This document shows positions 1 to 64,000 of a stretch of 64,000 nucleotides of DNA, piece after piece. Where the stretch lies: the NCBI RefSeq assembly GCF_001043175.1, contig NZ_CP011494.1, forward strand, positions 1,240,001-1,304,000, written 5' to 3'. The notes under the pieces were generated by a model that saw only the letters and a program-made list of their open reading frames with translations, made no database searches and was not told the origin of the DNA. Within the stretch, counting starts at the first letter, position 1. Each line of letters begins with the position of its first letter. The DNA is from Marinobacter psychrophilus (GTDB lineage: Bacteria > Pseudomonadota > Gammaproteobacteria > Pseudomonadales > Oleiphilaceae). The position numbers and the translations under genes were made by a program.

Positions 1-292
1 GCCTTGGCTGAGCTTCCTTGATGGCATAGGCAACGGTCTGGGCTACTCGGTGATGCTGCTCTTTGTCGCCTTCTTCCGTGAGTTGCTGGGCGCCGGTTCA
101 CTGTTTGGCGTTACCCTGATGCTGCCTGTCAGTCAAGGCGGTTGGTACGTCCCCAACGGGCTGTTGCTGTTGCCGCCCAGCGCGTTCTTTATCATTGGCA
201 TGGCAATTTGGGCCCTGCGCGCATGGAGACCCGAGCAAGTGGAAGAGGCAGACTTCAAAATGTCCCGCCACACCCATAAGGAGGCTTTCTGA
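1..292 (+). CDS. nqrD: Na+-translocating NADH:quinone reductase subunit D (partial, 3' end)
   Basis: This is the C-terminal ~96 codons of NqrD; the reading frame is open from base 2 and the start lies left of the window. NqrD is an integral membrane subunit of the Na+-pumping NADH:ubiquinone oxidoreductase and, with NqrE, holds an intramembrane iron centre. The visible part contains hydrophobic membrane segments, a central stretch typical of the NqrD/RnfE family ([18 protein letters not shown]) and a charged tail. Its TGA overlaps the ATG of nqrE by one base (TGATG), so the two are translationally coupled. Confidence 0.95.
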
Positions 293-900
293 TGGAGCAT
301 TACATCAGTCTGCTGGTTAAGGCTATTTTTGTTGAAAACATGGCTTTGGCCTTTTTTCTGGGTATGTGTACCTTCCTGGCGATCTCTAAAAAGATCGAAG
401 CCGCAACTGGCCTGGGTATTGCCGTGGTGGTGGTGCTGACCCTCACCGTGCCGGTGAACAACCTGATCTACAACAATATTCTGCGTGAAGGTGCGTTGTC
501 TTGGGCCGGATTGCCTAACACAGACCTGAGCTTTTTGGGATTGATTACGTACATTGGCGTAATCGCTGCGATTGTGCAGATCATGGAAATGGTTCTGGAT
601 AAGTACATGCCGGCGCTGTACGCCGCACTTGGGGTGTTTCTGCCGCTTATTACAGTGAACTGCGCCATTTTGGGTGCGGCCCTGTTCATGGTCGAGCGCG
701 ACTACACCTTCGGTGAGAGTGTGGTGTACGGTTTCGGTGCCGGCGTAGGTTGGGCACTGGCGATTGTGGCTTTGGCCGGCATTCGGGAAAAACTTAAGTA
801 CAGCGACGTACCGGAAGGCCTGCGGGGCTTGGGCATAACCTTTATTACCGTAGGTTTGATGTCGTTGGGCTTTATGTCTTTCTCCGGCATTTCCCTGTAA
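292..900 (+). CDS. nqrE: Na+-translocating NADH:quinone reductase subunit E
   Basis: NqrE is the 202-residue membrane partner of NqrD in the Na+-NQR complex of the inner membrane; length matches the family. About six transmembrane helices are visible. The motif [16 protein letters not shown] near residue 15 and [12 protein letters not shown] near residue 120 carry the conserved cysteines that bind the iron cofactor shared with NqrD. The start overlaps the nqrD stop, and nqrF follows after 39 bases, so all belong to one nqr operon running in from the left. Confidence 0.96.
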
Positions 901-939
901 TTCACACCCGGTGATTCGGATAAACGAAAAGGCGAGACC

Positions 940-2166
940 ATGAATACAGAAATTATTCTCGGCGTAGTCATGTTCACTGTGATTGTTCTGGCGCTGGTCG
1001 CGATTATCCTCGCGGCCCGTTCAAAACTGGTCAGTACCGGTGATGTGACGATTGAAATCAATGATGACCCCGAGCACACGGTGCAAACCGAAGCCGGTGG
1101 GAAACTGCTGAACACATTGTCCGGCAGTGGTATCTTTTTGTCGTCTGCCTGTGGCGGAGGCGGAACTTGCGCCCAGTGCAAGTGCAAGGTTTTTGAAGGT
1201 GGCGGCGCTATGTTGGCCACGGAAAGAACCCACTTCACTAACCGGGAAGAAAAAGAAGGCTGGCGTCTGTCGTGCCAGGTTCCGGTAAAGCAGAACATGA
1301 AAATTGAAGTGCCGGAAGAGTTTTTCGGTGTGAAGAAGTGGGAATGTGAAGTGGTAAGTAACCACAATCAGGCCACCTTTATTAAAGAGCTGATTCTGAA
1401 GTTGCCTGAGGGCGAAGAAGTCGACTTCCGTGCGGGCGGTTACGTTCAGCTGGAATGCCCGGAGTACGAAATCGACTTCAAGAAATTTGCGATCGAAGAA
1501 AAGTTCCGAGAAGATTGGGATAAGCACGATATCTGGCGCTATAAGGCCATCAACAAAGAAGACACGATCCGCGCTTACTCCATGGCCAACTATCCGGAAG
1601 AGAAAGGCGTGTTGAAGTTTAACATCCGTATCGCAACGCCCCCTCCGGGCACCGACCACAACCCGGGAATCATGTCGAGCTTCGTTTTTGATTTGGAGCC
1701 AGGGGACAAGATGACCGTGATGGGTCCGTTTGGTGAGTTCTTTGCTAAAAAGACCGATGCAGAAATGGTGTTTGTGGGTGGCGGTGCCGGTATGGCGCCC
1801 ATGCGTTCCCTCATCTTTGACCAACTCAAACGTCTGAACTCCAAGCGCAAGATCAGCTTCTGGTATGGCGCACGTAGCGTACGGGAAATGTTCTACGTCG
1901 AAGACTTTGACGGTTTGGCCAAAGAAAATGATAACTTTGTGTGGCATGTGGCTTTGTCTGACCCCCAGCCAAACGACGACTGGAGTGGTGACACCGGATT
2001 TATCCACAATGTGCTGTTTGAAAATTACTTGAAAGATCACCCGGCACCCGAAGACTGCGAGTTTTACATGTGCGGGCCGCCCATCATGAACGCATCGGTT
2101 ATCAAGATGCTGAAAGATCTGGGTGTAGAAGATGAAAATATTATGCTGGATGACTTCGGAGGCTAG
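940..2166 (+). CDS. nqrF: Na+-translocating NADH:quinone reductase subunit F
   Basis: NqrF is the electron-entry subunit of Na+-NQR: it oxidises NADH through FAD and passes electrons to a 2Fe-2S cluster. The 408 residues show an N-terminal membrane anchor (about 5-27), a ferredoxin-like domain with cluster ligands Cys71, Cys77, Cys80 ([10 protein letters not shown]) and Cys112, an FAD domain with RAYSMANYP, and a C-terminal NAD-binding domain with [11 protein letters not shown] and [10 protein letters not shown]. It is the last structural subunit in the operon, with the maturation genes apbE and nqrM directly behind it. Full length and intact. Confidence 0.97.
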
Positions 2167-2176
2167 TAAAATCCCG

Positions 2177-3256
2177 ATGCTATTCAATGTAGTTAAACCC
2201 GCCCGGGCGGTCATGACCAGTGTGTTTTTTGCACTGGTTGTGGCGGCCTTGGCGGGTTGTTCGTTTAAGCCGGATCAACAGATCTGGGAAATCTCCGGGC
2301 CGATCTTTGGTACTCGATACCACATCAGTGTGGTCATGGAAGACGACCAGGTTCGGCTTCAGCAGCTTGCTGGAGGCATTGAGCAGGTTCTGGATGGCGT
2401 AGATGCTGCTATGTCTACCTGGCGCGAAGATTCCGAGCTTTCACGCTTCAACTCGCTGCCAGACCAGTCCGATTGGACCGCATTATCAGCATCCTTATAC
2501 ACCGTGCTGCTGGAAGCAGAAACGGTGTCAGAGCTCACTGACGGCGCCTTTGATGTCACCATAGGCCCTGTGGTCAATTTATGGGGTTTTGGCCCGGATG
2601 CGCGGCCAGACAAAGTGCCAGATAAAGTCACGTTGGCCAGAATATTGGGCCGCACCGGTCATGACAAAATCGAACTGCGAGATCAGCCCCCGGGCATACG
2701 TACCAGTGAAACGCAGTATCTGGATTTGAGTGCCATTGCCAAAGGCTTTGGCGTTGACGAAGTTGGCCGTTATTTGGTTGCCGAAGGTATTAGCAATTAT
2801 CTGGTTGAAATTGGCGGTGAAGTCAGTGTAGGAGGGCGCAAGCCCGATGGTTCGGCCTGGCGCCTGGCCATCGAAACACCCGGAGATGCCGCCGAGCAGG
2901 TGAATCGTATCGTTGCGTTGGGCGGAGCCTCAGCCGTGGATGGTGCCCGGAATTATCGTGCCCTCGCCACGTCCGGTGACTATCGTAACTATTACGAATT
3001 TGATGGACAGCGCTATTCCCATACACTGGACCCGCAAACCGGTAAACCGATTACCCATAACTTGGCGTCGGTCACCGTAATTGAGGAAAACTGTATGCGC
3101 GCTGACGCTCTGGCCACCGGCTTTACTGTGATGGGGTTCGAGGATGCTATGGCGCTGGCGGTTCGCCACAACATACCGGCTTATTTTATAGTGCGCGGTG
3201 AGGCGGGGTTTGAAAGCCACTACACACCGGCATTTTCATCATTTATTACCCAGTAG
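2177..3256 (+). CDS. apbE: FAD:protein FMN transferase, lipoprotein (flavin insertion into Na+-NQR)
   Basis: ApbE covalently attaches FMN to threonines of NqrB and NqrC. The chosen start (2177) lies 10 bases after the nqrF stop and gives a signal peptide ending in the lipobox LAGC (Cys28), so this is a periplasm-facing lipoprotein. Family signatures include MSTWREDSELSRFN, the core DLSAIAKGFGVD, the EIGGEV segment and THTLDPQTG-like SHTLDPQTGKPI. An alternative Met at 2213 would give a shorter signal peptide. Its place between nqrF and nqrM is the usual one and fits a dedicated maturation role. Confidence 0.93.
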   Translation: MLFNVVKPARAVMTSVFFALVVAALAGCSFKPDQQIWEISGPIFGTRYHISVVMEDDQVRLQQLAGGIEQVLDGVDAAMSTWREDSELSRFNSLPDQSDWTALSASLYTVLLEAETVSELTDGAFDVTIGPVVNLWGFGPDARPDKVPDKVTLARILGRTGHDKIELRDQPPGIRTSETQYLDLSAIAKGFGVDEVGRYLVAEGISNYLVEIGGEVSVGGRKPDGSAWRLAIETPGDAAEQVNRIVALGGASAVDGARNYRALATSGDYRNYYEFDGQRYSHTLDPQTGKPITHNLASVTVIEENCMRADALATGFTVMGFEDAMALAVRHNIPAYFIVRGEAGFESHYTPAFSSFITQ

Positions 3257-3268
3257 CGGGAGAACAGC

Positions 3269-3508
3269 ATGGGTACCTTTTTTTTGGTGTTTTTTATTGT
3301 GATTCTGCTGATAGCGGGCATGTCGGTGGGCGTTATTTTTGGCCGCAAACCGATCAGCGGTACCTGTGGCGGCATTGGTGCGCTGGGGATCAGTTCCTCT
3401 TGCGAGTTATGCGGCGGTAACACCCAGAAATGTGAAGAAAATAGTGAGCGTGTTAGTGGCGAAGCGAATAACAGTCTGGGCTACGATGCCACTCGCCCTA
3501 AAAACTGA
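3269..3508 (+). CDS. nqrM: Na+-NQR maturation protein NqrM (DUF539)
   Basis: A 79-residue protein with one N-terminal transmembrane helix (about 3-23) followed by a cysteine-rich tail: GTCGG, then SSCELCGG and QKC, four cysteines spaced as in NqrM. NqrM is needed to assemble the iron centre between NqrD and NqrE. It follows apbE by 12 bases with an upstream GGGAG, so it is the last gene of the nqr-apbE-nqrM operon. Short but well supported by motif and position. Confidence 0.93.
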   Translation: MGTFFLVFFIVILLIAGMSVGVIFGRKPISGTCGGIGALGISSSCELCGGNTQKCEENSERVSGEANNSLGYDATRPKN

Positions 3509-3563
3509 GCTAAAACAGACAATAACGTACAATTTGAGACCCAGATAAGGAGTTACTGCGGGT

Positions 3564-4955
3564 ATGCCAGAGCATCAATACGACGTAGTGGTTATCGGCG
3601 CCGGACCGTCCGGCGAAGGTGCCGCGATGAACGCAACGAAAAACGGCAAGCGCGTAGCCATTGTTGAAGACAAAAACACCGTAGGCGGCAACTGTACCCA
3701 CTGGGGTACCATTCCTTCGAAAGCCCTGCGTCACTCGGTCAAGCAGATCATCACCTTTAACACCAATCAAATGTTCCGTGATATCGGCGAGCCGCGTTGG
3801 TTCTCGTTTCCGCGTGTTTTGCAGAATGCTCAAAAGGTGATTGGTACACAGGTTAAACAGCGCACCCAATTCTATTCCCGCAACCGCATTGATCTGGTCA
3901 ACGGTAGCGCCTCGTTTGTGGGTAAAAACGAGCTGGAAGTACGCGGTAGCAAAGGCGTGGAAACCCTACACTTCAAGCAGGCGATTATTGCTTCGGGCTC
4001 GCGCCCCTATTTGCCGCCAGATTTGAACTTTCGTCATCACCGCATTTACAATTCAGACACGGTTCTGAGCCTGTCCCACACGCCGCGCACCTTAATTATT
4101 TATGGCGCAGGGGTGATTGGTTCGGAGTACGCCTCTATCTTCGCCGGGCTTGGCGTAAAAGTGGATTTAATCAATCCGGGTAGCCGCTTGCTGACTTTCC
4201 TGGACGACGATATTTCTGACGCCCTGAGTTATCACCTGCGCAACAACGGCGTTCTGGTGCGGCACAATGAAGAATACGAATCCGTAGACGGCGACGACCA
4301 CGGCGTGGTGCTGTCTCTTAAATCTGGTAAGAAAATTCGGGCGGACGCGTTCCTGTGGTGTAACGGTCGCACCGGTAACACTGACAAACTGGCGTTGGAA
4401 AACATTGGTTTGCAGGCCAATGGCCGCGGCCAACTGTCGGTAGACGACCATTACCGCACCGAGGTAGAGAACATTTATGCCGTCGGAGATGTTATTGGCT
4501 GGCCCAGCCTGGCCAGTGCCGCCTATGACCAGGGCCGGTCTGCCTCCTCTGACATTGTCCAAGACGATTACTTCCGCTTTGTGTCGGACGTGCCAACCGG
4601 CATTTATACCATTCCAGAAATCAGTTCGGTGGGTAAAACCGAGCGCGAACTGACCGAGGCAAAAGTGCCCTACGAGCTGGGCCAAGCGTTCTTTAAGGAT
4701 TTGGCTCGGGCGCAGATTACCGGGGAGCCGGTGGGCATGCTGAAAATTCTGTTCCACCGTGAAACCCGTGAAATTTTGGGTATTCACTGTTTTGGTGACC
4801 AAGCTGCAGAGATTGTCCACATCGGCCAGGCCATCATGAATCAGAAAGGTGACGCAAACTCGCTCAACTACTTCATCAATACCACGTTCAACTACCCGAC
4901 CATGGCAGAAGCCTATCGGGTAGCCGCGCTGAACGGACTGAACCGGATTTTCTAG
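3564..4955 (+). CDS. sthA: Soluble pyridine nucleotide transhydrogenase
   Basis: SthA is a cytosolic FAD flavoprotein that moves reducing equivalents between NADPH and NAD+. Its 463 residues match the family. Visible motifs are the N-terminal FAD site ([13 protein letters not shown]), the altered redox loop [13 protein letters not shown], where the second redox cysteine of classical disulfide reductases is replaced as is normal for SthA, a central NAD(P) motif [11 protein letters not shown], and the [16 protein letters not shown] flavin segment. The C-terminal dimerisation domain is intact. It lies 55 bases after nqrM and may be co-transcribed. Confidence 0.95.
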
Positions 4956-4960
4956 CGGTT

Positions 4961-5758
4961 TTAGTGAGTGCCCGTCGCCTGCTGATTGCCCGGCGCAGCG
5001 ACCCCACTGTTGTCGGGCAGAGCCCGCTGGTGACGGGTGCGATTGTCAAAGTAGGTTATGGTGCTGGTCGGGTAGTCGGTAATAATGCTGTCTACCCCCA
5101 TTTTTTCCAGTTCCAGCATGTCGAAAATACGGTTTACCGTCCACGCCGACACGTGCATACCCTTGCGGTGGGCGTCGTCTACCAGCTCTTTGCTGAGCAA
5201 CTTCCAGTTAATGCACAGGTATTCCACTTCCAGGCGGCTGGCAATGCTCATGGGCCGAGGAAATTTGCGTTCTGCCACCAGCCCCAACCGAATATTGCGG
5301 TTACGCCGGCGAATTTCCTTTAAAAAGTGAATATCGGACGAGGTTACGGCCACTTTGTCATAAAGCCGCCGTGCCTGAATGATTTCCGTTAGCCGGTTGC
5401 TGAGCACATTCATGCGCGGGGATTTATCGCTTTTGACTTCCAGCTGCAAGTGTTCAAGGTCGTCAAACTGGTCCAGCAACTGATCCAGGCTGGGAATCCC
5501 CACCGGGCTCGGCCAGGAACTGACGTTGCGGCGCGCGTCCATTCGGGTCAGCTCTGCCAGAGTGTATTTGCTAACGTGCCCTTTAAACGTCGTTGTACGA
5601 TTTACCGTTAAATCGTGTACCAGCACTGGAATGCCGTCTTTAGACAGCACCAAGTCCAGCTCAAAGTGGCGTATGCCCTGGCGGTGGGCATGGACAAAGC
5701 CCTCCAGGGTGTTTTCTGGAGCTTCGCCTTTGGCACCGCGGTGTCCGTATACAATCAT
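4961..5758 (-). CDS. Glycerophosphodiester phosphodiesterase (UgpQ-like)
   Basis: A cytosolic GDPD-family TIM-barrel enzyme that hydrolyses glycerophosphodiesters to glycerol 3-phosphate and an alcohol. The catalytic N-terminal motif is HRGAKGEAPENT, followed by FELDLVLSKDGIPVLVHD with the metal and catalytic residues, and the C-terminal WTVN and DSIITDYP segments. The start at 5758 is chosen because the protein then begins just before the HRG motif and its ATG overlaps the TGA of the upstream DAHP synthase (ATGA); the longer upstream frame lies inside that gene. No signal peptide. The C-terminal ~25 residues are low-complexity. Confidence 0.9.
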   Translation of the reverse strand: MIVYGHRGAKGEAPENTLEGFVHAHRQGIRHFELDLVLSKDGIPVLVHDLTVNRTTTFKGHVSKYTLAELTRMDARRNVSSWPSPVGIPSLDQLLDQFDDLEHLQLEVKSDKSPRMNVLSNRLTEIIQARRLYDKVAVTSSDIHFLKEIRRRNRNIRLGLVAERKFPRPMSIASRLEVEYLCINWKLLSKELVDDAHRKGMHVSAWTVNRIFDMLELEKMGVDSIITDYPTSTITYFDNRTRHQRALPDNSGVAAPGNQQATGTH

Positions 5759-6882
5759 TTGGCCATTGAATCCTGAACAGTCTGATAAATCGCCTGGCGT
5801 TTTTTCCAGGTGTCGTGGCACAGACGGATGTCTTCCAGGTACGCCGGCAATTCGTTCATCAGCAGCGCCTGAGGACCGTCTACCAGAGCTTTCTCTGGCT
5901 TTGGGTGGAAATCTACCAATACCATGTTGGCGCCAGCTACAACGCCCTGTGCGGTGGCGTGCATCACTTCCAGAATGCCATCTGGCGCGCGGTCACGGCT
6001 GCCCACAGAGTGAGACGGGTCAATACACACCGGCATGCGGGTCAGGCGTTTTACCGTGGGCACGTGGGCGAAATCCACCATGTTGCGGTGGGGCTGGCCC
6101 GCTTCGGTTTTCATACCACGTAGACAGAAAATGACGTTGGCATTGCCTTCCGACGCCAAGTATTCCGCCGCGTTCAAAGACTCGTTAAGAGTAATGCCGA
6201 AGCCACGCTTGAGCAGCGCCGGGTAAGTGCTCTGGCGACCAATGGCCTTCAGAAGCTCAAAGTTCTGGGTATTGCGAGTACCAATTTGCAGCATGACGCC
6301 GGTAGGGCGCCCCAGCTTTTCCAGGCAGGTATCGATTTCTTCAATGTGGCTTTCATGGGTAATCTCCATGGCCACCACCTTGATGCCGTGCTTGCCGGCT
6401 TTTTCAAACACCCAGGGCAAGCAGCCTTTGCCGTGGCCTTGAAACGAATAGGGGTTGGTGCGTGGCTTGTACGCACCCATGCGGGTACACACTTCGCCGT
6501 GCTGTTCCAGCGCCTGCATCATTTGCTCGACGTGTTCGGGCACATCCACCGCACACAGGCCGGCAAAAATGTTCAGGTTGGACTGGTTGAATTCAACGCC
6601 GTTATAGGTAAAGCCGTTTTGACGATTGTCGTCTTTATGGCGTCCCAGAATTCGGTAATCTTCGGAAATGCGGATAGCCCGTTCGACCGCCGGCAGCGCT
6701 TCAATGTCTTCCTTATTCAGGCCTTTGGTGTTGCCCAGTAAATATACTTCGGTTAACCGCTGTTTGGCACCCTGGATTTCGTGAACGCGTACTGAAACAC
6801 CTGGTAAATTTTCTAGGAAATTCAACGTAGTGCGATAAGCGTCGCTGTCCATCGGTGTGTCAGGGTAAAGAATGGCTAGCAT
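5755..6882 (-). CDS. 3-deoxy-7-phosphoheptulonate (DAHP) synthase, class I-beta-like
   Basis: This enzyme condenses phosphoenolpyruvate and erythrose 4-phosphate, the first step of the shikimate pathway. It has an N-terminal extension of about 90 residues resembling the ferredoxin-like domain of the I-beta subgroup, then the barrel with NPYSFQGHGKGC, MLQIGTRNTQNFELL, LLKRGFG, VIFCLRGMKTE, CIDPSHSVGSRD and VDFHPKPEKALVDGPQ. Those motifs place it nearer to the beta group (and to sialate synthase-type barrels) than to E. coli AroFGH. GAGGA lies upstream of the start. It is translationally coupled to the glycerophosphodiesterase, an unusual pairing. Confidence 0.9.
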   Translation of the reverse strand: MLAILYPDTPMDSDAYRTTLNFLENLPGVSVRVHEIQGAKQRLTEVYLLGNTKGLNKEDIEALPAVERAIRISEDYRILGRHKDDNRQNGFTYNGVEFNQSNLNIFAGLCAVDVPEHVEQMMQALEQHGEVCTRMGAYKPRTNPYSFQGHGKGCLPWVFEKAGKHGIKVVAMEITHESHIEEIDTCLEKLGRPTGVMLQIGTRNTQNFELLKAIGRQSTYPALLKRGFGITLNESLNAAEYLASEGNANVIFCLRGMKTEAGQPHRNMVDFAHVPTVKRLTRMPVCIDPSHSVGSRDRAPDGILEVMHATAQGVVAGANMVLVDFHPKPEKALVDGPQALLMNELPAYLEDIRLCHDTWKKRQAIYQTVQDSMAK

Positions 6883-7104
6883 GGGTGTGTCCTCAAGGTT
6901 TGTTGCGCAACTTCCGCGCGGTGCCGAGCCTGTATGTATTCCCGGTGATTAAGTTGAAGCAGTTCTGCAATTCGGCTAAGTAAGGTGTTCTTCGTATTCG
7001 TCGGCATGCCCATCGGCAAAAGCCACCCACCAGTTATTCGACAGCACCGCGTGCTTGTTGTCTTGGCTTAGATGGCTATCAAGGGCCGGTTCGAATTCAA
7101 CAGC
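6883..7104. other. Intergenic stretch between the DAHP synthase and tal genes
   Basis: No recognised gene. The minus strand keeps an open frame of about 40 codons (near 7089 down to 6968) reading ...LSNNWWVAFADGHADEYEEHLT and then a stop, but no ATG start is in place. It could be the end of a lost small gene or chance. The promoter of the DAHP synthase operon probably lies in its lower-coordinate part. Confidence 0.4.
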
Positions 7105-8073
7105 TCAGCCGATGGCTTCGGCCCGTTGGCGTATCCGCGCTTCCAGTTTCAGCTGGTCGGCCGCAAAGAGCCGAATGCCGTCTGCCAGCTTTTCGGTCGC
7201 CATGGCATCGTTGTTTGAATCCCAGCGGAACTGCTTTTCATCCATGTGGATGCGCTTGTCTTTCGAACGAGCATCTTCCGGGCTGAGCTTGCATTCAAGA
7301 ACACCCGTTTCGTTCTGGAGCGCCTGCATCAGTACTGGGCTTATGGTGAGACGGTCACAGCCGGCCAACATTTCAATTTGCCCGATGTTGCGGAAACTGG
7401 CGCCCATCACTGCGGTGTTGAAATCGTTGGTTTTGTAGTAATTGTAGATACGCGCTACCGACAGCACGCCCGGGTCTTCACTGGCTGAAAAACTGTCGCG
7501 ACCGCTGTCTGCCAGATGCCAGTCCATAATACGGCCAACGAACGGTGAAATCAGCGTGACCCCGGCCTGTGCACAGGCAACGGCCTGGGCGAAGGAGAAC
7601 AGCAGAGTAAGGTTGCAGCGAATGCCTTCTTTTTCAAGCTGCTCGGCGGCTTTGATGCCTTCCCAAGTGGCGGCAATCTTGATCAGCACTCGCTGGGTAT
7701 CAATACCCTGTTGGTCATAAAGCGCGACCATCCGCCGTGCGCGCGACAGTGTGCCGATGGTGTCAAACGACAGGCGGGCGTCTACCTCGGTAGACACCAC
7801 GCCAGGAATCAGTCGCAGAATTTCGCCACCAGCCAATACCGCCAGAATATCGGTAGCCAAACCAAGCCGGCCCGAACTTGCGCCAGCCTGACGTTTTGCC
7901 GCGGCAATGGCCTTGTCGACCATCGGCTGGTAAGCGGCAGATTCAACGGCTTTGAGCAGAAGTGACGGATTGGTGGTGGCATCTTGCGGGCGCCAGGCGG
8001 CAATGGCATCGAGATCGCCGGTGTCAGCCACGACAGTGGTCATGGTTTTCAGTTGCTCAAGCTTGTTGCTCAT
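7105..8073 (-). CDS. tal: Transaldolase
   Basis: A 322-residue class I transaldolase of the TalB type, acting in the non-oxidative pentose phosphate pathway by moving a dihydroxyacetone unit between sugar phosphates. The N-terminal motif [12 protein letters not shown] and the Schiff-base segment [12 protein letters not shown] are intact, with the lysine at residue 132 as in E. coli TalB. CNLTLLFS and [11 protein letters not shown] are also present. It stands alone, between dusA and the DAHP synthase on the same strand, which is metabolically sensible because it helps supply erythrose 4-phosphate. Confidence 0.96.
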
Positions 8074-8191
8074 TCGCGCTGATGTCCTGCTACGTCGGTT
8101 ACATTGGTAATAAAAGAGTACGAAACACTACAATAACGGGCCACAGCAGGTCGAACAAGATGACCAAAGGCTATTCAGCTATTAAATGGCA

Positions 8192-9253
8192 TTATGCTTC
8201 GGTAAATGCTGTGGCGGCGTCGATTTGTGGAACTTTGGCCAGAGCCTGGCGCAAAACATCGAGTCCAGCGCCTGGTTTGTGGGCGTTTTCGCTGATGTAA
8301 CGGCGGAATTGGCGCCCACCCGGAATACCGTGGAACAATCCCAGCATGTGTCTGGAAATATGGCCCAGATACACACCGCGCGCCAGCTCTTGTTCAATAA
8401 ACGGGTACATAGCTTCCAGAGCTTCATGGCGGCTGACAGTCTTTTCCGGCTCTCCAAAAAACTCGCTGTCTACCTGGGTCAGAATCCACGGGTTATGGTA
8501 CGCCTCGCGGCCCAGCATAACGCCGTCGGAATGGACCAGATGCTGGTGGCATTCATTCACGGTTTTTATGCCACCGTTGATGATGATTTCCAGCTGCGGA
8601 TACTTTGCCTTCAAGCGATACACCCAATCGTATTTCAGCGGCGGCACATCGCGGTTTTCTTTTGGACTCAACCCTTCCAGTACCGCGATACGGGCGTGAA
8701 CGATAAAGGTTTTACAGCCCGCAGCTGCCACCGTCTCAATAAATCCGCACAGCTCGTCCCAGGATTCGCGGCCATTAATACCAATACGGTGTTTCACCGT
8801 GACCGGAATATCCGTAGCCGCCTGCATCGCCTTAAAGCCTTCAGCCACAATATCCGGATGGCCCATCAGGCAGGCGCCAATCATATTGTTCTGCACCTTG
8901 TCACTGGGACAGCCCACATTCAGATTCACCTCGCTAAACCCGAACTGCTGCGCCAGGTCCGCACAGTGCGCCAACTCGCCGGCATTGCTTCCACCTAACT
9001 GCAACGCCAGCGGATATTCTGCCGCGTTGTGGTGTAAAAACCGCTCGGTATCGCCGTGAATCAACGCGCCGGTGGTGACCATCTCGGTGTACAGCAGTGC
9101 GCGCTTACTGAGCTGGCGCGCCATGTAACGATAATGCGGCGTCGTCCAATCCATCATTGGCGCAACGCAGAAGCGCCGAGAAGGCTCTACGCCTGTGGTT
9201 ACGTGGCCTGAAGCCCTATTCTGTGGTGCTTTCATGTCGCTAATATTAACCAT
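8192..9253 (-). CDS. dusA: tRNA-dihydrouridine(20/20a) synthase
   Basis: DusA is an FMN-dependent enzyme that reduces uridine 20/20a in the tRNA D-loop. The 353 residues show the start of the barrel (FCVAPMMDWTTPHYRYMAR), the catalytic LNVGCPSDKVQNN with Cys115, VKHRIGI and VMLGREAYHNPW. The first ~24 residues are poorly conserved and no strong ribosome site precedes either Met1 or Met7 (9235), so the start is uncertain. The 5' end of dusA is a known integration site for islands that carry DusA-type integrases, and an integrase remnant lies immediately upstream, so this 5' end may have been rebuilt by insertion. Confidence 0.95.
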   Translation of the reverse strand: MVNISDMKAPQNRASGHVTTGVEPSRRFCVAPMMDWTTPHYRYMARQLSKRALLYTEMVTTGALIHGDTERFLHHNAAEYPLALQLGGSNAGELAHCADLAQQFGFSEVNLNVGCPSDKVQNNMIGACLMGHPDIVAEGFKAMQAATDIPVTVKHRIGINGRESWDELCGFIETVAAAGCKTFIVHARIAVLEGLSPKENRDVPPLKYDWVYRLKAKYPQLEIIINGGIKTVNECHQHLVHSDGVMLGREAYHNPWILTQVDSEFFGEPEKTVSRHEALEAMYPFIEQELARGVYLGHISRHMLGLFHGIPGGRQFRRYISENAHKPGAGLDVLRQALAKVPQIDAATAFTEA

Positions 9254-9287
9254 TTATTGCCTGTTTTATGCCATTTTCGTAGTCTGG

Positions 9288-9324
9288 GTGCTCCAAAATT
9301 GCTCCAGAAACTGGCTTGGAGCAC
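9288..9324. repeat. Inverted repeat at the 5' edge of dusA
   Basis: Two perfect 9-base arms, GTGCTCCAA (9288-9296) and TTGGAGCAC (9316-9324), separated by 19 bases that include a further GCTCCA copy. It sits between the dusA start and the integrase remnant. It may be part of an attachment or recombinase-binding region, but a transcription hairpin is also possible. Confidence 0.5.
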
Positions 9325-9348
9325 CGCACGAATGGAGCATTGAGCACC

Positions 9349-9683
9349 GTGGCCACCATTACTGCAAGAACCCGAGCCGATGGAACAAAATCGTATTGCG
9401 CTGCCATCCGCATAAAATGGAATGGCCGCATAGTATATAGCGAAAGTCTAACATTTGACCGTAAGGCTTTGGCGAAGGATTGGGCAAACCGCAGAGAATT
9501 GCCGCTTCAGGAGCCCTGTACGAAGCCGCCGAAACCTGCCACTGCGAATGGTTGGTAGCCAAGCCAGATCAGCGCAGCCGGCGACCCACGCGGGGGGAGC
9601 TGGTAAAGTTTGATATTGAGGAGTATCTGGCGGCCATAGCTGATATCTCTCAGGGTACTGAAGTGAGTCAGCCCGCGGGATGA
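9349..9683 (+). pseudogene. DusA-type tyrosine integrase, N-terminal remnant
   Basis: The frame beginning at GTG 9349 reads VATITARTRADGTKSY, then RIKWNGRIVYSES and FDRKALAKDWANRRE, the typical N-terminal SAM-like-domain opening of integrases that insert into dusA. At about 9500 the reading continues in another frame (GALYEAAE), so there is at least one frameshift, and the whole catalytic domain is absent. Roughly 110 codons of an expected ~350-400 survive. Its place right against the dusA 5' end is the strongest support. It marks an old insertion whose body has decayed or been deleted. Confidence 0.75.
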
Positions 9684-9727
9684 TGTCCAAGGCAATCAGT
9701 CCCCGCCTTATGCCTTTTTCGGTGTGG

Positions 9728-10141
9728 TCACTCGATTGGACTGCTGACGCTCTCGATTTCTCTTTTCACGCGCATAGGGTCGTCAATATTTTTAAAATCA
9801 AGGCGACTTATGCCACGGCCTGTAACCTTAACGGTTCCAAACCCGAAAATGCGGCCAAGAACTCCTTGGTCAATTTCGACGGTTTCAATTGATCTCAGTT
9901 TAATCTCATCGGTGCGTCTACTGACGATACCTCTCTTGAGGATCACGCGTTTGTTTGTCAGGCCTTGCTCAAGATACTTGAGTGACAGCCCCTGATAAAT
10001 TGCGATGAGCCAAGTGAGCCCGAACGTTAACAGGCCTAGTACCACCCAAATAATCACAGGCATCCACGCGAACCAGTGTAGGGTGAAAATTTCTTGCACG
10101 GACTCATCTCGGGATAGTGAAGATTCAATATAGCTGGCCAT
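9728..10141 (-). CDS. PH domain-containing membrane protein (bPH_2 type)
   Basis: A 137-residue protein with two closely spaced transmembrane helices near residues 22-50 (WFAWMPVIIWVVLGLLTF and onward), then a bacterial pleckstrin-like domain: YLEQGLTNKRVILKRGIVSR, EIKLRSIETVEIDQ and FGFGTVKVTGRG. This is the YdbS/YdbT-like architecture; function unknown in most bacteria. AGGAG precedes the start. It stands alone in the accessory patch downstream of the integrase remnant. Confidence 0.85.
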   Translation of the reverse strand: MASYIESSLSRDESVQEIFTLHWFAWMPVIIWVVLGLLTFGLTWLIAIYQGLSLKYLEQGLTNKRVILKRGIVSRRTDEIKLRSIETVEIDQGVLGRIFGFGTVKVTGRGISRLDFKNIDDPMRVKREIESVSSPIE

Positions 10142-10589
10142 TCAGAGCTCCTTGTACAAGAAGTTTTGGTATTTTGATTCCAACGCTAGCCTATCGCCAA
10201 ATCACCATAAAGCAAGCCATAAAGCGCTTGAAAATTGTAGTAAAGCGTCGCCCGGTATGAGTGCCAAGCTTTAAATAGATCTGCAGGTCAGGCACGGCAA
10301 AACAAACAGGTCCAGCTAAATGGTTTGCACACCAGCTTGTCTGACGCTGGCGTTAGCACCAGCAATTTTTCTGTCGAACAACTGCGCATCAAGCGCGAAA
10401 TTTTCGCCGTAGACGAAGGAATCAGCAGCTTAGCCACCCGACGGGCCAGGCAAACTTTGAGGCTCAAAGGCGGACAGGCTTGAACGAATTTTGCGATGTT
10501 TTCTAAAGGCATTGTAATACTTACTTCCTGTTTGACGTTGCCTGCTTTTAAGCTGCTAATTCTGTAAGGAAAGTGGTTTAGTTGGCTTC

Positions 10590-10765
10590 TTTGAGGATGA
10601 ATTACTTCAAAAATAGTCGCCAAACAAGCACCTTTTTCAGGCATAAAGAAGAAGTTCAGATTTACGCCGCTCGCTGGCTCTGGTATTACAATAGCTAACG
10701 ATCCAATATGGATTCCGAAAGAATTACTCCTGAACAAGGAACTGGCCACGGTGGCCTGATGTCTT
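10590..10765. repeat. Diverged repeat, copy A
   Basis: This stretch aligns base by base, at roughly 65-70 percent by eye, with 13140-13325 (copy B) in the same orientation. Shared blocks include the end AACTGGCCACG[G/A]TGG, the CCAATATG block and the AGAAGAAGTT block. A minus-strand frame of 153 codons (10288-10749) runs through copy A, but its continuation has no counterpart in copy B, so I do not call it a gene. The rest of 10142-10830 holds no recognisable feature. Confidence 0.65.
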
Positions 10766-10830
10766 TTTTGTTAATCTTACCCGCTAATAAAGGGGGATAG
10801 CCGCTACGCACCAGAAGAGGAGACTTTATC

Positions 10831-11382
10831 ATGGCCAGTCTTAACCAATTGCGTCGTGATCACGCCAACATGGCTCGTTTGCTTCACGTACTCTTGCGCA
10901 GGCACAAGCACTTGGAGCAGGGCGAACGTCCAGACTTCCATCTGATACGTGAGGTTGTGGACTATATTCTAGAATACATGGACGGCTTCATTATGCCTTT
11001 GGAGCGTCTGTACAGCGAACACCTGCTCGCTAAAGAGCCCGAGGCCGAGGCGTTAAGCCATCGAATGGCTGATGATTACCAGGCCTTGCGTAAGCGCCTG
11101 AACCTGCTTTCCGAGACGCTCGACATGATCCTGATGGATCACGTGGTGCCTATGGAGCGCTTTACCGAGGACCTCAAAACCTATCTTGATGCTCATCACG
11201 CTTACTTAAAGGTCGAGCGTGAACAGCTGTTTCCATTCCTTCGCAAACATCTGACCAAGGCGGAGCAGAGTAACTTACTCAAAATGTTGCCAGGCGGCAC
11301 ACAAGCCAATTTGTCGCGGCTTCGGGAGTATTATCCGGAGCTTTATGCGGAGTTCAAGGAAGCGCCTTCGCCATTCGCCTGA
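10831..11382 (+). CDS. Hemerythrin-like (HHE) domain protein with degenerate metal ligands
   Basis: A 183-residue all-helical protein matching the cation-binding HHE family along its whole length: LRRDHANMARLLHVL at the N terminus, DYILEYMDGF, and HHAYLKVEREQLFPFLRKHL at the end. Hemerythrin domains bind a di-iron site through His, Glu and Asp. Here the usual HHPKED-type segment reads IMPLER and the His of the third helix appears replaced (ADDYQAL), while the last His/Glu pair is kept. So it belongs to the family but may not hold a normal di-iron centre. Upstream GAGGAG supports the start. Confidence 0.82.
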   Translation: MASLNQLRRDHANMARLLHVLLRRHKHLEQGERPDFHLIREVVDYILEYMDGFIMPLERLYSEHLLAKEPEAEALSHRMADDYQALRKRLNLLSETLDMILMDHVVPMERFTEDLKTYLDAHHAYLKVEREQLFPFLRKHLTKAEQSNLLKMLPGGTQANLSRLREYYPELYAEFKEAPSPFA

Positions 11383-11425
11383 ACACAGAAAAAGCCCGCG
11401 CCTGTTGGCGCTGGCGCTGATTGCA

Positions 11426-12040
11426 TCACCAAGGCTCGATGGCAGTGAAAATGCCGGTTTTTGTCATATCCCGCCGCAACTCGAAGGCTGCCAAGGCGGC
11501 AACCGAATCCACAGCTTCCAGATTACCAAAGTGAATACGGGTCCAGGCGTTGCGGCGTACTTTCACACTGAAGATATACCTGTCTTCGGTTTGGCCAGTG
11601 TCGGCCCTGAAAACCTGCGTAAACGCTGACAGAATCACTTCCTCAACAGACGGCGCGCAGGCAATACACTCGCCCACCAACCGAGTGCCCATGCCATGCA
11701 CGTGAGCCATGTAGAGTTTTCGGGAAGCCGTGTCAGACAGCTTTTTGACCGAAACGCCAATACCTCGCTCGTATACACGTAACTCAGTGGTGGGAAAGTC
11801 TTCAATTTCCGGTAAATCCACATCCAGCATCAGCGTCTTGCCATCGGCATCCAGAATGGCAATATCGCCAGTTTTTTATTCAGCTGTATTTGTGCAACCT
11901 CTTCCGCCATGGCCGGGACTGCAAGCGATCGCGCTGCTGAGCGGGTACTTCGGCCTTCGTCACCGTTTTTATTCAGCTTAAGAAGCCTTTTGCGATAAGA
12001 CATCCCGGAACCGGGAACTCCCCATTGCCATAAAGCCCAT
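11426..12040 (-). pseudogene. DUF4236 domain protein, decayed
   Basis: Reading the minus strand from 12040, an ATG opens MGF (the usual DUF4236 start), but most of that domain is missing; the frame with its last part, VPGSGMSYRKRLLKLNK, continues to about 11878. There a frameshift leads to the 134-codon frame ending at 11426, which carries the C-terminal part (ELRVYERGIGVSVKKL, RIHFGNLEAVDSVAAL). The gene has therefore suffered an internal deletion and at least one frameshift. Function of the family is unknown. The DUF4236 assignment is from memory of its terminal GTGLSYR-type motif. Confidence 0.6.
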
Positions 12041-12048
12041 TTGAAACC

Positions 12049-12993
12049 TTATTCTGACGGAGTGATTGGGTGAATATTCGCCACCCCAAACGGAATATGA
12101 ACCATCGGAATATCCCCCGCATCGGATTGCAGGTGCGATCGCTGGTCATCAAAGAACATGTGGGGCTTTAGCACCTTCAGAATCCGGTCTTTCTTCATTC
12201 CACCCAAGAAGAAAACCTCGTTGGCGTCCACGCCCCAGTGTTCCAACGTCGTAATCACACGTTCATGGGAAGGCGCACTGCGGGCGGTCACGATGGCGAT
12301 CCTCAATATCCGTCGGTAGTCGGGATCGTCCATCACCGCTTGGTCTTCCAGCTTTTGTAAGTGGGATAGCTTACGAAACAGATCCGCAAGCGGGCCGGGG
12401 CTGTGCGGAATTTGGGAGCGGGATGTCTCATGCTCCTGAAAATCCTCTAGCGAGCCGGCTTTGAATACCCGTTCTGAAGCGTCATCTGCAATTACGCCAT
12501 CAAAATCAAACGCTATGCGCAGTTCCGGGTCAGCTTCATCATCCACTACCTTGCTGGGCAAAACCGTGCCAGCGGGGTGGCCATAGTCTATCGCCTGCGA
12601 CACATCGCTGGCATTGGCTGACAGGAACAGCGAGGCATTGAACGCTGGAATGTATGCGTAGGGCGACTTGCCCTCCAGAAAGGCTGCGCGGCTAATGTCC
12701 AGGCCGTGGTGGTGAATAGAATGAAACACCCGCTTGCCGGTAATGACCGAGTTTCGTGAAAGCAAGACCACTTCCACCGGGCATTGCTTTGGGAATTTCT
12801 GGTTCACACTCAAGAAACGTTTTACAAACGGAAAGGCAACGCCTTTTCGCAATGGCTTAGTCAGATGAGTCTCCTGATACTCCCGGTAGGCTTTTTCACC
12901 TTGTTCGCGAAACACACGGTCGGAATTAGACAAGTCAAACAGGGCGCTGGACGCTACAGCAATAACGAGCTTTTGTTCGATGGGGTAGGACAT
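12049..12993 (-). CDS. 5'-nucleotidase (HAD-like, cytosolic NT5C1 type)
   Basis: A member of the 5'-nucleotidase family related to vertebrate cytosolic 5'-nucleotidase I. Conserved segments are KLVIAVASSALFDLS near the N terminus, LLSRNSVITGKRVF, LFLSANASDV, the HAD nucleophile motif IAFDFDGVIADDASE near residue 170, IVTARSAPSHER and PHMFFDDQRSH. The start at 12993 (MSYPIEQKL) is preferred to the Met 18 codons upstream because family members begin there, though neither has a clear ribosome site. Intact within a region of broken genes. Confidence 0.88.
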   Translation of the reverse strand: MSYPIEQKLVIAVASSALFDLSNSDRVFREQGEKAYREYQETHLTKPLRKGVAFPFVKRFLSVNQKFPKQCPVEVVLLSRNSVITGKRVFHSIHHHGLDISRAAFLEGKSPYAYIPAFNASLFLSANASDVSQAIDYGHPAGTVLPSKVVDDEADPELRIAFDFDGVIADDASERVFKAGSLEDFQEHETSRSQIPHSPGPLADLFRKLSHLQKLEDQAVMDDPDYRRILRIAIVTARSAPSHERVITTLEHWGVDANEVFFLGGMKKDRILKVLKPHMFFDDQRSHLQSDAGDIPMVHIPFGVANIHPITPSE

Positions 12994-13139
12994 CGGCAGG
13001 GCGTTCCTTTTTTTGGTAGATGTCAGGCTTTTTGGGGCAGGCACCATGCTTCAAATCATTGGGGTCCAAATTAGAAATGCTTTGTGCGACACAACTCGTC
13101 GTAATCGGATCGCATAATTACCCTATTAAACAGCAGGTA

Positions 13140-13325
13140 TCTTCGAATCAATAACGTCAAAACTGACCGAAAAATGTCGGCCGAATAAACGCCTTGCTCT
13201 AAAGCACAGAAGAAGTTTGACGCGACGCTGGCCGATGGTTCTGGTGTCATAATAACGAACAACCCAATATGAGGCTCGGAGAAACTACCCTTTAGCAGGA
13301 ACTGGCCACGATGGTCTGAAGTCAG
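13140..13325. repeat. Diverged repeat, copy B
   Basis: Second copy of the element at 10590-10765, same orientation, ending in the matching AACTGGCCACGATGG block. It overlaps the 3' end of the DUF3883 gene by a few bases at 13322-13325. A minus-strand frame (13071-13337) aligns with the copy A frame at protein level (IVIPEP against IMTPEP), but the frames differ beyond that. Nature unknown; it could be the end of an insertion sequence or a shared remnant gene. Confidence 0.6.
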
Positions 13326-14173
13326 CGCAACCTGCATAAAAAATTCACAGGGTTCATTTGGCAGTGGTCGCTAATGTTGCCTTGTAGGGAGAATAATTTC
13401 GGTGATTTTCGAAATTCGAACAGCCGGTAGAGCTGAAATTGATCCTGGAAATCCGCTGAAAATGAAACTTCGTTTCGGGAAGCATAAAATGGAGTTTCTT
13501 TTGCGAATGCGGTTGTTTTGACCTCAATGAAGCGTTCCCGCCCAGATGTTTCAAATGATAAGACATCGTAACCAAGACCATCGCCTTTCGATTTTGCAAC
13601 GTGTTCAATGCGATTAGCTAACACATTTTCACCTGCAGATCTGAGTCGATATTCCTCATACTCCAGAATTAATAGCTCTCCAGCGTTTCCGAGTGCAGAA
13701 TTTCGGGCCTCTTGGGCAAGATAATCTCTTTTGGAAGCAGTGCGATTGGGCAAATACATAGAGTGTGGTTCTTGTATTTTCGTTGAGGGCTCCGGTGCCT
13801 GAACTAAAAGGCTAGAAAACTCTACCCCGCTAGGAACAAATGCTGGTTGTTTGACTGCAGACTGAGATGCGCGGTCAAAATCCGGATGTGAGTCAATCCA
13901 GTTCTCGACGTAAACCGCTAAAGCTTCTTGGTAGTTGCTACGAGGCTTGTAGCCTGGAATCCAGAAGCAGTTCAGGTTAAGCAAAACCGCACTGATATTC
14001 TGGTGTTTCAGCTCAACGGCGCCGTTACTGCGTCCGTTTAGTTTCTGCAGAAGCTCCCGACGGTGAGCACTTTTATTATAGCGTTGACCTGCAAGTTCAA
14101 GGGTCAGCATCTTTATGTAGTCTGCAACGGTCAGCGCTATTTCTTTATCGCTCCAATGATCCGCCCCGGGCAT
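13322..14173 (-). CDS. DUF3883 domain-containing protein
   Basis: 283 residues. The N-terminal ~90 resemble the small helical domain often found with DUF3883 (ALAVYVENW and upstream). The C-terminal half is DUF3883, a PD-(D/E)XK-like nuclease fold: GNAGELLILEYEE, SKGDGLGYDVLSFE and RFIEVKTTAFA carry the Glu, Asp and Glu-x-Lys positions expected for metal-dependent cleavage. Such proteins are common in defence and mobile islands. GGAGAAATTACC precedes the start. The final ~15 residues run into repeat copy B, so the native C terminus may have been altered. Confidence 0.82.
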   Translation of the reverse strand: MPGADHWSDKEIALTVADYIKMLTLELAGQRYNKSAHRRELLQKLNGRSNGAVELKHQNISAVLLNLNCFWIPGYKPRSNYQEALAVYVENWIDSHPDFDRASQSAVKQPAFVPSGVEFSSLLVQAPEPSTKIQEPHSMYLPNRTASKRDYLAQEARNSALGNAGELLILEYEEYRLRSAGENVLANRIEHVAKSKGDGLGYDVLSFETSGRERFIEVKTTAFAKETPFYASRNEVSFSADFQDQFQLYRLFEFRKSPKLFSLQGNISDHCQMNPVNFLCRLR

Positions 14174-14325
14174 GGTAATTTCTCCATTGCTACAACTATT
14201 TGAAGACGCGGATATATTGTCTTAGTGCTAAGGATATGACAAATACAGTATTTGCTAACTTCTTTCTATGTTCAGTCGGTTTAAGCGTCTTTTTATAAAT
14301 TAATTAGGTTCCAGAGCGTCTAATA

Positions 14326-14968
14326 ATGAGCGTAGCCCCCTATAGCGCAAAACGCCCAACGCTACTTCAACCAATACCAGTCCCTAACCTTCGATCAAGT
14401 TAACGGCGACTGGTTGCCCCAGATGGACGGCAAGACCGGTCTTGCCCTCGACGTCGGCGCCGGCAGCGGCCGAGATGCTGCGGCTCTGGTAAATCGTGGT
14501 TGGGATGTGGTCGCGGTGGAGCCTGAGGCTAGTTTACGGGAGCTTGGCCAGAACGCCACCAAAGACAAAAGCATTCAATGGATTGACGATCAGTTACCAG
14601 ACCTTAATCAGGTTCGAAAGCTGAGTTATCGCTTTAACCTGATTCTGGTTTCTGCGGTTTGGATGCATATCCCGCCGACCGCTCGTGAACGAGCGTTTCG
14701 AATTCTGGCTGAGTTGTTAGCGCCGGGCGGGATGCTGGTGGTTACGCTTCGGCATGGCCCTAGCGATGGTGAGCGTGTTTTTTACGATGTTAGCCGGGAA
14801 GAGCTGGAGGCATTTGCCAGGCATCGGGCGTTGATTCCAATTGCTTTGCCAGCCGGGCGCAATGATGACGAACTGAAACGCCCCGAGGTTTCCTGGGAAA
14901 CACTGGCGTTTCGGTTAAGGTGTAGTGGCTACGACCTCCGAGCGATAGCAAACTGCATGACGAGCTGA
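14326..14968 (+). pseudogene. Class I SAM methyltransferase, truncated at both ends
   Basis: The frame from about 14350 reads NAQRYFNQYQSLTF and then the AdoMet site LALDVGAGSGRDAAAL, VVAVEP and FNLILVSAVWMHI, so the methyltransferase fold is clear. No usable start lies in that frame: a TAG stands just upstream, and the only nearby ATG (14326) is one frame off, implying a frameshift near 14350. At the 3' end the family motif WETLAFRL is followed by unrelated sequence and a stop, whereas family members I recall continue for well over 100 residues. Probably a remnant; an intact short protein from a non-standard start cannot be excluded. Confidence 0.6.
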
Positions 14969-15008
14969 CTGCTAACGGCTCGTATGGGCAAATTAAACAG
15001 GAAACAAA

Positions 15009-15677
15009 ATGCCTTACCAATTTGAAGATCTAAAAAACAGCTGCCATGCCGAATGGCACGCCTACATCCAGCACAGCTTTGTGCAGCAGCTAGCCGATGC
15101 ATCACTTGCACCAGAGGCTTTTCAGCATTATTTGAAGCAGGATTATCTTTTTCTGATTCAGTTCGCCCGTGCTTATGGCCTGGCGGTTTACAAAAGCCCG
15201 ACGTTGTCTGACCTTAAACAGGCCAAAGAAGGGTTGAAAGCGATTGTGGATATCGAGCTGGATTTGCACATTCGTTATTGCGAGGAGTGGGGCATTTCAG
15301 AGCAGGAGCTTGCCAACCTTCCGGAAGCCCGAGCGACTCTGGCCTACACACGTTATGTGCTTGATACCGGCAACCGCGGTGACTTGTTGGACCTGCACGT
15401 GGCGCTTTCGCCCTGCATGGTGGGTTACGGTGAAATAGCCACCTGGTTGAACAGCCGGGCGGAAACGCTTCGGGGCGGCAGCAATCCGTACGATGCCTGG
15501 ATCGCCATGTACGAAAGCGCCGAGTTCCAGGACGCCATGCAATCCGAGATCCGTTGGTTGAACGAGAGGTTGGCCGATGTCTCCTCCGCCAGGTTTGATC
15601 AACTTAGCCGAATATTCAGTGACGCTACCCGCCTTGAGATTGATTTTTGGCAGATGGGGCTGACGCAGAGCGATTGA
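15009..15677 (+). CDS. tenA: Aminopyrimidine aminohydrolase / thiaminase II
   Basis: TenA hydrolyses aminopyrimidine products of damaged thiamine so that the pyrimidine can be reused. The 222 residues show the all-helical family pattern: FQHYLKQDYLFLIQFARAYG, the catalytic cysteine in ALSPCMVGYGEI (Cys136) and the C-terminal catalytic Glu near EIDFWQMGL. Length is normal. It is not preceded by a recognisable thiamine riboswitch. The start is supported by CAGGAAAC six bases upstream. Confidence 0.94.
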   Translation: MPYQFEDLKNSCHAEWHAYIQHSFVQQLADASLAPEAFQHYLKQDYLFLIQFARAYGLAVYKSPTLSDLKQAKEGLKAIVDIELDLHIRYCEEWGISEQELANLPEARATLAYTRYVLDTGNRGDLLDLHVALSPCMVGYGEIATWLNSRAETLRGGSNPYDAWIAMYESAEFQDAMQSEIRWLNERLADVSSARFDQLSRIFSDATRLEIDFWQMGLTQSD

Positions 15678-15816
15678 TTCAAGGGTTCATAAACCCGTCG
15701 TTTTTCAACCACCGTTCAATTGCCCTGCGGCTCGCTGCCGATGAATCGGCATAGAATAGTGAGTCAAGGCGACAGAGTCAGTCGCCAGGGTAATGGTTGG
15801 TGATTCTTCTGCTGCT

Positions 15817-17403
15817 TTACAGGTTGGGCAGTTGGTTGCCTTCTGGCACGCGCACTTCAAATCCGGATTGCACGCTGACTGTTTCACCTGCCGGTACAGT
15901 GCGGTTCCACGCCAATACGCCTTTTTTGTCGTCCACGTTGCGTTCCACCGGTTCGCTTATTTGCAGCGGTTTTACGGTGAGGATGTCGATTTGCGACACC
16001 GGCATGCGGTCAAAAATCCGCAGGTTTACGGCCTCATTGTGATGGTTGGTGATTTCAAAGCGGTTTTGTCGGCGTTGTACCTGTTCGCTTTTCCAGATGC
16101 CTTCTTCGCCGGTGCGTTCCGTTTCGTTGACGACGGCAACCCGTATGGCTTCATCCACGCCGAAGCCCAGGCGCAGTTCTTCGCCGTTGGTCATTTCAGA
16201 CAGGTAGGTACTGCCTACACTCTGGCCATCGCGGAACAGCTGCACGGGGCCGGCGGGTATGGGGGCCTCGGCGGTGAATATCCCCGTGGCGTGCACATAG
16301 CCTGTTGGGTCATACGCCGGTGCTGTCCATACTGCCATTTCCACCGCTACTGTGTGCTCGGCTACGATGAGGCGCTGGCCGTTGCCGCCGCTTGGAACGC
16401 TGACAGGCTGCGCCAGGCGGTAGCTCTGGCTAAAGGTGCTTTGCCGCTCGACGCTGGCGCCGAAGTCTGCCTCAACCTCGGCTGTGGCGCTGCTGTCGAG
16501 CATGGGGGCGGCGGATTTCATCTGGCGCACCAGAAAATCAGGCTGTGCCGGGCTAACCACCCAGGAATCCAAGGTTGGCATGTTGGTCCCACGCCGGGCA
16601 TTGGCGGTTGAGAGTTGCAACTCGACGTTGCGCCAGTCATCACCGGTGGTCTGCTGCACAACGGCCAGGTGCTGCAACGTTAATTCACCGCTTTGTGGGT
16701 CGCTGGCTTTCTGGCCCGCTACCCGGGAGCTTAGTTGGGCATTGTATTCGCTGCGCCAGCGCGCTTCGTTGCTTTGGAATTCCAGTGTGATGGTCAGATT
16801 GCCACCGGCAGGGGCGCGGTAGTGAATCTGTGCTTTTTTGCTGGCCCGGGCGTTTTGTTGTGCTTGTGACAGTTCCCGTTCCAGGCGGTCTTTCAGGGCT
16901 ATGTCGTCACGCATTTGGGTGCGTATGCCGCGAATTTCTGCCAGTGCTGCCATTGTTGTCTGCTTCAAGGCGGCAGCCATGTCACTCAATTCGGTGGCCG
17001 ACAGTTCGTGTGGGTTCTCGGCAGCTTTGGTCATCAGTGTGACTTGCTGGTTCCAGGCTTGAATCGCGTCTTCTTGCGCCTGAAGTTTTTCTAGCACTTG
17101 GGTTAGCTCGTTACGCAGCCGCTGGGTTTGTTCGGATACGTACCCGGTTTGCTCAACGCGGCCAATCTCAATCTGCTGGATTTGCGCACCGGCAACTCCG
17201 CCCAGTGACACCCGTACACTTTGGTCCTGCAGGCTGACGGGCAAGCGGTTAATGGTGATAACGCCATCTCCCTGTTTCACCGTTTGGGTTTCTTGCCAGG
17301 TCAGGTCGCCATGGGAGGGGTAGAGGGTAGCTTGGGTGATGTCAGCAGCGACTGAAAGTGGCACTGCTGCTAGAGCCAGAACAAGCAGTTTCTTTTTGAT
17401 CAT
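15817..17403 (-). CDS. DUF4139 / mucoidy inhibitor MuiA-like secreted protein
   Basis: A 528-residue exported protein. The start at 17403 gives a clean signal peptide (MIKKKLLVLALAAVPLSVAA). An N-terminal DUF4140-like strand domain follows (ATLYPSHGDLTW), then a coiled-coil (about residues 85-190), then the DUF4139 beta-rich domain with ITLEFQSNEARWRSEYN, DWRNVELQLSTANA and the closing NRTVPAGETVSVQSGFEVRVPEG. Family role is unknown beyond the MuiA name. Single gene between tenA and the amidotransferase. Confidence 0.88.
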   Translation of the reverse strand: MIKKKLLVLALAAVPLSVAADITQATLYPSHGDLTWQETQTVKQGDGVITINRLPVSLQDQSVRVSLGGVAGAQIQQIEIGRVEQTGYVSEQTQRLRNELTQVLEKLQAQEDAIQAWNQQVTLMTKAAENPHELSATELSDMAAALKQTTMAALAEIRGIRTQMRDDIALKDRLERELSQAQQNARASKKAQIHYRAPAGGNLTITLEFQSNEARWRSEYNAQLSSRVAGQKASDPQSGELTLQHLAVVQQTTGDDWRNVELQLSTANARRGTNMPTLDSWVVSPAQPDFLVRQMKSAAPMLDSSATAEVEADFGASVERQSTFSQSYRLAQPVSVPSGGNGQRLIVAEHTVAVEMAVWTAPAYDPTGYVHATGIFTAEAPIPAGPVQLFRDGQSVGSTYLSEMTNGEELRLGFGVDEAIRVAVVNETERTGEEGIWKSEQVQRRQNRFEITNHHNEAVNLRIFDRMPVSQIDILTVKPLQISEPVERNVDDKKGVLAWNRTVPAGETVSVQSGFEVRVPEGNQLPNL

Positions 17404-17614
17404 TTGGGTGCCTCGAATGAATGGCTGGATGAGTTGGGTGCGCGCCACGCTCAAAATGAAGCTACTGATACTAGAGTCTTTTGAGGGCCAATACCGTTAT
17501 TATAGCTCATACCCATTATGTGTCTTAAACACGCCTGCCTGGCCGGTCACTGGTTCCAGCGGAAATCTCCGTGGTTCCGGTGATTAGCGGGCTCTGTACC
17601 ATTGGAGAACCCGG

Positions 17615-18349
17615 ATGACCTTGAAAGTCGGCATTCTTGCCGCCGGTATTACGCCGGACAATCTGCTAGCCGAATTCGGCTCTTACGCTGACATGTTCAA
17701 AGATCTATTCAAGCGGGCTGGCTATGAATTTGACTATGCAACGTTTGACGTACGTGACGATGACTTTCCCGGCTCAGCCAGTGACTGTGATGCTTGGATC
17801 ATAACTGGCTCGAAGGCTAATGTTTATCAGGATCTGCCTTGGATGCGACGCCTCAAGTTGCTGATTTTGGACATTTACAAAGTCGATCGACCCATGCTGG
17901 GGATCTGTTTTGGCCACCAGATTATCGCTGAGGCTTTTGGTGGCTCTGTGGACAAGTACTCTGAAGGTTGGGGCGCGGGCCTACACCATTACGAGTTGCT
18001 TCCCGGGGTAAGCGCCGTGAAGCCGAATAGCAATGAGTTCACCCTCAGTGCGATGCATCAGGATCAGGTGGTAGTGAAGCCCGATCGAGCCAATGTTTTG
18101 GCGTTTTCTGCTTTTTGTCCCTTCGCGGCTTTGCAATATGACAACCGCATTTTAACCTTTCAGGCACACCCCGAATTCGATGTAACGTTTGAAACACGGC
18201 TTGTTCGTCATCTTCGAGGCCAGTCTTTGCCTGAAAGTAACGCTGACCAGGCGTTGGAGGAGTTGGGCGCGCCGGCTGCAACGACAGACTCCCTGGCGAT
18301 AGCAGGCTGGATGGCCCGCTTCGTATTGCGAAACCAGGAAAATTTCTAG
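17615..18349 (+). CDS. Class I glutamine amidotransferase (GMP synthase-like)
   Basis: A stand-alone GATase of 244 residues. The nucleophile elbow is MLGICFGHQIIAEAFGG (Cys98) and the His-Glu pair is in QAHPEFD, so the catalytic triad is complete. Members of this type release ammonia from glutamine or cut gamma-glutamyl bonds. It sits directly before a decayed glutamine synthetase-like gene; such pairs occur in gamma-glutamyl amine or polyamine pathways, so loss of the synthetase may have left this enzyme without its partner. Confidence 0.9.
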   Translation: MTLKVGILAAGITPDNLLAEFGSYADMFKDLFKRAGYEFDYATFDVRDDDFPGSASDCDAWIITGSKANVYQDLPWMRRLKLLILDIYKVDRPMLGICFGHQIIAEAFGGSVDKYSEGWGAGLHHYELLPGVSAVKPNSNEFTLSAMHQDQVVVKPDRANVLAFSAFCPFAALQYDNRILTFQAHPEFDVTFETRLVRHLRGQSLPESNADQALEELGAPAATTDSLAIAGWMARFVLRNQENF

Positions 18350-19081
18350 AGGCATCTGGCTGGCACAGCATCCAGAGATTGATTCCATTTTTGCCTGCGT
18401 TTGCGATTTAAACGGCACGATGCGTGGCAAGCGTGTGCCAGTTGATCAGTTGTCCAAGGTAATAGACGGCGGGCTACGGATGCCGTTGTCGATTGTCGTC
18501 ATGGATATCTGGGGCGAGGATGTCGAAAACAGTGAGCTGTTTTTCGAGACGAGCGATTCTGATGGCTTGTGCGATTTTACCGGCCGCCCTTTGATGCCGG
18601 TCACCTGGACCAGTCGCCCGACGGCGCGATGTCGCTGGACGAACTGCAACACTTCGATGAATTTCTGAACGACGTTTACGATGCCTGCGAATTTCAGGGC
18701 ATTCCTGCCGATGCTACGATCTCGGAAAACGGGGCGGGCCAGTTCGAGATCTACATGCGCCACGTTGCGGACCCTCTGCGCGCCGCCTGCTGCCCGGCGC
18801 TCACGCGCCGACAAGCGTCTCTTGGGGCTATGAGAACCGAACCGCGGCCATCCGTATTCCCGGCGGTGACCATCACCGGGAACGCGTATTCGATGAACCT
18901 CGACAATTTGCCGCTGGACTGGGCAACCGCCATCGACGCCTTTCGCAAGGGTGCCGATGTGCCGACCATCTTCTCCAAACGGCTGCAAACCATGTTGGTC
19001 GAATGCAAGATGCAGGAATTGCGTAAATTTGCCCGCTACGTGACCAAGTTTGAATATGACAGCTACCTGGAGATCGTGTGA
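18350..19081 (+). pseudogene. Glutamine synthetase family gene, decayed (gamma-glutamylamine synthetase type)
   Basis: Pieces of one glutamine synthetase lie in order but in different frames. The N-terminal part reads QHPEIDSIFACVCDLNGT and MRGKRVPVDQLSKVIDGGL, then SIVVMDIWGED, to about 18600. A second frame gives QHFDEFLNDVYDACE and ISENGAGQFEI, which corresponds to the middle of the enzyme. A third frame at about 18818 gives SWGYENRTAAIRIPGGDH, part of the active site. The last frame gives ITGNAYSMNLDNLPLDW and the C terminus FEYDSYLEIV. About 240 codons remain of roughly 450, with two internal deletions and several frameshifts; the start codon is also lost. Clearly inactive. Confidence 0.88.
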
Positions 19082-19208
19082 TGAACCCTCGGAATGACTC
19101 CTAATGCCGGCAACGACAGCCTCGCCGTTACCGGGTCGCACACCTTCGGGCGCATCCCCCCGCGTTTTGTCTTCGGTAATTGATCAAAAAACTGAAGGTT
19201 TTTACAGT

Positions 19209-20369
19209 TTAACGAAGTGACCTCTGCAATACGCGGCGGCACATATCGGGTGTTACGTCACCGTTTTCACCCAGTTTGTTCATGCCATTTTTCTTCAGGC
19301 CGTCGATGAGCTCGTCAATGTGTTCTTCGCCCAGCTGGTAATCAGCCAAGTGGGTTTTTACGCCCATGGATTCGAAGAACGCCTGGGTTTTGTCGATAGC
19401 GGCATCGGCTTTTTGTTCGGCGCTGCCCTCAGTCATGTTCCAGACCCGTTCGGCGTATTGCACCAGTTTGGCCTGCTTCGCAGCTTTACGTTCGCGCAGC
19501 ATAGATGGCAACACGATGGCCAGGGTTTGAGCATGGTCCAGGTTATGCAGGGCGGTGAGTTCATGGCCCAGCATGTGGGTGGCCCAGTCTTGCGGCACAC
19601 CGCTGCCAATCAATCCATTCAGGGCCATGGTGGCGGTCCACATCAGGCTGGCGCGCACCTGGTAGTTTTCGGGTTCGGCCAGGCACTGGGGACCAATTTC
19701 GATCAGCGTTTGCAGCAAGCCTTCGGAAAAACGATCCTGCACCGGTGCCTGTGCGGGATAGGTCAAATATTGCTCCATCACGTGTACAAAGGCATCAACC
19801 ACGCCGTTGGCGACCTGCCGCGGCGGCAGGGTGAAGGTTTTTGTCGGGTCTAGAATCGAGAACTTCGGGAACACGTGCTGGCTGCGAAATGGCAGCTTTG
19901 TTTTTAGGGACTTGCGGGTAACCACCGCGCCCTGGTTCATTTCGGAGCCGGTGGCGGGCAGGGTCAGCACCGCGCCAAACGGTAAAGCTTTATCTATGTT
20001 GCCGCCGCCCTGCAGCAAGATGTCCCACTCATCGCCTTCAAACAACGCGGCCGCTGCGACAAATTTTGTGCCATCGATAACCGACCCGCCACCTACCGCC
20101 AGCAGAAAATCAATCTTTTCATCGCGCACTCGGGTAACTGCACGCATCAGTGTTTCAAAGCTGGGGTTGGGTTCAATGTCTGAAAATTCGTGAATGTCGC
20201 GCTTGCCAAGGGCTGCGGTGACTTCGCCCAGGGTTCCGGTGCTGCGTGCGCTTTCGCCGCCAAAAAGAACCATCACGCGGGCGTTGCTTGGGACCAGTGC
20301 GTCTAGCTGGGCAATTTTGCCCTCACCGAAAACAATGCGAGTGGGGTTGTGAAAATCAAAATTGTTCAT
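19209..20369 (-). CDS. Iron-containing alcohol dehydrogenase (YqhD-like)
   Basis: An NADPH-type aldehyde reductase or alcohol dehydrogenase of the Fe-ADH family. From the start at 20369 (preceded by GGAGATTATCC) it has 386 residues. Motifs: FGEGKIAQLDALVP, FGGESA, the nucleotide motif VGGGSVIDGTKF, LPATGSEMN, and metal ligands in VVDAFVHVMEQYL and DWATHMLGHELTALHNLDHA. YqhD-type enzymes detoxify short-chain aldehydes. A 69-codon upstream extension of the frame has no family support and was excluded. Confidence 0.93.
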   Translation of the reverse strand: MNNFDFHNPTRIVFGEGKIAQLDALVPSNARVMVLFGGESARSTGTLGEVTAALGKRDIHEFSDIEPNPSFETLMRAVTRVRDEKIDFLLAVGGGSVIDGTKFVAAAALFEGDEWDILLQGGGNIDKALPFGAVLTLPATGSEMNQGAVVTRKSLKTKLPFRSQHVFPKFSILDPTKTFTLPPRQVANGVVDAFVHVMEQYLTYPAQAPVQDRFSEGLLQTLIEIGPQCLAEPENYQVRASLMWTATMALNGLIGSGVPQDWATHMLGHELTALHNLDHAQTLAIVLPSMLRERKAAKQAKLVQYAERVWNMTEGSAEQKADAAIDKTQAFFESMGVKTHLADYQLGEEHIDELIDGLKKNGMNKLGENGDVTPDMCRRVLQRSLR

Positions 20370-20747
20370 GGATAATCTCCTATGTGGGCGCCAGTATACG
20401 ACCGGTCTACTGGCGGATGCCAACACTTTTGCTGTTTTTCGCGATGTTTTGTGAGGCTTCAACGGACGATTTGCGGTTTTCACGCATCCGCGTAGAGACA
20501 TAAAGACGGTGCTGGCCACGCCGGACCTTGCAAAGTATTTCAGCTTTTGTAACCTGCTCACGGGTTTAATGTTCACTAGGGCCCTATACTGTTGTTTGAT
20601 TTAAAAACCACGGAAGAATCAACGACTACATTTTTCCGAATGGAGTGGTGGATGCAAAAGGTTATGCCGGCTGTTTTGGTGATTACGCCCAATCGACCGT
20701 TTCACGATGCATCACCGGGCCGGTAGTACGGCCCTGAGGAACTGGCT
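20370..20747. other. Divergent intergenic region
   Basis: Holds the promoters of the YqhD-like gene (leftward) and the 672-residue gene (rightward). A 24-29 codon plus-strand frame beginning at ATG 20640 or 20652 ends at 20726; it has no known match that I recognise and may be a leader peptide or chance. Nothing else is evident. Confidence 0.4.
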
Positions 20748-22766
20748 TTGAACGATTATCAATTGAGCAGTACGGTTGTGGTTGTGAGCCTCGACAAACT
20801 GGTTGCCAAGTTAGACGATGCTATTCGGGCGCTGGAACAAAGCGAATCTCTGGCGAAGTTTGGCAAATTGCCTAGGGTATTTGGTACCGCCCGTCGGGTG
20901 CTGCTTCAGCCGGGTGGCTGTGAAGCCGTCGAGGCGCGTATTCAGCGCATTGAACAGGCAGGCGTTTTTGAGGGTACGGATTGGGCCGAACCGGGTCTCT
21001 TGGTGCCGGCTTTGACCACCTACTCTCTGCAAAGTACAAATGCCGATACGGTTGTGATTGAGGCGTTCAGCGAATTACGGTTGCTGGCGGTGGTGCGCGA
21101 ATCCTATCTGCACCCGGCGGTGTCTGCCGATCAGGCCAGGCATTATCTGATTCAGGTGTTGTCGATTAACCTGGGTCTTCTGTTTGGGATGACCGGCGAA
21201 GCCGAACGCGAGCAGGGTGAACTGTCGTTAATCAGCGAAGCCGTGGTGCAATATGTGGCCCAGAATATCGGCTACGAGCATGTGATTGAAAATCTGATTG
21301 AGGAAATCTGGCGCATCTTGCAGCAGCGGCCGATTCGTGTATCGGGTGTTCGTAAGATGATCACCCAGATTGCCATTTGTCGCGCAGACCCGAACGTGGA
21401 TTTGGGCGCAGCCGGCGGTGGCGCTGAACGTTTGATTAGTAGCCTGTATGGCCCCACGCGGGCGTGCAGTGAAGATCCGGGAACGGTGGTTTACGAACAG
21501 CGCCTGCAGGCGATGGACGCGCAAAATCTGCAAAATGAAGCCACCGGCTTTGCCCGCTCGATGCACGATACAGGCCTTGTGTCGCCGTATCACGCCAGCT
21601 TTGTGCGCTTTATTATGGATGAAGGTCAGGATGCGCTGCTGAGCGCGGCTTTGGGGCTTTCCAGTACTGGCCGAGATTGTTTGTTGTGTTACCGGGAATT
21701 GGTGCACACGCTGATTACCGAAGGTATTTTTGCTGAGACCGCCCAAGGCCTTTACGGCTTGGCGTTGCTACTGGAGCGTGGAATTCTTTACCAGCCGCCG
21801 GTTGCGCCCGCGCTCTGGCGACAAGCCAAGCTGTCGCTAAGCCCCCAGGCCCGCGAACGCCTGCAGTTGGCCTATGGCTATCAGCCCCAAGCCAATGCCT
21901 GGTTGATTCAGGGTGTGTTGAACATGCTGGGCCAGCCTCTGGGCGTGGGCCAGGGTAACAACCCGACTTGCCAGTCGGCGCGGGCATTGTCTATGTGGGC
22001 CTATAACGACCCTGACTATCTATTGCAGATGGTGACCTGGGCTGCGCGGGATAACGAAATTGTTATGCACTTTGAAGGTGTTCCGGTGTCGTCGGCGCGC
22101 AGTGCCGCCGGGCTTGCCGCCGAGGTGACGTTTGATCTGGATCCGGTGTCGCTGGTGGTTGTGCCTCATCTGGACCGTATTTATGTGGAGATGGGGCGCT
22201 TGTGCATTGGCCGCGAGGGTGACCCTCATCGCTGGGTGAATCCTGAGTTCCACGGTTGGTCTGCCGGCCGTGGCTTTGCCATTAACGTAGATGTAGCCAC
22301 TGGAAATCTGGACAACCTGGACGGGTTTTTACGGCATTTTTACGCCAGTTATCACCCCTATTACAACGGCAATCAGCCGTTGATTCACCCTCAGCCAGCA
22401 GGCATAGCGGTAACCGACAGAGCCGGGCGTTTTATTGGCTGGCACGCGATAACGATTCTGCGGGTAGCGCTAGACCCGGAAGGGCAAATGCGGGCGTACT
22501 TCTTCAACCCGAATAACGACAGCGGGCAAGATTGGGGCGACGGTGTACTAGTGAGTACATCCGGCTGTGGTGAGCGTTTTGGAGAGGGTTCATTACTGTT
22601 CGAAGCGTTTGCATCACGGCTGTATATTTTTCACTTCGATCCCCTGGAGCGGGGCGAGCTGGCAGATGTAGACCAGGAAGAACTTCAGCGGGTCGTCGAG
22701 CGGATTTACCGTAGTTGGGGAGCGAGCCGTTTACCGGCAGCATTGCAGGCCGAACCTCCGGTTTAA
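20748..22766 (+). CDS. Conserved-looking 672-residue protein of unknown function, possible papain-fold C-terminal domain
   Basis: I do not recognise this family. The start is a TTG with GAGGA eight bases upstream; no ATG in frame nearby. The N-terminal ~400 residues look helical with no signal peptide or membrane segment. The C-terminal third carries a possible cysteine-peptidase order: Cys408 in NPTCQSARALSMW at a helix start, His566 in FIGWHAITILRV on a predicted strand, and Asn587 in YFFNPNNDSGQDWGDG on the next strand. That Cys...His...Asn/Asp order is the one used by papain-like and transglutaminase-like enzymes. The active-site reading is my inference. It is monocistronic, closed by a strong terminator. 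Confidence 0.75.
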   Translation: MNDYQLSSTVVVVSLDKLVAKLDDAIRALEQSESLAKFGKLPRVFGTARRVLLQPGGCEAVEARIQRIEQAGVFEGTDWAEPGLLVPALTTYSLQSTNADTVVIEAFSELRLLAVVRESYLHPAVSADQARHYLIQVLSINLGLLFGMTGEAEREQGELSLISEAVVQYVAQNIGYEHVIENLIEEIWRILQQRPIRVSGVRKMITQIAICRADPNVDLGAAGGGAERLISSLYGPTRACSEDPGTVVYEQRLQAMDAQNLQNEATGFARSMHDTGLVSPYHASFVRFIMDEGQDALLSAALGLSSTGRDCLLCYRELVHTLITEGIFAETAQGLYGLALLLERGILYQPPVAPALWRQAKLSLSPQARERLQLAYGYQPQANAWLIQGVLNMLGQPLGVGQGNNPTCQSARALSMWAYNDPDYLLQMVTWAARDNEIVMHFEGVPVSSARSAAGLAAEVTFDLDPVSLVVVPHLDRIYVEMGRLCIGREGDPHRWVNPEFHGWSAGRGFAINVDVATGNLDNLDGFLRHFYASYHPYYNGNQPLIHPQPAGIAVTDRAGRFIGWHAITILRVALDPEGQMRAYFFNPNNDSGQDWGDGVLVSTSGCGERFGEGSLLFEAFASRLYIFHFDPLERGELADVDQEELQRVVERIYRSWGASRLPAALQAEPPV

Positions 22767-22770
22767 TATC

Positions 22771-22796
22771 AGCCCCGCGCTATCAGGCGCGGGGCT
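22771..22796. terminator. Bidirectional terminator-like hairpin
   Basis: A perfect 10-base GC-rich stem (AGCCCCGCGC / GCGCGGGGCT) with a six-base loop stands between the convergent ends of the 672-residue gene (22766) and ridA (22809). There is no long T run on either side, so efficiency is uncertain. Confidence 0.75.
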
Positions 22797-22808
22797 TCAG
22801 AAACCCGC

Positions 22809-23186
22809 CTATGGCACCACAGCGTATGCCACGATTTCCACCAGCATTTCTGCGCGGGCAAATCCGGATACAATAATGGCCGCGCGGTTGGGGAAAGGCT
22901 CGGCGACAAACGTAGCGTATTCGCGATTTACCGCGGCCAGGTCATCCCGGTCGGTTACATAAATAAGTACTTGGGTCAGGTTGGCAACGCTGGTGCCTGC
23001 ACTTTTCAGTGTGTGCTTCAGGTTAGCCAGGGTCTGCTTGATTTGCGGCTCTATACCGCCATCCACCACGTTGCCTTCGGCATCAATGGGGATTTGCGCG
23101 GTGAACAGAATGCCATTGCCCACGGTGGCCCATGCCAAGGGTGATTTGGAGGCTGGCAGGTTAGTGTTCACGGGATAGGGGTTCAT
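22809..23186 (-). CDS. ridA: RidA/YjgF family deaminase
   Basis: A 125-residue RidA-type protein, which hydrolyses reactive enamine/imine intermediates made by PLP or flavin enzymes. The family motifs are GNGILFTAQIPIDAEGN, QTLANLKHTLKSAG and the C-terminal FPNRAAIIVSGFARAEMLVEI with the active-site Arg and Glu. It is the distal gene of the 29.9-22.8 kb leftward cluster, 41 bases after the DUF3726 gene, and is probably co-transcribed. In that setting it would clear imines produced when the imported amine is oxidised. Confidence 0.9.
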   Translation of the reverse strand: MNPYPVNTNLPASKSPLAWATVGNGILFTAQIPIDAEGNVVDGGIEPQIKQTLANLKHTLKSAGTSVANLTQVLIYVTDRDDLAAVNREYATFVAEPFPNRAAIIVSGFARAEMLVEIVAYAVVP

Positions 23187-23226
23187 TCAGGGATCCTGGG
23201 TAGTGGATAATAGAGCGTTAATGGAT

Positions 23227-23994
23227 TTAGTCGTTATCGCTGGTGCCGGCTCCGGCGCCTTGGCGTGAGTCGTCTGATGATTCCACCAGAATTCTTATGG
23301 CCAGTTCTTTTAGCCGGTCCCACATTTCAGGTTCTACTTCGATGCCTTCGGCCAGGGCGTGTTCTTGCCAGTTGTTCATGCTGTGTTTGTCTTGATGTAG
23401 CAGGTTGTTCAGGGTTTGATCGGCCTTGAAATCGGGCATCAGGTTGACGTGGTTCACCATCACCAAGGTAATGCCGTCATTGGGTTCTGTGTCGTCTGGT
23501 ATGTCGTCCAAGCTGTACATACAGATTTCCGGCGCTTCTTCGCCAGCTTTGAAGCTGACCAATATTTCCGTCAAAGGCTGGTGGGAGTCGCGCCAGAACG
23601 CGGTAACGCTCATGTTGCGTCGCGCCACCCGCGACAGGTAGCCCACAATCAGCATGCGGTTGTGGCAGTGACGTATTTTTGTCACCGACAACCCGCGCGC
23701 GCGGCATTTTACGTAACCAAGTTCGATGGCCAGGCTGGCGTTGTTCAAAGCCGTGCGGTTGTGGGCGTCTACCACGCACAGGTCGGCATCCTGGTAGATG
23801 ATTTCTGGCGAATGTGACTGATCTTCTTCCAGAATGAACGCCAAGCTGCGCTTCAGGGATTGAATGCCGTTCAGGCCGTGGGCTTCCATCCACACCACCA
23901 TGTCGGCGGCGTCGCTGGCATCGCCGTCGTCAAAACCGACGCCACTAAACGCCTTGCGCGACAAGCCCTGCAATTCGTTAAACGATACTTTCAT
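23227..23994 (-). CDS. DUF3726 domain-containing protein
   Basis: 255 residues, cytosolic, no membrane segment. The N terminus (VSFNELQGLSRKAFSGVGF and MVVWMEAHGLNGI) matches DUF3726 and recalls the N-terminal segment of the LDH2/malate-lactate dehydrogenase fold, but no complete active site is visible. The C terminus is low-complexity (DDSRQGAGAGTS). Its ATG overlaps the end of the next upstream gene (ATGA at 23991-23994), so the two are translationally coupled. Function unknown; the neighbours suggest a role in catabolism of the compound imported by the BCCT carrier. Confidence 0.8.
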   Translation of the reverse strand: MKVSFNELQGLSRKAFSGVGFDDGDASDAADMVVWMEAHGLNGIQSLKRSLAFILEEDQSHSPEIIYQDADLCVVDAHNRTALNNASLAIELGYVKCRARGLSVTKIRHCHNRMLIVGYLSRVARRNMSVTAFWRDSHQPLTEILVSFKAGEEAPEICMYSLDDIPDDTEPNDGITLVMVNHVNLMPDFKADQTLNNLLHQDKHSMNNWQEHALAEGIEVEPEMWDRLKELAIRILVESSDDSRQGAGAGTSDND

Positions 23995-25727
23995 GGGGCT
24001 TCTGCCTGCTTTCCGTGCTGCCTTTCTGGCTGTATTGGGAAACTCCAGTCGTCAAGCTGGTCCAGCGACAGCGCAGGGTTCGTCAGTTCAACGCCGAGGG
24101 GCGCACCCTGGAACAAGGTGATGCGAACCCAACGGTCGGATTTTGGGTCAAACCGGCCTGCGCCAAAGAACGACAGTTTCGTGCGCAGCAGGTGCATGGG
24201 TTTCATATCGCGGTGCCATAAGTTAGCGCGAATTTCGCCGTAGGGCGTAGCTGCCATGGTCTGGATACGCCGCACAATTTCTTTCTGCTTCGGGTGTGCC
24301 ATCAGAAACTCGACCACCATGGCGCCGGGGTTGTTCTGTACAAACTCCGTCAGCAGGGTATAGCAGCGGCTGATACGCGGGCCTATGGCCAGTGCGGTTT
24401 CTTTTTCGGCGCCAGATTCCTCAGCACGAACGCCCAACCGAGGCTCTTCCTTTTCCGCCGAGCGGTACCAGAACCAGTAGTTGTCTTCTGCGCTTTCTTC
24501 GCTGTAGCTCAGTGCCCAGGCAAAGCTCTGCTCGATCAGCTCTTTCAACTTCCGCACTTTCATATCAGGCTGCAAATCCATGGTTTCATGGCAGCCCAGT
24601 TCATCGTCCAGGCTGTCTACCAGTTCTGGATACATCTCTATCAGCAGGGTGTTGATCAGTTCCTGCGCTTCAACCGAGCTGTGCTCGCCGGCCCAGTCGG
24701 TCAGTTCGCGATACAGCGCCGGGTGGGCGGGGGTGCGCTCCAGCCAATCGATCACTTTCTGCACCGACTGCACGATGTTCCGGTTGCGCTGGGTTTGGGC
24801 CTGATCTTCAGTAACGGTTTGCTGCAAATAGCGGTGGGCGCGAAGCATCAGCGCAAGTAACTTGTTGCGGCATTTGTCGCTGGCAGGCTGCAGGCGCGCG
24901 CAAGCCAAGGCGCGTTCGCGGCCGTAGATCCATTGCTGAATCAGCTGCGGGTGATTGATCAAAAACGGCGCCATACCCAGGCCGGTGGAGTTGCCAATGC
25001 CCAGGTAACGTTGCAGTTCCGGGGCTAGCTCTGCGGCGGTGTCTGGTGCTTGCACCCTTGCCAGGTGGTTCAGCTGCTCAATGGAGAACAGGCGCAGCAC
25101 ATACACGGCCAGCATTTGCGCAGAAAATGGCCGGTTTAAATCCGTGTTGCGTTCCAGTCGGGCGAAATCGGCAATGCCAAATTTGCCGTTACCGTAGACC
25201 GCTGTGGTGCGGTAAAGATAACCGACCGCCGTCAGTGCGGCTGGGTCAGGCTGTTCGCCGACGGCCAGCGCGGCCACAAACTGGCTGAAGTTGCGCAGGC
25301 TCTTATTGGCCCGCGACAGAACCAGAACCCTTGAAGACAGGCGGCCGGCTTCCTGCAATGGTACGTTGTCGGCCATGTTCTGCAGCAACTCCGCTTCCAC
25401 ATCGCCTTCAACTATTGCAAAGGTCGCGTCCCAGGCCTCGGCAATGACCCTGTCTGAGCGCTGTTCTGCGCGCAGTTCGCGGCAGAAAATTACGCAGTGG
25501 TAAAGCCCCTGGGGCGTGGTGATGCGATAAATAGCAGTGCCGTGGCCTTGGTCGTTCAGGTCAAACACGGTGTTGCTGATCTGCCAGCGCTCCTTGATCA
25601 TCTTGCGCACCAGCGAGCGAGCAAAGCTCAGGCGGCTGGCGAACATACTGCCCAGCCGGTCTAGCTGCATGACCTGATCGGCGGGACGCAGGTTATCGGT
25701 GGTTGAAAGGGTATCGGCCCAACTCAT
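23991..25727 (-). CDS. Hypothetical protein of BCCT-linked cluster (578 residues)
   Basis: I cannot place this family by name. From the start at 25727, whose ATG overlaps the BCCT stop (ATGA), it has 578 residues, no signal peptide and no membrane helices. Segments that look conserved include RLSFARSLVRKMIKERW near the N terminus, YHCVIFCRELRAEQRSDRVI, FRPF-like DLNRPFSAQMLAVYVLRLF, GNSTGLGMAPFLINHP and HRDMKPMHLLRTKLSFFGAGRFDP at the end. Coupling at both ends (BCCT upstream, DUF3726 downstream) shows that it works with them. A longer upstream frame overlaps the BCCT gene and was rejected. Confidence 0.78.
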   Translation of the reverse strand: MSWADTLSTTDNLRPADQVMQLDRLGSMFASRLSFARSLVRKMIKERWQISNTVFDLNDQGHGTAIYRITTPQGLYHCVIFCRELRAEQRSDRVIAEAWDATFAIVEGDVEAELLQNMADNVPLQEAGRLSSRVLVLSRANKSLRNFSQFVAALAVGEQPDPAALTAVGYLYRTTAVYGNGKFGIADFARLERNTDLNRPFSAQMLAVYVLRLFSIEQLNHLARVQAPDTAAELAPELQRYLGIGNSTGLGMAPFLINHPQLIQQWIYGRERALACARLQPASDKCRNKLLALMLRAHRYLQQTVTEDQAQTQRNRNIVQSVQKVIDWLERTPAHPALYRELTDWAGEHSSVEAQELINTLLIEMYPELVDSLDDELGCHETMDLQPDMKVRKLKELIEQSFAWALSYSEESAEDNYWFWYRSAEKEEPRLGVRAEESGAEKETALAIGPRISRCYTLLTEFVQNNPGAMVVEFLMAHPKQKEIVRRIQTMAATPYGEIRANLWHRDMKPMHLLRTKLSFFGAGRFDPKSDRWVRITLFQGAPLGVELTNPALSLDQLDDWSFPIQPERQHGKQAEAP

Positions 25728-27349
25728 GATCTCACCTTTGAGTGTTCTTCCAGTGTTACCGAGCCTTTCGCTGAGGTTGCACCAGACAGTTGCGGAATCA
25801 GATTCTGTTCGCGGGCCATGGCGTAGGCGGCTTTTGGGCCCAGCCAAAGCGACGGCAGCAGAACCAGCGACACAGGAATAGCGGTTATCACAATAAACTG
25901 TTGCAGCACGCTGATTTGCCCGGCGCCCATGTACAACAACACGCCAGCCATACCAGCCATAGCCAGGCCCCAGAATGCGCGTACAAAGGTGTTGGGATCG
26001 TCATGACCGGAGCTGACTACGGCGATGGAGTAGCTCATGGAGTCGCCGGTGGTGGCCACGAATATGGTGGTCAGTACCAGAATGGCCAGGGCCATAAAGC
26101 TGCCGCCTGGCAGTGCCTGGGCGACGGTAAGCGTGGCTACGTCAAAGCGGAAGTTGTTGAGGGCGTCGGCCAGATCAATCACGCCGGTCATCTGGTAGTA
26201 GATGCCTGAACCGCCCAAAAGTGTGAACCAGATAGTGGTGGCAATAGGGGCCATAACCGCCACTGCCATGATCATTTCACGAATACTGCGGCCGCGGGAT
26301 ATGCGCGCCACGAAAATTGCCATCAATGGGGCGTAGCCGATAAACCAGGCAAAGAAAAATACCGTCCACCACTTCATCCACCAGGCCGGTGCGGTTTCTG
26401 AGGTCATGGTTGCCATCTCCATGAACGATGACACGTACTGGCCCATGCTCTGGAAGTAGGTGTTGGTCAGGAACAGGGTAGGGCCAAAAATAAAGATAAT
26501 GGCGGCAACGGCCAGCGCCAGGAATACGTTCAGGCGGCTGAGAACCTGAATGCCGCGGTGAATGCCGGTGACAGCAGAGGTTACGTAGATAGCCGCCAGC
26601 ACCGCCAAAATGGCCATTTGAGTGCCCAGGCCATCTGTAAGACCGAACAGTTCACTCAGGCCAAAGCTCATTTGGGTGGCCAGAAAGCCAATCGGGCCAA
26701 CGGTGCCGGCAACCACTGCGATAACGCAGCAGGCATCGACGACGCTGCCCAGCCAGCCGCTCATGATCCTTTCGCCAAACACCGGGTAAAGCAATGTGCG
26801 CGGTTGCAGCGGCTTGTCATTTACATAGTGGGCATGGGCCAGAACAATGGCAGCCAGGGTACCCAACACGGCCCAGGCCAAAAAGCCCCAGTGCATAAAG
26901 GACTGTGCCATGGCGTTGGACACGGCGGCTGCCGTGCCTGGCTCGGAGGTAAACGCCGGCGGGGTCACCACAAAGTGATAGATGGGCTCGCCTGCGGCGA
27001 AGAACACGCCGCCACCGGCCAGCAGGGTACACATAATAATAGACAACCAGCGAAAGGTGCTCATTTCCGGGCGGTCGAGATTGCCGATTTTGGCTCGGCC
27101 GGCAGGGCTGCAAGCAACGCCGATGGCAATAAAAAAGGTGGCCAGCAACAGTATCTGGAAGTAAGTGCCAAAGACTTTCGCGGTCCAGGCAAAGCCGGTA
27201 CCAATGAGATCTGCGACGCCTTTCAGGTCAAACAATGAGAACCCGACAAACAGCACAATAAAGCCCACACTGAGTGCCAGTAATACTGGGTCGCCGAGTT
27301 GGGCAATAGAGTAATCACCGCCTGCCTTGATGTTGTTATTTTTCATCAC
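25724..27349 (-). CDS. BCCT family transporter (betaine/carnitine/choline type)
   Basis: A 541-residue secondary transporter with 12 predicted membrane helices. The family segments are GEPIYHF in helix 3, AVTGIHRGIQVLSRLN, and the signature around WTVFFFAWFIGYAPLMAIF followed by ARISRGRS. Compared with the BetP signature (FYWAWWISWSP), two of the box tryptophans are Phe and Tyr here, so the substrate may not be glycine betaine. It is the transporter of the leftward aldehyde dehydrogenase-dipeptidase-BCCT cluster and is translationally coupled to the 578-residue unknown. Confidence 0.93.
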   Translation of the reverse strand: MMKNNNIKAGGDYSIAQLGDPVLLALSVGFIVLFVGFSLFDLKGVADLIGTGFAWTAKVFGTYFQILLLATFFIAIGVACSPAGRAKIGNLDRPEMSTFRWLSIIMCTLLAGGGVFFAAGEPIYHFVVTPPAFTSEPGTAAAVSNAMAQSFMHWGFLAWAVLGTLAAIVLAHAHYVNDKPLQPRTLLYPVFGERIMSGWLGSVVDACCVIAVVAGTVGPIGFLATQMSFGLSELFGLTDGLGTQMAILAVLAAIYVTSAVTGIHRGIQVLSRLNVFLALAVAAIIFIFGPTLFLTNTYFQSMGQYVSSFMEMATMTSETAPAWWMKWWTVFFFAWFIGYAPLMAIFVARISRGRSIREMIMAVAVMAPIATTIWFTLLGGSGIYYQMTGVIDLADALNNFRFDVATLTVAQALPGGSFMALAILVLTTIFVATTGDSMSYSIAVVSSGHDDPNTFVRAFWGLAMAGMAGVLLYMGAGQISVLQQFIVITAIPVSLVLLPSLWLGPKAAYAMAREQNLIPQLSGATSAKGSVTLEEHSKVRS

Positions 27350-27423
27350 GCTTACCTTTTTTTGTTAAGACACCCTGGTTTAATGGTTGGTGTTGCGCCC
27401 GCCAGTTTTCTGTTCGCCGGTCT

Positions 27424-28401
27424 TTAAATTGCCGGCGTGGTGCCCTCTTCAAGTTGTTTAAGCCAATTCAGGCCCATGATTTTTTGTACGTCGGTCTCGT
27501 TGAACCCTTTTTTACGCAACCCCTCTATAATGGCAGGAAAATCGCGATTGTCCTGAAACCATGTTAGCGGTCTTGGCCAGCCGGCGTTGCCTTTGTTGCC
27601 CTCGCCAAAATCCATTTCCTTTGACCAGCGCCCGTTGCGCATCCAATCCAGCACCGTTTGCGGCTGGCCTTGGCACAAATCTGTACCCAGCCCTATGTGC
27701 TCAATACCCATCAGATTGGCGGTATCGGCCACCATGTCGCAGAAGCTTTCCAGGGTGCAGTCCGGCCCGTCTTTCAGATGGAACGGGTACACCGAGAAGC
27801 CCAGCAGTCCGCCGCTTTCGGCGATGGCTTTTAGAACCTTGTCTGATTTATTGCGCTTCGCCGCATGGAACGTCGACGGATTGGCGTGGGAAATAATGAC
27901 CGGCCGGGTCGACAGCTTGATGGCCTCCAGCGTCGATTTTTCCGAGCTGTGGGACATATCGATTATCATGCCGGTACGGTTCATTTCCGCGATAGCTTGG
28001 CGGCCAAAGCGGGTGATGCCGTTGTCTTGTGCTTCGTAGCAACCCGTTGCCAACAGGCTTTGGTTGTTGTACGTCAGCTGCATGATCATCAGGCCCATAC
28101 GGCGCATGACCGCGATCATGTCGATGTCGTCTTCAATGGGTGAGCAGTTCTGCGCACCGAAGAAAACGCCGATGCGGTTGCTTGCGTGGGCACGCTGGAT
28201 GTCAGCCGGCTCGTACACCGGCATGATCAGGTCCGAGTGCTGCTCAAAACGCCGATTCCATTCGCCAAAGCGGGTCAGGGTTTCGCGGGTGTTCTCGTGG
28301 TACACCAGCGTGGCGTGCACGGCGGTAACTCCGCCGGCGCGCATTTGCTCGAATATCTCACGGGACCAGTTGGAGTATTGCAGTCCGTCTATGGTCAGCA
28401 T
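27424..28401 (-). CDS. Membrane dipeptidase-like protein (M19), lacking the first metal motif
   Basis: A 325-residue TIM-barrel protein of the renal dipeptidase family (COG2355). It keeps the bridging Glu region (NCSPIEDDI), MIIDMSHSSEKSTLEAI, VIISHANPSTFH and HIGLGTDLCQG. The N-terminal HxD metal motif usual in M19 enzymes is absent; the corresponding place reads DGLQYSNWS. I recall the same kind of gene next to dimethylglycine catabolic genes in Pseudomonas aeruginosa (PA5396), but this comparison is from memory. It lies between the aldehyde dehydrogenase and the BCCT gene and probably acts on a small amide or imine-type intermediate. Confidence 0.87.
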   Translation of the reverse strand: MLTIDGLQYSNWSREIFEQMRAGGVTAVHATLVYHENTRETLTRFGEWNRRFEQHSDLIMPVYEPADIQRAHASNRIGVFFGAQNCSPIEDDIDMIAVMRRMGLMIMQLTYNNQSLLATGCYEAQDNGITRFGRQAIAEMNRTGMIIDMSHSSEKSTLEAIKLSTRPVIISHANPSTFHAAKRNKSDKVLKAIAESGGLLGFSVYPFHLKDGPDCTLESFCDMVADTANLMGIEHIGLGTDLCQGQPQTVLDWMRNGRWSKEMDFGEGNKGNAGWPRPLTWFQDNRDFPAIIEGLRKKGFNETDVQKIMGLNWLKQLEEGTTPAI

Positions 28402-28414
28402 GACATGGCCCTCG

Positions 28415-29854
28415 TTATGCCCGCACGTAGCAGGTTTTTACCACGGTGTAGAACTCGCGCGCGTACTGGCCCTGTTCGCGGGGGCCAAAGCTGGAGTTTT
28501 TACGGCCTCCGAAGGGCACGTGGTAGTCGGTGCCTGCAGTGGCCAGGTTCACCATTACACAACCGGTTTCGGCACGGGCTTTGAAATCAGACGCCAGCTT
28601 CAGGGAGTTTGTAATAATGCCCCCGGTCAGGCCGTACTGGGTGTCGTTCAGAGTGGTAAGGGCGGCTTCATAATCCGCTACGCGGATAACGCAGGCGATA
28701 GGGCCGAACACTTCGTCGCGGTTAATGGCCATGTCGTTGGTGGTGTCGGTGAACAGCGCGGGCTCCATGTAATAGCCTTCGGTTGCCATTTCAACGCGGT
28801 TGCCACCAAAAACCAGGGTGGCGCCGTCGGCCTGGGCGCGTTCAATCCACGCCATGTTGGAGTCCAGCTGGCGTTTGTCGGCGATGGGCCCGATCTGAAC
28901 GCCTTCGTGCAGGGCGTGGCCAACGGTGGCTTTTTCCAGGCGGGCAATCAGCTTGCTGACAAACTCGTCGTGAACGGCATCGGTCACAATCAGGCGTGAC
29001 GAGGCCGTGCACTTCTGGCCGCTGCCAGAATAGGAGCCGTTAAAGGCGGCTTCTACGGCCAGGTCTACATCGGCATCGTCAACCACGATCAACGCATTTT
29101 TAGAGCCCATTTCGAGCTGGCATTTCACCAGGTTGGCAACGGTAGCAGACGCTATGCGGCGACCTACTTCCAGGGAGCCGGTAAAGGTCAGGGCCTGAAT
29201 CTGCGGGCTGTTAATCAGGGCTTCACCGGTTTCGCCGCCGGAACCCATTACCAGGTTAAATGTGCCTGCCGGAAATTCCTGGCGGCTGATGATTTCAGTC
29301 AGCGCCCAGGCGCTGGCGGGCACCAGGTTGGCGGGTTTAAAGACGACGGCGTTACCAAACGCCAGAGCCGGTGCAATTTTCCAAACTGCGGTGGCCATAG
29401 GGAAGTTCCACGGGCTGATAACGCCCACCACGCCCAACGGCTCGCGGCGAACATCTATTTCTACGCCTGGGCGCACGGAGTCTGCACGTTCGTCAATCTG
29501 GCGCAGCACTTCGGCGGCGTAGTAATGGAAAAACTGACCGGAGCGATACACTTCGCCTTTGCCTTCGGCCAGGGGTTTACCTTCTTCCCGCGATAGTAAT
29601 TCACCCAGCTCCTGCTGACGCGCAATCAGCTCGTCGCCAATGGCCATCAGAACCTTGTAGCGCTGTTCCAACCCGCTTTTGCTCCACTGCGCGAAGCCCT
29701 GTCGGGCGGCGCTAATGGCCTGTTGGGTCTGTTCGGCGCTGGCCTGGTCGTACTCGCCGATCACATCGGTCAGGTCAGACGGGCTGGTGTTGGTGATGCG
29801 CTTGGCGCCGGTGACCCATTGGCCATTAATGTAAAGTGGGTGGGACGTGCTCAT
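28415..29854 (-). CDS. NAD(P)+-dependent aldehyde dehydrogenase
   Basis: A complete 479-residue ALDH superfamily enzyme. Motifs: the oxyanion Asn segment GVISPWNFPMATAVWK, nucleotide-binding FTGSLEVGRRIA, the general-base Glu248 in CQLEMGSKNALIV, the nucleophile Cys282 in GSGQKCTASSR, and EVFGPIACVIRV. It resembles semialdehyde dehydrogenases such as 2,5-dioxovalerate dehydrogenase in YRSGQFFHYYAAEVLRQ, but substrate cannot be read from sequence. First gene of the leftward cluster, divergent from a LysR regulator, preceded by GGAG eight bases from the ATG. Confidence 0.93.
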   Translation of the reverse strand: MSTSHPLYINGQWVTGAKRITNTSPSDLTDVIGEYDQASAEQTQQAISAARQGFAQWSKSGLEQRYKVLMAIGDELIARQQELGELLSREEGKPLAEGKGEVYRSGQFFHYYAAEVLRQIDERADSVRPGVEIDVRREPLGVVGVISPWNFPMATAVWKIAPALAFGNAVVFKPANLVPASAWALTEIISRQEFPAGTFNLVMGSGGETGEALINSPQIQALTFTGSLEVGRRIASATVANLVKCQLEMGSKNALIVVDDADVDLAVEAAFNGSYSGSGQKCTASSRLIVTDAVHDEFVSKLIARLEKATVGHALHEGVQIGPIADKRQLDSNMAWIERAQADGATLVFGGNRVEMATEGYYMEPALFTDTTNDMAINRDEVFGPIACVIRVADYEAALTTLNDTQYGLTGGIITNSLKLASDFKARAETGCVMVNLATAGTDYHVPFGGRKNSSFGPREQGQYAREFYTVVKTCYVRA

Positions 29855-29966
29855 GAAGTTCTCCTTTAGTCTTTGTACCTATACTACTGCGGGTGGCATA
29901 ATAAGAATAATCAATAAATAAGATTTTTTGATAAGAAACCTTTATTGGTTCACTGGGGAAACCGGT

Positions 29967-30851
29967 ATGCCGCCCGAGCTTAAAATCCAGCAGTTGCGCT
30001 ATGTGATTACGGTGGTGGAAGAGGGAAGTTTTCACGCTGCGTCACGACGTTTGCACCGTACCCAGCCGGCGCTGTCGATGGCGGTGCGGGAGCTTGAGCA
30101 AAAGTTGGGGCAGAATTTGCTGGAGCGGGGCAGCAAGGTGCGTCTGACGCCGTTTGGTGAATATTGCCTACCAAGGTTTCGTGATCTGGTGAACCAGCAC
30201 GACCGCATGACGCGGGACGTAGCCGCTCACGCAGATGGTCGCGAGGGACACATTCACATTGCCACAGTGCCGTCGGTGGCCAGCCGAATCATGCCGTCGT
30301 TTCTGGCGCGCTTTATTACCCGTTTTCCCGATGTGAATATCAGCCTGCACGACGAAAATGCCCATTACGTGTGCCAGATGGTGACTAACGGCGAGGTGGA
30401 CCTGGGTATTACCAGTTTGTGGCAAAACAGTGAGGAGCTGCACTATCGCCATTTGTTCGAGGATAAAATTGGCGTGGTGTGTCGTCGTGACCACGCGCTG
30501 GCGCAGCATAAAACTCTGGATTGGCAGCACCTGCGCGGCGAAAAGCTGATTGGTAATGGTACCTCGCGGTTATTGATGAGCACGGCGGCGGCCGAATTGG
30601 TGGAGAACAGCGCCTTCTATATATCGAATATGATTTCTCTGCTAGCGATGCTTGAAGCCGGAGCCGGCGTGACCACCCTGCCGCAGTTGGCGTTCCCCGA
30701 ACAGAGTGCCAGCTTGTGTTTTATCCCGCTGCACAATCCGGACGTAGTGCGCCGCATTGGTCTAGTGAAATCTGCCAACCGCACCTTGGCACCGGCGGCC
30801 CAAGCGATGGAGGCGTTTGTGCTGGAGCAGCTTTGGGCAGATGCGGTTTAG
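29967..30851 (+). CDS. LysR-family transcriptional regulator
   Basis: A 294-residue LysR regulator. The N-terminal winged HTH reads LRYVITVVEEGSFHAASRRL, then RTQPALSMAVRELEQKLG; the C-terminal effector domain starts near residue 90 with HIHIATVPSVASRIMP. The start at 29967 (MPPELKIQQL) places the HTH at the usual distance; the upstream Met adds 13 unsupported residues. It is divergent from the aldehyde dehydrogenase with ~110 bases between, the standard layout for a LysR protein controlling its neighbour, here the amine catabolic cluster. Confidence 0.92.
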   Translation: MPPELKIQQLRYVITVVEEGSFHAASRRLHRTQPALSMAVRELEQKLGQNLLERGSKVRLTPFGEYCLPRFRDLVNQHDRMTRDVAAHADGREGHIHIATVPSVASRIMPSFLARFITRFPDVNISLHDENAHYVCQMVTNGEVDLGITSLWQNSEELHYRHLFEDKIGVVCRRDHALAQHKTLDWQHLRGEKLIGNGTSRLLMSTAAAELVENSAFYISNMISLLAMLEAGAGVTTLPQLAFPEQSASLCFIPLHNPDVVRRIGLVKSANRTLAPAAQAMEAFVLEQLWADAV

Positions 30852-30928
30852 TGGGAAGGGGGCGGATTTGAAATTCGTCCCCGGTTGTTGCATCGATGTT
30901 TTACGGCAACGAAAGGCTGGCACAAAAA

Positions 30929-30957
30929 AAGCCGCAATGGCGTTACCCGTTACGGCC
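30929..30957. terminator. Bidirectional rho-independent terminator
   Basis: An imperfect stem (GCCGCAA against TTACGGC) flanked by A7 on the left and CCTTTTT on the right, so a T run follows the hairpin on either strand. It separates the convergent LysR gene (ends 30851) and the DUF2892 gene (ends 30976). Confidence 0.8.
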
Positions 30958-30975
30958 TTTTTGCACGCCTGGTGT

Positions 30976-31164
30976 TTACTGCGTTTTGCAGGTTTTAATG
31001 CCGAGCAGTGAGTAGGCAGGGCAGTTACCGATCAGCGCGGTGGCCAAGGGTACAACACCAAACCAGCCCCAAGACGTTTGTGGGCCGACAAATACCAGTG
31101 CCAGAAGGACAACGCCGATGAGTGCACGGATGATTCGATCTGCAGATCCTATATTAACGCTCAT
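30976..31164 (-). CDS. DUF2892 (YgaP-like) small membrane protein
   Basis: A 62-residue inner-membrane protein with two hydrophobic segments and the family pattern: ADRIIRALIGVVLLALVF, WGWFGVVPLATALIGNCPAYSLLGI, ending in a Cys (KTCKTQ). This is the membrane-anchor domain also fused to rhodanese in YgaP. Role unknown. AAGGAGATCAGAC gives a strong ribosome site. A truncated copy of the same 5' region lies immediately upstream. Confidence 0.87.
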   Translation of the reverse strand: MSVNIGSADRIIRALIGVVLLALVFVGPQTSWGWFGVVPLATALIGNCPAYSLLGIKTCKTQ

Positions 31165-31276
31165 AGTCTGATCTCCTTGTATTGGAGCAGTACAACGCCG
31201 ACGAGTTTACGAGTGATTCGATTCGCAAGTCGCATATTAACGGTCATCGTCTGATCTCCTTGTATTGAGGTAGTGC
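31165..31276 (-). pseudogene. Truncated tandem copy of the DUF2892 gene start
   Basis: 31192-31276 repeats 31110-31190 with about 80 percent identity by eye: ribosome site, ATG and the first ~20 codons (MTVNMRLANRITRKLVGVV) of a second DUF2892 protein, which then runs directly into the promoter of the intact gene. The rest of that copy has been deleted, probably by recombination between tandem paralogues. The remaining 31277-31500 has nothing recognisable. Confidence 0.7.
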
Positions 31277-31500
31277 GACGATGCGAACTTTAGTCCTGCC
31301 GCCTTTGTAAGTCAGTGATAAAGTCACAGTGGAGGCTTGGGAAAGGTCTGCTGAGTCGTAACGGCTGTGAATTCTCAGGGGTTGGCGGTGGAAGGTGATG
31401 ATCACAAGTCAATCTGGGAGCGAGGCGCGTCTATGCCGGGGCACTCCGCAACCGGTAACAAAGCAGTCGGTAAAACGTCCGGTTAGAGGCTACCGTCGGA

Positions 31501-32850
31501 TCAAAGCCCAGTCTTCACCAGGGTAATGGCGGCAGCCAAGGCGCCTGCAAACAACAGGCAGCATACCGACAACGCCATATTCCAGCGCAAAGAGGCGACT
31601 TGGGCACTGTAACCGGTCAGGCGCTCCAGTAGCAGTGAATTGGCCGAGTACGGCGTACCCGCAGTGGTAAGGCCCCAGCCAGAGACCATGGCGATACCCA
31701 ACCCAAGAACCGCGCTCACGGGCCAGATAGGCCCGAGCACACCGCCAGTCAGGGTGCCGATAACAATCGGGTTAAATCCAATCATACCGCCCAGAAAAAA
31801 CACCGATGGAATCACGAATGCGACCATCGGATAGGCCCAGCCCGGCAGGTTGAACCCTGCACCCAACCACTGAATAGCAAAGGTGCTGATCAGTACCCCG
31901 AGAAAGGCTGAGCCTCCAACTATCACCAGTTCATTGCTTATCGGCGCCATCGACGGCAGGGTAATTTTGCTGCCCTGTAAACGCCGATGCGCCAATCCGA
32001 TCACTACTGCACCGAGGCAACTCAGCGTCACCGCCCGCGAGTAGCTGAGATCAAAGTAGCCACTGAAGGCGAATGTGGCCCCGCAAATCGCCCCAATAAC
32101 GGCGGCAAATCTCAGCCAGGGCGCCATACGGGCCAGCCTTGTGCTTTGCTCGGGTGCTTCGACAGGCTGGTATCCTGGTGATTCGGGTTCAAGAAACAGC
32201 GCCCCTATTAGCAGATAACTCACGGCCAGTGGCAGACTTATCGCAATAATTTGCCAGCTGTGCAGGGCGGGTACCAAGGTCACGGTCAGCACAATGGAAA
32301 TCGATAGCGGTGAGAAAATCGGCGATGCGCCAAAACCGCGCAGTGCACCGCGAGACGCATTGCGAGTGATGGCAGAGTCGCCTTGCTGGTCTTTTTCACT
32401 CTGGATCATGGTGGCGACCACACCGACCGAGCCAAAATTCAGCGGCATCGACAGAAAGGCGGTGCCGAATGTCACGCTGTAGTAGCGGGCTAGCGGCGAG
32501 CCGGTAAACAGGCTCTTGGAAATCAGTCCCAGATCAGCGGATTTACCCAGCATGGAGGACAGCAGCATTACCGTTATGATGAGCGCCGTCAGACGGGTCA
32601 TGCTGGTAGCCGCGCCGATCAGCGCACTCGGCTCAATAGCGATCGCAATGATCGTCATTATCGTGAGCAGGCCGAACAGCAACCGTGCTACCAATCGAAG
32701 GTCTCGCCAGCCCAGGATAATGGCGCTGAAGATCGCGATCGCACCCAAAACCCCGAGCTCCGGCAAAAATGACAGCACTCCGGCGCCCAAGGCCAGGTAG
32801 GTAAGCGTGGAGCGCAGGTTCAGCAGGGATGCGGCGGTATTCCGGCTCAT
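31501..32850 (-). CDS. Multi-pass membrane permease of unknown substrate
   Basis: About 449 residues with 11-12 predicted transmembrane helices and a short charged loop near the middle (EPESPGYQPVEAPEQSTR). It resembles ion-transporter-superfamily permeases in having two halves, each with a broken hydrophobic stretch (FGSVGVVATMIQ, GWGLTTAGTPYSANS), but I do not recognise the family with certainty. It is the last gene of the leftward TAXI-TRAP/CoA-transferase operon region, about 70 bases after the CoA-transferase beta subunit. The start could be 32880 instead; neither has a strong ribosome site. Confidence 0.8.
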   Translation of the reverse strand: MSRNTAASLLNLRSTLTYLALGAGVLSFLPELGVLGAIAIFSAIILGWRDLRLVARLLFGLLTIMTIIAIAIEPSALIGAATSMTRLTALIITVMLLSSMLGKSADLGLISKSLFTGSPLARYYSVTFGTAFLSMPLNFGSVGVVATMIQSEKDQQGDSAITRNASRGALRGFGASPIFSPLSISIVLTVTLVPALHSWQIIAISLPLAVSYLLIGALFLEPESPGYQPVEAPEQSTRLARMAPWLRFAAVIGAICGATFAFSGYFDLSYSRAVTLSCLGAVVIGLAHRRLQGSKITLPSMAPISNELVIVGGSAFLGVLISTFAIQWLGAGFNLPGWAYPMVAFVIPSVFFLGGMIGFNPIVIGTLTGGVLGPIWPVSAVLGLGIAMVSGWGLTTAGTPYSANSLLLERLTGYSAQVASLRWNMALSVCCLLFAGALAAAITLVKTGL

Positions 32851-32921
32851 GAGCTCAGGCGGGGCAAAACATCTGTCCATCCAGTGACCAAGAGGTATCT
32901 TCCTTTAAAGGTAATATTTCT

Positions 32922-33563
32922 CTACAACGGTGGTAATAACGTCGCCGCCGTCAGCGCCTGAACCTCAGCCAGGGTATTGTCGCCATAGAGTTCCCGCACC
33001 CGTAAACCCTCGTCGGTAACATCGATAACCGCGAGATCGGTGTAAATGCGCTTGACCACGCCTGCTCCGGTCAGTGGGTACTCACACTGCTCCAGAATCT
33101 TGGGCTCGTTGGTCTTTGTGGTGTGGCGCATCAGCACGAACAACTGTTTTGCACCCACCGCCAGATCCATGGCACCGCCAACAGCCGGTGGAAACTTGTC
33201 GTCGTTGGTGGCCCAATTAGCCAGATCGCCGGTTGCCGAAACTTGAAATGCACCCAGCACCGCAATATCCAGATGGCCGCCGCGCATCATCGCAAAGGAT
33301 TCGGCGTTGTCGAAGTAGCAGCCGCCTTTGAGCAGCGTCACATACTGCTTGCCGGCATTGATCAGATCCGGATCAATTTTGTCAGGCTCTGGCGCCGGCC
33401 CCACGCCAAGAATACCGTTTTCGCTTTGATAAATAACCTGTTTATCATCAGACACAAAGTTGGCAACCGAGGTCGGCATGCCAATGCCAAGATTGACATA
33501 GGCGCCGTCTGGAATGTCCTGGGCCACCCGACTAGCCATCTCATTCATATTAAGCCGTATCAT
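32922..33563 (-). CDS. CoA-transferase subunit B (3-oxoacid/3-oxoadipate type)
   Basis: A 213-residue beta subunit of a class I CoA-transferase. The catalytic Glu48 lies in YQSENGILGVGPAP, with the early LGIGMPTSVANF and GGHLDIAVLGAFQV motifs also present. These enzymes move CoA from succinyl-CoA or acetyl-CoA to a 3-oxoacid or related acid. Its start overlaps the end of subunit A by 14 bases, so the pair is translationally coupled. The neighbouring TRAP system suggests the acid is imported by it. Confidence 0.92.
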   Translation of the reverse strand: MIRLNMNEMASRVAQDIPDGAYVNLGIGMPTSVANFVSDDKQVIYQSENGILGVGPAPEPDKIDPDLINAGKQYVTLLKGGCYFDNAESFAMMRGGHLDIAVLGAFQVSATGDLANWATNDDKFPPAVGGAMDLAVGAKQLFVLMRHTTKTNEPKILEQCEYPLTGAGVVKRIYTDLAVIDVTDEGLRVRELYGDNTLAEVQALTAATLLPPL

Positions 33564-34233
33564 GTTGCTGTACCTTTTGAACCACTACGCGATCAACAAA
33601 TATCCCCGGCGTCACCACGTGCTCCGGGTCAAGCTCACCGACCTCAACCACGGCGTTAACTTCGGCAATGGTGATTCGGGCGGCGGTTGCCATGATGGGA
33701 TTGAAATTACGACCGGCTGTGTTGTAGATCAAATTGCCCCAGGCATCTCCCCGGTGCGCTTTGATCAGTGCCACATCAGCAGGCATGGCGGTTTCCAGCA
33801 CGTAGCCCTTGCCATTGATCACCTTAGTCTCTTTACCGTCGGCCAGCCGGGTGCCATAACCGGTGGGTGTATAAACCCCACCCAAACCAGCACCAGCGGC
33901 GCGGATACGCTCCGCCAGGGTGCCCTGTGGCACCAGCTCCAGCTCAATTTTTCCCTCTTCGTAAAGGCGCTCAAACCAGATCGAGCCGGACGAGCGTGGG
34001 AACGAACACACCATCTTACGCACCAGACCGTCCCGCAATAACGACGCAATGCCTTCTTCAGCGGTGCCGGCATTGTTGGAAACAATGGTCAGCTCACGGG
34101 CACCGTGCAGGCGAAGCGCTTCGATCAGCTGCATCGGAATACCGGAATTACCGAAACCGCCGATCATCACAACACTGCCGTCTTCAATATCGGCAACCGC
34201 GGCTCGCAGGGATTCACAGATTTTGTTAATCAC
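33550..34233 (-). CDS. CoA-transferase subunit A
   Basis: A 227-residue alpha subunit, partner of the gene just downstream. Family features are the glycine-rich MIGGFGNSGIPMQLIEAL, LTIVSNNAGTAEEG, VQGTLAERIRAAGAG-like LVPQGTLAERIRAAGAG, and AHRGDAWGNLIYNTAGRNFNP. PcaI/ScoA-type. It follows the TRAP permease by 27 bases in the same operon. Substrate cannot be decided between 3-oxoacids, 3-oxoadipate and similar acids. Confidence 0.92.
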   Translation of the reverse strand: MINKICESLRAAVADIEDGSVVMIGGFGNSGIPMQLIEALRLHGARELTIVSNNAGTAEEGIASLLRDGLVRKMVCSFPRSSGSIWFERLYEEGKIELELVPQGTLAERIRAAGAGLGGVYTPTGYGTRLADGKETKVINGKGYVLETAMPADVALIKAHRGDAWGNLIYNTAGRNFNPIMATAARITIAEVNAVVEVGELDPEHVVTPGIFVDRVVVQKVQQHDTA

Positions 34234-34260
34234 GATTGTTCACCATTGCATGGGTTGCGG

Positions 34261-36204
34261 TTAACCGGGTTTGAGCGACATAGGCCGCCGTACCCATTGG
34301 TGCCACGCGTAGATCAGTCCGGCCAGACTAAAGCCAATAGCATCCGTCACGATGTCGGGATAGATCAGCACGACACCGGAGATCATCACCAGTATTCGCA
34401 AGGGCCAGGCCAGAACGCCGACCCGGTAAAGATACCCCTCCATAGCGGAGGCCATCAGCCAGATCGCGGTTACGGCTGTCACCACAGAGACCAGAATGTC
34501 GCTCAGGGCGCCCTGAAGAATCAGCGACGGGTTAAGCACGAACAGGAACGGAAGGATGAATAGGATGCCCCCAAGCCGCATGGCATATAGCCCGGTCTTG
34601 CTGGCGTTAGCACCGGCAACGCCGGCAGCAGTAATCGCCGCCAGGGCAACCGGCGGCGTGATGTACGACATCATGCCCCAATACAGAATGAACAGATGGC
34701 TCGCCAGCGGATTCAGACCGGCATTGACCAGCGCGGGCGCCAGCAGAATGGAGAGGAAGATGTAGCACGCACTGACGGTCATCCCCATGCCCAACACAAA
34801 ACTGGTCACTGCACCGGCCGCCAGCATCAGCGGGATGCTGCCATCGGCGTAGAGTAGCAACTCGCGGGAAAAGGCACCGGCCACCCCGGTGTAGGACAAA
34901 CCACCGACCACCAGGCCAATGCCGGCCAGAATAGCCACCAGGTTTGAAACACTGGTGGTCAGATCCAGGATAAACGCCAGCGCGCGCTTGAGATTGAGCC
35001 GGTGCCGGCGCTTGAACATTGAGATGCCTAACAGCACCACTGTGGCGTAGTAAGGCGCATAGGCCTCCAGCCGCATGAACAGCAACATGTAGATCAGCAT
35101 GGCCAGGCTGAACAGGTAGGGCCAACCGTCTTTCAGGGTCTCTTTCATGCTCGGTATGTCCGCTTCCGGCATGCCCTTGAGACCTCGCTTGGCGGCGTAG
35201 ATATCAACCTGAAAAATCAGTGCGAGATAGAAAAGCAGCGCCGGCAGGAAAGCGGCAATGATGATCTCCGAGTATGGTACCCCCAGAAACGACGCCATGA
35301 TAAAAGCCACTGCTCCCATAATCGGCGGCATAAGCGTGCCACCGGTAGAGGCGCAAGCCTCAATCGCAGCTGCGTAATGGGCGGGGTAGCCGGTCTTCTT
35401 CATGGTGGGAATGGTAATTGGGCCGGTGGTCAGGATGTTGGAGATCACGCTCCCTGACAGGCTGCCAAGAATACCACTGGATAACACGGACACTTTGGCC
35501 GGGCCACCGCGACTGCGGCCCATGAGTGCCGTGGAAAAGCGCATGAAAAACTCGCCCCCGCCGGTAACCGTCAACGCAGCACCAAACACCACAAAACCGA
35601 TGACGAGTTGCGCCACCACCTGCATGGGAATACCGATAATGCTCTCGACACCCATAACGTGCGCACGAATGGTTTCGGCCAGGCCATATTCATTGCCCCA
35701 CAGAAAACCGGGCATGGAACCGGCGTAAAGTGGGTAGGTGCCGAATAGTAACGCCACTGCAAGCAGCGGCCAGCCACCGCAACGACGAACACCTTCCAAC
35801 ACCAGTACCAGCAATACTGCAGAAGCAGCAGTCGCCTCGATTGGCGCCATATAATCCCAGCCCAGCTGGATCATGATCAAGCCGTGGTAGCCCAGGTAAC
35901 CACAGGCGCCCAGAGCCGCCAGCGCCAGTGGCCAGTCGTACCAGGGGACCCGATGACGAGCTCCCGACCAAGCCGGAAAACAGAGGAAGGCAGCCGCAAG
36001 AAAAACACCGATCAGATAATAAAGGTAGGCGTTGCCCAGCGGCTGGAAACCGAGAATTTTCAGGTTAAACGTTTGGTTAATCGCCATCAGCAAACCCAGC
36101 GTACCCAGACCCATAGCGCACCAGTAGGCGAAGCCCTGGAGACGGCTAGAAGGAGATTCAGGCGCATTGGAAGGTTTGGCGGTGACGTCCGATGAGGCTT
36201 TCAT
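34261..36204 (-). CDS. TRAP transporter fused permease (4TM/12TM type)
   Basis: A 647-residue fusion of the small and large membrane subunits of a TRAP transporter, as usual for TAXI systems. The N-terminal quarter has about four helices; the large-subunit part shows GSVISNILTTGPITIPTMKK, ASTGGTLMPPIMGAVAFIM and GMGMTVSACYIFLSILLAPAL split by helices. It uses an ion gradient, in marine bacteria normally Na+, to import an organic acid delivered by the periplasmic protein encoded 77 bases upstream. Confidence 0.94.
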   Translation of the reverse strand: MKASSDVTAKPSNAPESPSSRLQGFAYWCAMGLGTLGLLMAINQTFNLKILGFQPLGNAYLYYLIGVFLAAAFLCFPAWSGARHRVPWYDWPLALAALGACGYLGYHGLIMIQLGWDYMAPIEATAASAVLLVLVLEGVRRCGGWPLLAVALLFGTYPLYAGSMPGFLWGNEYGLAETIRAHVMGVESIIGIPMQVVAQLVIGFVVFGAALTVTGGGEFFMRFSTALMGRSRGGPAKVSVLSSGILGSLSGSVISNILTTGPITIPTMKKTGYPAHYAAAIEACASTGGTLMPPIMGAVAFIMASFLGVPYSEIIIAAFLPALLFYLALIFQVDIYAAKRGLKGMPEADIPSMKETLKDGWPYLFSLAMLIYMLLFMRLEAYAPYYATVVLLGISMFKRRHRLNLKRALAFILDLTTSVSNLVAILAGIGLVVGGLSYTGVAGAFSRELLLYADGSIPLMLAAGAVTSFVLGMGMTVSACYIFLSILLAPALVNAGLNPLASHLFILYWGMMSYITPPVALAAITAAGVAGANASKTGLYAMRLGGILFILPFLFVLNPSLILQGALSDILVSVVTAVTAIWLMASAMEGYLYRVGVLAWPLRILVMISGVVLIYPDIVTDAIGFSLAGLIYAWHQWVRRPMSLKPG

Positions 36205-36281
36205 ATAGAGAATACTCTGGGAAAAGGGGCCAAACCGGAAGACTGCGGAGCGCTCCCGGTTGGCGCTTGTTCAGTTAAAAA

Positions 36282-37439
36282 TCACAAGGAACTCAAAGTT
36301 TCCAGACGATGCTTTTCCCAGATAGTCGCGAACTCTTCGTCGCTTTTGCCTTCCGCTTCGGCCAAGGCCTTAGGCCAGGCATCCCGCAGTGCGTTCAGGC
36401 GCTCGGTACGCTGATCGTTCCAGGCCTGGTGCTCCTCGGTCCAGATACCTTTTTCTTTCAGGTAACGGATGGCGCCGGCGTGAAAAGGCACATCGATAGC
36501 CGGGGTGCCGGCTTCAGACAGGCGCCAGCGGGGCATAACCGCAGTGGCGTCCTTATACATGTCGTAGGTCTCATCCAGTGCCTTGATGAAGGTATAGACA
36601 AGCTCCGGATCAGTGTCCGCACGAACGGTCAGCACCGGGTAACGGTAAGCCAGAATATCCACCGGGTTCTCTTCGCTGATGCCTGCACCAATCGTCTCGG
36701 TGGAGGGTTGGAAGAATGGTGCCACTGCCTTCAGACGCGCCCAGCCTTCCGTGTCTTCAGCCGGCACTTCCAGCCAGCGAATGCCACGGGGCGATTCGGC
36801 CAACTCGTAGACATGACTTGGCGTGGTGGTGGTGCAGGAAGCATCAGCTTCATTGCGGGCTAGTGCGCTCATGGTGTTGCCGTAAGTGGGAAACATGATG
36901 GCTTCTACGTCGTCCCGGGTCAGACCGGCAAAGGCCAGGAATGCATCGCACTTGACGTTGATCGACGGGTTGCCTGCAACGTAGGCAAAGCGCTTACCTT
37001 TCAAGTCTTTCAAGGTTTTAATATTGGCATCGGCGGCGGTGAAAATACCGAACGACGACGGTCGGCCAGCAACAGCACGAAGATCCTGAGGGCCCCAACG
37101 GCGGGTGGAGAAGTCGTGGATACCTTCAGCCGCGAAAAACGTTTCGGTGGCCAGGAAACTGAAGTCGGCACGTTCGCTGATCAATGGCTGCAGGCGACCA
37201 ATGGCAGAACCTGATGGTTGAATGCGTATACGGGTGCCGTATTTCTTACCAAACGCATCGGCAATGGCGGAGGCTTCGGCATAACCTGCCGATCCAACGT
37301 CATACGACGACCAGGTCATGGTGTCAGGCAGCGCGGTTTCGGCGCTGACCGCGGTCGCGCCGAGGGTCATCATGGTGGTGAGCACAGTCGCGGCGGTTGC
37401 TGTTAGCAACGGGCGGCGCAGAGCAAAGGAGTGAATCAT
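36282..37439 (-). CDS. TAXI-family TRAP transporter substrate-binding protein
   Basis: A 385-residue periplasmic protein with a signal peptide (about residues 1-33, ending ATAVSA). The TAXI fold is recognisable from TMTWSSYDVGSAGYAEASAIAD, RIQPSGSAIGRLQPL and LKGKRFAYVAGNPS. It captures the ligand for the fused permease downstream. TAXI proteins bind dicarboxylates, amino acids or aromatic acids; the ligand here is unknown. It is the first gene of the operon, behind an AT-rich promoter with a perfect palindrome. Confidence 0.93.
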   Translation of the reverse strand: MIHSFALRRPLLTATAATVLTTMMTLGATAVSAETALPDTMTWSSYDVGSAGYAEASAIADAFGKKYGTRIRIQPSGSAIGRLQPLISERADFSFLATETFFAAEGIHDFSTRRWGPQDLRAVAGRPSSFGIFTAADANIKTLKDLKGKRFAYVAGNPSINVKCDAFLAFAGLTRDDVEAIMFPTYGNTMSALARNEADASCTTTTPSHVYELAESPRGIRWLEVPAEDTEGWARLKAVAPFFQPSTETIGAGISEENPVDILAYRYPVLTVRADTDPELVYTFIKALDETYDMYKDATAVMPRWRLSEAGTPAIDVPFHAGAIRYLKEKGIWTEEHQAWNDQRTERLNALRDAWPKALAEAEGKSDEEFATIWEKHRLETLSSL

Positions 37440-37650
37440 TGAGGGTTCCCTACATTATTGTTTTACGGTCTTGAACTCTTTCTGCCAGCCCGGCATTGAA
37501 TGCAATACCACAGCAAAAAAAACCGTGAGGCAGGCAGTGCAAATTGAAAGTAGACCGTAGTACTGACCCTAGTCAATAATTTTCTTAAACTGATGAATTA
37601 TTTTATTGTATATTGAGAAAATAACTTAAAATAAATGAATGAATTTGCAC

Positions 37651-37670
37651 AGAATTATTCAAATAATTCT
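37651..37670. promoter_or_regulatory. Perfect palindrome in the TAXI-TRAP promoter, candidate IclR operator
   Basis: AGAATTATT, CA, AATAATTCT: two perfect 9-base arms, centred about 220 bases before the TAXI start in a very AT-rich stretch (37560-37730). The IclR regulator gene is next door on the same strand, and such regulators bind short palindromes. The rest of 37440-37775 holds no gene. Confidence 0.5.
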
Positions 37671-37775
37671 ATTTTTCTGTTAAAAAACAATTATTTATAT
37701 TTTATTTTAAAATAGTTTTCTGTGAAATCAAGAACTACAAAGCAAATCTATAGTTTGCAGAGCGAAATACAGGGC

Positions 37776-38630
37776 TTACTCAAGCGAATGTTGGAAGTGG
37801 CTTCCAACACAGCTTCCAGTAAGCGCCGGGTGATCCACCGTTTGCGAGATCCACTGACGAATCTCATCTCGAATGACGCCGATAACGAGTTGCCGGCGCT
37901 CGGCGTGCATACGAGACACCACGGACGCAACACTGATAGCGACACGATGCTCGCTATCCGGCACTTTAAAAGCCACCCCAAGCGCTGCGACTTCCGGCAC
38001 GATACGCCCGTTGTTAAATGCAAAGCCCAATCGGCGGCACTCGCTCAGGCCGTACCCCACCTCGGCCGGGGTAATGCCAGAGTAGCGTTCATAGCGCTCC
38101 TGGTTCTTTATCACCATCTGGTTACCTTCCTTAAGAGGCAAAGCGGCCAGCAGTGCCATTGCGCCTGCACCTATGCCCAGGGGCCTTCGTGCACCCGCCA
38201 CTAGGGTATTGGCACTGATGGGATACGTGCCTTCGGCGAGGTCAATGCACACGGAATCGCGATTGGCGAGTATGGATAGGTAGGTGGATTCTTCGGTACG
38301 CCGCGCAATGCTGGCCAGCATCGGTCGCAGGTGGTGACGTAACTTTAAGTCCGGTGCTACCGCTTGTGCTGACTCGGCAATTTGCAGCAGCTCAAAGCCG
38401 ACATGATAGGTTTTGGCGTAAGGATCAAAGTTGAGTAACCCTTCATGAGCCAGCGCTGTCAGCAGACGATGCGCTGTGGCCGTGTTCATTCCCACTTCCC
38501 TGGCAATGCGGGACAAGGTGCCTCCAGTCGGGAAGATTTTCGCAACCGTGCGCAAAAGCAGTGAGGCTTTCGCCAGCGTTGTGCTGGACGTGAACGGCCG
38601 AACTTTAGTCTGATTGTTTTCGGTGGTCAT
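37776..38630 (-). CDS. IclR-family transcriptional regulator
   Basis: About 284 residues. The N-terminal winged HTH is at residues ~25-90 (GGTLSRIAREVGMNTATAHRL, split) and the C-terminal IclR effector domain follows, with YHVGFELLQIAESA, VCIDLAEGTYPIS, LGIGAGAMALLAALP and GLSECRRLGFAFNNGRIVPEV. The start at 38630 (MTTENN) is preferred to an upstream Met that lacks a ribosome site. It precedes the TAXI-TRAP operon in the same direction and is the obvious local regulator. Confidence 0.91.
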   Translation of the reverse strand: MTTENNQTKVRPFTSSTTLAKASLLLRTVAKIFPTGGTLSRIAREVGMNTATAHRLLTALAHEGLLNFDPYAKTYHVGFELLQIAESAQAVAPDLKLRHHLRPMLASIARRTEESTYLSILANRDSVCIDLAEGTYPISANTLVAGARRPLGIGAGAMALLAALPLKEGNQMVIKNQERYERYSGITPAEVGYGLSECRRLGFAFNNGRIVPEVAALGVAFKVPDSEHRVAISVASVVSRMHAERRQLVIGVIRDEIRQWISQTVDHPALTGSCVGSHFQHSLE

Positions 38631-39069
38631 GGTTAATCTGTCTACTAGAGTCATTTGTTTTACCGGGCGGAAATTCGCCGGTAATTCATATTTACCATAT
38701 GTTGATAAGATTATCTCAGTTAATAAGATAGTATCGGAATGATTGGGAAATCTGATATGAACAGGTCAAAAAAGACCGAAGTAGGAGCAAGAAAAGAAGA
38801 CAAAATGGTTAAAAACGACGACATCAAAGCTTGGGTGCTTTTCGCAAACAGCGCCTGAGCGACTCCAAAAAGCCGTCTTTTTAGGGGGTCCGAGTTGCCC
38901 GGGAAGTGAAGCATTCCTTGGTCGATGCGGGCTATCATGAAGAAGAAGGTCTTCAGGCCCTGAAAGAGAGGGGCCGCGTCCGGCAACACAAATCAATGCT
39001 CAAAACGCTTCTGCCGCGTTGTCTTTTAGGCCAGCGCTGCGGTGAGTACCCAAAACCCAGGAAGGATTT
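38631..39069. other. Divergent intergenic region, IclR / Crp-Fnr
   Basis: Contains the promoters of the iclR-type gene and of the Crp/Fnr gene. A 33-codon plus-strand frame from ATG 38757 (MNRSKKTEVGARKEDK...) and longer minus frames through 38720-38996 have no support. AGGAAGGATTT at 39058 is the ribosome site of the Crp/Fnr gene. The stretch 38889-39000 looks codon-like in places but gives no family I know. Confidence 0.4.
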
Positions 39070-39687
39070 ATGTCGCAACACAGTATTCTGCACACCTTGG
39101 CGCCCCAGCTACGGCAGCAGTTTGCAGAGCAGACCCAAGTGATGACATTCCCGTCTGGCCAGGTTCTGTTCAATCCTGGCGAGCGTTGCCAAGGCTTGCC
39201 ACTGGTGCTCAGCGGGGTTGTTAAAGTGCAGATGACCGGCGCTTCCGGCAACAGCATTGTGCTTTATCGCATGGGCGCGAACGATATCTGCACGCTGTCT
39301 ATCGGCTGCTTGATGACCGGTTTTGGCTACCGCGCAGAAGCCAATGTGGAAGACGAAGCCGAAGTGATCATGGTGCCGCGGCCTTTGTTCGACCGGTTGA
39401 TGGACCAATCTGACGGTTTTCGCCAAGGTATTATGGAATCTTATGGCCGCCGTTTGGATGATTTGATGCTATTAGTGGAAGAGGTGGCTTTTCGCCGTAT
39501 GGATGAGCGCCTGAACGAATGGCTGCAAGCGCGGGCCGAGCGCAGCCCGCTGTTGATTACCCATCAGGATCTGGCTATTGAGCTGGGCACCGCGCGAGAG
39601 GTGGTTAGCCGTTTGTTGAAAGAACTGGAGCGTAAAAATCAGGTGCGTCTGGCGCGGGGCCGCATCGACATACTGATGGACAAATGA
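39070..39687 (+). CDS. Crp/Fnr-family transcriptional regulator
   Basis: 205 residues: an N-terminal cyclic-nucleotide-like beta barrel (PSGQVLFNPGERCQGLPLVL, split) and a C-terminal winged HTH with ITHQDLAIELGTAREVVSRLL. The barrel has one cysteine pair in CTLSIGCLM near residue 76 but lacks the N-terminal Cys cluster of Fnr, so an oxygen-sensing 4Fe-4S centre is unlikely. Its TGA overlaps the first possible ATG of ydbH, which suggests co-transcription with the ydbH-ynbE-ydbL genes. Targets unknown. Confidence 0.9.
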   Translation: MSQHSILHTLAPQLRQQFAEQTQVMTFPSGQVLFNPGERCQGLPLVLSGVVKVQMTGASGNSIVLYRMGANDICTLSIGCLMTGFGYRAEANVEDEAEVIMVPRPLFDRLMDQSDGFRQGIMESYGRRLDDLMLLVEEVAFRRMDERLNEWLQARAERSPLLITHQDLAIELGTAREVVSRLLKELERKNQVRLARGRIDILMDK

Positions 39688-39701
39688 GGGAAGGCCTCCG
39701 A

Positions 39702-42551
39702 ATGAACGCCGGGCGCAAACACAAAATCCGTCCGCGGGTGATTATTCTGCTATTGATTGTGTTGCTGGCGTTGCTGACAGGTGCTTTTTGGGTGAAGCAT
39801 AGCTGGGAAGCGATGCTGGCGAAGAACAACATTGAGCAGGTTCAGTGGCGGGGTACCCGGTTGGGTCTGTACGGCGTGTCGGTCGCCGAGCTGACGGTTA
39901 TTCAGCTAGGCCATGAACGCCGCCTTACAATAGACACTCGCGATATCACTCTGGGCTGGCGCTGGGGAGACGGCAGTCAGTGGCAGTGGAAAAACGGGTT
40001 GCTGCAGTTGAGTACTTTTAACGCGCAGCAAATGGAACTCGAGATTGTTGCGACAGAGCCTGCGCCAGCGGTTGATGCTTTTTCTGCCACACCCGCTTTC
40101 TCCGTATTCGAACACATGCCGCCGCAACTACCTCTCCAACTACCCTCGTGGCTGCCCTCACGCATCCGTGTCCAGCAATTTCAGGCCATTCTTCCTTGTG
40201 TCAGCGGCAGCTGCTTGCTGCAAGGGGCCTTGGATATTCAGCAAAGCGCGCAAGAAACAGGCAATGGTTTCCCTATAAATGCGAGTTTGTCTCTGGAGCA
40301 CCAAGGGCATCGGGTCGATTTTGTTGCAGAATTCGCTGCTATTAAAGAACTCTCCTTGATTAAGGGGCCTGTTTCAGTCAAAGAAAAGGCCTTGATTGAA
40401 GGAAGTGCCTTGATGGGCAAGGATAGTGCTGCACCCGGTGAGCAGGGACTGCAGATGTCAGCAACCGTTGATATTGACCGTACGCGGAATCTGACTCTTG
40501 AAACACGCTACCGCCCGCTTGTGTCGGGCACAGAAATACACTGGCAAGGGTCGCTTGCTGTGCCGGAGCTGCCCAACGCAGAGTGGCTGATTGCCTGGGT
40601 GCAGAGCTGGACCCCGTTGCCCCGGGAGGCGAGTTTTGCCCAGCCAGAGCAGGGCTCGGTAAACGTCCGTTGGGATTTGCAGGGGCCACGCCAGAGCTTT
40701 TTCGCGAAGGCGACAGGCACGGTCAATGCCGAAGCCCGGGTGCCACAGCCCTGGCCGGTGCCGGGCTTGGGCAGTGTAAAGGGTAATTTGGCTCTGACGT
40801 TGGCGCTTAGCCAGGGCAACTGGCAACCACAAACCCTAAGCGCAGACCTGGTACTAACGCAGCCAGCGCAGTGGGCCGCGACATTGCCCGCGCAGTTGCG
40901 CCCGCAACAGCTAGAACTGTCTGTGCGCCCGGCCTCTGCTTTATCTGGAACGGCATCTGCACTGCCTGGCGTAAATGAAACGGGTGTAAACAAAAATGCA
41001 ACGAATGCGCCCCTTCCGCTGCAAGTCGCCCTACGCAGCCGCGGCGCAGCTGATATTAACGTTGATGCCCACTTGGCTATTTCTACTTCGGCGCCCTGGC
41101 AGGTGCAGCTGGCCCGATCCCGGCTTACAGCAAACCGGGATCGGTTGGATATTGGCCAGTGGCGTATTGATAAGCCCAAACTGGATTTGCTGATGAGCGG
41201 CGAACTGACATTGACAGGGGCAAATCTGACCTTCGCACCATCATCTCGTGTTTCTGCCACTCAGGTTAAATCGCTGGACGGCGAAGATGCCGAGGCGCTT
41301 GAGCTACAAAATCCGCAATTGACACTGACTGGCAACAACCTGTCGGCAGGCTTCAACACCGCCCAGGCGACGTTGGAGAGCCTGTCATTTGGCGGGCCTT
41401 TGGACATAAGCGTTGAGCAAATAAAACATCCTCAGTTGCTGACGCAAGGCTGGAAATTTAACGGCAAAACGAAAACCGATACCAATAGCCTTCAATGGTC
41501 GGGAATAGCCAGAGCGAACAGCGGTACCTCCGCTAATATCGACCTAAAAGTTCCTTATGGCAGCGCGGCCTCGCAAGCCGTTGACATGAACGCGCAAACG
41601 CGTGTGAGCGGTAAACGGGAAATTGACGGCTTGGGGCGGGTGCTTGTGGCCTGGCCGGAATTGCTGGACGCCAGCGGCGGCACTATAAGTGCCAACGTGA
41701 ACGCACAGCGGCTGCCCGGCCAACCGTTGGTTGTCGATGGCAAGCTGGTGTTTCTGGACGTTGGTGGTACCTGGGATCGCACCGCATGGCGCAACATGAA
41801 TGGCACCGTTGAAGTCACGTTGAAGTCTGACCAGTTTCAGGTGTCGACATCGCAGTTGACCTTGGACGAAATCAATCCCGGCGTTCCAATCGGGCCCGTC
41901 GTCCTGGCCGGGGATTACCTTGCGCCAGCACAGCAGCCAATGGCGGGGCAGCTTACCTTAACCCAGGCCAATGCCGGTGCCTTGGGTGGGCAGTTGAACA
42001 TCGCGTCGGGCCGTTGGGATTTGGCCTCAGCTCCGGTCACCGTGCCGCTGGAATTAGACCGTTTAGATCTGGCGCAGTTGCTACGGGTGTACCCGGCAGA
42101 GGGCCTGGCTGGCAGCGGAATGCTCAGTGGTTCCATTCCGCTGCTGATAGACTTGGCCACGGGTGTACGGGTGAAACGTGGCCGCCTGGGTGCGTTGGAA
42201 CCGGGTGGCGAGCTGCAATTGAGTGCCGAACGGCTGCGCGCCCTGGGGCGAAAAAACGAAACCATGGAGTTAGTAACGAGAGCTTTGGAAAACTTTCGTT
42301 ATTCCGCCCTCAGCAGCGATATTGATTACGACGAAAACGGCACCTTGATGCTGGGCCTGCATTTGCGAGGTAACAGCCCGGAGGTGGGTGATGGCCGTGC
42401 TGTGGTGTTGAATATTACGATCGAAGAAAATATCCCCGCCTTGCTGACCAGCTTACAGCTAAGCGGCCGGGTGACAGATGCGGTAGCCGAGCGGGTAGAA
42501 AAGCTGCTTGAAAAGCGCGAGCGCGAAGCGGCGGAAGACCTGATAAAGTAA
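39702..42551 (+). CDS. ydbH: YdbH-like AsmA-superfamily envelope protein
   Basis: About 949 residues with an N-terminal membrane anchor (residues ~13-32, RVIILLLIVLLALL) and a very long beta-strand-rich periplasmic part, ending in the family C-terminal region (LGLHLRGNSPEVGDGR, VVLNITIEENIPALLTSL). In E. coli YdbH is one of three proteins with TamB and YhdP that bridge the envelope and carry phospholipids to the outer membrane. The start at 39702 has GGGAAGG before it; an ATG at 39684 overlaps the previous stop. The neighbouring ynbE and ydbL genes confirm the assignment. Confidence 0.88.
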   Translation: MNAGRKHKIRPRVIILLLIVLLALLTGAFWVKHSWEAMLAKNNIEQVQWRGTRLGLYGVSVAELTVIQLGHERRLTIDTRDITLGWRWGDGSQWQWKNGLLQLSTFNAQQMELEIVATEPAPAVDAFSATPAFSVFEHMPPQLPLQLPSWLPSRIRVQQFQAILPCVSGSCLLQGALDIQQSAQETGNGFPINASLSLEHQGHRVDFVAEFAAIKELSLIKGPVSVKEKALIEGSALMGKDSAAPGEQGLQMSATVDIDRTRNLTLETRYRPLVSGTEIHWQGSLAVPELPNAEWLIAWVQSWTPLPREASFAQPEQGSVNVRWDLQGPRQSFFAKATGTVNAEARVPQPWPVPGLGSVKGNLALTLALSQGNWQPQTLSADLVLTQPAQWAATLPAQLRPQQLELSVRPASALSGTASALPGVNETGVNKNATNAPLPLQVALRSRGAADINVDAHLAISTSAPWQVQLARSRLTANRDRLDIGQWRIDKPKLDLLMSGELTLTGANLTFAPSSRVSATQVKSLDGEDAEALELQNPQLTLTGNNLSAGFNTAQATLESLSFGGPLDISVEQIKHPQLLTQGWKFNGKTKTDTNSLQWSGIARANSGTSANIDLKVPYGSAASQAVDMNAQTRVSGKREIDGLGRVLVAWPELLDASGGTISANVNAQRLPGQPLVVDGKLVFLDVGGTWDRTAWRNMNGTVEVTLKSDQFQVSTSQLTLDEINPGVPIGPVVLAGDYLAPAQQPMAGQLTLTQANAGALGGQLNIASGRWDLASAPVTVPLELDRLDLAQLLRVYPAEGLAGSGMLSGSIPLLIDLATGVRVKRGRLGALEPGGELQLSAERLRALGRKNETMELVTRALENFRYSALSSDIDYDENGTLMLGLHLRGNSPEVGDGRAVVLNITIEENIPALLTSLQLSGRVTDAVAERVEKLLEKREREAAEDLIK

Positions 42552-42575
42552 GTGGCAATACAGGAGCATATTATT

Positions 42576-42791
42576 ATGACGTACGCTGGTTTGAATGCTT
42601 TTCGCCCGCTAACGGCGATGCTTGCGGGCTTGTTGCTGGCTACTGTGGTGTCTGGTTGCACGCCCACGGTGCGGGTGCAGGCACCCCAAGAGCCGATTAC
42701 AGTCAACCTGAACGTAAAGATTCAGCACGAAATTTATGTGAAGATCGATAAGGATGTGGACGAGTTGTTCAGTGAAAAAGGCCTGTTCTAG
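42576..42791 (+). CDS. ynbE: YnbE-like outer-membrane lipoprotein
   Basis: A 71-residue lipoprotein: signal peptide ending in the lipobox VSGC (about residue 28), then the family core CTPTVRVQAPQEPITVNLNV split by short turns, IQHEIYVKIDKDVDELF. In E. coli YnbE pairs with the C terminus of YdbH at the outer membrane to complete the lipid bridge. CAGGAG precedes the start. It lies between ydbH and ydbL as in E. coli. Confidence 0.9.
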   Translation: MTYAGLNAFRPLTAMLAGLLLATVVSGCTPTVRVQAPQEPITVNLNVKIQHEIYVKIDKDVDELFSEKGLF

Positions 42792-42904
42792 GTTCGCAGT
42801 CCTGTTACAAACATTGGACGATAGCGGGTGTAGGTACCAAACAATCGAGAGTGTGCGTACCCAAGAACAAAGTGTGTACGCATATGATAATCAAGGAGTT
42901 AAAC

Positions 42905-43249
42905 ATGACTATTTACCAGCGCATCGCTGCCTTGCTGTTAACGATGAGCCTGAGTATTCCAGCGTTTGCCATGAGCCTCGATGAAGCCAAAAATGCTCTG
43001 GATTCTGCAAAAAGCCAGGGTTTGTTGGGTGAAACGCCGTCGGGTTATCTGGCTCCGGTGACGCCTGATACCCGAGCCCGCGATATTGCAGAGGCCATCA
43101 ATGATGCCCGTCGCGAAGCGTACACAGGCATTGCTCAGAAGAACGGCATTGCAGTGTCAAAAGTGGAAGCTGTGGCTGGCCAGAAAGCGGTTGAGAAAAC
43201 TCCGGCCGGGCAATACATTGAAATGGACGGCCGCTGGGTAAAAAAATAA
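42905..43249 (+). CDS. ydbL: YdbL-like periplasmic protein (DUF1318)
   Basis: A 114-residue exported protein. The start at 42905 has AAGGAG and gives a signal peptide ending SIPAFA. The mature part shows LDEAKNALDSAKSQGLLGE, ARDIAEAINDARREAYTGIA and the closing GQYIEMDGRWVKK, all typical of DUF1318. YdbL modulates the YdbH-YnbE bridge in E. coli. Third gene of the envelope operon. Confidence 0.91.
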   Translation: MTIYQRIAALLLTMSLSIPAFAMSLDEAKNALDSAKSQGLLGETPSGYLAPVTPDTRARDIAEAINDARREAYTGIAQKNGIAVSKVEAVAGQKAVEKTPAGQYIEMDGRWVKK

Positions 43250-43345
43250 ACCGGTTAAAGTTTGAGCGCTTGGTGCCGATACCCGTTGCAACAGATCCTG
43301 CTGTTTGTGAATTGCAGCCTGAACGTTTGAACGAGGTTTTTTGCC

Positions 43346-44620
43346 ATGGTTTCGCCTTTATACGGTCCGCTTTTGCCGTCATCATCACAGCCATCACTTC
43401 AGTCGCGGTCTCAATCGCCGTCTCAATCAAGCGCCACCAACGAGGCACAGGCGCAACGCCGTGGCTCCCCGTTCTCTGGCCAGGTAAATAACGGCCAGGC
43501 CGGTGATGGAGCGAAAGCCACAGAATCTGCCAGCAAATCCCAGCCCCAGGTTATTCGCACGCCTGAAGATGCCATCAACGTGCTGCGTTCGCGCTTGCAG
43601 CAGCAGATGGAGCAAAGCCTGGGCAAGCTTGAAGGCCCCGGCGCCGCGGCAGCGCGCAATCTTGGCGGTGGCTTTCAGCCGCCGTCCGCCGCGGACGTGG
43701 CGGGCACTGTCCTGAGCTTTATTCAGCTGCGGCTGGAACAGGAAGCAGCGGCCGGAGCCGACCCTGAACGCCTGGCTAATCTAATGGAGCAAGCCCGCTC
43801 TGGTATTGAAAAAGGCTACGGCGAAGCCCGTGAGCAAATTGAAGCCTTGGGGTTGATGAATCCTAAGTTGGCGAGCGAGATTGATGACGGCTTCAACCGC
43901 ATTCAGAACGGCTTGGACAAACTCGCCGAGCGCTTTTTGGGCCAGCCGGCACCCGCTGGCGGTGCCGAAGCGGTTAGCCGCAGCGGTATGCAGGTTGAAT
44001 CCGCCTCCCGCGGCGCCTTCCGTTTTGAAGTGACCACTGCCGATGGCGACAAAGTGTCCATTTTGATGGAAGAGAGCCGTTACTCAGCGGTTCAAACCCG
44101 TTCAACAAGCAGCGAGAGTGGTGAGTCGAATTCACTGACTGCAATCAATGCTTCTGCCGGGCGCTACTCGTTCAGTGTGGAAGGTGATTTAGACAGTGGC
44201 GAACGCGAAGCCATTGCCGGCTTACTGGAACAGGCGCAGGGCGTTGCCGGGCAGTTTTTCCGCGGCGATGTTCAGGGTGCGTTTGAATCCGCACGGGGCT
44301 TGAATCTGGGCGGTGAAGAATTGGCCAGTTTCAGCCTGAACCTGTCTTCCAGCCGCACAGTATCGACCACGGCCTATGAGTCCACCTCTGGCCAGCCGTC
44401 GCTGGCCAGCCAGTTGAGGCCGTTGGCCGGGTTGGCTCAGGATGTTCGCGAGCTTGGGCAGGGTGGTATCGACAAGGGCCTTGATACCACCACGCTGAAT
44501 GATCTGGTGCAGAGAATGCTGGACGACCAGCAAGATGCGATTAACGAAAGCGCGACCAGCGATCGCCCGATGATGGACGAATTCATTGGCGCCATCCTCA
44601 ACGGTTTGCAGCCCGGTTAA
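43346..44620 (+). CDS. DUF5610 domain-containing protein
   Basis: 424 residues with a Ser/Gln-rich disordered N terminus (first ~70), then the DUF5610 helical domain around RTPEDAINVLRSRLQQQMEQ to ASEIDDGFNRIQNGLDKLAER, followed by a beta-rich part (FEVTTADGDKVSILMEES, AGRYSFSVEGDLD) and a helical end. No signal peptide or membrane segment. Family function is unknown; similar proteins look like secreted or surface-associated products in Pseudomonadales, but that is not shown here. GAGG lies upstream of the ATG. Confidence 0.82.
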   Translation: MVSPLYGPLLPSSSQPSLQSRSQSPSQSSATNEAQAQRRGSPFSGQVNNGQAGDGAKATESASKSQPQVIRTPEDAINVLRSRLQQQMEQSLGKLEGPGAAAARNLGGGFQPPSAADVAGTVLSFIQLRLEQEAAAGADPERLANLMEQARSGIEKGYGEAREQIEALGLMNPKLASEIDDGFNRIQNGLDKLAERFLGQPAPAGGAEAVSRSGMQVESASRGAFRFEVTTADGDKVSILMEESRYSAVQTRSTSSESGESNSLTAINASAGRYSFSVEGDLDSGEREAIAGLLEQAQGVAGQFFRGDVQGAFESARGLNLGGEELASFSLNLSSSRTVSTTAYESTSGQPSLASQLRPLAGLAQDVRELGQGGIDKGLDTTTLNDLVQRMLDDQQDAINESATSDRPMMDEFIGAILNGLQPG

Positions 44621-44642
44621 GCTTAGCTCAACCCAGCTCAGC

Positions 44643-45347
44643 TCATCCCGCCAGGTGCTGAGCCAGAAACACCAGCGTGCGGCCGCGGGCCAACGCCGCC
44701 GCACGCTGGTTGTAAGCCGGTCGCCCCCAACAGTTAAAGCCGTGATCCACTTCCTCGTAGTTGTGAATGCTGGCGTGTTTCTGGCCGTTAAAAGCCCTGC
44801 GCACTTGATCGACGGCGCTGGTCGGTATTAATCCGTCTAGCCCGGCGTAATGGAACAATATGGGTTGGCTTATCTGCCCTGCCACGTTCAGATGGTTTTG
44901 AATCCCGCCACCGTAATAGCTGACAGCGGCGTCTGGCTTGCCGCTGGCGGCGGCCCGATAGGCCAACTGCCCGCCCATGCAAAAACCAAGCACACCCACT
45001 TTGCCAGACACTTGCGGCAATCCCCGTAGATGTTCAATGGCGGTCACAACGTCTTCTGCTGCCTGGCTGAAGTCGGTGCCTTTCATCAGTTCAAACGCTT
45101 CGGCGGTGCCCGCTTCGGTATAGCCCAGATTGGTTCTGGTTTGTTGGCGCCAGAACACATCTGGCGCCAGCACCACAAAGCCGTCCAGCGCATACTGCTC
45201 AGCCACGGCACGAATGTGATCGTTTACGCCCCATATTTCCTGAATTAGCACCAGGCCAGGGCCTGTCCCAGCTGGTGGCAATGCCAGGTAGCCGGAAAAC
45301 GTTTTTTTATCGGCGGGTGAAATCGTAATCCATTTTTCTGATGTCAT
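44643..45347 (-). CDS. Dienelactone hydrolase family protein
   Basis: A 234-residue alpha/beta-hydrolase. The nucleophile is a cysteine, in VLGFCMGGQLAYRAA (Cys123), as in true dienelactone hydrolases; the acid and base lie in LDGLIPTSA and VDHGFNCWGR. N-terminal LVLIQEIWGVNDHIRAVAE and VLAPDVFWRQ are typical. The start at 45347 has GAAAGG seven bases upstream. It stands alone, convergent with the DUF5610 gene, so its natural substrate is unknown. Confidence 0.92.
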   Translation of the reverse strand: MTSEKWITISPADKKTFSGYLALPPAGTGPGLVLIQEIWGVNDHIRAVAEQYALDGFVVLAPDVFWRQQTRTNLGYTEAGTAEAFELMKGTDFSQAAEDVVTAIEHLRGLPQVSGKVGVLGFCMGGQLAYRAAASGKPDAAVSYYGGGIQNHLNVAGQISQPILFHYAGLDGLIPTSAVDQVRRAFNGQKHASIHNYEEVDHGFNCWGRPAYNQRAAALARGRTLVFLAQHLAG

Positions 45348-45527
45348 TTCGATGCCTTTCAATAGCTGCCGGTTAACATTAGGCGCCTGTAAACAGATGC
45401 CGGTGAAATATGGCGAAATGTGGCGTTCGAGTGAATTATTCTGCGAATACGTTGGTCACCATGGCTAGCTTTGGAGTGTTCGTCCATCATTGCAGCTAAT
45501 AGTCCTCTGATGGAACAGGATCTCGCT

Positions 45528-47007
45528 ATGCGTTATTTATGGTTTGTGGTTGCGCTTTTCCTGTGTTCAGCCGCGCCCTTGTCAGCCCAAGGCCAGCAAT
45601 CCTCTTGCCGTGATTCAGGTTGTGAAGACACAGCGCAAGCTTCGCCAGCCCAGAAAAGCTGGCAGGCAAACCGATTGTGGATGAGTACGCCCAGGCCGGT
45701 GGCCGCGCTGAAATACGTTTTCCACTGCTGACCCAACCCGATTTGAGCGCAGACCTGCGGCCCTATATTCAGGTAGAAGATGCCCAAAGTGGCTCTTCTG
45801 TGCCTTTTGGCGTGCTCACTTGCGAAAAGCTGCTGCTGCTCACCGGGCTTGAACCAGTGACGGCCTACACGATCAGGTTCCGCAAAGGGCTGCCATTAAG
45901 TACGGGCTTGCTGGCATCGGAGCAGCTTAGCGAAAAAGGGTATTTCGACAATAACGAAAGCAAGCTGTTGCATCAGCAAGTGATTACGCTGTAACCGAAT
46001 GTTCATGGCGAAGCCAGCCTGAATGTCGAAAGGTCGATATCGCGCGCAATTGCTGTTGGGTGAGACTCAATTGGCCAGCAGCCATTTTCAAGTGGAAGAT
46101 TTCGTATCGGAAACCATGAAAGTGAACATTACCGGGTTACCGGCGTTTGCGGCTATTGATCAGGCGCTGGTCTTTTCAACCGAAAGCCTGTTTCTGTTTG
46201 GCGCGCCGGGTGCCGTTAGGCCCATTTCTGAACAGCTACCAGCCAATCCTACACGCCAGCCTTTCGACGCATTCGACGGCTTTGAACGTGGTGGGCTAGA
46301 CGACAATTACCAGCAGCAAGCTCTGCGGGACTCGCAAACCCTGAAAATATCGGAGGCCGGCCTGGCGGATTTCGAATTCATCGCCAGTGCGTTTGAGTCC
46401 ATCGCCAACAGCGAACTGCCCCAACGCGTAACGGTTGGAGTAGAGCTGGAAGAAGTCCCAGGCCGGGTGACCCGCCAAAAAGAATCGGTGTTTGTCGCCA
46501 CCCAATCCAGCTGAATAGGGTTAAAGCCGGCCGCCGCCCAAAGCGGATATGGCAGCAGCCCCGAGTTTTTGCTGACCAGTGTGAATGCTCGCAGCGGTCA
46601 GGTTCATTCGGATGCCTTGCGCTGGCGGCTGATTGAGGAAGAGTGGGACTATTACTGGACTCGCAGCGTTGAAGACTGGGATTACCGCATTGAGTATTAC
46701 GAGCAGGGCGTTCGCGCCAGCGGCATGGTTGGAGTGAACTCAGTCAGTAATCTTGGCCAAGCGACACTGACCTTGCTGGCTTTGAGTCACGGCCGTTACA
46801 AGTTGGAGCTGTTGCCGGAAATGGGTTAACCCGCCCAGACTCGCCAGCGGCAACATTGCCGTGAGCACAGGGCAACCGTTACTCGTTAAAGCCGAAGATT
46901 TTGGTTTGGCCGGTGGTATAAAGGCTCTGCGTGAAATAGCGGGTCTATCCTCTATAGCCACTGCCGTGCCGGTAACGGAAAATTTGGTGTTTCGGGTTAA
47001 TAAATAG
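45528..47007 (+). pseudogene. Alpha-2-macroglobulin family gene, decayed
   Basis: Pieces of one bacterial alpha-2-macroglobulin (protease-trapping envelope protein) in order. First a signal peptide (MRYLWFVVALFLCSAAPLSA); then, after a frameshift near 45680, EIRFPLLTQPDLSADLRPYI and TAYTIRFRKGLPL; then, after a stop, GRYRAQLLLGETQLASSHF and VEDFVSETMKVNI with FLFGAPGA; then RWRLIEEEWDYYW; finally LLVKAEDFGLAGGIKAL. About 1.5 kb survives of a gene normally near 5 kb, with frameshifts, stops and deletions; the thioester region is gone. Clearly non-functional. Confidence 0.8.
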
Positions 47008-47016
47008 CATCAATTT

Positions 47017-47688
47017 TCATGGATTAGCGGGCGAAAGAAAATCAAAGGAGATCAGCAATCGATGCTCGTCGAGATTCATAGAAGGCGAACGATGAACCAT
47101 ACCCGCGCCTTCGTTACCTTCCCACAGTTCGCCTTTTAATAAAGCGACATCTCCCGGTAACAGCGTTTCGATATGGTTTCCCGAAGGGTACAGGCCGCTT
47201 TCTTCGTCGCTGAGCCCGCCGTTGCCGGCGCCAAGCTTGCTGCGATTGACACTTTGGTGGGGCAGCCAGTCAGTGCCTGTGCCCAGATAGGTGGTAATCA
47301 GACGGCAAGGTATTCGATCAACATGGAACCTTGGGCACATGGCACGGGTAGGCGTCGCAATGCGAAGGCCAACCATGTTGAGCTCAAATAGGCAGCCAAA
47401 CATATCAACCAAAAAGCCGATATCTTTTTGCAGGTGAGGATAGGCCGCCAGATGGGGCAGAGCTTCTTCAACATTAGGCGTATTTGCCACGGATATTATG
47501 GTTCGATGACTGCTGATGCCTTTTTTCTGGCTCAGGGCCTGAACTTCCGCAATCAACTTGGCCCCCACGGGACGCCGCCAAACAGCCATGTTGACATCGT
47601 CTCGATAGATTTCAGCAAGGACATCAGGCAAGTCCCCAAAAACAGCTTGACGTGTTCGCGATAGATTTGGTGATGCCTTTACCGTCAT
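47017..47688 (-). CDS. DUF1826 domain-containing protein
   Basis: About 223 residues, cytosolic. Family segments include [38 protein letters not shown] and [16 protein letters not shown], which recall a cupin or dioxygenase-like fold with His and Asp of FHVD as a possible metal pair. Its ATG at 47688 overlaps the TGA of the COG0523 gene (ATGA). DUF1826 genes often travel with zinc-regulated COG0523 GTPases, and the shared Zur-like site upstream suggests induction by zinc shortage. Confidence 0.88.
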
Positions 47689-48896
47689 ACCTCGGCCTCC
47701 CAGATTGGAAACGGATCGGCCAAGTGTTGCCACTGAGTCGGCCCGGCTAGCAATTCATCGTCGGTCAGCAAGCAGTCGTCGAGCGCTTGGTTAAACTGCG
47801 ACTGATCGAGATTTTGGCCTATAAACACCAATTCTTGTCGCATATCGCCGAATGGGTCTTGCCAGTTCTTCTGAATCTCGTTGAGGGAGTCTTCATCTTC
47901 CGGCCATTGGTCTTTTGGCACCGCCTTCCAGAACATACCGGCAAAACCATGGCGAGCCATGCCGCCTGCCTGGCTCCAGTGTCCAGCGAAGTCGGGCCGA
48001 CTAGCGAGCCAAAAGTAGCCTTTGGAGCGAATCAGTTTGCCTTCGATACTGTTACTGTGCAGAAAGTCGTAAAACTTTTGGGGATGGAAGGGTCGGCGTG
48101 CAGTGTAAGTAAAGCTGCCGATGCCGTATTCTTCGGTTTCCGGCACGTGCTCGCCACGCATTTCCTTTAGCCATCCGGGAGCCTGCTGCGCGCGCTCGAA
48201 ACTGAATTTACCTGTGCCCAACACTTGGTCGACATCTACCTGTCCTTTCTGGATAGGCACAATTTCCGCTTCGGTATTCAGCGCCTTCAGTATGGCGATC
48301 AAGCGTTTCAGTGTGCCTTCGTCAACCAGATCGGTTTTGCTGATCAGGATAACGTCGGCAAATTCCACTTGATCCACCAGTAAATCGGCAACGCTGCGCT
48401 CATCCTCTTCGCCTAGGTGTTCAGCGGTTTCCTGCAAGTCTTTGGCTTCGTCATAATCCGCCAGGAAATTCAGGGCATCCACGACTGTCACCATAGTGTC
48501 CAGCCGAGCGATATCAGACAAACTATTGCCGTCTTCATCTGCAAAGGTGAAGGTCTCCGCCACAGGCAAAGGTTCGGAGATGCCGGTAGATTCAATCAAT
48601 AAATAATCAAATCGGCCTTCATCAGCCAGCTTGCGTACCTCCAGTAACAAGTCCTCACGTAAGGTACAACAGATGCAGCCGTTGCTCATTTCAATGAGCT
48701 TTTCCTCGCTACGGTTTAACTGCACCTCGTTTTTCACGGCACTGGCGTCAATGTTGATTTCGCTCATGTCGTTGACAATCACTGCCACTCGACGGCCCTC
48801 CCTATTGTTCAGCAGGTGGTTTAAAACCGTCGTTTTGCCAGCACCAAGAAAGCCCGATAAAACAGTGACGGGCAGTTTTTTACCAGTATTTCTCAT
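47685..48896 (-). CDS. COG0523 family zinc-responsive GTPase (ZigA/YeiR-like)
   Basis: About 403 residues. G3E GTPase domain with Walker [10 protein letters not shown] (from residue 15), the metal-binding CICC motif at Cys74-Cys76-Cys77 ([11 protein letters not shown]), [18 protein letters not shown], and ISKTDLV; the C-terminal CobW domain ends in [18 protein letters not shown]. These proteins are metallochaperones thought to deliver zinc under limitation. The start at 48896 is chosen because it opens just before the GTPase fold. First gene of a two-gene operon with DUF1826, behind a Zur-like palindrome. Confidence 0.92.
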
Positions 48897-48924
48897 AAAG
48901 CTCCGCTGCTTCTGATAAGAATTA

Positions 48925-48945
48925 AGAATGTTATAACATATCATA
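48925..48945 (-). promoter_or_regulatory. Candidate Zur operator upstream of the COG0523-DUF1826 operon
   Basis: ATGTTATAACAT at 48928-48939 is a perfect 12-base palindrome, followed by ATCATAAG; together they resemble the gammaproteobacterial Zur box (TGTTATA half-sites). It lies ~30 bases before the GTPase start, where repressor binding would cover the promoter. Confidence 0.65.
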
Positions 48946-49005
48946 AGCCAGAGGCAAGAATAGGACAACGGTTGTATTGACAATACTTTTGACGGGGCAC
49001 GAAGC

Positions 49006-49030
49006 TTCGCCTACCGAGTCGGTAGGCGAA
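49006..49030. terminator. Hairpin downstream of dadA
   Basis: TTCGCCTACC, five-base loop, GGTAGGCGAA: a perfect 10-base stem between the dadA stop (49155) and the COG0523 promoter. No T run follows, so it may be a factor-dependent terminator or a palindromic repeat. Confidence 0.5.
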
Positions 49031-49154
49031 TTCGCACGTCTACGTTTATTTATAAAAATGCGGTATGTGGGCGTGACCCGGGTGAGGTGATTGTTCTGTA
49101 CATCGCCTCATAGCAAGACTGAAAAACCGCCCGGGATCGAATGCTGTTTCAGTG

Positions 49155-50381
49155 TTATTGGTAAGCAGGCGCCGTTTCAACGGCCTCTGCCAGCATCTCG
49201 GCAGTAATGGGTGACAGCGTCCAGCCCAAGTGGCCGTGGCCAGTATTGTAGAATACCGTTGGCAGGCGACCCGGACCAACTCGCGGCATCATGGTGGGAA
49301 GCATGGGGCGCAGTCCTGCCCATGGCACAACCCGTCGGGTACAGACCCCGGGGAAGCATTGCTCAACCCAACGGGTGAGCGGGCGAATGCGGTCATCTCG
49401 AATGTTGCGATTGTAGCCGTTGAATTCTGCTGTGCCGGCAATGCGGAAACGATCATCGCCCAACCGGCTGGTGACCAGTTTGGTGGCGTCGTCTAGCAGA
49501 CTAACGGTTGGCGCCGCTCGTCGGGAAGCTTCGTCGTCCAGCTCAACCGTGATGGAGTAGCCTTTTACCGGATAAATATTAACGCGGTCACCCAGTTTCG
49601 CAGCCAGTTCCCTGCTGCCAACGCCTGCACAAACCACGACACCATCGAAGGTGTTACGAATTTGTTGTTCGCCATCAAAAGATGTTATCCAGGCATGGGA
49701 CTGATCTGCGCTCAGTTCAGTAACCGTGTGGCCGTAACACGTTTTGACACCGCGGCGCTGAATGGCATCTGCCAGCCCGCTGGTAAACTTGTGAATATCA
49801 CCGGTGGAATCACTTTCGGTGAAAAAGCCACCGTAGAAGTTGCCAGCCAGGGTGGGCTCAATTGCTTTCATTTCATTGGGAGTGACTGCTCGGCGCTCCA
49901 GGCCTCCTGCTGCCAGTAATTTCGAGACGTTTGCCGCGTGGTCGAAGCCGGCTTTGTCGCGATAGATGTGCAGGATGCCCTGTTCCTTCAGGTCGAAATC
50001 GATGCCTTCTTCTTTTGCCCATGAAAACAGATGCTCACGGGCAGCGATCGCCAGGCGGGCGGTTTCGGTGGTGTTTTTTTCGTACTGGGGAATGGCCGCC
50101 ATGAACTCAGTAAACCAGCTCAATTTGTGCCAGGAGGGCTTTGGATTAACCAGCAGCGGTGCATCGCTGTGGAACATCCATTTCATGCCTTTGATCACGG
50201 TCTGCCAGTTGTTCCAGACTTCTGCATTGGACGCCGACAATTGACCGCCATTTGCGAAAGACGTTTCCATAGCCGCATAACGATGCTTTTCGTAAACAGT
50301 GACGCCAAAGCCGCGCTTGGCCAAAGAATAGGCGGTGGTGATACCGGTGATGCCACCGCCAATAACTGCAATGTGCTTCAT
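49155..50381 (-). CDS. dadA: DadA-type FAD-dependent D-amino acid dehydrogenase (possibly glycine-acting)
   Basis: A 408-residue flavoenzyme of the DAO/DadA family. N-terminal FAD motif IGGGITGITTAYSLAKRGFGV, then YEKHRYAAMETSFANGGQLS, the central VVVCAGVGSRELAAKLG and VYPVKGYS-like IYPVKGYSITVEL, and the C-terminal YNTGHGHLGWTLSP. DadA oxidises D-amino acids and passes electrons to the respiratory chain. The 5' leader is a tandem glycine riboswitch, so glycine itself, or a glycine-derived compound, probably controls this gene and may be its substrate. GGAGATTGTT precedes the ATG. No dadX racemase is next to it. Confidence 0.9.
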   Translation of the reverse strand: MKHIAVIGGGITGITTAYSLAKRGFGVTVYEKHRYAAMETSFANGGQLSASNAEVWNNWQTVIKGMKWMFHSDAPLLVNPKPSWHKLSWFTEFMAAIPQYEKNTTETARLAIAAREHLFSWAKEEGIDFDLKEQGILHIYRDKAGFDHAANVSKLLAAGGLERRAVTPNEMKAIEPTLAGNFYGGFFTESDSTGDIHKFTSGLADAIQRRGVKTCYGHTVTELSADQSHAWITSFDGEQQIRNTFDGVVVCAGVGSRELAAKLGDRVNIYPVKGYSITVELDDEASRRAAPTVSLLDDATKLVTSRLGDDRFRIAGTAEFNGYNRNIRDDRIRPLTRWVEQCFPGVCTRRVVPWAGLRPMLPTMMPRVGPGRLPTVFYNTGHGHLGWTLSPITAEMLAEAVETAPAYQ

Positions 50382-50429
50382 AACAATCTCCAGAGAGCGC
50401 CCAGCGTTAGTCAGCTACCTAAAATGGTA

Positions 50430-50641
50430 GAAGCACCCCTTCCGTCTCTGAACCTGAGAGATTCACAAGCCGGTGCAGTGAAACCGGCCGTTTGCTCCTT
50501 CGGTGTGCCGAGTGACGCAGTCATCGGCAGCTCTTCGGAAAGTTATCGTGTTAGCGGTCCTTTTTGCCTGAGAGTTTCCGGGGCAGTTGCTCCTTCGGCG
50601 CCGGCCACACAGCTGTGTGGCGCAGTCTCTCCCGCTAACAC
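50430..50641 (-). ncRNA. Tandem glycine riboswitch (two aptamers)
   Basis: Read on the minus strand, the leader of dadA begins with GTTAGCGGGAGAGACTGC (50640 down) and shows CGCCGAAGGAGCAACTGCC, then ACTCTCAGGCAAAAAGGACC: the conserved core of glycine aptamer 1 (about 50552-50641). A second core follows after a short linker: CACCGAAGGAGCAAACGGC and AATCTCTCAGGTTCAGAGAC, with GGAAGGGG, for aptamer 2 (about 50433-50550). The tandem arrangement is the classical glycine riboswitch, usually an ON switch for glycine catabolism. No strong intrinsic terminator is obvious before the ATG, so control may act on translation. Confidence 0.92.
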
Positions 50642-50868
50642 CTTTTGTCTGCAGTTTACGTCAGCTGGATGCGCAACAAAAAAGAGCAGGCTCGTTTTCC
50701 GCATTGGTTGAAGCAAGCGCTGATGTTGCTTCAGGAATTCATTTATTACAAGCCCGATTTGCGTCTGACAGTCGACCGCGCTCAACGAGCTTGGCCGAAT
50801 TGGTTGAGTCACTCAGTACAAATGGTATACGAAACGGCGATGGGAAGAGCTATCTTAATAAACAAAAA

Positions 50869-50893
50869 AGCTCGGACCTTTTGGTGCCGAGCT
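50869..50893 (-). terminator. Rho-independent terminator of the ancestral tRNA-Pro gene
   Basis: Minus strand: AGCTCGG-CACC-AAAA-GGTCCGAGCT stem followed by TTTTTTG. It sits 16 bases past the 3' end of the tRNA-Pro fragment, where the tRNA transcript would have ended. Confidence 0.8.
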
Positions 50894-50908
50894 AAGTTGT
50901 TGAAAATA

Positions 50909-50953
50909 TGGTCGGGACGGTAGGATTTGAACCTACGACCCCTTGCACCCCAT
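50909..50953 (-). repeat. attL: 3' fragment of tRNA-Pro(GGG), left end of the integrated island
   Basis: On the minus strand this reads from ATGGGGTGCAAGG (anticodon loop, anticodon GGG) through the T-arm GTAGGTTCAAATCCTAC to the acceptor CGTCCCGACCA, with CCA encoded. The 5' half of the tRNA (acceptor 5' strand and D-arm) is missing; unrelated sequence follows from 50954. This is what remains on one side when an island enters a tRNA gene at the anticodon loop. The integrase gene starts 220 bases away. The intact tRNA-Pro should lie at the far end, beyond the window. Confidence 0.9.
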
Positions 50954-51092
50954 TGAGTTCGTGTAGTGTTTCTTTTCGGTTCATTCAGTTTCATTTCGTT
51001 TCCGTTTTAGCTTATTAACTATATGTTTTAATTGGTTTTTTGTAGAATTTTCTGTGTTGGAAAGGTTCAGGTGGTTTCAGGCTGTTTCATCG

Positions 51093-51138
51093 GTACCCAG
51101 CAAGTACCCACGCCAAAACCTGTACCCGACATGTACCC
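51093..51138 (+). promoter_or_regulatory. Four GTACCC repeats upstream of the integrase
   Basis: GTACCC occurs at 51093, 51104, 51122 and 51133, with spacings of 11, 18 and 11 bases, ending ~37 bases before the integrase ATG. Such repeats are placed where integrase arm-binding or excisionase/regulator binding would occur. 50954-51092 is otherwise T-rich leader with no gene. Confidence 0.55.
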
Positions 51139-51175
51139 AAGATTCTTTAAAAACCAGCTATAACGGAGAGATGAC

Positions 51176-52624
51176 ATGGCAGTAAAAAACAAGGAACTCC
51201 TTCCTCGGAGTGCCGATTCGTCAGATAAAACCATCCAGAAAATGCGCGCTGAGCAGAAAGATGTCTACATCCACGATTCTGCTGTGACAGGTCTGGTTTT
51301 GCGCGTGACGCCGAGTGGCAAACGATTGTGGCACTTGAGATACAGCACTCAGGTTGGCTCCGGCCAGTGGGTTAGTCGAAAGCACTCTCTCGGGGCATTT
51401 GATGATGGCCTAAAAACACGTGCTGCACGTGAACTGGCAGAAGCCTGGCGAGTCCGCATTCGACAGGGAGAAGATCCGCAAGAAGAGAAAAAGCGCGTCG
51501 CTGAGGAGCGTAAGCAAACGGAAATTCGAGAAATTGCAGCGCAGAAAGCCATGAAAACATTAGGTGATGCTGCTAATGCGTATGCGATAAAATTGGCCAA
51601 TAAACAAAGTGGGCATACTGATGGTGGCAAGCATGTTATGAGTATTTTGAACAATCACTTGCTCAGCCGTTACGGTGACATGCCAATAAAGGCCTTCAGG
51701 CGGGAACATATTTTTGATGTTGTAGACCCGATTCTTGCTCGTGGAAACAACGTCATGGCGAATGCTGTCCTGACCAATACGAAATCAATGTTCCAGTATG
51801 CTATTAAAAGGGAATTTATCAAATATTCTGTATTAGACTGTTTAGCGAAAAAAGATGTGGGAGGCCCGGATAAGATTAGGGAAAGGGTTCTTTGTGCAAC
51901 TAAGTTTAAGCAAGATGAGTTGCGAGAGTTGTATATTATTCTTCCAAATGCAGGACTGGCATTAAATCAACCAATCGCAATCCATATTTTGTTGGGAACA
52001 GCTTGTCGAGGAATAGAACTTTTTAAAGCGAGGTGGGATCAAATAAACTTTGATAAGCGCGAATGGATCATTCCTTCAGAGAATGCTAAAAATGATGATC
52101 CGATTGCTGTTTTCTTGTCGGATTATTCTTTGTATTGGTTTAAGCAATTGCGTGAAGTCACAGGCTATTCTGATTGGATGTTCCCGGGGCGATCAACAAA
52201 ACGGCCTTACATGCTTCCTAAAGTGCTCAGTAAGGCCGTTGGCGAGCGACAGCTTAGTCCGGATGTTCCGCCAAGAAAGGGAAGAACGAGAGATCATTCG
52301 ACTCTAATACTGCCGGGAGGTCGCTGGACCGTTCACGATCTTCGACGTACTGCTTCGACAGAAATGCAAATGCTCGGAATTTCCCCACACATCATTGACG
52401 CGTGTCAGAACCACCGTCCCCCAGGGAGTGTTCAGCGTCGTTATCAACATGGCGAGGACACCGAGAAAATGCACATGGCGTGGGATTTATTAGGACGTTC
52501 ATTAAACTCGATGTGTCGAGCATCACCTGTGAGTGTGCTGATGGCGCAAGTAGACGGAATTTCTAAACCCATTGATAACGAGCATCGAAGCGTGATGTGT
52601 GAGTGTTCAGCTACCGTTATGTAA
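51176..52624 (+). CDS. P4-type tyrosine integrase
   Basis: 482 residues. The N-terminal DUF4102-like domain (VTGLVLRVTPSGKRLWHLRY) and SAM-like domain precede the catalytic domain. The active-site residues are present: Arg278 in GTACRGIEL, His387-x-x-Arg390 in VHDLRR, His413 in NHRPPGS and Tyr423 in RRYQH. It catalyses site-specific insertion, here into tRNA-Pro. The last ~50 residues (from SMCRASPVSVLMAQ) extend beyond the usual end. Codon use is noticeably more AT-rich in the middle (51800-52200) than in flanking genes, in line with foreign origin. Confidence 0.93.
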   Translation: MAVKNKELLPRSADSSDKTIQKMRAEQKDVYIHDSAVTGLVLRVTPSGKRLWHLRYSTQVGSGQWVSRKHSLGAFDDGLKTRAARELAEAWRVRIRQGEDPQEEKKRVAEERKQTEIREIAAQKAMKTLGDAANAYAIKLANKQSGHTDGGKHVMSILNNHLLSRYGDMPIKAFRREHIFDVVDPILARGNNVMANAVLTNTKSMFQYAIKREFIKYSVLDCLAKKDVGGPDKIRERVLCATKFKQDELRELYIILPNAGLALNQPIAIHILLGTACRGIELFKARWDQINFDKREWIIPSENAKNDDPIAVFLSDYSLYWFKQLREVTGYSDWMFPGRSTKRPYMLPKVLSKAVGERQLSPDVPPRKGRTRDHSTLILPGGRWTVHDLRRTASTEMQMLGISPHIIDACQNHRPPGSVQRRYQHGEDTEKMHMAWDLLGRSLNSMCRASPVSVLMAQVDGISKPIDNEHRSVMCECSATVM

Positions 52625-52661
52625 TGTTGGGATTGCAAGGTGGGGTTTAGATGTAACCTTA

Positions 52662-52711
52662 CGGAAAACCCATCTTGAGGCTGAAGCAATAGCCTCAAGA
52701 TGGGTTTTCCG
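52662..52711. repeat. Perfect 21-base inverted repeat after the integrase
   Basis: Arms 52662-52682 and 52691-52711 (beginning CGGAAAACCC, ending GGGTTTTCCG) are exact reverse complements around an eight-base loop (GAAGCAAT). It lies 38 bases after the integrase stop. It may terminate the integrase transcript, but it is longer than normal and lacks a T run. The rest of 52625-52877 holds no gene. Confidence 0.8.
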
Positions 52712-52877
52712 GACGCTTAGGATTTAGCCTATGCTGTAACGATAAGCTAATACTGCGAACAAAGTCTGGATTTTTTTTATGAAAGTGGTGAGAGCCGTTT
52801 AACTTAGCGCCCATCCCAGCTCTGGTAGCCTTTAAAAATCTTTAGTCTTAAACTTTGAAACTTCTGAGTACACAAGC

Positions 52878-53789
52878 TCATATATGATTCGTGGTTCGAT
52901 ATTGGTGTTCTGATCTGCTGATCGGTAAATCATGAGGAAAGCCTAATTCTATTAGAGTTTCGCGAACATCCGCTTCCTCCAAAGTGCAGTTCCTGCCGAG
53001 CATTACTTCGCGTACCTGCTCAACCAAAAAATCATGTTTGTAATACAGGCGGCGACTGCCGTGCACTATTCTGTGCGCATAGTTCTCGGTCAGAAATCCT
53101 GGATCGAATAACTCATGATCCTGCTGAAAATAATCCCGAAAATTCTTGATAAGACGGATTTCTTTCTCTACCTGATAAGACTTCTTTTTTAAAGTGCACG
53201 CGGCGCGAATTAGATGAAACCCAACGGACAATACTCTTGTGTCTATTTTTGCTCGCGGTGGTAGTACGGACAAACATTTATCAATCAGTGCTTGTTCTGG
53301 ATAGTCTTCGTATTGAACGTGTTCCAAAAACAGGTTCGGAATATCCCGAAGCACAATATTTGACGGTCTCCCTCCGATACTTTTTTTATTGGCTTTGCGC
53401 ATCTCCATAATCCATTTATAGGCATCTCGGTCATCCGGGCGCTTGTGGATGCGGCAGAGTGTTATCGCGTCAAAGCCAATTGAAAGCCCAGTTGTGTCGC
53501 CTCCGTAGAGTCGCCAATTCGTCAGGGAATCTCTCTCATTGGAGAAACAGGCAATCCCAAAGCGTTCAGGTTTTATTTTGCAGAGCATGGAGCGAACGAT
53601 AGGTTCCATTTCTGGGAATTCGAATTTCCCCTCCGAAATCATCCGTTCAAAAGACTCTGTAAAGTGGGTTATCTCAGTTTCGTCGTTTAGCGCAGTGGCT
53701 TCCGTCAACCACAGTTGTTTCGACTTCAAAACTAAGGGGAACGCTTCCTTTGACGTGTAGTGATAAATCGTTGGAATATCAACGCGCAT
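52878..53789 (-). CDS. DUF2971 domain-containing protein
   Basis: A 303-residue cytosolic protein. The family opening IYHYTSKEAFPLVLKSKQLW with TALNDETEI is clear, followed by IACFSNERDSLTNWRLYGG, GLSIGFDAITL, and near the end the charged EKEIRLIKN. DUF2971 proteins are common in defence and mobile islands, but no biochemical role is established that I can cite. AGGAGG sits seven bases from the start. It is the first cargo gene after the integrase, on the opposite strand. Confidence 0.87.
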   Translation of the reverse strand: MRVDIPTIYHYTSKEAFPLVLKSKQLWLTEATALNDETEITHFTESFERMISEGKFEFPEMEPIVRSMLCKIKPERFGIACFSNERDSLTNWRLYGGDTTGLSIGFDAITLCRIHKRPDDRDAYKWIMEMRKANKKSIGGRPSNIVLRDIPNLFLEHVQYEDYPEQALIDKCLSVLPPRAKIDTRVLSVGFHLIRAACTLKKKSYQVEKEIRLIKNFRDYFQQDHELFDPGFLTENYAHRIVHGSRRLYYKHDFLVEQVREVMLGRNCTLEEADVRETLIELGFPHDLPISRSEHQYRTTNHI

Positions 53790-53955
53790 CCTTGTCCTCC
53801 TCGTTGATTTAAAGATCTATAAATAATAATAGTATAATCCCAATTGAGACGCTGTCAGCTTAGAAAAAACGTAAGCAGCCGATTGTCAAACTCTTCTAAT
53901 GATCGCAGATGTCCAGTTGTGCGGTAGCAACTCACCAATGGGTGTTCTTTTGCGC

Positions 53956-54002
53956 AGGCAGTCTCGTCAGCATATCTTTTCGATATGTTGACGAGACTGC
54001 CT
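53956..54002. repeat. 21-base inverted repeat (one G-T wobble)
   Basis: Arms 53956-53976 and 53982-54002 (starting AGGCAGTCTC, closing GAGACTGCCT) pair over 21 bases with a single wobble and a five-base loop TTTTC. It is unrelated in sequence to the 52662 hairpin. It could be a terminator for a lost gene or a mobile-element end; no T run follows. Confidence 0.78.
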
Positions 54003-54040
54003 ATTCAGTTTGGCAGAATGCATTAGTGTCACGAGCGCAG

Positions 54041-54272
54041 TCCCACATTATCCGCTTCTCAGTGAACCCGCGAATAGCCAATTTTTGCGACCCTATTCCC
54101 AAGGCCGGGTCTGATTTTCCATCTAGCTGGTATCCATTGGCACTGCACCTTCGTCCAAGTAGCGCGTGAGGTCAGCACGGTCCATCGATTTTAGGCTGTA
54201 ACCGAGGGCTTTGGCCGTGTCAGAGCAATCCAGCTCTTTCTGTGGGTGCGCCAACTGCTGCCTTCCGATCTA
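54041..54272 (-). pseudogene. IS66-family transposase (TnpC), C-terminal remnant
   Basis: One minus-strand frame reads AKALGYSLKSMDRADLTRYL, DEGAVPMDTS, stop, MENQTRPWE, stop, GRKNWLFAGSLRSG, stop. This is the strongly conserved IS66 TnpC end (AVPIDNN..ENQIRPW..GRKNWLFAGSL), with stops inside it and nothing of the rest of the element. An old insertion scar within the island. Confidence 0.85.
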
Positions 54273-54480
54273 TTAGCGTAAAAAACCTGAGGCAAGTTTG
54301 CGGTGCGATATCTGCCCCGCAGTTGAATTGCTGTTGGCAGCGCTACTAGGTGTCGTTAATAGACTACTGCTCTTTTCCTGCTGTTCATCACCGACGTAGT
54401 TTACCGCCTGACGTTTCGCGACTTAGAGGCCAGTACGCCACACAATCGAACCCGAGCAACACCAAACCACCCCACACAAT

Positions 54481-55107
54481 ATGGAAACCATTGTGAGCAC
54501 AATGAACAAATTCCGCTTTATCAGCTCTGCCCCTAACACCGACCAACTACACGCCATCATTATTGAATCGCGGAACCACGAACAGGCTCTAGGCTCCATG
54601 CGGGCCAAGCTGACCCAGGACGAGAAAGTCGTGTCCGTCAATGTTCACCAGGATGGCAACTGGCTTGTGATCGAGGGGGAGCCACTAGAGGCAAGCCAGA
54701 TCATCTCACACCCCGATTACGAGAACCCGGGCGCATTGATTGAAGGCCCGGCCATCGCATCCGAAGATGTTAAAAGCACTGCAGTGGTCACCCAACCCGA
54801 GAAACGCGGCAGGGGCTTCAAAGTCTCCGGCTCGCCCACACCTTCCCTGCCAAAGCCTGGCGCTATCGGCGTTTCCGGAGAACCGTTGATCGTGGTCATC
54901 ATGGGGTCCGTAAGTGGACTGCTCCTCATTGCGGCACTGATTGGCGCTGTAGCGATTAACTGGTTATACGTACCCAGTGCACCACTCATGATGCTGACGC
55001 TCTTCTCTCCACCTCTGGCCGCCCTCGTAATCACCTTTATCCTGAAGTACCTCGCCGGTATCCTCGCCACACTGCTTCGCATGGAAGTAGCCAACAAAGC
55101 CGAATAA
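54481..55107 (+). CDS. Hypothetical membrane protein
   Basis: Up to 208 residues. The first ~70 form a soluble domain (SAPNTDQLHAIIIESRNHEQ, VNVHQDGNWLVIEGEPLEA), then a proline-rich linker (about 110-135), then two transmembrane helices (LIVVIMGSVSGLLLIAALIG and LMMLTLFSPPLAALVITF) and a short tail. No family recognised. The start may be Met8 (54502). No clear ribosome site at either. Coding is supported by the ordered hydrophobic pattern and the long uninterrupted frame. Confidence 0.6.
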   Translation: METIVSTMNKFRFISSAPNTDQLHAIIIESRNHEQALGSMRAKLTQDEKVVSVNVHQDGNWLVIEGEPLEASQIISHPDYENPGALIEGPAIASEDVKSTAVVTQPEKRGRGFKVSGSPTPSLPKPGAIGVSGEPLIVVIMGSVSGLLLIAALIGAVAINWLYVPSAPLMMLTLFSPPLAALVITFILKYLAGILATLLRMEVANKAE

Positions 55108-55599
55108 ACGGAACCGCAGATACAATCAATTGATCAGGCCGGGAGGCGAAAGCCAACCGGTCTCATGTCAGAAGGGCGAAAGCTTTTTCTAGTTATTGGT
55201 GTTCGTTAGTCTAACGCGCCTGCCCCTCTGATCTACGGAACGACTTGTGCCATTAACAAACAGTCATCCAGTGCCCTTTGGGGCCGAGATAGCTCTGACA
55301 AACTCTGATTAAACTCAGCCTGTTTGTGAGGTCTGATCAGGTGGTCAATCGGCATGAGAACCGCCGGACAATGACTGCCACCCAGCGTGCACTAGGCAAT
55401 TTAAATGGAGTAGCCCTCCACCGGACATCGGTACAACCTTCAAAAAATAACTGTGAAGCTATTTTCCGGGCTGGGAAGCCCCCGATGTTCGGTCTAAATG
55501 CGCGCAATTCGTAATTGGAGGCATATCAGCCAGTTTTTTTCTTGCAGCGGGGCCTAGTTATGAAAGACTGAGTTGGAATTCAAAGCTGGAGCGTTTGAT
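55108..55599. other. Intergenic region within the island
   Basis: Contains the small COG0523-like fragment at 55230-55354 and otherwise no recognisable gene. A 62-codon plus-strand frame at 55326-55514 has no support. GGAG at 55588 serves the next gene. Confidence 0.4.
55230..55354 (-). pseudogene. Possible COG0523 GTPase C-terminal fragment
   Basis: The minus-strand frame reads KQAEFNQSLSELSRPQRAL then DDCLLMAQVVP and stop. It resembles the end of the intact COG0523 gene at 47.7 kb ([14 protein letters not shown]), with similarity also in the DNA on both sides of a ~30-base insertion. Too short to be certain. Confidence 0.3.
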
Positions 55600-55815
55600 A
55601 TGAATGAAGAGAAGACTCTTGCTGAACTCCGGGAACTTACCTATCTGGAGGTTCTTGAACTGTTTGACGGAGACCAGGTCGCTGCTGGTCAGTGGTTATC
55701 ATCATCCATTCGTGCCCTTGGCAACCACCCACCAATCTCGCTCATGGGAACTAAACCGGGCCTCCAAAAAATCCGGAATTTGGTAAGGAAATGGGGAGAG
55801 GGTGCAGTTTCATAG
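55600..55815 (+). CDS. DUF2384 (MbcA/ParS/Xre antitoxin C-terminal) protein, no toxin partner
   Basis: From the ATG at 55600 (GGAG eight bases before) 71 residues: TYLEVLELFDGDQVAAGQWL, then IRALGNHPPISLMGTKPG and a helical end. This matches the DUF2384 toxin-binding domain of Xre/MbcA/ParS antitoxins (W..P..ALG..P..L..T..G). It lacks the N-terminal Xre HTH, and no RES-domain toxin gene lies next to it. It may be a solitary antitoxin (anti-addiction), a regulator, or the remains of a lost pair. Confidence 0.75.
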   Translation: MNEEKTLAELRELTYLEVLELFDGDQVAAGQWLSSSIRALGNHPPISLMGTKPGLQKIRNLVRKWGEGAVS

Positions 55816-56018
55816 ATGTGTCCCCCCCAGATCGGTAGTGGCAACAGATTGGAACTAGCACTCTACCACCAGAATTCACCGCGCCAAAAAATAAACCCCG
55901 TTTGATCAGTTTTCGACGAAATACCTGCCTTATTGCAATTTTCGCTTAATTACACCGCCCAACGATTGCTTGAGTTTCCGTAATATTGAACTGCATTCAA
56001 TACTAATCGGAGACAAAG

Positions 56019-56228
56019 ATGGAAAAACCAAAATTGCAAATGTACTTCACCGATACGGAAGTGGGGGACTACTCGGTATCCTCTGGCATCATCCGGCGCT
56101 GGGTACGTGAAGGCCAATTTCCTCAGGGAAAAAAGCTTAGCTCAGGGTCAACGCGGTGGCTAAGAGCCGATATTGAAAAATTCGATCAGGAGGTGCTTCG
56201 TCGAAATGATACGGCGTTCACGGAGTGA
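56019..56228 (+). CDS. AlpA-like small HTH regulator
   Basis: A 69-residue DNA-binding protein with an AlpA/excisionase-type winged HTH: EVGDYSVSSGIIRRWVREGQF and GKKLSSGSTRWLRADIEKFD. Such proteins regulate integrase or excise P4-like islands. Ribosome site GGAGAC eight bases upstream. Placed in the middle of the island, it could control excision or the genes that follow. Confidence 0.78.
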   Translation: MEKPKLQMYFTDTEVGDYSVSSGIIRRWVREGQFPQGKKLSSGSTRWLRADIEKFDQEVLRRNDTAFTE

Positions 56229-56571
56229 ACGTTGCACCTAGGGCAAGGAATTCGTCTAGATTGGCAGGTTGTGAGGTGAGTCTCGTGACCGGGTAATATA
56301 AGTGGCAACATGCATGGCCCGAAATACCAGAACAGTCGTTATCCGCCAAAAAACACTGCTGGAGATGCCTCATCTCTCCAGCAGTCGTCTCTCTACTCTA
56401 CCTTGTCGACTGCCGACAGAAACGTTCTTCGTCGTCGAGAGTCGACGAAAAAACTCTTTTAAAAACAACAATTTGTAACAAATCTACCTCTTGCACCTCC
56501 GATGATTTCCGATAGTTTTAAGGTGTACCCCGGATGCCGGGATTAACCTGAAATCATTAGAGGTAACCTAT
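56229..56571. other. Intergenic region with a hairpin
   Basis: Holds the 56356-56384 hairpin and, near 56420-56460, several TCGTCGA/TCGACGA copies. Promoter of the following small genes is expected at 56500-56560. No gene. Confidence 0.45.
56356..56384 (+). terminator. Terminator-like hairpin
   Basis: CTGCTGGAGA and TCTCCAGCAG form a perfect 10-base stem with a nine-base loop, followed by TCGTCTCTCT. It lies 127 bases after the AlpA-like gene. Confidence 0.55.
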
Positions 56572-56814
56572 ATGACGAACACTATTGAAGAAATCAACGA
56601 GCTGTTAATCCAAGCCCTCGCACTCGCCCAGAATATTGATCGTGTCAAAGAGATCGAGGTGGTTCTGACCTGCCACAAAATCCAGGGACAGGGGTTCGTA
56701 CTCCAAAAGCAGCTTAATGAACAAAGCAGAACCAACTTAATCCCAAGAACTCCTCAGGATATTGGTGATCAGCTGGGCTCAATTAAGAAAAACACCTGGT
56801 TCAGGGTTGCTTGA
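56572..56814 (+). CDS. Small hypothetical protein
   Basis: An 80-residue, largely helical protein (TIEEINELLIQALALAQNID, then KEIEVVLTCHKIQ). No family recognised. AGAGG stands nine bases before the ATG. It forms a small operon with the next gene (48 bases apart), and both lie just upstream of the BREX-type genes. Real coding is likely from the ribosome site and pairing, not from homology. Confidence 0.6.
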   Translation: MTNTIEEINELLIQALALAQNIDRVKEIEVVLTCHKIQGQGFVLQKQLNEQSRTNLIPRTPQDIGDQLGSIKKNTWFRVA

Positions 56815-56862
56815 ACGAAATGTCCGGCAGGGACGCCGGACTCTATTTTGCGAGGTGATATT

Positions 56863-57066
56863 ATGGAAATTCAAAAACAGGCAGAAATACTCCAGACAAT
56901 CCTAACAGCCGACCCGGATATCAGTGAGATACATCTCATCTTCCACCTACGCTGGGACGACTGTACGGCTACCGTAGAACTTTTCTGGAGCGTCGATGAG
57001 CCAGACCGGCATTACATGGCCATTGATTTCGATATGAGGAACGACTGGTATCCTCTCGGAAGCTGA
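56863..57066 (+). CDS. Small hypothetical acidic protein
   Basis: 67 residues from the ATG at 56863, which follows GAGGTGATATT. Acidic, with a short helix (EIQKQAEILQTILTADPDIS) and two strands (EIHLIFHLRWDD, TATVELFWSVDEPD). Not recognised. Its acidic, compact nature recalls small accessory or inhibitor proteins, but that is speculation. Confidence 0.58.
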   Translation: MEIQKQAEILQTILTADPDISEIHLIFHLRWDDCTATVELFWSVDEPDRHYMAIDFDMRNDWYPLGS

Positions 57067-57402
57067 TTCGTCGTTTTGCAAAGCTCTCCGCATGCCTTTT
57101 ATGTGCGGGGAGTCTCCCGAACTCCTCGCAAGATACATACCATATTTATCGGCCCTCCTTGATTCAAAACACTCCTCGAACGTGAAACGCCTCATTAGGT
57201 TGTAAAGAGCGACTTTTTTGTCGCAGTACTGGCGTAAAATTCGTACAAACGCCCAACATTTTCGCTCTATGTAGGTCTATACCGGCCAATGCGGTTGTTA
57301 CGTTTGAACTAGCGCTATATATTGGTTGCTCATTATTTTGGGCGCTTTCCAGTCGCCCAATCGCTTGTGAACAGCGCTATGCAAGAACAGGGGAACGAAC
57401 CC
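57067..57402. other. Promoter region of the BREX-type operon
   Basis: Begins with a hairpin (57084-57112) that closes the preceding small genes. The part from 57190 to 57400 should hold the promoter and any operator for the HTH protein. No convincing gene; the longer frame from 57322 is an extension of the HTH gene. Confidence 0.45.
57084..57112 (+). terminator. Terminator-like hairpin
   Basis: CTCTCCGCA and TGCGGGGAG pair over nine bases with one wobble and an 11-base loop, 18 bases after the stop of the small acidic protein gene. Weak T content follows. Confidence 0.5.
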
Positions 57403-57606
57403 ATGACCGAACTGGATGATCGATGGTTGTCAGTCAGCGAAATCGCCAAGTATCTGGGGGTCAGCAACGATACGGTATACAGGTGGATTGACAAGCAAAC
57501 GATGCCGGCTCACCGCGTAGGCCGGGCATGGAAGTTTAAAAAGGACGAAGTCGATGGATGGGTTCGCAATCGCGGCGCAAGCGATGGAAATAGCGCCAAT
57601 GCCTAA
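57403..57606 (+). CDS. Excisionase-type HTH protein, first gene of the BREX-type operon
   Basis: 67 residues from the ATG at 57403 (GGGGAACG upstream). A MerR/excisionase-type winged HTH fills it: WLSVSEIAKYLGVSNDTVYRWI, then QTMPAHRVGRAWKFKKDEVDGW. Its end overlaps the next gene's start by 8 bases, so it is co-translated with the BREX-type genes. Probably an autoregulator of the operon; it differs from the larger WYL-domain BrxR regulators of other BREX loci. Confidence 0.8.
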   Translation: MTELDDRWLSVSEIAKYLGVSNDTVYRWIDKQTMPAHRVGRAWKFKKDEVDGWVRNRGASDGNSANA

Positions 57607-58387
57607 CGATAAACAGCTTGCCCGTTTTGGGTTTCGATTTGAGCGCGGCGGCACCCACAGCTCGCGAACCATGATGCTAGACGAATTGACGGCGCTACTG
57701 AGCTACGTTGATCGCTCAGAGGCAGAAAAGGCTGACTACCTGCACGCCATAGAGGCAGACAACTGCTTGGGCAAACGCTCAGGTAAAACTCGCCGCCTCA
57801 CCTACAGGCACTTGGCAGAGTTGTATTCTCTCGACACAAACCATCTACTCTTCCGCACCTTGCTTTATTTCTGGCAGCGTGATGAAGAAGGAAGACCAAT
57901 GCTGGCGCTTTTAGCAACTTACGCCAGAGACTCTATTTTTCGCACCAGTGCGTCGTTGATTCTCAAAGCACCGGAAGGCTCAATCATCACCCGTGATTCG
58001 GTCGAAGAACGTATAGACAGCCTGGAACCAGGCCGCTTCAGCAAAGCTACTCTAAAATCCACAGCCCAGAACATCAACTCCAGCTGGACTAAATCTGGCC
58101 ACCTGACGGGGCGAAACAAGAAAACAAGAAGCCGGGCCATTCCGACACCGAGCAGCGCCGCCTATGCATTGTTGCTGGGTTACTTAACCGGCGCCCGTGG
58201 GCAAGGTTTGTTCAGCACTGAATATACAAAGCTGCTGGACTGCTCCAAGGAGCAAGTCATTGAATTGGCCGAACAGGCCTCCCGCAGGGGATGGATAACC
58301 TATAAGCGGGTTGGGAGTGTTATCGAGGTCTTGTTCCCCAGCCATATTAATCAGCAAGAACAGGAGTGGTTACGTGAGCAGGGTTAA
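57599..58387 (+). CDS. BREX-type locus protein in the BrxA position
   Basis: 262 residues from the ATG at 57599, overlapping the HTH gene. Largely helical: MMLDELTALLSYV, HLAELYSLDTNHLLFRTLLY, MLALLATYARDSIFRTSASL, FSKATLKSTAQNINSSWTKS, then YALLLGYLTGARGQGLFSTE and RRGWITYKRVGSVIEVLFP. BrxA (DUF1819) of type 1 BREX is nearer 200 residues and does not look the same to me; this may be a divergent BrxA-like protein with a C-terminal winged-helix part. The call rests mainly on its position before BrxB and BrxC. Confidence 0.6.
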   Translation: MPNDKQLARFGFRFERGGTHSSRTMMLDELTALLSYVDRSEAEKADYLHAIEADNCLGKRSGKTRRLTYRHLAELYSLDTNHLLFRTLLYFWQRDEEGRPMLALLATYARDSIFRTSASLILKAPEGSIITRDSVEERIDSLEPGRFSKATLKSTAQNINSSWTKSGHLTGRNKKTRSRAIPTPSSAAYALLLGYLTGARGQGLFSTEYTKLLDCSKEQVIELAEQASRRGWITYKRVGSVIEVLFPSHINQQEQEWLREQG

Positions 58388-58922
58388 ACGCCTGATTCAA
58401 TCGTATGGACGGCACATTGCTGTCCCCTGGCGAGATGACGCCGCAGCCGCTCAGCGGGTTATTTTCTGCGTCTATAACGAAAACGAAGAGCGATGGCTCA
58501 GAGCGAGGGTAGACGAATTTGAAATAGTCACCCGTCAGTCGGGACACGACTGGGCGTTGTTCGATCTGACCAACAGCTTCGCCAGTTGGCTAAGCACCCA
58601 ACGGTATGCCAAAAGCTATTTCCAGAAACCGCACCTGCTGGCCACTGTTTTGCCCAAATACCTCGACTACATCGTCAGCGATTTAGAGCGTGTTCTGAAA
58701 GAGAAGAATGCAGACAACAACACCGTGGTAGCCGTACAAGGTGTTGGCTCCCTGTTCGGATTTCTCAAGGTCAAAGACGTTGTAGATAAGCTGGCGCCCC
58801 TGGTACAGGGGCGGCTGCTAGTTTTGTTCCCCGGCAGTTATGAAAACAACAACTACCGGTTATTGGACGGTTACGACGGGTGGAACTATCTCGCAGTGCC
58901 GATAACCGCAGACAAGGATTAA
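58374..58922 (+). CDS. brxB: BREX protein BrxB (DUF1788)
   Basis: 182 residues from GTG 58374, which is preceded by CAGGAG at the right distance and overlaps the previous gene by 14 bases; the longer frame from 58311 lies inside that gene. The DUF1788 signature is the C-terminal LVLFPGSYENNNYRLLDGYD and GWNYLAVPI, with VIFCVYNENEERWLRARVDE near the N terminus. BrxB is a core BREX component of unknown biochemical role. Next gene is BrxC, 15 bases on. Confidence 0.9.
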   Translation: MSRVKRLIQSYGRHIAVPWRDDAAAAQRVIFCVYNENEERWLRARVDEFEIVTRQSGHDWALFDLTNSFASWLSTQRYAKSYFQKPHLLATVLPKYLDYIVSDLERVLKEKNADNNTVVAVQGVGSLFGFLKVKDVVDKLAPLVQGRLLVLFPGSYENNNYRLLDGYDGWNYLAVPITADKD

Positions 58923-58937
58923 GGAAAGAGGCTGTTC

Positions 58938-61900
58938 ATGAAGAATCGTGAGATTTATCAGAAAGATCCGACCACCCGCAAATTGGTTAACGAAGGGGTG
59001 GCCACTGTTAACGATGACACCACTAGTCAGGCCCTGGCGGTGCTCCGCTATGAGCTGGAAACCTTTGTGTGCGATGGCCAGTACGAAAAGGGCATGTCTC
59101 ACATTCTGGAAACCTACCTGAAAAACATCGATCAGGCACAGCAGCCAGCAGTATGGGTAAGCGGGTTCTACGGTTCTGGTAAATCCCACTTGGTTAAAAT
59201 GCTGCGAACTCTGTGGGTCGATAGCCAGTTTGAAGACGGTGCTACTGCCCGGGGCATCGCTAACCTGCCCCAAGGGGTCCGCGACCATTTACAGGAACTA
59301 AGTACCCAAGCTAAACGCCATGGAGGCTTGCACGCCGCATCTGGAACCCTCGGTTCTGGCGCCAGCGGCAGCGTGCGACTAGCGCTGCTGCGCATTTTGT
59401 TCAAGTCTGCAGGGCTGCCCGAGCAATATCCGGTCGCCCGCTTCGTGATGTGGCTGAAGCACGAGGGTATTTACGACCAGGTGCGCCAGAGCGTCGAGTC
59501 TAAAGGTTACGAATGGCAGGAAGAGCTGGATAACTTCTACGTGGCTGAAGGCCTGCATGAGGCTCTGGTTCAGGCCAAGCCTGCGCTGTTTTCGTCGCCC
59601 ACATCCTGCGTGGAAACCCTCAACAACCTTCATCCGTTTGTTCAGGACATCTCCAGCGACGATATGCTCAAAGCAATCCGCCTGACACTAACCAAAGACG
59701 GTAAATTCCCGCTCACATTGATCGTTCTGGACGAGGTGCAGCAGTTTATCGGCGAAGACAGTCAGCGTTCCATCGCCGTACAAGAAGCCGTAGAGGCGTG
59801 CTGCAAAAACTTTGGCGGCAAATTGCTCTTCATCGGTACCGGCCAAACAGCCGTCACCGGCACCAGTAACCTGAAGAAACTCGAAGGCCGTTTTACCATC
59901 CGCGTTGAGCTGTCCGATGCCGATGTCGATGCGGTTATCCGGCAGGTCATTCTGGCCAAGAAGCCAGAAGCCAAGACACGTGTCGAACAAGTTCTGCAAA
60001 CCAACGTAGGGGAAATCTCCCGACACTTGGCCGGCACTACCATCGGCCATCGCCAGGATGATTTGCCATATTTCCCCCAAGACTACCCGATTTTACCGGT
60101 ACGCCGGCGCTTCTGGGAAAACACCCTGAGAATACTGGACCAGACTGGTACCGACAGCCAGTTACGCAACCAGCTCAGCATGATCCACAAAGTCATTCAG
60201 ACCAACTTGGATGATCCGCTCGGCCATGTGGTACCGGCGGACTACCTCTACTTCGACTCCGCCGACAAGTTGCTTCAGTCTCGTATCTTGCCCCGCAAGG
60301 TGCATGAAAAAACCATGAGCTGGATAAAGGGTTCGGAGGATCAGCGCCTGATGGCTCGTGCCTGCGGTCTGGTTTTCCTGATCAATAAATTGGGCGGACA
60401 AAACAACGAAATCGGCATCCGGGCTAACGTGGACTCCCTGGCAGACCTGCTCGTGAAGGATCTTTCCAATGGTAGCAGTAGCTTACGTAGCAAACTGCCC
60501 GGGCTGTTGGACAACTGCGAACTACTGATGAAAGTGGGTGAGGAATACCGCATCCAGACCGAAGAAAGTGCCGCCTGGACCGACGAATTTCTCAGCCAAC
60601 GCTCAGCACTCTCTAACGAAGCGCATCGTATTCACGCGGAACGCGATGACCGAATACGCCGGATGTTCGGCGATGTGACTCGCAAGCTGTCATTGATGCA
60701 AGGTGAAGCCAAAGTTACCCGGGATATTTACCCGGTGTTTGATGCCCAGCTTCCGAACGATGCCCGCCAGCGCATCTACGTGTGGATAAGGGATGGCTGG
60801 AGTGGTGATGAAAACTCCGTTCGGGCCGATGCTCGGCAGGCCGGCAACCAGTCGCCAACGATCTTTGTGTTTGTTCCCAAGCGTTCCGCAGACGACCTGC
60901 GCCACCACCTGATCGACTTCAAAGCGTCCAGTGCCACCCTGGATAAACGCGGCTCTCCTAATACGCCGGAAGGCACCGAAGCCAAAGCTGCCATGGAAAC
61001 CATCAAACAAACAGCAGAGGGCAAAATCCGCGAGCTACTCAGTGAAGTTTTCTCCGGTGCCCGGGTATTTCAAGGCGGAGGTAACGAAATTCTCGGCAAT
61101 AACTTGCAGGAGATGGTGCTAGAAGCGGCGAATAATGCCCTGCAGCGCCTGTATCCTAATTTCCATATTGCCGATCATAGTGGCTGGCAAAAGGCCTACG
61201 AGAAAGCCCAAAAGGGTGCACCAGATGCCCTTAAAGCTGTGGGTGACGACGGTGATCCCGCAAAGAACTCAGTGTGCAAGACTATTCTGGGCTTTATTGC
61301 TGGCGGCAAAAAAGGGACAGATATTCGCGATAACTTTGAGGGCTCGGGTTATGGGTGGTCGCGCGATGCTGTAGATGGTGGCCTTCAGATACTGCTGGTA
61401 GCAGGGGTGATTCGCGCCCAGGATGATCGCGGGCAGGTGGTTGAACCCTCCGCACTAGAACGCAAGAGCATCGGCAAAGCCTTTTTCAAAGTCGAATCGG
61501 CCAATGTCACGACACCGCAGCGCATCCAGATCCGCAAACTGCTGCAGAAAGTCGGCGTATCCGCCAAACAGAGTGAAGAGCTGGCCCATGTGCCGCTGTT
61601 TTTGCAGAAGGTGTCTGAACTGGCCGACAAAGCCGGTGGGGAGGCGCCCAAGCTGGAACGCCCGGACACCCAGTTCCTGGATGATATTCGACTGACCACC
61701 GGTAACGAACAACTATTGGCGCTCTATAACCGGCGGGATGAACTAATTCAAAGTATTGAGCGCTGGGAAAGCCTTGCCGAACGGATCCAGCAGCGTTGGC
61801 CCATCTGGACTACCCTCAAGCTCCTCGTAAACCACGCCAATGGCCTGAGTGATGCCGATGTCTACCGTACCCAAGTCAGCACTATCGAACAACAACGGCA

Positions 61901-62375
61901 ACTGCTGGAAGACCCGGACCCGATCGCCCCGCTGATTGCCAGCCTGACCCAAAGCCTGCGGGATGCCCTGAACACACTGAACCACGACTACCAGGCCCGG
62001 CATAAGCAGGGCATGAAACGCCTGGAGACGGATGCTAACTGGCAGCAGCTGGAACCAGAACAGCGCAATCAGTTGCTCGCCAGGCAGAAACTGACCCTTG
62101 CCGACCAACCTAAAGTAGCGGTCCAGTCCACCGACGAGGTGCTGAACACCCTAGACCATTACTCCCTGGCCACGTTCGCCGACCGGGTAGCGGCCCTGCC
62201 CAGCCGCTTTGATAACGTAGCGGTATCCGCTGCTGAGCTGTGTGAACCGGAAATCCAGTTTGTATCGGTACCACGACGTACCCTGAAAACCGAGGCAGAC
62301 ATTGATACCTGGGCTGAAGAGGTGAAAGACCAGCTCAAAAACGCACTGGCAAAGGGCCCAGTCTCGGTCAAATAA
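58938..62375 (+). CDS. brxC: BREX system P-loop ATPase BrxC
   Basis: 1145 residues, the usual size. The N-terminal AAA-like ATPase has Walker A GFYGSGKSH (residues 76-84) and Walker B LTLIVLDEVQQFIG (Asp265-Glu266), with a LLFIGTGQTAV sensor-like segment. A long helical C-terminal part (about residues 850-1080) contains coiled-coil stretches. BrxC is the large ATPase of BREX phage defence, acting with PglX methyltransferase and PglZ. GAAAGAGG precedes the start. Intact. Confidence 0.93.
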   Translation: MKNREIYQKDPTTRKLVNEGVATVNDDTTSQALAVLRYELETFVCDGQYEKGMSHILETYLKNIDQAQQPAVWVSGFYGSGKSHLVKMLRTLWVDSQFEDGATARGIANLPQGVRDHLQELSTQAKRHGGLHAASGTLGSGASGSVRLALLRILFKSAGLPEQYPVARFVMWLKHEGIYDQVRQSVESKGYEWQEELDNFYVAEGLHEALVQAKPALFSSPTSCVETLNNLHPFVQDISSDDMLKAIRLTLTKDGKFPLTLIVLDEVQQFIGEDSQRSIAVQEAVEACCKNFGGKLLFIGTGQTAVTGTSNLKKLEGRFTIRVELSDADVDAVIRQVILAKKPEAKTRVEQVLQTNVGEISRHLAGTTIGHRQDDLPYFPQDYPILPVRRRFWENTLRILDQTGTDSQLRNQLSMIHKVIQTNLDDPLGHVVPADYLYFDSADKLLQSRILPRKVHEKTMSWIKGSEDQRLMARACGLVFLINKLGGQNNEIGIRANVDSLADLLVKDLSNGSSSLRSKLPGLLDNCELLMKVGEEYRIQTEESAAWTDEFLSQRSALSNEAHRIHAERDDRIRRMFGDVTRKLSLMQGEAKVTRDIYPVFDAQLPNDARQRIYVWIRDGWSGDENSVRADARQAGNQSPTIFVFVPKRSADDLRHHLIDFKASSATLDKRGSPNTPEGTEAKAAMETIKQTAEGKIRELLSEVFSGARVFQGGGNEILGNNLQEMVLEAANNALQRLYPNFHIADHSGWQKAYEKAQKGAPDALKAVGDDGDPAKNSVCKTILGFIAGGKKGTDIRDNFEGSGYGWSRDAVDGGLQILLVAGVIRAQDDRGQVVEPSALERKSIGKAFFKVESANVTTPQRIQIRKLLQKVGVSAKQSEELAHVPLFLQKVSELADKAGGEAPKLERPDTQFLDDIRLTTGNEQLLALYNRRDELIQSIERWESLAERIQQRWPIWTTLKLLVNHANGLSDADVYRTQVSTIEQQRQLLEDPDPIAPLIASLTQSLRDALNTLNHDYQARHKQGMKRLETDANWQQLEPEQRNQLLARQKLTLADQPKVAVQSTDEVLNTLDHYSLATFADRVAALPSRFDNVAVSAAELCEPEIQFVSVPRRTLKTEADIDTWAEEVKDQLKNALAKGPVSVK

Positions 62376-62434
62376 CGGTCAATCAAAGAAAGAACTATCA
62401 AAAAAGGACCGCCAAAAAGAGGACTGCCAAAGCC

Positions 62435-64000
62435 ATGCGAACCCTCACTAATATTGAGGAACTGCTGCCAGAGCTGGATCACTGCATAGCCGATGAGCTG
62501 GAAGACCAGGATCTCGACTTCAAGCAGTGGGAACTGAAAAGCCACGACAACGCGGTAAAAACCGTGGTTCAGATGGCCGTGTGCATGGCCAATGGCGGCG
62601 GTGGCACCGTGGTGTTCGGCGTGGCCGATCGCATACAAGGCAGAAACAACGCCATTTTGGGTGTGCCACCGGAAATCGACGGGAATATGTTGAAAAAGGC
62701 GGTATACGACCAGACCGACCCGAAAATCATGCCGGTGTTTGAGGAATTGGCCGTACCCGAAGGCACAGGCCGCGTTTTGCTGATGCAGGTCCACCCCGGC
62801 ATGCCACCCTATACCGACACCGCAGGCCGAGGCACCATCCGTGTCAGCAAAGACTGCGTGCCCTTAACCGGCACCGTCCGCCGCAAGATTGGTGTGGAAA
62901 CCGGTGAAACCGATTACACGGCAGAGGCAGTTGCACCTGTAGACAACACCTTGCTGTCTGCTACTGCGCTGGAAGCCCTGCGCAATCAGGCCAGCAGAGA
63001 ACGTGCGCCAGATGACCTGCTGAGGCAATCGGATGCCGAACTCCTATCCACTCTGGGGTTAATCAAACAGGGCAAGCTGACCCGTGCGGCCATCTTGCTG
63101 GCAGGTACTGAAGCGGCTATTCGTGAATACCTGCCCGGCCACAACTGGACCTTTCTGCAGATGACGTCCGATACGGACTACGGTATCCGGGAAGATCGCG
63201 TCAGCGCATTGCCTTTGTCCGTCCAGCGCATTGAAGAACTATTGGTACCCTTTAACCCAATCACCACCTATAAGCAGGGCATGTTCCACTACGAATACCG
63301 GACCTGGCCAGAAGTCGCCGTGCGCGAGGCCCTGATGAACGCGTTCTGCCATGCCGACCTGCGTATTGCCGGGCCGATAATGGTCAAGCTGTATTCAGAC
63401 CGGCTGGAAATCAGCAATAACGGCGGATTTATCGCCGGCATTACCGCCAATAACATTCTGCACCACCAACCTGCAGCCAGAAATCCTTCACTGGTTGAGG
63501 CACTTACCCGCCTGCGCCTGGTTAACCGTAGCAATCTGGGCATTAATCGCATGTTTTCTGCGCTGTTGATGGAAGGTAAAGAGCCACCCCAGATCAGGGA
63601 AGTGGGGGATTCCGTGCAGGTGAGCTTTCCCAAACGCGAGTTGAACGCCACCTTCCGCTTATTTGTGGCAGATGAAAGCGAGCAGGGTCGCAAGCTGGGA
63701 GTGGACGAACTGATGCTGCTGCAGTACCTACTTCAGAATCCGGAGGTAGACACCAACACTGCCGCTACCCTATGCCAGCGTGGCGAAGCAGAAATACGCG
63801 AAAAGTTATCCACAATGGAGTCGGCCGGATACATCGAACACGGCGGTACCGGGCGGGGAGCTTACTGGTGTATTCAGCCCGAATTCTACAATCGCCTCGC
63901 CGAGGATGGCCAGAGTGGCGCCCGCCGACGAATCGACTGGGACGCCGCGAAAACGCGCGTGCTCAGCATTCTGATGGAGCGGGCGAAACGGGGCGAGCTG
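62435..64000 (+). CDS. AlbA_2 (Schlafen-type) domain / GHKL ATPase protein, BREX-associated (partial, 3' end beyond window)
   Basis: The frame stays open from ATG 62435 to the window end, 522 codons so far. The N-terminal AlbA_2 domain shows DLDFKQWELKSHDNAV and MAVCMANGGGGTVVFGVAD. A middle linker follows, then an HATPase_c_4 (GHKL) domain: VAVREALMNAFCHADLRIAG, LYSDRLEISNNGGFIAGI and RNPSLVEALTRLRLVNRSN. The last part is a winged-helix region (LLQYLLQNPEVDTNTAATLC). Such proteins are found as extra genes inside some BREX loci. It follows brxC by 59 bases in the same operon. Confidence 0.85.
   Translation, partial: MRTLTNIEELLPELDHCIADELEDQDLDFKQWELKSHDNAVKTVVQMAVCMANGGGGTVVFGVADRIQGRNNAILGVPPEIDGNMLKKAVYDQTDPKIMPVFEELAVPEGTGRVLLMQVHPGMPPYTDTAGRGTIRVSKDCVPLTGTVRRKIGVETGETDYTAEAVAPVDNTLLSATALEALRNQASRERAPDDLLRQSDAELLSTLGLIKQGKLTRAAILLAGTEAAIREYLPGHNWTFLQMTSDTDYGIREDRVSALPLSVQRIEELLVPFNPITTYKQGMFHYEYRTWPEVAVREALMNAFCHADLRIAGPIMVKLYSDRLEISNNGGFIAGITANNILHHQPAARNPSLVEALTRLRLVNRSNLGINRMFSALLMEGKEPPQIREVGDSVQVSFPKRELNATFRLFVADESEQGRKLGVDELMLLQYLLQNPEVDTNTAATLCQRGEAEIREKLSTMESAGYIEHGGTGRGAYWCIQPEFYNRLAEDGQSGARRRIDWDAAKTRVLSILMERAKRGEL

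Follow-up and report, generated by a model that had tools for sequence, protein, structure and literature searches.

Gene content of the operon and of the element that carries it

The window analyzed in this work is a stretch of 64,000 nucleotides from Marinobacter psychrophilus, positions 1240001-1304000 of a single contig of 3,998,597 bases. Reading was continued past base 64000, and all features beyond that point are given in window-equivalent coordinates, i.e., in the numbering of the window carried on (Table 1). The ORF listing, together with the continued contig sequence, identified 11 genes between 57403 and 76172, all on the plus strand and almost abutting, in the order HTH gene, brxA, brxB, brxC, a Schlafen/AlbA gene with a GHKL-type ATPase domain (AlbA/GHKL), pglX, GmrSD, a gene for a 429-residue protein, DUF3644, pglZ and brxL. 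The first 8 bases of brxA lie within the HTH gene, the GmrSD gene overlaps pglX by the same length, DUF3644 begins on the base right after the end of the 429-residue gene, and brxL and pglZ share a single base. An earlier sequence-only reading of the window had described the HTH gene, the gene in the place of brxA, brxB, brxC and AlbA/GHKL as one operon of tightly spaced or overlapping genes, and these positions are confirmed here. It had also called the locus partial, which is true of the window, whose edge leaves the final 144 bases of the AlbA/GHKL gene outside; the contig itself runs on, and extension past 64,000, which that reading had proposed, recovered pglX, pglZ and brxL.

With regard to start codons, the HTH gene was listed from a TTG at 57322, and the ATG at 57403 lies in the same frame. 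Read from the sequence, brxB probably starts at the GTG at 58374, and the true start of pglZ is probably the ATG at 71788, because the match to the PADLOC profile sets in at residue 25.

The operon is carried on an element of 28.6 kb, whose two ends are marked by an exact 48-bp repeat that matches the 3' end of tRNA-Pro. The features of an integrative element are present, namely an integrase, which starts 222 bases past attL, and direct repeats, one of which overlaps the 3' end of a tRNA gene. Just left of attL lies a terminator-like hairpin, read by eye as the terminator of the tRNA, and in all six chosen sites from the same genus the terminator and tRNA sides are contiguous; ARAGORN, run on two of these uninterrupted sites, gave tRNA-Pro(ggg) in both. 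The GC content is 51.6% inside the element and 54.4% and 54.0% outside. In relatives such as G525, G770, G778 and G797, the gene found farther to the left of attL does not neighbor the tRNA-Pro site, the two lying on different contigs or far apart, and the left side of attL thus has another history.

Table 1. Features of the operon and of the integrative element; coordinates beyond 64000 are window-equivalent.
Feature	Position	Strand	Evidence
attL, 48-bp repeat copy	50906-50953		exact 48-bp match
Tyrosine integrase adjoining attL	51176-52624	+	Pfam Phage_integrase, arm and middle domains above cut-offs
HTH_17 protein, excisionase/MerR-type	57403-57606	+	Pfam HTH_17 E=2.1e-17; PADLOC mad1 E=2.4e-14
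brxA, 262 aa	57599-58387	+	PADLOC profile E=2e-108; predicted fold
brxB	58374-58922	+	Pfam BrxB 33.9 bits, cut-off 26.8; PADLOC BrxB E=5.5e-81
brxC	58938-62375	+	NCBIfam BREX_BrxC 966.9 bits, cut-off 400; PADLOC BrxC 1700 bits
Schlafen/AlbA_2 + GHKL-type ATPase accessory, 569 aa	62435-64144	+	Pfam SLFN_AlbA_2 and HATPase_c_4, both above cut-offs
pglX	64210-67758	+	PADLOC PglX 1827.8 bits
GmrSD	67751-69454	+	Pfam GmrSD_N and GmrSD_C above cut-offs
429-aa gene	69492-70781	+	no named family
DUF3644 (HEPN) gene	70782-71762	+	Pfam E=3.3e-57
pglZ	71716-74130	+	NCBIfam BREX_PglZ_1_B (NF033450, BREX-1 PglZ type B) 955.4 bits, cut-off 400
brxL	74130-76172	+	TIGR02653 629.7 bits, cut-off 628.25; TIGR02688 also above cut-off
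Integrase-like gene	76829-77977	+	profile scan
attR, 48-bp repeat copy	79473-79520		exact 48-bp match; overlaps tRNA-Pro 3' end
tRNA-Pro(ggg)	79476-79552	-	tRNA prediction

Core proteins and accessory genes

All six genes of type 1 BREX were found by profile and in canonical order (brxA, brxB, brxC, pglX, pglZ, brxL), the PglZ being of the BREX-1 type, and the PADLOC matches span nearly the full length of each of the six proteins. BrxB and BrxC had been considered secure from motifs, and Pfam, PADLOC and NCBIfam profiles agree on them. Walker A motifs were found in BrxC (GSGKSH) and in BrxL, and motif I of PglX (DPCCGSGHF) is intact. Three observations fit this assignment less well, namely the NCBIfam score of PglX, its motif IV, and the lack of a match to any Pfam or NCBIfam model for BrxA. 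The best NCBIfam model for PglX is BREX-1 PglX at 357.6 bits, under its cut-off of 500. Motif IV, which usually takes the form NPPY or NPPF, reads NVPY; the V is common to 25 of 26 aligned relatives and is therefore a trait of the subfamily and not damage to this copy. No BrxHI, BrxHII or BrxD was present among the PADLOC matches listed for the operon proteins scanned (the best 25 of 48 for PglX and the best 25 of 35 for GmrSD).

The sequence profile of the 57599-58387 product reaches the structure 7zge only at E=0.88. In the predicted fold the nearest solved structure is this same BrxA, 7zge, and the neighbors also include 3bhw, SspB and the recognition domains of BpuJI and FokI; the model consists of two HTH lobes and a C-terminal winged-helix-like part. 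Since the PADLOC profile and the predicted fold both give BrxA, a non-BREX gene in this place was rejected and the product is a BrxA, divergent and longer. The suspicion that it does not resemble DUF1819 thus held as far as Pfam is concerned and failed as to the identity of the protein. The small HTH_17 protein upstream is likely the regulator of the operon.

Between brxC and pglX lies the AlbA/GHKL gene, which had been thought to stand where pglX is expected; pglX comes right after it, so that a missing or replaced pglX could be rejected. The protein combines a Schlafen AlbA_2 domain and a kinase-like ATPase with a probable winged helix, for which wHTH-type Pfam matches were all below cut-off. 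Residues E23 and D28, which we take to be the equivalents of the Schlafen catalytic acids, are conserved in all 73 relatives aligned, D28 being covered by one search pattern of the scan for relatives. The protein is proposed to serve as a back-up RNase.

The distribution of this gene was addressed by scanning genome contigs with the AlbA protein, which returned at least 78 loci; these were all selected for AlbA and are silent on how often it is missing. With the proteins of this operon as tblastn queries, 29 of the 78 listed loci proved to carry the same brxC subfamily, and in 28 of these 29 the AlbA gene starts at most 181 bases after the end of brxC, the exception being L029 where the two are 3.5 kb apart. 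In L013 the record begins inside the AlbA gene, after which come pglX, pglZ and brxL. No core BREX match was obtained with these queries in the remaining 48 loci; neighbors were scanned in 5 of the 48, and in at least two of the 48 (L039 and L045) the AlbA gene directly follows another brxC subfamily (PDLC02482). Most of the weakest AlbA matches, which were from Bacillales, covered the N-terminal domain only. The converse scan started from brxC and covered 398 genomes of the phylum (six matches at E<=1e-50, own genome included) and 195 relatives (nine, own included). Upon retrieval of 13 other brxC genomes, AlbA was present in six (in one at 59% identity), absent in six, and one contig ended too soon; the six AlbA-bearing genomes were taken to be the same records as loci of the AlbA scan. 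In two of the six AlbA-less loci, L103 and L112, the gap is filled by an ATPase and a 153-residue protein, a pair identified by PADLOC as PDC-M07A/B in L103 and similar by eye in L112.

The gap between pglX and pglZ holds three genes. The first encodes a GmrSD type IV restriction enzyme with both the DUF262 and the DUF1524 part (GmrSD_N E=8.7e-42, GmrSD_C E=1.4e-28) and with the sequences DGQQR and EHVLP, presumably the motifs of this family. The second, the 429-residue protein, could not be assigned to any named family of Pfam, PADLOC or NCBIfam; a low-confidence model suggests an N-terminal domain like a modified-base reader and a C-terminal PD-(D/E)XK-like domain. Its relatives number 771 at E<=0.001 among 7996 candidates scored, and in five of five close loci the gene is directly followed by DUF3644. 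The DUF3644 protein itself carries RHEIEH (R116-H121), which is identical in all 28 aligned sequences, in agreement with the Rx4-6H motif of HEPN RNases. DUF3644 has been named as a HEPN family (PMC3710099).

Among relatives this gap is variable. GmrSD is alone in L011, L022 and L103, the 429-residue/DUF3644 pair occurs without GmrSD in L018 and L037, and both are found together in L035 and in M. psychrophilus, while the interval of L017 has none of the three genes and no room for them; GmrSD and the pair thus vary independently. Other loci have further genes in the same gap. The operon has two cargo gaps holding extra defence genes, the contents of which are exchanged among relatives while the core stays constant.

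Interpretation of the locus

The finding of pglX, pglZ and brxL downstream of the window makes the locus a type 1 BREX with accessory genes and with its core order unchanged, and the question posed by the window edge is closed. We put at about 0.9 the probability that the locus is a complete operon of type 1 BREX, borne on an integrative element of 28.6 kb that occupies the 3' end of tRNA-Pro(GGG). In the main it is an ordinary system, and the earlier suggestion of a BREX variant or a nested extra system has largely lost its first part to the canonical core order, and kept its second in the form of the accessories in two gaps.

The strongest competitor, itself unlikely, is a truly new BREX subtype with the Schlafen/AlbA-GHKL protein as a seventh core subunit beside BrxC. 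The near-constant position of the gene directly after brxC (28 of the 29 loci carrying both) would fit this, as would its recurrence after the PDLC02482 subfamily, but the loci in question came from the AlbA query and cannot show a frequency of absence. Counted from brxC, AlbA is missing from 6 of the 12 readable loci, and in two of these a different gene pair takes up the gap; the gene is thus cargo, and its candidacy as a core gene was rejected. Even less probable is that the island is decaying and its BREX a remnant, degenerate or silent. Decay does occur in the group, since in a close relative (L004/L107) the similarity of pglX is lost just past motif I, but here 11 of 11 frames are open, the core proteins match their profiles nearly end to end, and the Walker A motifs, the GmrSD motifs and PglX motif I are all in place. 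The sequence-only reading had reserved the name of remnant, or of another system, for a locus lacking pglX and pglZ, and both are present. A methylation-associated (MADS) system, for which the chances are negligible, could be argued from the mad1 match of the HTH protein, from a weak mad2 match of PglX (E=4.7e-9) and from a small ORF at 56019-56228, upstream of the operon, with a weak mad1 match (E=0.00067). However, the HTH protein consists of a generic HTH_17 domain, PglX scores far better as PglX (1827.8 bits), and the matches listed for the other operon proteins (again the best 25 of 48 for PglX and of 35 for GmrSD) include no mad family; with the full BREX core set against it, this assignment was rejected.

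In type 1 BREX, PglX together with BrxA, BrxB, BrxC and PglZ methylates a non-palindromic site of the host, and the full set including BrxL blocks unmodified phage DNA. By analogy, the operon of M. psychrophilus would be expected to combine host methylation with exclusion of unmodified phage DNA. GmrSD would act against modified phage DNA. For the pair beside it, the prediction is a HEPN RNase together with a PD-(D/E)XK nuclease that senses modified DNA. The 429-residue family is the only part of the locus that looks new. We tentatively propose, with the odds somewhat against us, that it is an undescribed modification-dependent endonuclease in which a PUA-like reader is joined to a PD-(D/E)XK domain bearing QxK as its active site, and that in BREX loci the pglX-pglZ gap houses a back-up system of two genes, this nuclease and the DUF3644 HEPN RNase. 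Such a nuclease would cut phage DNA whose base modifications defeat PglX and BREX, and the HEPN RNase would stop the cell if the nuclease fails. The family is unnamed and has many relatives, and its putative role, that of a nuclease for modified DNA partnered by a HEPN protein, is open to direct test. The pair is the fresh lead of the locus; the other accessories are mostly catalogued.

Comparison with known systems

A close parallel is the BrxU-bearing type 1 BREX of the pEFER island of E. fergusonii (PMC8565348), which has the same six core genes and likewise has a GmrSD type IV enzyme built into the operon as a cover against modified phages. The two differ in that brxU lies between brxC and pglX, whereas GmrSD lies here between pglX and pglZ, in that pEFER has the WYL regulator BrxR in contrast to a small HTH_17 protein upstream, and in the further accessories of the Marinobacter locus. 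The BrxA of known structure, 7ZGE (PMC9240713), shares the fold neighborhood described above, but has 199 residues and not 262; the additional length here includes the C-terminal winged-helix-like part, and some type 1 BrxA proteins have been described as having a third, winged HTH (Rakesh and Krishnan, 2026; PMC12839542). The same catalogue reports GmrSD/HNH, PD-(D/E)XK and HEPN effectors inside BREX loci, in addition to proteins composed of Schlafen, a minimal histidine kinase and a wHTH, which it counts in no fewer than 1017 taxa when BREX and related systems are taken together, so that the AlbA/ATPase accessory is an already catalogued kind of BREX auxiliary effector. In contrast, the parts of that catalogue consulted here describe no DUF3644-linked pair with a fusion of a reader-like and a PD-(D/E)XK domain, and the term DUF3644 occurs 0 times in its main text. 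For the 429-residue family the nearest known design is that of the EVE-HNH enzyme VcaM4I, a modification-dependent endonuclease of the PUA superfamily (PMC7897488), with which it would share its predicted layout, a reader of modified bases at the N-terminus and a nuclease at the C-terminus; VcaM4I has an HNH nuclease, whereas the 429-residue family would, according to the low-confidence model, carry a PD-(D/E)XK (QxK) domain.

PglX motifs, linker and relatives

Within pglX lies a GC-rich palindrome at window-equivalent positions 65070-65110 (L002:5070-5110, L002 being the locus whose positions plus 60,000 give window coordinates), which encodes the linker PSPLAGEGQGEG adjoining PglX motif I. 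This palindrome occurs only once in the genome, and among the relatives the linker that it encodes is identical, variant, or absent. Motif IV occupies residues 510-513 of PglX (L002:4210-7758) and reads NVPY in this subfamily, the V being kept in 25 of the 26 aligned relatives. For the pglX of Marinobacter sp. ELB17 (L004 and L107, which are one record), the similarity ends directly past motif I. This copy looks broken; some other relatives carry an intact pglX.

Other genes of the island and a prophage-borne relative

Further genes of the integrative element are listed in the table. The 429-aa gene of the pglX-pglZ gap has a distant relative on a prophage contig (L151:5941-7320), flanked there by terminase/portal-like and capsid-like genes (labels assigned by eye).

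Additional genes of the island.
Feature	Position	Strand	Location	Remark
DUF2971 protein	window 52878-53789	-	island, between integrase and BREX	PADLOC candidate PDC-S31, E=5.8e-8
Second small AlpA/HTH_17-like ORF	window 56019-56228		upstream of BREX HTH	scores under Pfam cut-offs
Second integrase-like gene (Integrase_1)	L002:16829-17977		between brxL and the island's tRNA-Pro end	

AlbA-like genes and the brxC-pglX gap in other loci

Three loci from other genomes (L025, L032, and L061) carry an additional, distant AlbA-like gene (22-24% identity) downstream of pglX too. At two further loci (L103:8067-9916 and L112:13625-15480) the brxC-pglX gap holds, in place of the AlbA protein, an ATPase together with a 153-residue protein; the L103 pair was identified by PADLOC as the candidate families PDC-M07A/B.
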